The notes beneath the pieces are model-generated. The model was given only the letters and a program-made list of their open reading frames with translations, did not search any database and was not told the origin of the DNA. A program made the translations under genes and the position numbers. Positions 1 to 32,499 of a stretch of DNA of 32,499 bases are shown here, one piece after another; within the stretch, counting starts at the first letter, position 1, and the number at the start of each line of letters is the position of its first letter. The stretch covers positions 1-32,499 of the forward strand of contig JAIXUU010000293.1 of assembly GCA_027483405.1 (NCBI GenBank). The letters run 5' to 3'. This DNA comes from Planctomyces sp. GTDB taxonomy: Bacteria > Planctomycetota > Planctomycetia > Planctomycetales > Planctomycetaceae.

Positions 1-2
1 CC

Positions 3-461
3 TCTGTCAGCCGAGCACTCAGTCAACTGGCCCGACAAGTCTCGACATTCCCTTCGATCACCGGCTCGGGTTATCTGCCCCTGGGCACAGGTTCTTTCCT
101 GCCGACTGGCACCGGCTCCTCTTTGACTGGTGGCGGCTCGACCACGACCACACGCCGCTTTGCCACGGGTCGACTCGTCTCGGGCCCACCCGGCATCGAC
201 CGCATCCCGGCTCTCCTCACGGCTGGTGAATATGTCCTGAGTTCCGAAGTCGTGCAGCGAATCGGGCTCGGAAATCTGTCGCAACTTTCAGCCGCCGCTG
301 CCGGTTCTTCCAGAGCCATAGCTCCACCAGCCACCGTGCAGAATTCCCACCATCAATCGATTGGCGAACTGCACGTTCACATGGCCCAGAACCTGGATCT
401 TGAATCATTCACGCAGAATCTGGCCGCCGATGCCCAAAGACTCCGCCATCGCCGCGGCTAA
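3..461 (+). CDS. Phage tail tape-measure-like protein, C-terminal part (5' end lies outside the window)
   Basis: Frame 3 is open from the window start to TAA at 459-461. The translation contains GPPGIDRIPALLTAGEYVLSSEVVQRIG, resembling the 'G(T/I)D.(V/I)PA.LT.GE(F/Y)V' motif common near the C-terminus of tape measure proteins. Confidence 0.65.
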   Translation, partial: SVSRALSQLARQVSTFPSITGSGYLPLGTGSFLPTGTGSSLTGGGSTTTTRRFATGRLVSGPPGIDRIPALLTAGEYVLSSEVVQRIGLGNLSQLSAAAAGSSRAIAPPATVQNSHHQSIGELHVHMAQNLDLESFTQNLAADAQRLRHRRG

Positions 462-465
462 GATC

Positions 466-525
466 CCCCTCTGGAACCCTCGCCCGCGTCCTTGTGGGCG
501 AGGGCAGTATGAGCGTGTTCTGTCT
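466..525 (+). repeat. Repeat family A copy 1 (CCCCTCTGGAACCCTCGCCC... stem-loop)
   Basis: cccctctggaaccctcgcccgcgtccttgtgggcgagggcagtatgagcg; same core as copies at 1278, 4865, 6781, 8545 and 12149. Confidence 0.8.
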
Positions 526-534
526 TTCTCTTCC

Positions 535-568
535 TGTAGGGTGCAATGCAGCGTAAGCGGAATGCACC
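535..568 (+). repeat. Repeat family B copy 1 (TGTAGGGTGCAATGCAGCG...CGGAATGCACC)
   Basis: Imperfect inverted repeat ggtgca...tgcacc with internal cagcgtaagcgg; related copy at 4927-4960. Confidence 0.7.
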
Positions 569-711
569 AGCTCTCCCCCTATTTCCCTTCATTGCCTTCC
601 CGCCTTCTGCCGTTCGCTGCCTTCACGCCTTCGCGAGAGACCTCCGAATTCGGCTTCATCCTTCTCCCCTTTTTCCCTTCCCGCCTTCACCCCCTTCCTC
701 ATCGGTCCACC

Positions 712-1152
712 ATGCCCCTCCAATTCCACCCGGCTATCGCCCGATCGACCGCCTGGTTCTCGCTCCCCCGGCCCATCGTTTCTCTTCGTGTGCAGGACGT
801 CTGGGATGCCGAGCGCTTCAAGTCTCCACTGATTGATGGCCAGCGCACGGTCGGTCATTCTCAAGGTGGCTCGACGATTGTCATTCAGGGACAGGTCGCT
901 GCCCAGGCGGAAGAAGTTCGTTTCACGGAAGCTGAGATGCTGGCCACACTGCTTTCTTTGCGTGAGGCCCTGCATGTGGGCGAGTCTCAGTCCAAGTTCG
1001 ACCTTGTGCTCTTTTTTGATCCCGTCACCCACGAGCGTCAATACTTCCAGGAGTGCTCGACGACCCGTTTGGAATGGGATCTCTCCGAAGCCAGCCTCTA
1101 CACCTATTCCCTCACGATCCAAGCCGACGATCCCCAGATTCACACCGCCTAA
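712..1152 (+). CDS. Hypothetical protein, possible phage tail-associated protein
   Basis: In-frame ATG at 712 within ORF 361..1152; MPLQFHPAIARSTAWFSLPRPIVSLRVQDVWDAERFKSPLIDG... The upstream part of the ORF translates intergenic repeats. It lies between tape-measure-like and tail-like genes. Confidence 0.55.
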   Translation: MPLQFHPAIARSTAWFSLPRPIVSLRVQDVWDAERFKSPLIDGQRTVGHSQGGSTIVIQGQVAAQAEEVRFTEAEMLATLLSLREALHVGESQSKFDLVLFFDPVTHERQYFQECSTTRLEWDLSEASLYTYSLTIQADDPQIHTA

Positions 1153-1277
1153 GAAACCTTTGCACGAAAAACCTTCCTCACGCGAAGCCGCGAAGTTCTC
1201 CAAGAAGATCAGCAGATGCACTTCTTCCTGAGTCTGTAGGGCATGCTCGCGCATGCCAAAGAATTCGTATCTCATGT

Positions 1278-1340
1278 CCCCCTCTGGAACCCTCGCCCAC
1301 GTCTGCGTGAGTGAGCGCAGTGTGAGGGTCTTTTCCCCAT
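1278..1340 (+). repeat. Repeat family A copy 2
   Basis: ccccctctggaaccctcgcccacgtctgcgtgagtgagcgcagtgtgagggtcttttcccc. Confidence 0.8.
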
Positions 1341-1375
1341 TTTTTGTGACGAATCATCATCAAACTCTCACAGTA

Positions 1376-1419
1376 CCGGGTGGCAGGGGTCGGATGTCTT
1401 CATCCGCCCCCTGGTCAAC
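1376..1419 (+). repeat. Repeat family D-like hairpin
   Basis: accgggtggcaggggtcggatgtcttcatccgccccctggtcaa; cggatg / catccg inner stem with CAGGGG / CCCCTG outer arms. Confidence 0.5.
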
Positions 1420-1683
1420 AAAGTTCGCAGGCACGATGGCACCGGTAAAGTTCCTTCCCATGATGATTGCCATGAACATCAACGCCCCATGACCTGTGGG
1501 CAAACGAAGACGTTTGACCCCAGCCACGCTTCTTAATCACCACGCCCACCACCAGCTCCTCACCTTCTTCCCCTTCCTGCCTTCCCGCCTTCTTCCCTTC
1601 GCTGCCTTTGCCTTTTCGCGCGAAACACCCGACTCCCAACCATCCACCAACAACCCACAACTCCCCCTACCCCGGCTCACTTC

Positions 1684-3489
1684 ATGCGCAACATCTTTCT
1701 CCATGCCGGCAGCCCCTCAGCAGCACCTCTCCTCATCGACCATCGCCTCGTCTCCAACTGCTGGTTCGAATGGCTCCGGCAAGGGGGCTGCGGCCCGGGC
1801 GAACTCGAATGCAATCTCCCCCTCGACAGCCCACTCTTCGCACCCGGCGATTTCGTCTCGATCGAAGATCATCTCGGCAACCGCTGGTACCTCGGACGCA
1901 TTGAAGAACATTTCACCCGCTGGCCCAACCGCGCCATCATTCGCCTGGAAGGCCTCGCGGTCGAACTGGGCGAAGTCTTCCCCGGCGGCTTTGCGAACAA
2001 CGAGACCGATGCTCCCGATCCTTATCGACTTGGGCTCACTGAAGGGGGTTTCTCCTTCGATCCCGATTATGGCAACGAATCCTTCGCCTTCGCTTCACGG
2101 CCGGAAGACGTCGTCCGCAAACTGCTCGAACTCGAAGAGATTGCCAGCACCCAAATCGCTTTCCCGCCCGAAGAAATCACCAACACCACTACTCCCGTCC
2201 CTTTGGAAAGCTTCAAGTTCCATGGGGAAGAGTCGCTTCGTTCGATCTTTAAAGATCTCGCTCTGAGGGCTGGCAATGCTCCCTGGGGTGTCGATGAAAT
2301 GGGCCGCTTCTTTTTCCGTGCCGGTCAGGAATTCTCGACACAGTCCATTCCTCGAACTTCGGTCATCCAGCTCGAACACTCCCGCAGTCTCGACCAGATC
2401 TTCAATCGCGTCCTGCTGACCGGGGCCTACCTTTATCTTCCCAATGGCCAGCCCTATCGCTGGCGTGGCAACTATACCGAACCGACCAGTCGAGCCTTGT
2501 ATGGCGAACGCCGCATTCGCTTGTGGGTTCCGTGGATTCGTACGGCTCAGGATGCCCGTGGCTTCCTCAAGGAATTCTTTTCGCAATATGCCTTTCCCAC
2601 AGGCCGCCTGCAGGTGGAGTCGGTCGCTTCGAGCCCATGGCTTCCCCCCTGGAAAACTCGCTATCAGATGGAAGGCTTTTCGGGATCCACCGGAGCCACC
2701 TGGCAGGCCGACAAGCTCCGCATCGAGTTCAATGAAACACCCGTCTACCGGCTCGAACTCGGCCCTGTTGATCCACGCACTCTCTGGCCAGAACCCGATC
2801 ACGATGAACGCTGGCCACTGGCACCCACCAGCGCACTCCCCTCGGGCTTTGGTGGCGAAGACATCCCCCTCCCCTGGCCTCCCGGCGGCGGTGGTGGCGG
2901 CAGTTCTTCCTCCAGCACCGACTCTCTCACTTCTGACGAACTCTCTTCCTCGCTCGCACTCTCTTCAAGTGAGGCCTCTTCCATCCTCGATAACTCTTCG
3001 AACTCCAGTTCATGGCTCACCAGCGACTCATCCGGCGATTCAACTTTCACCAGCAGCGATGCCAGTCACTCCTCATCGGCCACATCCAGCAGCACAGAAA
3101 ACTCCTCCAGCTGGCACTCCTCTTCGCTCTGGTCTTCTTCTGAGTCTCTCGAAAATTCATCATCGAACAGCGATTCGCTCTCCAGTACTTCGCTCGCCAG
3201 CGATCTCACTTCAAACCAAACCTCCAGCGAAGAAACACCCTCTAGCACAGAATCAGCAGCCACCCCCACCTCATTCGCACTTCCGACGGACGAACCAACC
3301 TCCACCCTCTCACCTCCCACCGATTCACCCACATCCTTCGAACCCCCTCACTCATTCGATTCGACAGAGACCGCTCCCCTCACGATCAGCAGTGAAGAGT
3401 CCGAATCTCCCTTCACTGAATCCTCCGCATCCACCACCAGCGAATCGTTAGAACTCCCCGTCAGTGTCCCTTCCGAAGATCTTCCTTAA
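1684..3489 (+). CDS. Putative phage tail/baseplate-hub-like protein with long Ser/Thr-rich C-terminal region
   Basis: 601-aa ORF. The N-terminal ~400 aa look globular (FVSIEDHLGNRWYLGRIEEHFTRWPNRAIIRLEGLAVELG). A poly-Gly linker is followed by ~200 aa dominated by Ser. Functional call rests on position after the tape measure gene. Confidence 0.55.
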   Translation: MRNIFLHAGSPSAAPLLIDHRLVSNCWFEWLRQGGCGPGELECNLPLDSPLFAPGDFVSIEDHLGNRWYLGRIEEHFTRWPNRAIIRLEGLAVELGEVFPGGFANNETDAPDPYRLGLTEGGFSFDPDYGNESFAFASRPEDVVRKLLELEEIASTQIAFPPEEITNTTTPVPLESFKFHGEESLRSIFKDLALRAGNAPWGVDEMGRFFFRAGQEFSTQSIPRTSVIQLEHSRSLDQIFNRVLLTGAYLYLPNGQPYRWRGNYTEPTSRALYGERRIRLWVPWIRTAQDARGFLKEFFSQYAFPTGRLQVESVASSPWLPPWKTRYQMEGFSGSTGATWQADKLRIEFNETPVYRLELGPVDPRTLWPEPDHDERWPLAPTSALPSGFGGEDIPLPWPPGGGGGGSSSSSTDSLTSDELSSSLALSSSEASSILDNSSNSSSWLTSDSSGDSTFTSSDASHSSSATSSSTENSSSWHSSSLWSSSESLENSSSNSDSLSSTSLASDLTSNQTSSEETPSSTESAATPTSFALPTDEPTSTLSPPTDSPTSFEPPHSFDSTETAPLTISSEESESPFTESSASTTSESLELPVSVPSEDLP

Positions 3490-3512
3490 GCCACTCAGCA
3501 ACCTCTCTCGGA

Positions 3513-4496
3513 ATGTTCTTTTTCCACCTCGAAAGCGCCACGGACATGTTCTATCGTTCGACCACCGATCAGCAATGGTCGCCGCTCGATCTCGAAAACC
3601 TCTACGCCGGCCCGCAAGGTTCCGCCTGCTGGCTCTTAGGTGGTGGCCCTTCACTCACCACTCTTCCACTCGAAAAAATTCGCTCGTCGCTGGCTCCCAT
3701 CATGGCCATCAACCTCGCAGGTCACGGCCACATCATCCCCGACTTCTGGACAGCCTACGACCCCACCACACGCTTCCTCCCGGCCAGCTACCGCACTCCC
3801 CGCACTCTCAAATTCATTCACAAAAGACGGGCGATGGATCTCCTCCCCGGCGACACCTTCAAACTCTGCGAATGCCCCGGCGTGGTCTTCTTCGAACACG
3901 AAAAACGCAACTTCTCCCACTCGTTCTCGCCAGCCGCTACTCGCATTCTCGACTGGAATGATTCCTTCATTCAGGCCCTCGACCTGCTCCTGCATCTCGG
4001 CTTTCGCACCATCTACCTCGCAGGCTGCGAACTCTACATCGCTCCCTCGACGGAACTCCAGCAACAGGCTCAGCAGCAGGGCCTCAATTACCAGCCCGGC
4101 CAATCGCTAAGGCTCTTCCTCGAAGCCTGCCGCAGCCAGAACATCGCCCCGGAACTCACGGAAACCGCCATCACCGGCCCTCAATATCACTTTGATGAAG
4201 CCAAGCCCCTGGCAGCGACCCTTCGCACCGACGACCACTACCAGCGCACCGTCCAGCTTCTCAGACTCTCACGCCAGGCACTGACACAAACGGGCCTGAA
4301 GCTCATCTCCGTCACACCCCTCAGTCGCCTCAACGATTACTTCCCTTTTCAAGATGTCGAAAACGTCCTAGAAAATCTCGCCCACATCCAGGGCCCACCA
4401 GCACATCAGCAGACCCGCGGCCTCTACACCGGCCAACCCATCATGGCCCCACAACTCACCTGTCCCATGCGCGACCTCAAAGCCCCCATCGCGTAA
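3513..4496 (+). CDS. DUF115 / MptE-like (MAF_flag10-type) family protein
   Basis: CWLLGGGPSLTTLPLEKI...APIMAINLAGHGHIIPDFWTAYDPTTRF...LDLLLHLGFRTIYLAGCELYI resembles the family pattern GGGPSL / N / YL.G.D. Confidence 0.6.
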   Translation: MFFFHLESATDMFYRSTTDQQWSPLDLENLYAGPQGSACWLLGGGPSLTTLPLEKIRSSLAPIMAINLAGHGHIIPDFWTAYDPTTRFLPASYRTPRTLKFIHKRRAMDLLPGDTFKLCECPGVVFFEHEKRNFSHSFSPAATRILDWNDSFIQALDLLLHLGFRTIYLAGCELYIAPSTELQQQAQQQGLNYQPGQSLRLFLEACRSQNIAPELTETAITGPQYHFDEAKPLAATLRTDDHYQRTVQLLRLSRQALTQTGLKLISVTPLSRLNDYFPFQDVENVLENLAHIQGPPAHQQTRGLYTGQPIMAPQLTCPMRDLKAPIA

Positions 4497-4518
4497 GGAG
4501 TCACCAGCATATTCTTCG

Positions 4519-4551
4519 TGCCATGCTTGCGGCCCCGAGCAAGCATGCTCT
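4519..4551 (+). repeat. Repeat family C copy 1 (GTGCCATGCTTGC...GCAAGCATG hairpin)
   Basis: catgcttgc (4522-4530) / gcaagcatg (4539-4547), 8-nt spacer. Confidence 0.8.
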
Positions 4552-4578
4552 GCACCTGCTGATGGGTGACGAGACATA

Positions 4579-4672
4579 GGGTGTTGGGTGTTTGGAATTT
4601 GGTATTCGGTATTCGGTGTTTGGTGTTTGGTTTTGGGAAGTTGGTAGTTGGGTGTTGGGTATTGGGTGGCAC
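4579..4672 (+). repeat. Degenerate short (6-8 nt) tandem repeat tract, G/T-rich strand
   Basis: ggtgttgggtgtttggaatttggtattcggtattcggtgtttggtgtttggttttgggaagttggtagttgggtgttgggtattgggtgg. Confidence 0.8.
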
Positions 4673-4751
4673 GTCCCTGAAGCCCCAAAAAAATCAAAAC
4701 AGTGCGCAAGGGCGTGGTCTTTACGCTCTCAAACTCTCTTTTGATGTCCAG

Positions 4752-4790
4752 CCGGGTGGCCCGGCCAACTCGTGGCCGGGTTGTCGTGCG
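4752..4790 (+). repeat. Repeat family D-like hairpin (GGGTGGCCCGGCCA...TGGCCGGG)
   Basis: ccgggtggcccggccaactcgtggccgggttgtcgtgcg; shares the CCGGGTGGCCC head with 16420ff. Confidence 0.55.
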
Positions 4791-4864
4791 AAAGCAAGAC
4801 AACAAGAAGCCGCGCCATGCGTTCAACCTGCCACGCACCATTCATTCTACGACCCGTCCAACTG

Positions 4865-4920
4865 CCCCTCTGGAACCCTCGCCCGGTCTTCCAGGAGAGG
4901 ACAGGGTGAGGGTCTTCTGC
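4865..4920 (+). repeat. Repeat family A copy 3
   Basis: cccctctggaaccctcgcccggtcttccaggagaggacagggtgagggtcttctgc. Confidence 0.8.
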
Positions 4921-4926
4921 CTTTGT

Positions 4927-4960
4927 TGTAGGATGCCATGCAGCGCCAGCGGAATGCTCC
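4927..4960 (+). repeat. Repeat family B copy 2
   Basis: tgtaggatgccatgcagcgccagcggaatgctcc, aligned with 535-568. Confidence 0.7.
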
Positions 4961-5058
4961 ACCTTCCTGCCTTCTTCCCTACCCTAGAGCCTCTTGTCTT
5001 GCCCCCCTCCCTGCTTTATCCCCCCTTCCAACCTTCTCCCCTTCTCCGGCCCCCGTTC

Positions 5059-5766
5059 ATGCCCAACTCCGTCGCCCGCCAGGTGACTGTCGTTATCCCG
5101 GTCTATGGCAGCCTCGATCATCTCCAGAAATGCCTCGCTTCACTCCTCGCCTGGCATCATGTTCCCATCCTCCTCATCGATGACGGAAACCCACCCGGCA
5201 CACTCCAGCACTTCGCTTCTCAACCTGGCCTCAAAATCATCCGCCAGCCCCATCGAGGAGTCACCCACGCCTGGAACAGCGGCATCGCCGCCGTCCGCAC
5301 ACCCTGCGTCATCCTGCTCAACAGCGATGTCATCACCAGCGGCCCCTGGATCAAACAACTCATCGAACCTCTGCGGGCAACAGAATCATCACTCTCCACC
5401 CTGATTCAACTCACCGGTGCTGCCTGGCAATCGCCCACTGCCTCAGCCAGTGTCGGCATGCCGGCCCAAAGCCTGCTCGCCGGCTGGTGCCTCGCCTTCC
5501 GCAAGTCACTCTGGCACCACTTAAGACACTTCGACGAACGCTTCCGCCACTGGTATTCCGATACCGATTTCCAACAACGCCTGCTGGTCACATCCTCCGC
5601 ACATCACACTTCCACAAGTCCTATCCGCTGCATCGACACACTCCCATTGAGTCACGCACTCCACGCCTCGACCCAACATCTCCCCGCTCGCTCACAACTC
5701 TACGCTCTCGATCGAACCGCTTACTTCCAGAAGTGGCAGCCTGAAGGCCATCGACCATGCACCTGA
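5059..5766 (+). CDS. Family 2 (GT-A fold) glycosyltransferase
   Basis: VTVVIPVYGSLDHLQKCLASLL...ILLIDDGNPPGTLQ...HRGVTHAWNSGIAAVRTPCVILLNSDVITSGPWIKQL is a clear GT2 N-terminal pattern. ATG at 5059 is in frame; the upstream part of ORF 4702..5766 translates repeats. Confidence 0.85.
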   Translation: MPNSVARQVTVVIPVYGSLDHLQKCLASLLAWHHVPILLIDDGNPPGTLQHFASQPGLKIIRQPHRGVTHAWNSGIAAVRTPCVILLNSDVITSGPWIKQLIEPLRATESSLSTLIQLTGAAWQSPTASASVGMPAQSLLAGWCLAFRKSLWHHLRHFDERFRHWYSDTDFQQRLLVTSSAHHTSTSPIRCIDTLPLSHALHASTQHLPARSQLYALDRTAYFQKWQPEGHRPCT

Positions 5767-6782
5767 TTCAAGTCATCAACGTCGGCCAGATTGTGGGTGG
5801 CACAGCCGCCTGTGCCTGGTCTGTCACGCGGGCACTTCCCGATGTTCAGCACAGCCTCTTTTCACTCAGTCCCATCTCACGCGAAACTCAGGCAGCCTTT
5901 GCTCCCGTTCCCATCCAATCACTCGCCGGTAGCAATCTCTCCCAGTTTCAAGCGGCACTGTGCGAACATGTCCAGCAAATTCGAGACGCGGGCGAACAGC
6001 CCCAACTCCTCCTGCACAACACTCATGCCCGCTGGCAACTCGCGCGCTGGCCTTGCCCCACGCTGATTTACGCGCATTCAAACACTTCACTGGTCAAGGC
6101 CCATCAACTCATCGTCTGTTCCCACTGGCTCAAACAACAGGCCCGGCTCGCAGGAACAGTCCTCTGGCAAGGTGTGCCCGATCCCCACGACATTCCACCA
6201 CCAATCGGCTCATCCATCACCCCGCCAGCCGGTGCATTCCGCGTCGGTCGCCTCTGCACTCCCACAGTGAAAAAATTTCCCGCAGAACTCATCCCGCTCT
6301 ATGCCCACTGGGCGAAACAGTTCCCGCAGATCTGGTGGGAATTCGTAGGCTGCCCCACGCTTCGCCAGCCCGCCTTGACCGAAGCCTGCATGGGACGCAT
6401 TACCTTCCATCCCGCCGGTTGGTCAGCCCGACACTGGCTTTGCCAATGGGATGCCTGGCTCTATACCCAGCCCGCGATCCACGAGAGCTTCGGCCGCGTT
6501 CTGGCGGAAGCCATGCTCGCCGGCACATTTCCCATCTGCGATGCCCAGGGCGGCTTCTGTGAACAGTTTCCGATGACCAGCGAATTCCCGGTGGAAGCAG
6601 GTACAAAGCGCCAGCGCGGCCAATGCCATTCCCCCGCCGACTTCTCCGCCGATCTCCACTGGATGATCACCCAGCCCGCCCCCTGCCAATCCCTTCGCCA
6701 GACTCTGCAAAGCCACGCAGGAAAGCATTTCTCCCTCCCCGCCTTCGCCATCCGCCTCAAACAACTCCTGCCCCTTGCTTGA
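5757..6782 (+). CDS. Glycosyltransferase, group 1/GT4-like
   Basis: Starts inside the end of the preceding GT2 gene. C-terminal pattern YTQPAIHESFGRVLAEAMLAGTFPICDAQGGFCEQF matches the GT-B motif 'ESFGRV.AEAMA.G.P'. Confidence 0.7.
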   Translation: MHLIQVINVGQIVGGTAACAWSVTRALPDVQHSLFSLSPISRETQAAFAPVPIQSLAGSNLSQFQAALCEHVQQIRDAGEQPQLLLHNTHARWQLARWPCPTLIYAHSNTSLVKAHQLIVCSHWLKQQARLAGTVLWQGVPDPHDIPPPIGSSITPPAGAFRVGRLCTPTVKKFPAELIPLYAHWAKQFPQIWWEFVGCPTLRQPALTEACMGRITFHPAGWSARHWLCQWDAWLYTQPAIHESFGRVLAEAMLAGTFPICDAQGGFCEQFPMTSEFPVEAGTKRQRGQCHSPADFSADLHWMITQPAPCQSLRQTLQSHAGKHFSLPAFAIRLKQLLPLA

Positions 6783-6826
6783 ACCCTCGCCCGGTCTGTC
6801 GGGAATAGGCCGGGTGAGGGCGACTT
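6781..6826 (+). repeat. Repeat family A copy 4, overlapping the stop codon of the upstream GT gene
   Basis: gaaccctcgcccggtctgtcgggaataggccgggtgagggcg begins within TGA at 6780-6782. Confidence 0.75.
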
Positions 6827-6837
6827 TCTGCATCGTC

Positions 6838-6870
6838 GTGCCATGCTCACGGCTCGGAGTGAGCATGCCG
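6838..6870 (+). repeat. Repeat family C copy 2
   Basis: gtgccatgctcacggctcggagtgagcatgcc; catgctcac (6842-6850) / gtgagcatg (6859-6867). Sequence varies but pairing is kept. Confidence 0.8.
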
Positions 6871-6904
6871 GTTTGCGTGGATAACACTTCCTGAAGAAGC
6901 AAGA

Positions 6905-6937
6905 AAACATGCTTGCTCCGGGCCGCAAGCATGCCAC
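6905..6937 (-). repeat. Repeat family C copy 3, inverted relative to copy 2
   Basis: catgcttgc (6908-6916) / gcaagcatg (6925-6933). The reverse complement reads tggcatgcttgcggcccggagcaagcatg, matching copy 1 orientation. Confidence 0.8.
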
Positions 6938-6954
6938 GATCTTCAGAGCCGTTT

Positions 6955-6994
6955 TCCCACTCCCAACCAACAACCATCAACTCCCAACCCACCC
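6955..6994 (-). repeat. Degenerate short tandem repeat tract, same family on the opposite strand
   Basis: tcccactcccaaccaacaaccatcaactcccaacccaccc is complementary in style to 4579-4672. Similar tracts at 1628-1672 (-) and 12116-12137 (+). Confidence 0.65.
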
Positions 6995-8425
6995 TCACGC
7001 CACCCGGTTAAACCCATTCAAAGCCGCCACGCGATACGCCTCGGCCATTGTCGGATAGTTAAACGTCGTGTTGATAAAGTAGAGCAGCGTGTTGTTTGGC
7101 GCCGGCTGGGCCATGATCGCCTGACCAATGTGAATGATCTCACTCGCATTGGCACCAAAGCAGTGGATCCCCAGAATCTCCAGCGTTTCCCGATGGAACA
7201 GGATCTTGAGCATCCCGGTCGTCTGCCCCGTAATCTGTGCACGAGCCAGACTCTTGAACTGCGAATGTCCCACTTCATAGGGGACTTTCGCCTCGGTCAA
7301 TTCGCGTTCGGTCTTTCCAATCGAGCTGATCTCGGGGCTCGTATAAATCCCGGTGGGAATCTCGCCAATCCCCACCAGTTGATCCTCTCCTAAAAGATGC
7401 GAAGCCGCATGCCGGCCTTGCGAATACGCCGCACTCGCCAGAGCCGGGAAGCCAATCACATCTCCCACTGCGTAAATCGTGGGGACAGCCGTCTGATAAT
7501 GCTCGTTGACCTTCAGATTCCCGCGCTGATCGGGCGTGATCCCCACAGCTTCCAGGTTCATATCATCTGTGTTGCCCGTTCGCCCTGCTGCATACAGCAG
7601 AATATCAGTCTTAAGCTGCTTGCCCGATTTTAAGTGGACAATCACGCAATCTTCGCGAGGTTCCACAAAGTCGAGTGTTTCATGATGGCGAATCAGCATG
7701 CCGCGATCGCGGAAGTGATAGCTGAGCGCATCGACAATCTCCTCGTCGAGAAACTCCAAGAGCTTGTCGCGTGTATTGACGAGGTTCACCTTGCAATCCA
7801 GGTTCCGGAACATACTGGCGTATTCACAGCCAATCACCCCCGCACCATAGACTGTGGCCGAACGCACATCGTAAGCGAGATCGAGAATCGTATCGCTGTC
7901 AAAGACTCGTGGATGATTGAAATCGACTTCCGCCGGTCGATAAGGTCGCGAACCCGTCGCCACCACAATGTGTTCCGCGGTCACCAGCTTATGACCTTCA
8001 TCATGTTCCGTAATCAGTACCGTATGCTGATCGATGAACTTGGCTGTCCCCTGGAGCACAGGCACGTCGTTCCGCTCATAAAAGGTGCCACGCATCTGCA
8101 CCTGGCGCTCAATCACCGCCCGGGCTGTCCGGCGGAGCTTCTGAAAACTCAAATGAGCCGACAGACCATGTTCCGCAAACAGCTTGTTCGAGTTGACTTC
8201 CATCATCTGGAAGATCGCATAGCGCAAAGCCTTCGAAGGGATGGTGCCGCGATGAGTGCAGTTGCCACCAATCTGATGGTACTTCTCGACCATCCCCACC
8301 CGTTTGCCATGCTTGGCGGCTTGCATGGCCGCCCCTTCGCCACCCGGCCCGGAGCCAATCACCAGGACATCAAAGTCGAATGTCTCAGGCTTTGCTGGTG
8401 CAGTCGTCGCAGGCAAACCAGTCAT
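6995..8425 (-). CDS. sthA: Soluble (Si-specific) NAD(P)+ transhydrogenase
   Basis: [57 protein letters not shown]-linked reductase with the SthA-type [15 protein letters not shown] motif lacking the second redox Cys. Confidence 0.93.
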
Positions 8426-8544
8426 CTTGCACTATTCCTTAGATCATCAAATCTGATCAATCCCTCAACCTCCCTGAGCGCCCCGTCAAAATATCAGTCC
8501 CGCACAAGATCGGCTAGTGCGTCTCCTCGCGGAAGAACTCTTTC

Positions 8545-8605
8545 GGGAACCCTCGCCCGCGTCTTCGAGGGAGTGTGCCGGTTGAAGGGCTTTTCTCTAT
8601 CTCTT
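8545..8605 (+). repeat. Repeat family A copy 5 (diverged)
   Basis: gggaaccctcgcccgcgtcttcgagggagtgtgccggttgaagggcttttctc. Confidence 0.65.
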
Positions 8606-8646
8606 TGTGCCGAACATCTCATAGCCACGGCAGAACAATGCCGGCA

Positions 8647-10170
8647 TCACGCTGGGGGTAATGCCCCTGCCTTCTGAGCCGATCGCCACAGGCGCCAGGT
8701 CCGCTGATCGAACCCGAAATTCTGGCCCGTCAGCTTCATTAACGCCTCGCGAACTTCTTCATTCTGATGCACCTGCTCAACAGTGATCGTCTTCATCGGA
8801 CGTGGCGTCATCGTATCGGGAACAATCGTCCCCCCTCCATTGATGATCTGACCATCGGGCAGAAAAATCCGATTGTTGGCCCCCGGTATCAGTGGTGAAG
8901 AGGTCGATCCACCCGAACGCAAACCAGTAGCACTCGCACCATCTGTCACCGGCACCTGCACCTGATATCGATGCCTCGTCACCAGAGCCTCAATCAACGG
9001 GTCGATGGATGAATCATCCCCTTTCACCAGCAATGCCCGCCCTGCCCGGCACACCACCGCATTCAGATCGTGCTTGAGGTGACGAGCCCAGAAGCCGCGC
9101 GCCTGGGGGAGAAACTCTTCCGCAACCCCACTGACGGCGCTGTAGCGAATCTCCAGATCGTCGTCGAACAGGGCAGCACGGGCGAGTGCTGTCGCAGGAC
9201 GTTCTCCCTTCAGCTTCGAGAGAGAACTGATCCCCACGAGACGAAAGTTCCTGCGGGCATCTTTCATCACAAAGCGTTCAATCGCTGCTGTGGCATCCGG
9301 GTCAGTCAGTTGCTCGAACTGGAATAGACCCTCCGCATTCCGCTGCGGATTTTCACTTGCCAGCCAGTTCATCCACAAACGAATTTTCGGGAACCAGGCC
9401 TGCTCGGCTTCAAGTTCGGCTTTGCTCCGCTCCAGAAGTTCAAGCTCCTGCAAAGTGATGTACCGGCCTTTATACTTCACATAGCCTTTGGCCATCATCC
9501 ATTCATCGCGATCAACCCACTTCCCCTCCTGAAACGTATGGTTCAGCCCTTGATGAGCTTTTTCATCCTCAGGATCGAGACGAAGAATCTCGCGCAGTTG
9601 TTCTTCACGCTGTTTAGTCAGACCACGCTGACGTGCCCAGTTGGCCAGCTCCCACCGCGCTTCAACAGTATCAGTGACCTCCTCGGCCCGGGTTTCATAT
9701 TCCTCAGCCACTGGTGAACGCGGCGTGACAAACGCAATCTGCGAACGAAGAATTGTCACCTCACCACCCGTCGCCAGCAGAATCGTGACCGGCTCATCGA
9801 CCATCGCAGGTTGAACCGGTGGAGTTTGTGCCGACGAGGAAGACTCTGGAGTCCCTGGATCTGGTTTGTTGGGAGCCGGCTTGCCGGGAGTCACTGCTTT
9901 GGCAACAGACAGCGGCTTGCTGAGCTTGCCGCGAATCTCCCCTCCGGTTACCAGCTTAATCACATCCGCCTGTGCCGAAGAAACCAGCAATCCCATCCCT
10001 ACCAGCGTGCACAGCGCGACCACGACATGGCCACACACCCAGCGGCCCATGCCGGAGGCGAATGACCCTGCTGTTCGATACCAGAATTCGCGAAGCATTC
10101 GAACCATGACGAAATCCACATGCCTGAAAAAGCCAACCGCATTGTAATTACTTTTCGGAATCTGAGTCAT
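8647..10170 (-). CDS. Secreted hypothetical protein with HEAT-like repeats (start codon uncertain)
   Basis: 507-aa ORF with an internal signal-like segment (VVVALCTLVGMGLLVSSAQADVIKL). Helical segments such as PATALARAALFDDDLEIRYSAVSGV and AVVCRAGRALLVKGDDSSIDPLIEAL resemble HEAT repeats. Confidence 0.7.
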   Translation of the reverse strand: MTQIPKSNYNAVGFFRHVDFVMVRMLREFWYRTAGSFASGMGRWVCGHVVVALCTLVGMGLLVSSAQADVIKLVTGGEIRGKLSKPLSVAKAVTPGKPAPNKPDPGTPESSSSAQTPPVQPAMVDEPVTILLATGGEVTILRSQIAFVTPRSPVAEEYETRAEEVTDTVEARWELANWARQRGLTKQREEQLREILRLDPEDEKAHQGLNHTFQEGKWVDRDEWMMAKGYVKYKGRYITLQELELLERSKAELEAEQAWFPKIRLWMNWLASENPQRNAEGLFQFEQLTDPDATAAIERFVMKDARRNFRLVGISSLSKLKGERPATALARAALFDDDLEIRYSAVSGVAEEFLPQARGFWARHLKHDLNAVVCRAGRALLVKGDDSSIDPLIEALVTRHRYQVQVPVTDGASATGLRSGGSTSSPLIPGANNRIFLPDGQIINGGGTIVPDTMTPRPMKTITVEQVHQNEEVREALMKLTGQNFGFDQRTWRLWRSAQKAGALPPA

Positions 10171-10673
10171 GGAAAAACGGTTCGACTCTCCACCAGAAGG
10201 CCGAATTCACCATGAACTTCCACCGGCAGAATCACCCGAAAATTCGAGAAGGCCAAACTCCAAATTCACACCAGACAACCCGCAAGAACCCGACAATCGG
10301 CAAAAGCGCCAGAATTTTGCCAAACCACGGGCGAATCGAGCCCGGAACAACTGGATGAAAGCTCAAATTCACCGATGGATGCGGCTGGCGTTTGGTGTTC
10401 TGCGAGCGATAGAATCACTCATGTCGAGCTGGGGGGATTGGTGGAAATCTGCAGCCTGGAGGCGCGGTTTTTTCAAGGCCCGACTCCCTTTTGGTTGGGA
10501 TTGCTCTTGTACAGTCGATTCTGTGGTAGGTTTCGAAAGGGATCTTCCACAAGGTCATCTTCATCCATGAGGTTCTCCCATCGAGTCGATGTCCAGAAGT
10601 TTCCGGGTGAATTCAGTCGTACGGATCCAGTGGTTTGTCATGATTTTCCGGCTGCCTGTGTGAGGCGGAAAGT

Positions 10674-12059
10674 TTGATCTCCTGCAAAGTGATTCCTGCC
10701 AGATATAACGGTTCAGGTTGTTCTATGAATGCAGATGTTCTCGGTACAGCAGTCATTCCCGTCGAGAGTCGCCGCTTTGCGAACTGGGGTGTTCTGGCCT
10801 CTTTGCCCGGAATTCGCCATGCCGTCTGGGCTATCCTTCCCGCACTGTTGCTGGTCAGCAGCTTCGGTGATCTGACTCCAGTGCAGGCCCAGCAGACGAC
10901 AGGTCTCATCACACAGGATCAAGCCCAGGCCATTGGTTTGGAACGTGCCTGGTGGGGACAGGCCGTCTTCAATCCTTCACGCGACAAGATTGCCCACATC
11001 GTCATTGATGAAGACAATCTTTACGTGCAGGCCACATCCGGCCACGTCACAGCCTTCGATGCCGAAGATGGCCGCAAGCTTTGGGCCGTTCTTCTGGGCT
11101 CAAATGACGACCCCATGTTTCCCGTCGCTGCGAACGAGACAGAATGCATTGTCATCGTCGGTACCAAAATGGTCTGCCTGCAGAAACGAACAGGCAAAAT
11201 CCTCTGGACGCTTCGCCTGCCCGGTGCCCCTTCGACAGGTGCCGCCGTCGATGATGACCATGTCTACTACGGGACACTCAACGGCAGTGTCTACGCTTTC
11301 AGCCTGAAGCGGATTCGCGAACTCTATCTCGAACAGCGTTTGCCTCAATGGTCTTATGATGCGTTTGTCTGGAAGTATAAAGCAGCTGGTGAAATTACCT
11401 CGACACCCATAGCCGGTGGCCGCCTGGTGAAGTTCGCCAGTCGAGATGGTTCGGTCTATGCCGTCTCAGCCCGCGATCGTCGCCTGGCCTTCCAGTTCGA
11501 GACCGACGCACCCATTGTCGCTCCCATGGCACTTTCCGGCCGCTCACTCTATCTCGCTTCCGAAGACTTCACCTTCTATTCCATCGATGCAGAAAACGGC
11601 AATGTGAATTGGGATTTCTCGACGGGCCTGCCCATCCGCAAAGCACCTCATGTCGTCGGAAACGACCTGTTTGTCACTCCAGATCGCGGCGGCATGTACT
11701 GCATGTCAACCTCCGCAGGAACACAGCGCTGGTGGAACAAAGCCATTACGCAATTTGTCGCAGTCGGTGGCAACAGCGTCTACGCCAGTGATGCCAACAT
11801 GAACCTCCTGATGCTCTCGCGATCTGAAGGGAAAGTGACAGGTTCTTTGCCAGTTCGTCACTACACCTATCGCGTGGCCAACGACCGCACCGACAGGTTG
11901 TATCTGTCCACAGCGAATGGAACTGTGGTCTGTCTGCGTCCGACCGGGCGGCCCTATCCCACATTCCATCGCTATCCCGATCGCCTGCCACTGATGCCCG
12001 AGTTCGAACCCGAACCCGGCACCGAACCAGCCGCCGAAAATCCCCCCGCCGGCAACTGA
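10674..12059 (+). CDS. PQQ-like beta-propeller repeat protein (start possibly ATG 10725)
   Basis: Repeated blades: LYVQATSGHVTAFDAEDGRKLWAVLLG, ECIVIVGTKMVCLQKRTGKILWTLRLPG, VYYGTLNGSVYAFS, LYLASEDFTFYSIDAENGNVNWDFSTG. Confidence 0.85.
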   Translation: MISCKVIPARYNGSGCSMNADVLGTAVIPVESRRFANWGVLASLPGIRHAVWAILPALLLVSSFGDLTPVQAQQTTGLITQDQAQAIGLERAWWGQAVFNPSRDKIAHIVIDEDNLYVQATSGHVTAFDAEDGRKLWAVLLGSNDDPMFPVAANETECIVIVGTKMVCLQKRTGKILWTLRLPGAPSTGAAVDDDHVYYGTLNGSVYAFSLKRIRELYLEQRLPQWSYDAFVWKYKAAGEITSTPIAGGRLVKFASRDGSVYAVSARDRRLAFQFETDAPIVAPMALSGRSLYLASEDFTFYSIDAENGNVNWDFSTGLPIRKAPHVVGNDLFVTPDRGGMYCMSTSAGTQRWWNKAITQFVAVGGNSVYASDANMNLLMLSRSEGKVTGSLPVRHYTYRVANDRTDRLYLSTANGTVVCLRPTGRPYPTFHRYPDRLPLMPEFEPEPGTEPAAENPPAGN

Positions 12060-12148
12060 TACAGATTCCATGCTGAACTCTACCATACCAACCCCGCTCA
12101 TAACGTGTTCAATGAAGTTGGGTATTGGGAGTTGGGGTGCCCCAGCGT

Positions 12149-12210
12149 CCTCTGGAACTCTCGCCCACGTCTGCGTGGGAGAGGGCAGCGTGAGGGTCTT
12201 CTCCCCATCT
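12149..12210 (+). repeat. Repeat family A copy 6 (best stem)
   Basis: cctctggaactctcgcccacgtctgcgtgggagagggcagcgtgagggtcttctccccatct; ctctcgcccacg / cgtgggagag arms. Confidence 0.8.
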
Positions 12211-12423
12211 CTAAAACGTCTTGATCAGGCTTCACGCCACGCTTGCAGCTCCTTTTGAGTGAATACCGAGCAAGCATGTTCATCGCCTTCTCAAGGGTGC
12301 CATGCACTGCATGTCCAAAATCAGAACACTGCAAAAGGGCGTGGTCGTTAAGAACTTCAACGTCACTTGCCCTGTCAGCCTGCATAGCGTTCACGATCAA
12401 GCGACCGCCGCCGCAAATGATCA

Positions 12424-12456
12424 CACCCTGAGCCAAACGATGTTCAGCTCAGGGTG
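12424..12456 (-). terminator. Hairpin downstream of the rpsA-like gene
   Basis: caccctgagc (12424-12433) / gctcagggtg (12447-12456): perfect 10-bp stem ~30 nt past the stop codon. No obvious U-tract. Confidence 0.5.
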
Positions 12457-12484
12457 CGCGAAATATGAAATCGGGCAGCAATAC

Positions 12485-14149
12485 TTAGCGGAAGGAGTTG
12501 GGGTCGCCAAACAGACCGCCTGATCCAGTATTCCCTGTCGTACCACCACGCAGCGGCTCTTTGCGTTTGCGTTCGTACTGCTGGCCTTTACCTGGGGCAA
12601 GGTCTTCATCCTTGGGTGGAGCCACCACTTCAGGCTTCGGCTTGAGGGCTTTGACCGACAGGCTGATCCGCTGACGCTCAGGCTGAATTTCCAGCACTTG
12701 AGCATCGACCTGCTGACCTTCCTTAAGCACATCAGCCACGCGCTTGACCCGCTTGTAGTCCAGCTCGCTGATATGGATCATTCCTTCCACACCCGGCTCA
12801 AGCTCGATGAACGCACCAAAATCGGTAATGCGTGTCACCTTACCTGTGACAGTCTTGCCGACGGCATATGTCTCAGGAGCCGAGTTCCACGGGTTCTGCA
12901 CGAGTTGCCTCATGCCCAGACCGATCTTCTGCTTTTCGCGATCAAGCGACAGCACCACCACGTCGACAGTCTGCTGTTCACGCACACAATCTGTGGGGTG
13001 CTTGATACGAGTCCAGCTCATCTCGCCCACATGCAGGAAGCCATCGACCCCACCGAGATCAACAAAGGCACCATAATCCTTGATCGTCTTGATCGTCCCT
13101 GTGAACTTCTGGCCCACTTCGACCTTATCCCAGAAACTGGCAGCAGCTTCTTTACGCTCGGCAATCAGAATCGCCTTGCGGCTGACCACGAGATTCCGCT
13201 TGGCGGGATTCACTTCGGTGACTTCCACCGGGAACTTCTTGCCAACAAAAGCATCCATTGAGGAGACAAAACCAAGTTCCACCTGGCTCGCTGGCAGGAA
13301 GGCACGAATCTGGCCCACAGCCACTTCCAGCCCGCCTTTATTCACAGCGGTCACATACGCTTCAACAATCTGGCCCTTCTGGAGTTCATCCCAGTTGCCA
13401 CGAGCCCGACGAGTCGATTTTGTGAGATTCACATAAATCAGCCCCTGCTCGGCATCGTACTTTTCCACGATGACCAGATGCTCTTCACCGGGATGTGGCG
13501 GCTTTCCCTGGGGAAAGTTTCGCGTGGGAAGCATGCCGGGAGAGCGGAAGCCGAGATCGACAAACGTATTTTCGGGTGAGACCGACTGCACTTTGGCCTT
13601 GAGCTTCATGCCCGGTGCCAGTTGGTCTTCGGATGTAATCTGTGCAGCGACAGAAGCACTATCGCCCGCACCCACAATCTCACTGGCACCAGCCACCGTC
13701 GGTGCTCCACCCGACATCGCAGCAGCCAGTTCTGCTTCCAGTACCGGGTCAAGTTCTTCGGTCCGGGGAATTTCCACCGGGCCCGCTTGAGGGATCGTCG
13801 CCACCTGGGGCACGCCCGGCGTCTGTCCATCAGCAGCGTAAGTGGGAATGGCCAGTCCATCTTTGGACGAGAGTGTCGGATTGAGTTCCACTCGCTTGCG
13901 AGGTGCCTCAGCAGGCTCTGCTGCGATTGGTGCAGCTTCCGCAGCAACCGTGACCACTGGCTCAGTTTCTGGTGAAACAGCTTCTGCCGCTGGAGTAGAA
14001 GCGACCGGGCTGTCGCCGGTAACAACCTGGGGAGCACTCGAAAGCTCTGTGGGAGCAACTGCCTCTACAGAAGAGACAGGTTCTGCTGGAGAAGATGCCT
14101 CAGGCGAAAGGCTGGCATCCACAGGTTTGTTTTCACCGTCACCGCTCAT
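12485..14149 (-). CDS. rpsA: S1 RNA-binding domain protein, 30S ribosomal protein S1-like, with long low-complexity N-terminal extension
   Basis: About four S1-like units, including [35 protein letters not shown] and [35 protein letters not shown]. The N-terminal ~170 aa are Ala/Pro/Glu/Val/Thr rich. Confidence 0.85.
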
Positions 14150-14480
14150 CGTAATTTACCAATATCGATCGTTCGTTGTGGGGGGCTGTCATCCAGTCTT
14201 CAGCCGCCACATATCGGGATATAGACTGGCCCCAGAAATGCTAGCGAAAAAAAATTGTCAATGCCACGAGCAACCGCTAAACCGCCAGAAACTGACAGAC
14301 TTTGCCTCATTTCGGAAAGCTCCTCCAGACCCACCCGGCTTACCCAACCCTCCAGATGTGGTTAAATGTCCAGTGCTCTGGCTTGTTGATTTTCTTACCA
14401 TCAGCGGCCACGATCGGCATTTGCTGAAAACCATCAGACCTTTTCGTGGCCCGGTCGGTGTACGATTGCAGGAGTCTCCA

Positions 14481-15404
14481 TTGAATCAATTGCTGCTGGA
14501 AGACTGCATCGCAGGGCTTGGCAAACAGCCTGCAGGATCGGTCGATCTGGCGTTTGCCGATCCTCCCTTCAACATTGGCTACACTTACGACGTTTATGCC
14601 GATTCCAAAGAAAGCCAGCAGTACCTGGCCTGGTGCGAAGAATGGATCGCTGCCGTCTACCGAGCACTTAAGCCTGATGGCACATTCTGGCTGGCCATTG
14701 GCGATGAATATGCTGCGGAGCTGAAAGTTGCTGCCCAGAAAATTGGTTTTCATACGCGCAGTTGGGTCGTGTGGTATTACACCTTTGGGGTGAACTGCAA
14801 ATTCAAATTCACCCGCTCGCATGCACACATCTTTTACTTTGTGAAGGATCGCGAGAAGTTCACCTTCAACAGCGAAGATCCTGCCAACCGCATCCCTTCC
14901 GCCAGACAGCTGGTTTATGCCGATAAGCGGGCCAATCCAAAAGGTCGCCTGCCAGACGATACGTGGATCATCCCCCCCACTGTCGAAGAGATGGCCCGCC
15001 AGACCAATGCCACCTGGGTGCTCAGGCCACAGGATCTGGCCGATCGCTTCACTCCCACGGAAGATACCTGGTACTTCCCGCGTGTGGCCGGCACCTTCAA
15101 AGAGCGCGAAGGTTTTCACGGCTGCCAGATGCCCGAACAACTTCTGGGACGCATCATCCGCATGTGCTCGCATCCCGGAGAACTGGTGCTCGATCCCTTC
15201 TCCGGAAGTGCGACCACACTGGCCGTGGCCAAAAAACTCGGCCGCAAGTATCTCGGCTTCGATATCAGCGAGCAGTACGTGACTCACGGCCTCAAGCGGC
15301 TCGAATCGATCGAACCAGGCGATCCCCTCGACGGTGCCGCCGAACCCACCATGAGTGCCCCCAGTACCGCCAAAGGCAAACAGCGAAAATCCCTGCCGAA
15401 GTAG
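14481..15404 (+). CDS. Site-specific DNA methyltransferase (N4/N6 type, beta-class motif order)
   Basis: [17 protein letters not shown] (catalytic DPPF) precedes [30 protein letters not shown] (SAM binding). TTG start at 14481 has an AGGAG about 7 nt upstream; the rest of ORF 13842..15404 is antisense to rpsA and intergenic DNA. Confidence 0.88.
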
Positions 15405-15475
15405 CGGGGTTTGGCTACTGGATCCTTGAATCTATTGAGGTGTGGACGCTTGACTTGCTTGCAGGTGAATTTCCT

Positions 15476-16303
15476 ATGCTATTCCGAGGCGCGAAGTGGA
15501 CAACCGAAAAAATTCTTGATCGACTGGCTACGCGCCGTGTGCGGACTTTGGAACTGTACAACACGTCCGCAGGCGACGATCTGCTTCTGGAACTTGCACA
15601 AACCGGCTCACTGACCGCACTGGATGTCTCCAGCGCTCACATCACTGACGTTGGAGTGCAGGCGATCGTTCGCCAATGCAAGTTGAAAAGTCTCATGTTT
15701 CGCGACGCTGTCGGTGTGACGGATCGGTCGATGGTCGATATCTCCGGTTGCAAAACACTGCGAGAACTCTATCTCGAGGGCACATCGGTATCAGACGATG
15801 GAATCGGCCAGATTGGAAGGCTGCCCGAGCTTTGGTCACTCGACATCAGTCGAACGGCCGTGACGGACATCGGACTCGAACGTATTGCCTCCGATCGAAT
15901 TCGCCTGATTTCTTTCAACGATTCCCAGATCACCGGGCATGGTTTTTCCTCCTGGTCCGTGCCTGACAAGTTCTCGCTTTACACCCGTCGTTCGCAATTG
16001 GATGACGAGGGATTTGCGGTCGCATGCAGATCCTTTCCTTTTTTGTGGAATCTCGCGATCGAAGATGTCCCTTTGACAAACAAGGGCTTGTTTTCGCTTG
16101 CGGGTCAATGTCCCACTTCGATGAGAATCAATGGCTCCAGAATCGACCGAGACGGTGTTCTCTGGATCATTGAGAACCTGCCAGTGCACCTGCTCGAAAC
16201 CGATACTCGACAGTTTTCCGAGGCGGATGCGAAAACGTACGAGAACTATCAAGGCCGATATCTGAAAATCTTGCCTTGGGATCGCAGCGAAACTGATCAG
16301 TAG
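15476..16303 (+). CDS. Leucine-rich-repeat domain protein
   Basis: LTALDVSSAHITDVGVQAIVRQCKLKSLMFRD, LRELYLEGTSVSDDGIGQIGRLPELWSLDISRTAVTDIGLERIAS. In-frame ATG at 15476; the upstream part of the ORF overlaps the methyltransferase out of frame. Confidence 0.75.
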   Translation: MLFRGAKWTTEKILDRLATRRVRTLELYNTSAGDDLLLELAQTGSLTALDVSSAHITDVGVQAIVRQCKLKSLMFRDAVGVTDRSMVDISGCKTLRELYLEGTSVSDDGIGQIGRLPELWSLDISRTAVTDIGLERIASDRIRLISFNDSQITGHGFSSWSVPDKFSLYTRRSQLDDEGFAVACRSFPFLWNLAIEDVPLTNKGLFSLAGQCPTSMRINGSRIDRDGVLWIIENLPVHLLETDTRQFSEADAKTYENYQGRYLKILPWDRSETDQ

Positions 16304-16420
16304 TGACTGTTGTTAGACCACGAGTTGAGCACAACTTCTATCCAGTCCAAGTAGGGCAGGATCCCGCCTGCCTCCCTGACGCTCCTCCAACCTTCGTGGT
16401 GCACCCGATTCTTACCCATC

Positions 16421-16459
16421 CGGGTGGCCCAGACGTGGCTCTGCACGTCTGGGTGACGC
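16421..16459 (+). repeat. Repeat family D copy (CGGGTGGCCCAGACGTG...CACGTCTGGGTGACGC hairpin)
   Basis: cccagacgtg (16428-16437) / cacgtctggg (16444-16453): perfect 10-bp stem. A diverged copy is at 21876-21915. Confidence 0.75.
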
Positions 16460-16864
16460 CAGTCACGAGAAAATCGTCATGCAAAATACACGAATTCCCG
16501 TAGAACGCCCCGGCTGATACTCTGTTTTCTATCAGAATGGTCGATCCGCTCAAGCACGGCCTGATGAACCGCGTCACCGATAAGCCTTGGAGTTCATTCC
16601 ACGTTTCGCGCGGGCGGACGAATACTCGCTGAATTGGGGGCCGCACGAATCAATGGAGTAGCAACGAATTCAGTGATCTTGAATGATGGCACGAAAAGAA
16701 GCTGGTGGCTTGCGCAAAGCCTTAAACTACCCTGCGGGGATCACGGTTAACTGTTCGCCCTCCCCCGAGGCTGTTGATTCCCCGGGTGGCAGCTCAACAA
16801 GGACTCGTTATCCACCAGCGGCTGTGACATACATCACTGGCATCCATCTGAGGGAGAATCGCCG

Positions 16865-17872
16865 ATGCCCCGGTTCGTAGAAATCGCCATCTGCCTCTTC
16901 GCACAATGCGTCGCTGTTATCGGTATCCTGATCGGGTGGGGGTTCATTACACCGCTGCTGACTTATGTCTCCACTGCGATTCAAGGGCAGCCGTGGCAGG
17001 TGGGGGAAATGGCTCGGCTGATCGCGCTGGTCTGCGGGCCGGTTCTGCTGGGACTGTTCACCCTCGTCGGGCTCACCTGGTATCTCTGGTTCACTCACGT
17101 CCAGCGGCAGCGGATGCGGCTGTATCCGGATCGGCCGTGGATGTGGCAGTCGGACTGGGCTGAGAAGTCGATCCGCTTGTCGAACCAAACGACACTGTGG
17201 ATCACGATCATCTCATCGACGCTATATGTTCTCGTCGTTTTGCCGATGGGGATCTACTTCGCCTCGCTGAAGAATGCGAGTCTCGTCTATTTGTTCGTGG
17301 GAGCTGTCGGCTGTTTCCTGCTGATCTTCTTTCGCCTGCTGTGGGTGAATCGCCAGTGGAATCGATCGAGCATGAAACTGGAAACGCTGCCGGGCGTGAT
17401 TGGCGGAAGCTTTGAAGGAGTGGTCACGATTCCGGAATCGATCCCGGAAGGCACCATCATGAGCATCGCACTCCGATGTGACATGACACGAAGTGCTCGC
17501 ACCTCAGCAGATGGAAGAGAAGATTTGGTTGATATGGCCATCGGAATTGAGCGTAGCCGTCATGGACAGTCGACATTGCAGACTCAGACAATCTATGAAG
17601 ATCGCCGCCAGTTCACCGTCACGCGGACTTCGCTCGAATCGGCGACAACCGTCTTGCCGGTCTCCTTCCAGATACCAGAGGACTTACCCTCCTCCGGCAA
17701 ACAGCTCCCCTCGGCGTCCGATGGCTTGTCACTTCGCACCCGCATCACCGATTACTGCAACTGGCGAGTCCAAATCAAACTCGAACAGGCGTCGGACTTA
17801 AGGGAAATCTTTTTCGAGGTTCCAATCTTCGACCTGGGAAATGGATCCATCTCAAAGGCTGATCGAAGATAG
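16865..17872 (+). CDS. Multi-spanning membrane hypothetical protein
   Basis: 335-aa ORF with four hydrophobic segments (ICLFAQCVAVIGILIGWGFITPLL; LIALVCGPVLLGLFTLVGLTWYLWF; LWITIISSTLYVLVVLPMGIYF; LVYLFVGAVGCFLLIFFRLLW) and a soluble C-terminal half. Confidence 0.7.
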   Translation: MPRFVEIAICLFAQCVAVIGILIGWGFITPLLTYVSTAIQGQPWQVGEMARLIALVCGPVLLGLFTLVGLTWYLWFTHVQRQRMRLYPDRPWMWQSDWAEKSIRLSNQTTLWITIISSTLYVLVVLPMGIYFASLKNASLVYLFVGAVGCFLLIFFRLLWVNRQWNRSSMKLETLPGVIGGSFEGVVTIPESIPEGTIMSIALRCDMTRSARTSADGREDLVDMAIGIERSRHGQSTLQTQTIYEDRRQFTVTRTSLESATTVLPVSFQIPEDLPSSGKQLPSASDGLSLRTRITDYCNWRVQIKLEQASDLREIFFEVPIFDLGNGSISKADRR

Positions 17873-18045
17873 CAGTCTTGGAAGCACACCCACTAAGTGC
17901 GGAATCTTCCTGGAGCCGCAGAAAATTCAAAATCCCCTTGCCTCGCTTGCCGTATAGCAATGCGGGACAAAGGGATTTGATTGAGTGGAGGCGGCTTCTT
18001 CGACTCGCAAGGTTGCCGAATTTCGATCATCTGAGGGTCGCAGAT

Positions 18046-19098
18046 TCAAGCCTTGTTGGGGGAGGCACTCGGACCAGTTCTGCCCGGCAATTCCTCGTAG
18101 TAACAGTCCTGAACCCACTCCCAGGTACTCCCGTTCATGTCGTGCAGGCCCCAGGCATTCGCCTTCTTAGTGCCTACCGGCTTCAAATAACCGCCGCTGT
18201 TTCCATCGTGCCACGCCACGTCATCCACGCTGCCTCCGGGGTACATTCCTGTCTCACCCGCTCGCGCAGCGTATTCATACTGCGCTTCGGTCGGCAAAGA
18301 CATCATTCCGCCATCGTCACTCCCAAGGTTGGCATTGACCTTCTCCATGAACACTTGGGCGTCATCCCAACTGACGCCAACGATGGGGAGATTACTCCCT
18401 TTGTTTTTCTCAGGGTGAGGCTTGCCGTAGGGGCCTATGCCCTCCAGTGGATTGCTCCCCATTACCGCCGCCCACTGCGACTGGGTCACCTCGGTTTTTG
18501 AGATCCAGAAGCCCTTGCTCAGGGTGACTTTCGCCTGATCTTCTCGACTTTCCCGGGCCTCCTCGGATGGCGGGCTGCCCATCATGAACTCACCCGCTGG
18601 GCACCAGCAGAAAGTCATCTTCACGCCGGGCGCGATTTCGAACTCACGCTCCTCGCCAGCACGGTTTCCCTTGAGCTTTGCGTAAGCCTTTGCACCAGCG
18701 GTATCGACAGAGTCTGGATGGGCTTCTTTTCTTTGTGCATTCATCTCTGTCTTCGGGAGGGAGTCCCGAAATTCCGCATCAAGTTCAGCAAGGTCCACAT
18801 AGATGACGCGGTCCGACCACTTCCCGCTGATGACGGATTTGGAACGATGATTGATGTAGGAGCGCCCATCACGCTGACCCAGGTAAGTGATGCTGTGCAT
18901 CGTTTGGGGCATTCCAATTAACGCATACTCCTTCTTGAACTCGGCTGGTGAAACACGCTTTGGCGTAACGCCGGCGGGAAGTTGATTTTCGTTGGTTGCA
19001 GGTTTGGAAGGGGCGATAGTCTGCGCGTGCGTGCTGGCCAAGTAAATCAACGCGAGTGCCATGACAATGATTTCACCGAGTCTTTTCGATCTTCTCAT
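18046..19098 (-). CDS. SUMF1/formylglycine-generating-enzyme-like domain protein, apparently C-terminally truncated
   Basis: GVKMTFCWCPAGEFMMGSPPSEEARESREDQAKVTLSKGFWISKTEVTQSQWAAVMGSNP... LPTEAQYEYAARAG... NAWGLHDMNGSTWEWVQDCYYEELPGRTGPSASPNKA*. The usual RVxRGGSW...GFR C-terminus is missing. Confidence 0.8.
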   Translation of the reverse strand: MRRSKRLGEIIVMALALIYLASTHAQTIAPSKPATNENQLPAGVTPKRVSPAEFKKEYALIGMPQTMHSITYLGQRDGRSYINHRSKSVISGKWSDRVIYVDLAELDAEFRDSLPKTEMNAQRKEAHPDSVDTAGAKAYAKLKGNRAGEEREFEIAPGVKMTFCWCPAGEFMMGSPPSEEARESREDQAKVTLSKGFWISKTEVTQSQWAAVMGSNPLEGIGPYGKPHPEKNKGSNLPIVGVSWDDAQVFMEKVNANLGSDDGGMMSLPTEAQYEYAARAGETGMYPGGSVDDVAWHDGNSGGYLKPVGTKKANAWGLHDMNGSTWEWVQDCYYEELPGRTGPSASPNKA

Positions 19099-19526
19099 CT
19101 TTGTGGTTCCGTTGAGTTACTTTGCACTTCCGTTCGAACCCCAAAGAGGGTTATGCGCATGAGTTCGCTGAAATCATTTGCGCGGATTCAAAAAAAGTTC
19201 GTTTCTCAAAAAGTAGCCAATGGTTTCGTCTGACTGTTAGGGAAGAAAAAAGGTGTGAGGAATCGATTTCATAACAAGGGCCATTTCCTTGATTTGTTCG
19301 ACCGCGCATCAGACGCCCCGCGAGAACTCCTGCTCAGGGGTGAGCTCATGCGGCGGCGAAGAAAGGTGATTGCTGATTCTCAGGTAGCCCACCGAATAGA
19401 TTGGAATGCGTATCATTCGTCGATACAGGCAGAGGACTTCGTTCTGTCCCAAGACAACAGTCTAATCAAATTCGAGACCAATCCGGCATCGAGTCATTCA
19501 CGAGGAAGGATTGTTGACAGGTTTGG

Positions 19527-19566
19527 GAACTGTGGCATGTCGAAAAGAACTGTGGCATGTCGAAAA
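19527..19566. repeat. Perfect 20-bp tandem duplication
   Basis: gaactgtggcatgtcgaaaa at 19527-19546 repeated exactly at 19547-19566. Confidence 0.9.
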
Positions 19567-19889
19567 CCCGATCTCCGCGGCGTGGCGAAACTTCCGGATG
19601 CCGGTCCACCCTGGAATAACCTTGAAGCGCCCCATGCCGAATTGACACAGCAGTGCCGCGCAGAAAGCCTCAGGTTCCAGGTCTTTCGAAATTCACTCTT
19701 TCGACATTCCCTCGCAAGTGTGCATCGGGGTTCCGGTGTTGAATCTGCGAAAAGAAATTGATTCTGAAATTATTTTTTTAAATCCGCCAATGAGATCTCA
19801 GCGAATACCAACGTGAGCTGCTCAAAACTGTCGACAGAATCGCTTTTCGAATCGCAAACTATTGAACCATTGTCAAAGGGAATCTGAAC

Positions 19890-20375
19890 ATGAAATTGTT
19901 TTTTGCCGGTGTCTTGTCGTTGGCTGTTGTTTTGGGAGTTTCGTCATTTGCAGCTGCCCAGGAGAAGAAGGATATCGTGGATACTGCGGTAGGTGCGGGC
20001 AGCTTCAAAACGCTGGTCGCTGCCGTCCAGGCGGCTGATCTGGTGGACACATTGAAGGGTAAGGGACCATTCACTGTATTTGCGCCGACCGACGAAGCTT
20101 TCGCCAAGCTTCCCAAGGGGACTGTGGAATCGTTGCTGAAACCCGAGAACAAGGAGAAACTGATTGCTATCCTGACCTATCACGTGGTCCCCGGGAAAGT
20201 TATGGCCAAAGACGTCGTCAACCTCACCGAGGCAAAAACAGTGCAAGGTTCCACCGTGAAGATTGCTGTTGAAGGTGGCAAAGTGATCGTCGGCGGTGCG
20301 AACGTGGTGAAGACCGATATTGTGACCAGTAATGGCGTCATTCACGTGATCGACGCAGTCATGTTGCCCAAGTAG
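19890..20375 (+). CDS. Secreted fasciclin (FAS1) domain protein
   Basis: Signal peptide [24 protein letters not shown], then [45 protein letters not shown]...[11 protein letters not shown]...[14 protein letters not shown]. Confidence 0.95.
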
Positions 20376-20402
20376 TATGCCTCATAGCTCTTAACGCAAG
20401 TT

Positions 20403-20434
20403 GGACGGGGTCGGCCTGCTTACCGACCCCGTCC
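20403..20434 (+). terminator. Strong hairpin between the FAS1 and ECF sigma genes
   Basis: Perfect 12-bp stem: ggacggggtcgg (20403-20414) / ccgaccccgtcc (20423-20434), 8-nt loop, followed by CTTTG. Confidence 0.65.
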
Positions 20435-20463
20435 CTTTGCACGCCCAGTGAGAGGAGGTTGAT

Positions 20464-21030
20464 TTGCAAGTCCCGCTTTTAACCCGCATTGCCAACGGTG
20501 ATACCGGAGCGGTTGATGAATGTATCGACCGCTATGGCGGGCTCGTTTGGTCGCTCGCCCGCCGACTCTCCACTTCGTTAGCTGATGCGGAAGACGCCGT
20601 TCAGGAAGTCTTCGTGGACTTGTGGAAGAATGCAGATCGTTATCGCGGGGAGATTGCTGGTGAGCCGACTTTTGTAGCAATGATAGCGCGGCGGCGTCTG
20701 ATTGATCGGCTCCGCAAGTCTGGCCGCGAGTTGGAATCACGACCGATCGATAAGCTTGCTTTGCAACATGCGGCTCCCCTGCAGACTTCCCCCGTAGAAT
20801 TGGCGGAAGAAGTAGCCCAAGCTGCGGCTTGTCTGGAGAGGCTGCGAAAAGACGAACGGAAAGTGCTGGAACTCTCGATCTATCATGGCTTGCCGCAAAC
20901 GCGAATCGCCAATCAAACGGGGCTGGCACTGGGCACAGTGAAAACCATTGCACGACGCGGGTTGTTACAGCTCCGCGTTTGCATGCAAGTCCGCAACCAG
21001 CGACGTGCGAATGAAGTTGAGGTCGTATGA
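20464..21030 (+). CDS. ECF-type RNA polymerase sigma factor
   Basis: RYGGLVWSLARRLSTSLADAEDAVQEVFVDLWKNADRYRG (region 2) and KDERKVLELSIYHGLPQTRIANQTGLALGTVKTIARRGLLQLR (region 4). TTG start preceded by GAGGAGG. Confidence 0.9.
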   Translation: MQVPLLTRIANGDTGAVDECIDRYGGLVWSLARRLSTSLADAEDAVQEVFVDLWKNADRYRGEIAGEPTFVAMIARRRLIDRLRKSGRELESRPIDKLALQHAAPLQTSPVELAEEVAQAAACLERLRKDERKVLELSIYHGLPQTRIANQTGLALGTVKTIARRGLLQLRVCMQVRNQRRANEVEVV

Positions 21031-21821
21031 GCAGGCATTCAAACCCTGAGACGAATCATTGGGAAGAAATCCAGGTGACACGACTGCTGTTTGGTCTGAC
21101 CGAGGAAGAGAAGACGGAGTACGACAGGCTTGCGAGTCGAATCCCTGTCGAAGAACTCGAACAGTTGGATAAGGTTGTCGCTTCTCTTGATGTAATTTGG
21201 GCGGACATGCAAACGGAACCACTACCTGAACATCTACGCCACGCAATCCGAATTCGAGCTTCGCAAGAGTTAGCCGCAAAGCCCGTTGTGTCGTTAGCCA
21301 ACCCCTCGACCTTCCCTGCGAAGGCCCTTCGTGGAAAGAAATATCTGCCCTGGTTTGTTTCAGCTCTCTGCCTGATGTTTGCAGTGTTTACCTGGCTCGA
21401 TAACCGTCCGATGGAGAAAGTACGCCCTGACGTCGCTCAACTGCGAGCTGAATTGCTCACTGCGAACCAGGGGCTTGTGCAGGCAAAATGGTCACCAGGG
21501 CCGACGCCCAGCGAAGGTGCCACAGGCGACATCGTCTGGAGTGCTTTGCAGCAAAAAGGTTTCATGCGCTTTCAAGGGTTGCCGGTAAACACGCCCGACA
21601 AAGAGCAGTATCAGTTGTGGATTTTCGCCAGAAATCAAAGTGACACGACGCCCATTGATGGCGGCGTGTTCGACATCACATCGACCGAAGAAGTTGTCAT
21701 CCCGATCAATGCGAAGCTGTATGTTCAAGACGCCTACATGTTCGCAGTTACGATCGAGAAGCCAGGCGGCGTGGTGGTATCTTCTCGCGAACGACTGCCG
21801 CTCCTGGCCAAGGTGGAATAA
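21027..21821 (+). CDS. Anti-sigma factor, RskA-like
   Basis: ATGA overlap with the sigma gene. One TM segment (LPWFVSALCLMFAVFTWL) and an extracytoplasmic RskA-type domain (GDIVWSALQQKGFMRFQGLPVNTPDKEQYQLWIF...PINAKLYVQDAYMFAVTIEKPGGV). Confidence 0.85.
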   Translation: MSRHSNPETNHWEEIQVTRLLFGLTEEEKTEYDRLASRIPVEELEQLDKVVASLDVIWADMQTEPLPEHLRHAIRIRASQELAAKPVVSLANPSTFPAKALRGKKYLPWFVSALCLMFAVFTWLDNRPMEKVRPDVAQLRAELLTANQGLVQAKWSPGPTPSEGATGDIVWSALQQKGFMRFQGLPVNTPDKEQYQLWIFARNQSDTTPIDGGVFDITSTEEVVIPINAKLYVQDAYMFAVTIEKPGGVVVSSRERLPLLAKVE

Positions 21822-21870
21822 CCCAAAATCAATGGAGAGATCATGCAAAACGAGGTCGTTGGGTCCCGTT

Positions 21871-21913
21871 TCGCAGGGTGACCAAGACGTGGCACTGCAC
21901 ATCTGCGTCACGA
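21871..21913 (+). repeat. Repeat family D, diverged copy
   Basis: tcgcagggtgaccaagacgtggcactgcacatctgcgtcacga aligns with 16421-16459 but arms are mismatched. Confidence 0.55.
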
Positions 21914-22030
21914 CCAACACCACACCTCCCACAGAATCTCATCTGAGTTTTCAGCAACCCCTACAACCTTTCCTCCGGCAGCAGAACCACCTCTGCCACC
22001 TGGCAATATCGATTCGTTAGACCACGAACC

Positions 22031-23059
22031 TTACCAGAACTTCCACCAGGGCCTTTTCAGTACTTCAGTGGGTGATGGCTTGGCCTTAGCGACTTCTTCC
22101 GGCAGGCGCGCGGGAAGCTCTAAGGTTTGCCACCATTGATCGACTTCAACTGCTGGTAGCTCTTCGACAATCCGCAGTGAAGGTGGCGCTGCCATCAGGA
22201 ATGGCCGGAAGAAATTGCCATCCCACTGCCGGCTCTCCAGCATCGGTGGCCAGAGCAGCATGATCTGCTGTGAGTTGATCATGGGAATGGTACTGGGGCT
22301 CAATTCTCCCCAGATCGAAGCGAGTATGTTCGGTTCGCTGCTGGTTCCATTTCCGTAATGCCACCAGGCCGCATCGGTCACATCGTGCATGGCCGGGCCA
22401 GTGGCCACTTCCACGAGTTCCTGTGAGATTCGAGGAGCATAGGGCAAACGCGGTGCCAGCTCGATCTGCAGCAGGGTGAACAAATGAAAGCAGTTGGAAA
22501 GGTTTTTGTACTCCACGCGAAAGGCGCGACGTTCCGCGACATCGATGGCAATCAATGAACCGCTGGTACGAGATAGAAGTTCATAGACCCAGTTGCAACC
22601 CGCCGACACCCCTTCGACACGTTGCAGTTCCTGTATCAACTGTTCGTCATGCTGGTACTGTGCCCAGCGTGTGGGACTGCGCGAAATGTGAGCGACAATC
22701 CCTTGCCCCAGAAACTCCAGACCACTCGATAACTCGGCTGAAACAGGTTCCGAGAGATCGTTTGGGATCTTTCCCATCCATCCGCGCAACGCTTCGATCA
22801 GTCGTGGAATCGCATCGTCAGGATCGGTACCGTTCTCGACACCCGCACCCAGCCAGACTGCCAGAATTCCACATCCCACAGGCGATCCGATCTGCGGGAT
22901 CGCGTCCGCAAGGATCGTGACGGCTTGTCGACGATCAGGATGCTGGCCTAACGCATTGAACGCGTTCCTCAATCGATCACTGATTTCTCGACCAACCTGC
23001 GCTTCCGCACTCGCGACAACGTCCTGGCACAAAGCTTCCAGGCTGATTTCATTCGCCAT
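22031..23059 (-). CDS. Conserved-looking hypothetical protein
   Basis: 342-aa ORF with balanced composition and no convincing family motif. Confidence 0.65.
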   Translation of the reverse strand: MANEISLEALCQDVVASAEAQVGREISDRLRNAFNALGQHPDRRQAVTILADAIPQIGSPVGCGILAVWLGAGVENGTDPDDAIPRLIEALRGWMGKIPNDLSEPVSAELSSGLEFLGQGIVAHISRSPTRWAQYQHDEQLIQELQRVEGVSAGCNWVYELLSRTSGSLIAIDVAERRAFRVEYKNLSNCFHLFTLLQIELAPRLPYAPRISQELVEVATGPAMHDVTDAAWWHYGNGTSSEPNILASIWGELSPSTIPMINSQQIMLLWPPMLESRQWDGNFFRPFLMAAPPSLRIVEELPAVEVDQWWQTLELPARLPEEVAKAKPSPTEVLKRPWWKFW

Positions 23060-23097
23060 CTTTTAAACCTTGTCCGTCTGCGAGATACCCCAAGAGC

Positions 23098-24126
23098 CTA
23101 CTTCAGCACAGCGTTCACCCAGGCCTGATTGCCCAGATACCACTCGACTGTCGCCCGCATCCCCTGCTCGAACGTGACCGACTGTTTCCAACCCAGTTCC
23201 CGCTCGATCTTTGAACAATCAATCGCATAGCGGAAGTCGTGACCGGGACGATCGGAAACAAACGTAATCAGGTCGGCATGCCGGCCACCTTGCGGCCTGG
23301 GGCGCAGCTCATCCAGCACTTTGCAGATCACATGGACCAGGTCGATGTTGCGAACTTCCGCCCGGCCACCAATCGCATACGTTTCCCCAATCACGCCGAT
23401 TTCGAGAACTCGCAGCAGAGCCGAAACATGGTCTTGGACATGCAGCCAGTCGCGCACGTTCTCGCCCTTGGCATAAACGGGAATCGGCTCTTCGGCCAGC
23501 GCTTTGCGAATGACGACAGGAATCAGCTTTTCAGGAAACTGGAAGGGCCCGTAGTTGTTGCTGCAGTTGGTGACCAGCACAGGCAACCCATACGAATGAT
23601 TCCACGCCCGCGCCAGATGATCGGCAGAAGCCTTGCTGGCCGAATAAGGGGAATGCGGGTCGTAGCGGGTCTCTTCGGTAAACTGGCCGGTGGCCCCCAG
23701 CGCACCAAAGACTTCATCGGTCGAAACGTGCAGAAAGCGGAACTTCGCTTTGTCGCTGGCCGCGAGCTTCCCGTAATGCGTGCGGGCCGCTTCCAGCAAT
23801 GTGTAGGTTCCCACAATGTTGGTGTTGATGAACTCTGCCGGCCCGGTCAACGATCGATCCACATGGCTCTCGGCTGCCAGATGCATCACAGCGGCAGGCT
23901 GATACTCGGCAAAAGCCGCATCCATCGCTTCCCGGTCAGAAATATGCTTCTGGATCAGGAGATGTCGCGGATGAGTCGCCACTTCTTCCAAAGATTCAAC
24001 ATGCCCCGCATAAGTGAGACAATCGACATTCACCACGGTCCAATCGGTGTTCCTCACCAGATGACGGACAAGGGCTGAACCAATGAAACCACAACCACCG
24101 GTAACGAGAACATGCATGGTAAGCAT
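23098..24126 (-). CDS. rfbB: dTDP-glucose 4,6-dehydratase (start possibly 24117)
   Basis: [21 protein letters not shown]...[34 protein letters not shown]...[14 protein letters not shown]...[15 protein letters not shown]...[17 protein letters not shown]. Confidence 0.95.
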
Positions 24127-24695
24127 CCGTGCCTTGCGAGAACTTCAGGGTTTTGAAAATGAAAATGTGACCAGCAGTCATACACAAATCAATGCCAATT
24201 GGGGAGTTCCGTCGATATCAAAAAATTCTGATCGGTTCCCTGATTTTCGTCATCCACCCCAGCGTCTTAGTGCGTTAAGATTACATGCAGACACAACACG
24301 CCAGGAAACGCCAAGCCTCGCCAAAGCGACACACCAGGCAGGCTGGATGACGTTCCCCGGAATTTTTCTGCGGCATCATTCATCGAGCGAAGACATCCTT
24401 CCGTGTTGTGCCTGCCTTTGATGTGATCGTGCAAGCTGGCAGGTTCTCTGCACCATGCAGACTCACTGGCATGTCTACTGAAGATGTTGCCAGGCCGGCC
24501 AGTTTTCTGATCAGCGGGCAGCGAGTGATTGATTTCTCTGGATACCAGTCATGCTGAAGAGCTTGACTTTGATCCAAATGAAATTGATCACTGGATTTTT
24601 CTACTGCCCGCAGTGACTCGATTGTGTGTTCTGTCGAAGTTTGTCCGTGAACAGCGGCAATATGGCTTCCAGAGTTTTCGAGAGAGAGGCGATGA

Positions 24696-25049
24696 ATGCA
24701 TACGAATCTCATCACGCGTGGATTGGTTCTTCCTCAAGGTCTCAGAGAATTTGTCGATCGCAAACTGGAGTTCGCACTCGACCGTTTTCAGCTTTCGCCG
24801 GCTGATGTCGAGATCACCCTCGAAGATATTAACGGTCCTCGGGGCGGCCAGGATAAGCGATGTCGCTTGCGGGTCGGTAACACCAAACGCACACGAGTTC
24901 TCATTGAGGAAACCGGATCGGATCTGCAGCGTGTTCTTTCGCGGACAGTCGATCGCATGGAACAGGCTCTGGCCAAACTGCATCGCAAACATCATTCGCG
25001 AGCATCCAGACAGCCGGGCCGTCGCCTGGCGATGACAGCAGATCTTTAG
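24696..25049 (+). CDS. HPF/RaiA-like ribosome hibernation-associated protein
   Basis: MHTNLITRGLVLPQGLREFVDRKLEFALDRFQLSPADVEITLEDINGPRGGQDKRCRLRV...LSRTVDRMEQALAKLHRKHH resembles sigma-54 modulation/HPF N-terminal domains. Confidence 0.7.
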   Translation: MHTNLITRGLVLPQGLREFVDRKLEFALDRFQLSPADVEITLEDINGPRGGQDKRCRLRVGNTKRTRVLIEETGSDLQRVLSRTVDRMEQALAKLHRKHHSRASRQPGRRLAMTADL

Positions 25050-25210
25050 GCTACAGTATTTGTATCCTGAGGCAATGTTTGCATCCTGAGCCAGCTTTCG
25101 TGTCCTAACCCAGTGGTCGTATTGCTAAATCGTGTTGATGCAGGGATATTTTATCACCGCATCATGGTCACCTGAACGCGACCCGTCATCACGACCGCTG
25201 AACTGTCCCG

Positions 25211-25245
25211 GCAGGCCCGGCTGCAAAATCTGCAGCCGGGCCTGC
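25211..25245. terminator. Perfect GC-rich inverted repeat in the convergent gap (terminator or repeat-like)
   Basis: gcaggcccggctgca (25211-25225), 5-nt loop aaatc, tgcagccgggcctgc (25231-25245): 15-bp perfect stem. Confidence 0.7.
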
Positions 25246-25286
25246 TTGTTGGATCGTAGCGCAGCACAAGCTCGCCCTCATCCCAA

Positions 25287-25312
25287 CCTTCTCCCGTCGG
25301 AACGGGAGAAGG
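25287..25312. terminator. Second hairpin in the same convergent gap
   Basis: ccttctcccgt (25287-25297) / acgggagaagg (25302-25312): perfect 11-bp stem followed on + by AGTAAAAAA. Confidence 0.65.
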
Positions 25313-25324
25313 AGTAAAAAATCC

Positions 25325-26521
25325 TTATTCGTCGCTGTTGCTGGCGGGTGTGGCGTCTCCCGGTTTGGGCGCACCATCCAGCCGACGCAGGGCCTGGGCA
25401 GCTTCCTCCTGTAGAGGATCGGCGGGTTGTCTGGCAATGGCTTGAAGTGTTCTGCGGATCGCAGGAGTCCCTGAGCCACTTTGTGCCAGGCTGCGAATGG
25501 CGGCTTGCCTGACCTCGACAGCAGGATCATCGACCAGCTTCAGCAGTGCAGGCTCAATCTGAGCGACGAGATCAGCTTGTGAAGTGAGATTGCCCAGCGA
25601 GGTCGCAGCAATCATGCGGATATTGACTTCATCACTTTCGAGAAGTCCCAGAAGCACAGGTGCGACCTTCGATTCGTATGCGACAATCGAGGAAAGGACC
25701 GAAGCCACATTGGCCCGCACAAACAGAGACTGATCTTGCAATGAGCTGACAATCTCCGGTGCCGACGATTCTGCTTCGGGGCCCAATTGAGCCAGGAACA
25801 TCGAGGCGAGTTCCCGAACCATCAGATCGTCGTCTTTCAAGTGGCGAACATAAATTCCCAGTGCTGTGGTTCCCAGTTGTGTCAGTTTTTGTTCGGCAAT
25901 CTGCCATTGATCGGGAGTCGAACCTCCGCGTGCAGCCTGCAGCAATTCAGCAAAAGCCGCTTCGGCTGCCGGAGAACTTTCTGGCAAGCCCCCATTCCGA
26001 ACACCCGTCGCCATGGCGGGGTTTTCTGGCACAGGCAACAGGAGTTGGCCAGGGACAGCGGCGGGGATCGTCAATACTGCCGAACCTGAGTTGGCTTCTG
26101 TGACTGGTGCAATGGTGAGCACAGGGAAGTCATCTTGTGAAGCCTGCGAAACTGACGCGGAAGCGTCTTCCTGAGTGGGCGCTCCTGATGAGTTGGCACT
26201 GAAAGCGGGATCTTCCGCCTGCTGGCAACCGGCAACCGCCATGCCGACAAGGAGCATGAGGATGAATGAAAGCTGGGTTCGACATCGATTGGGCCAACGA
26301 TCCAGAAAGACAACACCTCGCCCGGCAACAGGGAATGATTCCTGTAAGGTGGATTTGCTCTGATGTTCACAAGCTCTGCATGCCAAATGATCGAGCGCGT
26401 GACCACTCGCCATGGTTTCACTCAGATGCTTTGATGATCGATGGGATTTCATAGTTGATTGCTCTCCTGCAGCCGGTTCCCTGGCGAGGGGAATCTTGAC
26501 ATGCCTGAGGCAGATCTCCAA
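25325..26521 (-). CDS. HEAT-repeat lipoprotein-like protein (true start downstream of the ORF start)
   Basis: Lipobox-like LSFILMLLVGMAVAGCQQ. HEAT units such as SLFVRANVASVLSSIVAYESKVAPVLLGLLESDEVNIRMIAATSLGNL and DPAVEVRQAAIRSLAQSG. Confidence 0.8.
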   Translation of the reverse strand: MEICLRHVKIPLAREPAAGEQSTMKSHRSSKHLSETMASGHALDHLACRACEHQSKSTLQESFPVAGRGVVFLDRWPNRCRTQLSFILMLLVGMAVAGCQQAEDPAFSANSSGAPTQEDASASVSQASQDDFPVLTIAPVTEANSGSAVLTIPAAVPGQLLLPVPENPAMATGVRNGGLPESSPAAEAAFAELLQAARGGSTPDQWQIAEQKLTQLGTTALGIYVRHLKDDDLMVRELASMFLAQLGPEAESSAPEIVSSLQDQSLFVRANVASVLSSIVAYESKVAPVLLGLLESDEVNIRMIAATSLGNLTSQADLVAQIEPALLKLVDDPAVEVRQAAIRSLAQSGSGTPAIRRTLQAIARQPADPLQEEAAQALRRLDGAPKPGDATPASNSDE

Positions 26522-26950
26522 GAGGTGTTTTGGGGGAGGGGTTTGGGAATCTGTGGGCTGTTCGAATCGGCGGCAGACGGGAAGCGACCTGAACCTGTGT
26601 TTCGAAGAGGGGTGACTGTGTACAGTTCATCAGATGTCGCAGGCACGGTGGTTCGATCGAGAGCTGACCGACAGGGGCAAAATGACGGTTAAAAGGATCA
26701 ATCGGGCTGGCGTGCAGGAATTTCACGGCAAGTCGAGACAGGCCATACTTGCGTTTGGGGGTTCTCCGGGAGCAGAATGATCAACGTCAATTTCTGCCAG
26801 CAGGTTTCCCACAGGATGCTCTCAAACGGTCTGTCGAGACCAGTCCTGCCATGGAGAAGCTGCAACGCCACTTTGATCGAAATGCATCATTTCGATTGAC
26901 CTTCTGTATGTCACAGGTTTCAACCTCGCAACATTTATAGAGCAAGACTC

Positions 26951-28528
26951 ATGAAGTTCCTCGCAGGAAACACCGTTGGCGTTGACCTTGGCACGACTTA
27001 TTCTGCGATGGCACGGATTGGTGCCGATGGCCAGCCGACCTCGCTGCAGAATGCTGATGGTCGCAACATTACGCCTTCGGTGGTGCTGCTGGCTGACGAC
27101 GGCTCAGTAGTCGTTGGCCCCTCAATTGAGCGTGCCTCGTTGGAATCGGCCGATCATATTGTCGAAGCTGTGAAGCGGCAGATGGGCAATAAAGACTACT
27201 ATGTGGTCTATCAGGGTAAGAAGCTGACACCTGAGTTTATCTCGGCCCTGATTCTCAAAAAGATGAAACAGGACGCGGAAAAAGAGATCGGCCCGATCAC
27301 CAATGCCGTCGTAACAGTCCCGTATTACTTTAATGACGTTCGTCGTAAAGCGACTCAGGATGCTGGTCGTATTGCGGGTCTGAACGTTGTGGATATCATC
27401 AACGAACCGACAGCCGCGACGCTTGCGTATGCGTGGATGAAGGGGGAATTGGGCCGGACAGATCTGATTCAGGAGCCGAAGACCATCCTCGTGTACGACC
27501 TGGGTGGTGGTACGTTCGACGTGACTGTCGTGCGATACACGCCGACACAATTCCGGGTTCTGGCGACGGACGGCGACGTGATGCTGGGTGGTCTCGACTG
27601 GACGAGACGACTTGTCGACCATGTGGCGGAACAGTTCTTGCGCAAGTTTGGCGAAGATCCCCGGGAGGATGCCGACGCCATTCGCGATTTCAACCGGGAG
27701 TGTGAACAGGCCAAGCGGGATCTGAGTAGCAAGCCACAAGTCCCGGTGACCGTTTACTTCCGCGGAAAGACGCTTTCAGTCTCGTTGACACGCACCGATT
27801 TTGAACGCATGACGGCTGATCTGCTCCAGCGAACACAGGATACGACCGAACTCGTGCTGCAACAGGCCGGCGTAGCCATGGGGCAACTGGATGATGTCGT
27901 ACTGGTGGGCGGTTCGACTTACATGCCTGCTGTCGAGAAGATGCTGGCAGAAACTTGCGGTCGCAAACCTTCGCGAGATCTCAGGCCGGAAGAAGCGGTC
28001 GCCCAGGGGGCTGCCATCCATGCAGCCATTCTGGAAGCACGTGCCGGTGTTCAGAACTCGCAAGTGGTCGATGCGATTCGCAAGCGGCTCAATAACGTGA
28101 CGACTCTGGATGTGAACTCCCATTCGCTGGGAGTGAAGGTCTCCAGTCCGGAAGACCGCGCCAAGAAAATCAATCACATCATGATCCCGAAGAACACGAA
28201 CATTCCCTACAGCCTGACCCAGCGCTTCCGCACGAATGCCGATAACCAGAAGACGATTCACGTCTACATTCTCGAAGGCGATGCGAAAGATCCCGCAGCC
28301 TGTACGCAGATTGGTGATTTCCGCATCACGGGCTTACCGGCAAACCTTCCCGCCGGTTCACCAGTCGAAGTGACTTACAGTTACGAATCGACAGGTCGAA
28401 TTGCTGTGGCTGCACGGGAACTTGTCAGTGGCAAGGCCGCCTCGACTGAGATCGTTCGGGATATGGGCCTGACAGATCAGAACATTGATGTCTTCGAAGA
28501 ACTGGCCAAGGGCTATAAGGTCGAATAG
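26951..28528 (+). CDS. Hsp70/DnaK-family protein, short form
   Basis: VGVDLGTTYSAMARIG, VVTVPYYFNDVRRKATQDAGRIAGLNVVDIINEPTAATLAY, ILVYDLGGGTFDVTVVR, VVLVGGSTYMPAV. 525 aa, ending soon after the beta substrate-binding region. Confidence 0.93.
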   Translation: MKFLAGNTVGVDLGTTYSAMARIGADGQPTSLQNADGRNITPSVVLLADDGSVVVGPSIERASLESADHIVEAVKRQMGNKDYYVVYQGKKLTPEFISALILKKMKQDAEKEIGPITNAVVTVPYYFNDVRRKATQDAGRIAGLNVVDIINEPTAATLAYAWMKGELGRTDLIQEPKTILVYDLGGGTFDVTVVRYTPTQFRVLATDGDVMLGGLDWTRRLVDHVAEQFLRKFGEDPREDADAIRDFNRECEQAKRDLSSKPQVPVTVYFRGKTLSVSLTRTDFERMTADLLQRTQDTTELVLQQAGVAMGQLDDVVLVGGSTYMPAVEKMLAETCGRKPSRDLRPEEAVAQGAAIHAAILEARAGVQNSQVVDAIRKRLNNVTTLDVNSHSLGVKVSSPEDRAKKINHIMIPKNTNIPYSLTQRFRTNADNQKTIHVYILEGDAKDPAACTQIGDFRITGLPANLPAGSPVEVTYSYESTGRIAVAARELVSGKAASTEIVRDMGLTDQNIDVFEELAKGYKVE

Positions 28529-28617
28529 GTCGATCTGCGTCGTGATGAAATCTGCTGGGGGATGACATCGATCATGCATCCCGCAGGCAGGCTGACCGAC
28601 GACTGAAAAACATCGGC

Positions 28618-31600
28618 TCAATTGCGTTTGCGAGCTGCTTCCAGTCGCTCTTTGGCTTCCGCAGCGTAACTGACATTGGGAAACTCACGCAGCAGCCGCT
28701 CATAAGTCGCAATGGCTTCCTTCCACTGGCTGCGCTGTTCGTCGCATTTGGCTGCCTGCAGTAAACCGGCCGCCTGCCATTCGGGGAAGGCGTAATTGGA
28801 ATAGACCTTCTGGTATTCCAGGAATGCCTGCTTCCAGTTTTCCTGCAGAAAGTAGGTCTCTGCGAGCAGAAACTGGGCTTTGGCAGCGAGTTCTGTCTGC
28901 TGGCTTTGCGGGTCCTTGGTCACGATTTGAAAAGCAGCACGGGCTTCATCAAACTTGGCTTGCTGTTTGTAGGCTCGGCCAAGAACTTCACGAATCTGCC
29001 AGCGGGCAGGTACAGGTGGTTGCCAGCCATCCAGTTCTTCCGCAGCGTCTGTCAGACCTTCATAGTTGCGATGGCGTAACCGGGCTTCGGCCCAGAGCAC
29101 CCAGGGCCTGCCATGCCAGTCTTCGATTTCGCCCTGTTTTCTCGCAGTGCGAATGGTTTCGCGCAGAGTATCGAGTTGTGGAAGTAACGCGGTGGCAGTT
29201 TCCACACTGAGATCAGTGGCCAGTTGAGATTCAGCCAGAGCCACGGCCACTTGCAGCTTTTGTAGGCTTTCCGGATAGGTGGCCACAAACTGACCACCCA
29301 GTTTTTTGACGTCCTCCCAGCGCTGCTGTTCGATGGCGAGCACGACCAGTTGATAAAGAGCCCGTTCTTTCACACTGACATCGGCTTTTTCACTTTGCAG
29401 CAGTTCTTCGAGTGATTTTCTCGCGCGGGTAAATTCACCTTGAATCAAGTCGCTCTCCGCCAGGCTCAGCTTCGCGTTGTCAGCCAGTGGGCTTTGCGGA
29501 CATTCAGCGACTAAGCGCGCAAAAATCTTGTCGGCCTGCTCAAATCGACCCGCTTCATAATTGATCAGAGCCCATTCATTGAGTAACTGATCAAACACTT
29601 CCGCTTTGGGAAACTTCTTGAGCAAGGTTTCGTACGCCAGATCAGCCTGTTCAAGTCGCCCGGTCTGTTCGAGAGTACGAGCCATCATCAGGCCCGAGCG
29701 ATATCCGAAGAGCACCGGGGCTTTCAATTCCTCTTTGGGGCCGGCGGCGTCTTTGGGCGTGAAGCGATCAAAAGCCTGTTGAAAGACCTTGAGTGCTTTC
29801 TCGGTCTCTTTCGCCAGTAGCCACGATTCACCTTCGTAATACATCGCCTCGGCCTGAAGCGGATGCTGCGGGAATTTGGTCGACAACTGGCCAAATTCTT
29901 CAGCCGCCAGTTTGTAATCGCCCAGACGAAATCTCGACCAGCCTGTTCCTCGCCACGCAAATGGTTCATTGGTCGTGCCCGCAGCCAGTCGCTTCAGTTT
30001 CTCGAAGTCAGCGAGAGCGACTGGCCATTGTTTGGCAGCTTCTGCCACTTCGGCCTGATCCATCAAAGCTGCAGCGACTGCAGGATCACCAGGAAACTCG
30101 GCTTCAAACTGCTTGATCGCAGCTTCGGCCTTGGCCCACTGTTGCGCTTTGGCGTATGCCAGGCCTTGCAACGCATAGGCCCGCCTTCGCTGAGTGGCCT
30201 GAGGGAACATACTCAGGTATTTAACTGCGACCGCAGCACTGGCCTCAAAGTCGTTGAGGCTGAAGAGGGCTGACATCTCGATCACGAGTGATTCGATAAT
30301 CTCCGGGCGAACACTTTGTGCATTGATCTGTGCCGCCAGAGGGGCAATCATTTCCCGCGCTTCGGGAAGTTTGCCCTGCAGTTGCAAAACGAGTCCTAGA
30401 AAGTATCTGGCCTGATCTTTCAGTTCGATCGATGTGGCCCCTTGAAGCGTTTCTTCAAAGGCCACTTGAGCCCGCTGGAGAGCTTCCACATTGCTCGTGC
30501 GGGTCCCTTCTTCAAGATCCCGCCGACCTTCCAGCAGTCGCACATGCCATTTGAGTGAGCTTTCCGGGAAGGACTTGCGAAATTGCGCGATCAAGCTCTG
30601 TGTCCTGGCGGCATCCTGACGATCCAGCGAGAGATCAATCACCATCAGCAACGCATCATCGGCGGAATCACCTTGCGGCCACTTCTCCACAAGCTGGAGT
30701 GCCAGCGCTTCTGCCTTTGGTGTTTGTCCCAGTTGTCTGGCCGTGAGTGCCTGCTGATACAACACGCCTTCCGCGATTGGCGATCCACCAGCCAGGTCAA
30801 AGCTCTTTGCAAAAGTGACGAGTGCAGCTTCCAGTTGATTGCCATTTTTCTGGCTCAACCCTTGCCAGTACAGATAGCTCGCCGCCTGTTGCTTCTGCTG
30901 AGGCGTCCATGCCGATGACGTCTTTTCCAACTGAGCGGCAAGTTTTTCAAACTGCGCGGCTGCGGCATCAAACTGACCGGTCTGAAAGAGCGCATAGCCG
31001 CGGTTAGTGAGTGCTGTCTCTGCGAGCGGGCTTTGAGGATATCGCTCGGCCAGAAATTCAAACTGGCGAATGGCCACCGGATAATCCTTGGCTGCGGCGG
31101 CTTGATTTCCCAGCAGCAGTAAAGCGTCAGCTGCATGAGGATGATTCTGTCTGGCGGCGATGGCATCGAGCAGCTTTTGTCCTTCTGCGGTTTTGCCAGC
31201 CGCTGAATAGGCCTGAGCCAGTCCGTACTCGATGTCATCCGCAAGGGCACCGGCAGGGAAACGCTTACGGGCTTCCTCGAAGGTGGTGATCGCAGCTTGC
31301 GGGTCTTTCAGTTGGAGCTGCACATCTCCCAGATAAGCAAGTGCCCTGGGTGCCAGGGCATCCTGGGGATACTTTTCGAGATAGCTTTGAAGTTCCTGCT
31401 TCGCAGCCGGGAAATCATTGAGCAGAAAACTGCATTCCGCCACCCGGTAACGTGCCTGAGCGACGTTGCTGTTTTCGGGGAAGTTTTTGAGAAACTCTCG
31501 CAGGACGGACCGGGCCTCGACATAGTTCTGCTGGTTAATCAGAGCCAGGCCAATGTAGATTTGCGATTCTGGAACTCGCGGACTTTGAGGGTTGGCTTTG

Positions 31601-31935
31601 ATGAATTGACGAAAGGATTCGACAGCATCTCCCCAACGACTCTGACGGTACAATCCCACGCCGTTATTAAAATCACTCAGGTCTGCTGAATTGGCAGGTG
31701 GCTGTGCCAGTGATGGCTGAACGGCCAACCATTGGAAACCACAGATCATGGCCAGCCATAAGAGGCTCGAGCAGGCCAGGCGCGCTTTGGCCCTAATGGC
31801 ACCGAGGTCATACCCTCTTGTCGAGCCGTCCTGTGGGACACAGCGATTCATCGCGTTGAGGGATTGATCATGCGTTTGCAATTGGTGCACTTCTCCTTCC
31901 GATAGAAGGCCTGGCAATCCGCCTTTGAACAACAT
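28618..31935 (-). CDS. Large TPR-repeat protein, possibly exported (1105 aa; start uncertain)
   Basis: Many TPR/BamD-YbgF-like units: GVGLYRQSRWGDAVESFRQFIKANPQSPRVPESQIYIGLALINQQNYVEARSVLREFLKNFPENS. Internal hydrophobic segment near LLWLAMICGFQWLAVQPSLAQ. Confidence 0.85.
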   Translation of the reverse strand: MLFKGGLPGLLSEGEVHQLQTHDQSLNAMNRCVPQDGSTRGYDLGAIRAKARLACSSLLWLAMICGFQWLAVQPSLAQPPANSADLSDFNNGVGLYRQSRWGDAVESFRQFIKANPQSPRVPESQIYIGLALINQQNYVEARSVLREFLKNFPENSNVAQARYRVAECSFLLNDFPAAKQELQSYLEKYPQDALAPRALAYLGDVQLQLKDPQAAITTFEEARKRFPAGALADDIEYGLAQAYSAAGKTAEGQKLLDAIAARQNHPHAADALLLLGNQAAAAKDYPVAIRQFEFLAERYPQSPLAETALTNRGYALFQTGQFDAAAAQFEKLAAQLEKTSSAWTPQQKQQAASYLYWQGLSQKNGNQLEAALVTFAKSFDLAGGSPIAEGVLYQQALTARQLGQTPKAEALALQLVEKWPQGDSADDALLMVIDLSLDRQDAARTQSLIAQFRKSFPESSLKWHVRLLEGRRDLEEGTRTSNVEALQRAQVAFEETLQGATSIELKDQARYFLGLVLQLQGKLPEAREMIAPLAAQINAQSVRPEIIESLVIEMSALFSLNDFEASAAVAVKYLSMFPQATQRRRAYALQGLAYAKAQQWAKAEAAIKQFEAEFPGDPAVAAALMDQAEVAEAAKQWPVALADFEKLKRLAAGTTNEPFAWRGTGWSRFRLGDYKLAAEEFGQLSTKFPQHPLQAEAMYYEGESWLLAKETEKALKVFQQAFDRFTPKDAAGPKEELKAPVLFGYRSGLMMARTLEQTGRLEQADLAYETLLKKFPKAEVFDQLLNEWALINYEAGRFEQADKIFARLVAECPQSPLADNAKLSLAESDLIQGEFTRARKSLEELLQSEKADVSVKERALYQLVVLAIEQQRWEDVKKLGGQFVATYPESLQKLQVAVALAESQLATDLSVETATALLPQLDTLRETIRTARKQGEIEDWHGRPWVLWAEARLRHRNYEGLTDAAEELDGWQPPVPARWQIREVLGRAYKQQAKFDEARAAFQIVTKDPQSQQTELAAKAQFLLAETYFLQENWKQAFLEYQKVYSNYAFPEWQAAGLLQAAKCDEQRSQWKEAIATYERLLREFPNVSYAAEAKERLEAARKRN

Positions 31936-32417
31936 CCCCGCTGGTGATGCGTTTCAGGCCAGACGATTGCCACAGCAACAATCAGAGTAACTTTGCACGG
32001 CTCGCAAAAAAAGACCGCCATCGCCATCCTGAGGGGGAAAGGATGACGATGGCAGTCAGTGGACTTGATGCCGAGGTTATTGGACAGGTTGCGGGGCCTG
32101 CACAATTCAGGGCATCAATTCCATCCAAAACGGTCAACATCAGGTGATGATCAGCTCGAGCCTGCTGAAAACGAACGTCATTCAGGCTTAAGCGGGGAAG
32201 GCAGGCAGAAGGTCAGACTCATACGCAGGAAATAGAACCTTCCTGAGTGATACAGACCGTTCTTTCATCGCTAAGTATCGGGAAGGTGGTCGTCACGCAT
32301 CGGCAAAATCTGCGGAATTCCACCCTTGCCGAATACAACCTGCCCACCGGATGTAACGATTCTAAGGAATCTTCGCGTCAGAAATCGGCTGACTTATGGC
32401 TCAGGCACTGTGCTATG

Positions 32418-32450
32418 TGCCATGCTTGCAGCTCTGGGCAAGCATGGCTT
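32418..32450 (+). repeat. Repeat family C copy 4
   Basis: gtgccatgcttgcagctctgggcaagcatgg; catgcttgc (32421-32429) / gcaagcatg (32438-32446). Confidence 0.8.
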
Positions 32451-32499
32451 CTTCAACCAACACTTCGCTATATTGTCATTAAAAGCGATTTATCGCTTC

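What the first reader, a model, noticed from the sequence alone, without database searches (positions are those of the whole stretch)
1684..6782. Candidate tail/adhesin glycosylation module: Ser-rich tail-like protein next to DUF115 and two glycosyltransferases
Seen: the protein at 1684-3489 ends in ~200 aa dominated by Ser, with Thr and few hydrophobics. It is followed on the same strand by a DUF115-like protein, a GT2 protein and a GT4-like protein, the last two overlapping. Known: PF01973 (DUF115/MAF_flag10) occurs in Maf proteins linked to flagellin glycosylation, and mucin-like Ser-rich regions in bacterial adhesins are often O-glycosylated by adjacent GTs. Inference: these genes may decorate the Ser-rich tail of a phage or phage-derived tail structure.
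Basis: partly seen in the sequence, partly recalled or inferred. Interest (0 to 1): 0.72.

Follow-up and report, generated by a model that had tools for sequence, protein, structure and literature searches.

The report
Glycosylated-tail gene-transfer-agent-like cluster in Planctomycetaceae
These genes are the tail end of an old phage that one family of planctomycete bacteria has kept and passed from parent to offspring, probably to make DNA-carrying particles, with its own sugar-transferring enzymes likely coating the serine-rich tail tip.

Summary
The 601-aa protein at 1684-3489 is a phage baseplate hub (AlphaFold/Foldseek best hit Mu gp44, E 7e-17) with a ~200-aa Ser/Thr-rich C-terminus. It is followed by a DUF115/MptE-fold protein, a GT2 and a GT4.

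Comparative work shows a larger unit. In about 30 Planctomycetaceae genomes the genes end a conserved single-copy cluster: portal, protease/scaffold, cement, major capsid protein, neck, tube, ~240-aa tape measure, hub, DUF115, [GT2], GT4, with TerL often elsewhere. The cluster is vertically inherited, under purifying selection and sometimes scattered over distant loci. No integration or replication genes were noticed. Phage-like relatives have a 985-aa tape measure. It is best read as an unreported gene-transfer-agent-like (GTA-like) element. No close relative was found in INPHARED; one IMG/VR contig is the cluster itself.

DUF115 occurs in 32 of 33 hub-bearing and 0 of 40 hub-less family genomes, including 0 of 8 that kept the capsid but lost the tail. 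This ties it to the hub. The Ser/Thr composition persists while the sequence turns over. GT2 and GT4 are common but not universal.

Glycosylation of the hub and DNA transfer are inferred, not shown.

The parts
3..461 (+). C-terminal part of a tape-measure-like protein (5' part lies on contig C84 of the same genome)
   Evidence: TMP_c6 profile hit; full-length homologues 223-308 aa match PHROG tape-measure families
712..1152 (+). c7, conserved ~146-aa protein between tape measure and hub (distal-tail position)
   Evidence: present in 28/30 relatives; dN/dS 0.05-0.10; no Pfam/PHROG name
1684..2877 (+). baseplate hub core (gp27/gp44-like) of the tail
   Evidence: AF2 pLDDT 86; Foldseek best hit Mu gp44 1wru E 6.9e-17; 27-sequence alignment
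2878..3489 (+). Ser/Thr-rich mucin-like C-terminal extension of the hub
   Evidence: ~36% Ser, ~12% Thr, all six Ser codons; composition conserved, sequence not
3546..4496 (+). DUF115/MptE-like protein, candidate glycosyltransferase acting on the hub (ORF could start at 3513)
   Evidence: Foldseek to viral MptE-like/DUF115 proteins E 5e-7 to 1e-4, a herpesvirus sialyltransferase E 1e-3; 32/33 hub+ and 0/40 hub- family genomes
5059..5766 (+). GT2-family glycosyltransferase (listed ORF 4702-5766 over-extends upstream)
   Evidence: PF00535 E 3.5e-16; homologues in 18 of 30 loci; N-[NS]-D motif kept in nearly all
5757..6782 (+). GT4-family glycosyltransferase, overlaps the GT2 stop
   Evidence: PF00534 E 2.3e-6; homologues in 23 of 30 loci; ESFGRxxAEA (EX7E) motif in 20 of 23

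Best explanation
The genes are the 3' end of a domesticated siphophage-derived cluster, ancestral in much of Planctomycetaceae, that most likely makes small gene-transfer-agent-like particles with a short tail. The 1684-3489 protein is the tail-tip hub. Its folded N-terminal half plugs the tail, and its Ser/Thr-rich C-terminus hangs outward where a receptor-binding fibre would be. The DUF115-fold protein, made from the next gene, most likely O-glycosylates Ser/Thr residues of that extension. The GT2 and GT4, where present, extend or vary the glycan, giving a mucin-like adhesive or shielding tip. Shown: gene order, conservation, fold of the hub, DUF115 fold class, vertical signal, purifying selection, hub-DUF115 co-occurrence. 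Inferred: particle production, DNA packaging and transfer, acceptor = the Ser/Thr tail, sugar identity, adhesive role.
For: Colinear cluster portal-protease-cement-MCP-...-tube-TMP-c7-hub-DUF115-[GT2]-GT4 in 30 genomes, with portal PF05136 E 1e-30, MCP PF25209 E 1.5e-18, neck and tape-measure PHROG hits, TerL PF03354. Single copy per genome. Walker A intact in 25/25 TerLs and the Walker B region (CDE) near-invariant. Gene distances follow rpoB: hub r 0.39, MCP 0.50, TerL 0.48, each 0/2000 permutations. dN/dS: MCP 0.03, portal 0.07, hub core 0.08-0.11, DUF115 0.09-0.19, with dS like rpoB. Domestication marks: TerL unlinked by 33 kb to several hundred kb in many genomes; capsid genes about 3.6 Mb from the tail genes in G007 and likewise split in G062; TMP ~240 aa against 985 aa in a phage-like relative with exonuclease and dNMP kinase genes. 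DUF115 tied to the hub: 32/33 against 0/40 (Fisher 6e-20), and 28/29 against 0/8 among capsid-bearing genomes. DUF115 distances track the hub, r 0.84. Published Maf enzymes (recalled to be PF01973-related) O-glycosylate Ser/Thr of flagellins (PMC11339370, abstract).
Against: No biochemical data. PF01973 match is below Pfam's cut-off, NCBIfam gives nothing for DUF115, and no PDB fold match is better than 1e-3; MptE-type members of the family are diphosphokinases. Genera g5 and g12 keep a Ser-rich tail and DUF115 without GT2/GT4. G054 has the GTs but no Ser-rich tail, G052 has DUF115 but no Ser-rich tail. GT2/GT4 distances do not clearly follow rpoB. No lysis gene was identified. The Fisher tests treat related genomes as independent.
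Confidence: 0.6

Rival explanations
1. The particle is real and domesticated, but DUF115 and the GTs do not modify the hub. They modify the producer's cell-surface glycans (receptor masking) or another particle protein.
For: Phage-encoded GTs often alter host surface glycans (recalled knowledge). GT2 and GT4 are not universal and evolve faster (dN/dS 0.2-0.5).
Against: DUF115 directly follows the hub in 28/29 testable genomes, is absent where the tail is lost but the capsid kept (0/8), and its distances track the hub (r 0.84).
Confidence: 0.2
2. The Ser-rich C-terminus is only a flexible, unmodified linker or stalk carrying variable receptor-binding domains.
For: Several hubs have a further, apparently folded segment after the Ser-rich part (G021, G068, G026, G046, L144, L148), and G052, G054 and G037 carry such a segment with little Ser.
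Against: Most hubs end in the Ser/Thr-rich region. G006 swapped much Ser for Thr (28% Thr), keeping hydroxyl content. DUF115 is a near-constant partner.
Confidence: 0.2
3. Active or recently decayed prophage.
For: Structural genes are phage-like; the window begins inside the tape measure.
Against: Single copy, vertical signal, dS like rpoB, strong purifying selection, unlinked TerL, no match in INPHARED; one IMG/VR contig (L178) is the cluster itself.
Confidence: 0.04
4. Tailocin or other capsid-less injection device.
For: Hub fold is shared with contractile injection systems.
Against: MCP, portal and TerL are conserved; MCP and TerL co-occur in 35 genomes; eight genomes keep the capsid and lose the tail; no sheath protein was noticed.
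Confidence: 0.05
5. Headed particle used for something other than DNA transfer (storage compartment, kin interaction, adhesion).
For: Head-only lineages G010, G018, G020, G024, G025, G060, G063, G066 show the capsid can be kept without a recognisable tail.
Against: TerL with intact motifs is kept along with MCP in those lineages (motifs in 25 other TerLs).
Confidence: 0.2

Closest known systems
Rhodobacter capsulatus GTA (RcGTA, Rhodogtaviriformidae)
   Same: Siphophage-derived, vertically inherited structural cluster; some genes dispersed (PMC9662315); very short tape measure (N-terminal 113-residue helix, then 83 and 20 residues; PMC7296036); carbohydrate-directed tail tip
   Different: Different host phylum; hub with Ser-rich extension followed by DUF115/GT genes; TerL unlinked in many genomes; sequence relation of capsid and hub to RcGTA not tested directly
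Bartonella and Brachyspira GTAs (the other two formally recognised GTA families, PMC9662315)
   Same: Independent exaptation of a tailed phage by one bacterial lineage
   Different: No sequence relation tested here; no glycosylation genes recalled
Maf (motility-associated factor) flagellin glycosyltransferases
   Same: DUF115-class protein next to a Ser/Thr-rich extracellular acceptor; Maf O-glycosylates Ser/Thr of flagellins (PMC11339370)
   Different: Only a sub-threshold PF01973 match; acceptor would be a phage-type hub; sugar donor unknown
Mu gp44 / T4 gp27 / HFTV1 baseplate hub proteins
   Same: Fold of residues 1-399 (weak sequence hit to 9h4p_BD)
   Different: Ser/Thr-rich mucin-like C-terminal extension; ~8-13% identity
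Phage-like contigs L179/L180 in IMG/VR
   Same: Related protease, cement, MCP (48-50% identity), tube
   Different: 985-aa tape measure (L180), exonuclease and dNMP kinase genes

Membership tests
Gene transfer agent | Phage-derived head, packaging and tail genes | tested here: met
Gene transfer agent | Vertical inheritance with the host, conserved under selection | tested here: met
Gene transfer agent | Cluster lacks self-propagation genes (integrase, replication) and may be split over loci | tested here: met
   Gene maps show host-like genes at the borders and split loci; flanks were not scanned exhaustively in every genome
Gene transfer agent | Particles package random host DNA | not testable with these tools
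   needs particle purification and sequencing
Gene transfer agent | Transfers genes to recipient cells | not testable with these tools
   needs marker-transfer assay
Maf/DUF115 glycosyltransferase | Passes PF01973 (MptE-like) gathering score | tested here: not met
   16.3 bits against 34.6
Maf/DUF115 glycosyltransferase | DUF115/MptE fold | tested here: met
   Foldseek to BFVD MptE-like/DUF115 proteins, E 5e-7 to 1e-4; PDB search inconclusive
Maf/DUF115 glycosyltransferase | Transfers a sugar to Ser/Thr of an extracellular protein | not testable with these tools
   biochemistry needed
Baseplate hub (gp27/gp44) | Hub fold and position after tape measure/distal tail gene | tested here: met
Prophage | Integration or replication genes, mobile insertion sites | tested here: not met
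Tailocin | Tail genes without capsid or terminase | tested here: not met
   MCP, portal, TerL conserved

The most novel reading that the evidence does not exclude
An unrecognised, independently domesticated GTA lineage in Planctomycetota whose particles carry a dedicated mucin-like, O-glycosylated tail tip. In the same family, side lineages have pared the element down to a tailless capsid plus terminase.
Probability: 0.4. Interest if true: 0.88.

Novelty: new variant of a known kind. Interest (0 to 1): 0.76.

Why it matters
The three formally classified GTA families come from Alphaproteobacteria (two) and spirochaetes (PMC9662315). I found no paper in the held library describing one in Planctomycetota. 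A family-wide, ancient, vertically inherited GTA-like element would give a route for gene exchange in these bacteria. It would also be the first case I know of where such an element carries genes that apparently glycosylate its own tail tip.

Tried and rejected
PDB profile search with the DUF115 alignment: no match. PDB fold search with the DUF115 model: nothing better than E 1e-3. Pfam and PHROG gave no usable name for the whole hub. Pfam on six variable hub C-terminal segments: no match (the first residues of the G052 segment were mistyped, so that one is not used). A strict 'Ser-rich tail requires GT2/GT4' rule was rejected by genera g5 and g12 and by G054. Prophage and tailocin readings were rejected on gene content and inheritance. 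Searches for the hub and MCP in INPHARED: no match.

Full report
OBSERVATION. ORF 1684-3489 is coding and single copy. Its first 399 aa align with 26 relatives with many invariant positions and evolve under constraint. The C-terminal ~200 aa are ~36% Ser and ~12% Thr. All six Ser codons are used and the other frames do not show the bias, so the bias is selected at protein level. Three same-strand genes follow: a DUF115-class protein, a GT2 and a GT4. Homology puts the likely starts at 3546 (DUF115) and about 5059 (GT2). The window is a complete 32.5-kb contig (C373). It opens inside a tape-measure-like gene whose upstream genes (MCP, c4, neck, tube, TMP start) sit on contig C84.

WHAT THE UNIT IS. 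The hub core occurs in 33 of 119 relatives, once per genome apart from fragments, at ~40-46% identity between genera. In the genomes sampled it is confined to the same family. It has no INPHARED match, and its one full-length IMG/VR match is itself the chromosomal cluster. Gene maps of ten relatives, then profile searches over 30 genomes, show one colinear cluster: portal, protease/scaffold, cement, MCP, c4, c14, c17, neck, c5, tube, TMP, c7, hub, DUF115, [GT2], GT4. Names rest on Pfam and PHROG for portal, MCP, cement (weak), neck, TMP and TerL, and on fold for the hub: AlphaFold pLDDT 86, Foldseek to Mu gp44 and many baseplate hubs. 'Protease/scaffold' and 'tube' are positional guesses. No integrase or replication gene was noticed in the cluster; genes at the borders look like ordinary host genes.

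DOMESTICATION. Five lines of evidence. (i) Distances of hub, MCP and TerL follow rpoB, 0/2000 permutations each, and hub and rpoB trees share deep splits. (ii) Within the genus, MCP, portal, tube and hub core have dN/dS 0.03-0.11 at about the same dS as rpoB. (iii) TerL is near the portal in G004, G016, G027, G046 and G052 but 33 to 466 kb away in complete genomes such as G001, G002, G007, G021, G042, G068 and G072, or on another contig. In genus g5 the capsid genes sit alone between an FtsH-like gene and a response regulator, about 3.6 Mb from the tail genes in G007 by contig coordinates. (iv) The tape measure is 223-308 aa in called ORFs. Phage-like relatives L179/L180, which carry exonuclease and nucleotide-metabolism genes, have a tape measure of 985 aa where complete. 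A short tape measure is also a feature of RcGTA (PMC7296036). (v) TerL Walker A is intact in 25 of 25 and the Walker B region near-invariant. Together these fit a GTA-like element better than a prophage, a tailocin or a decayed relic. Packaging and transfer were not testable.

THE GLYCOSYLATION MODULE. DUF115 directly follows the hub in 28 of 29 testable genomes. Among 73 family genomes sampled, DUF115 is present in 32 of 33 with the hub and 0 of 40 without (Fisher 6e-20; relatedness not corrected; a weak partial hit in G025, E 1e-15, not counted). Eight genomes kept MCP and TerL but lost the hub and tube; none has DUF115. DUF115 distances track the hub (r 0.84). The DUF115 model resembles viral MptE-like/DUF115 proteins and, marginally, a viral sialyltransferase. 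GT4 is found in 23 of 30 loci and GT2 in 18, with catalytic-type motifs kept in most. They evolve faster than the structural genes.

The Ser/Thr composition of the hub tail persists across some 25 genera although the sequence is not conserved; G006 uses much Thr (28%). Exceptions are informative: G037 lacks both a Ser-rich tail and all three enzymes; G052 has DUF115 but little Ser; G054 has the enzymes but little Ser; g5 and g12 have a Ser-rich tail and DUF115 without GT2/GT4. The simplest reading is that DUF115 is the dedicated hub-modifying enzyme, with GT2/GT4 as optional glycan-extending enzymes.

MECHANISM (inferred). The hub closes the tail; its extension projects outward; DUF115 places the first sugar on Ser/Thr before or during assembly; GT4, with or without GT2, elaborates it; the glycan brush helps attachment to planctomycete surfaces or protects the tip. 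Rapid turnover of the tail and of the GTs fits a surface under diversifying pressure.

NOVELTY. GTAs and Maf-type enzymes are known kinds. A GTA-like lineage in Planctomycetota with a dedicated tail-tip glycosylation module was not found in the held library. PMC7947584 mentions only a Zavarzinella prophage TerL near RcGTA-like TerLs; its relation to this cluster was not tested. Hence 'new variant of a known kind'.

Noticed in passing
L153:1339-5406, L165:7341-10752, L178:1-3049 and 10 other TerL loci: TerL is accompanied upstream by an ABC-type ATPase and a GNAT-fold gene in 13/13 loci tested (one ORF in G004, G016, G052), often with a ParB-like gene, whether or not TerL is linked to the capsid cluster. 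GNAT coupled to an ABC ATPase has been predicted to be a DNA-base acyl-modification system (PMC7824862), so packaged DNA may be modified.
   Followed up: partly
L191, L192, L193, L194, L195, L197 (G018, G066, G010, G025, G024, G063): Lineages that keep TerL and capsid genes with MCP at 60-74% identity, but have host-like genes where the tail should be; hub and tube not found in the genome. Possible tailless-capsid elements.
   Followed up: partly
G028, G037, G052: Tube and tape measure not detectable although hub and capsid are kept: apparent stepwise tail reduction.
   Followed up: no
L178 (IMGVR_UViG_3300048836_001244): IMG/VR 'viral' contig is the chromosomal GTA-like cluster itself, including the ATPase-GNAT-TerL genes.
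   Followed up: partly
window 471-485, 1284-1298, 4870-4884: A dispersed host repeat (CTGGAACCCTCGCCC, 17 exact copies in the genome, reversed control 0) sits in gaps between the tail genes.
   Followed up: partly
L184, L185 (family f5), L183 (f7), L198 (f8): Distant or partial capsid clusters with 28-51% identical MCPs in other planctomycete families; could be separate prophages or domesticated elements.
   Followed up: no
G026:C58:72131-76035: Hub, DUF115, GT2 and GT4 kept although the MCP gene is reduced to its last ~23 codons near the hub and TerL was not found.
   Followed up: no
G041:C198:2072-3106: Second, more divergent DUF115 paralogue (E 2e-95) away from the cluster.
   Followed up: no
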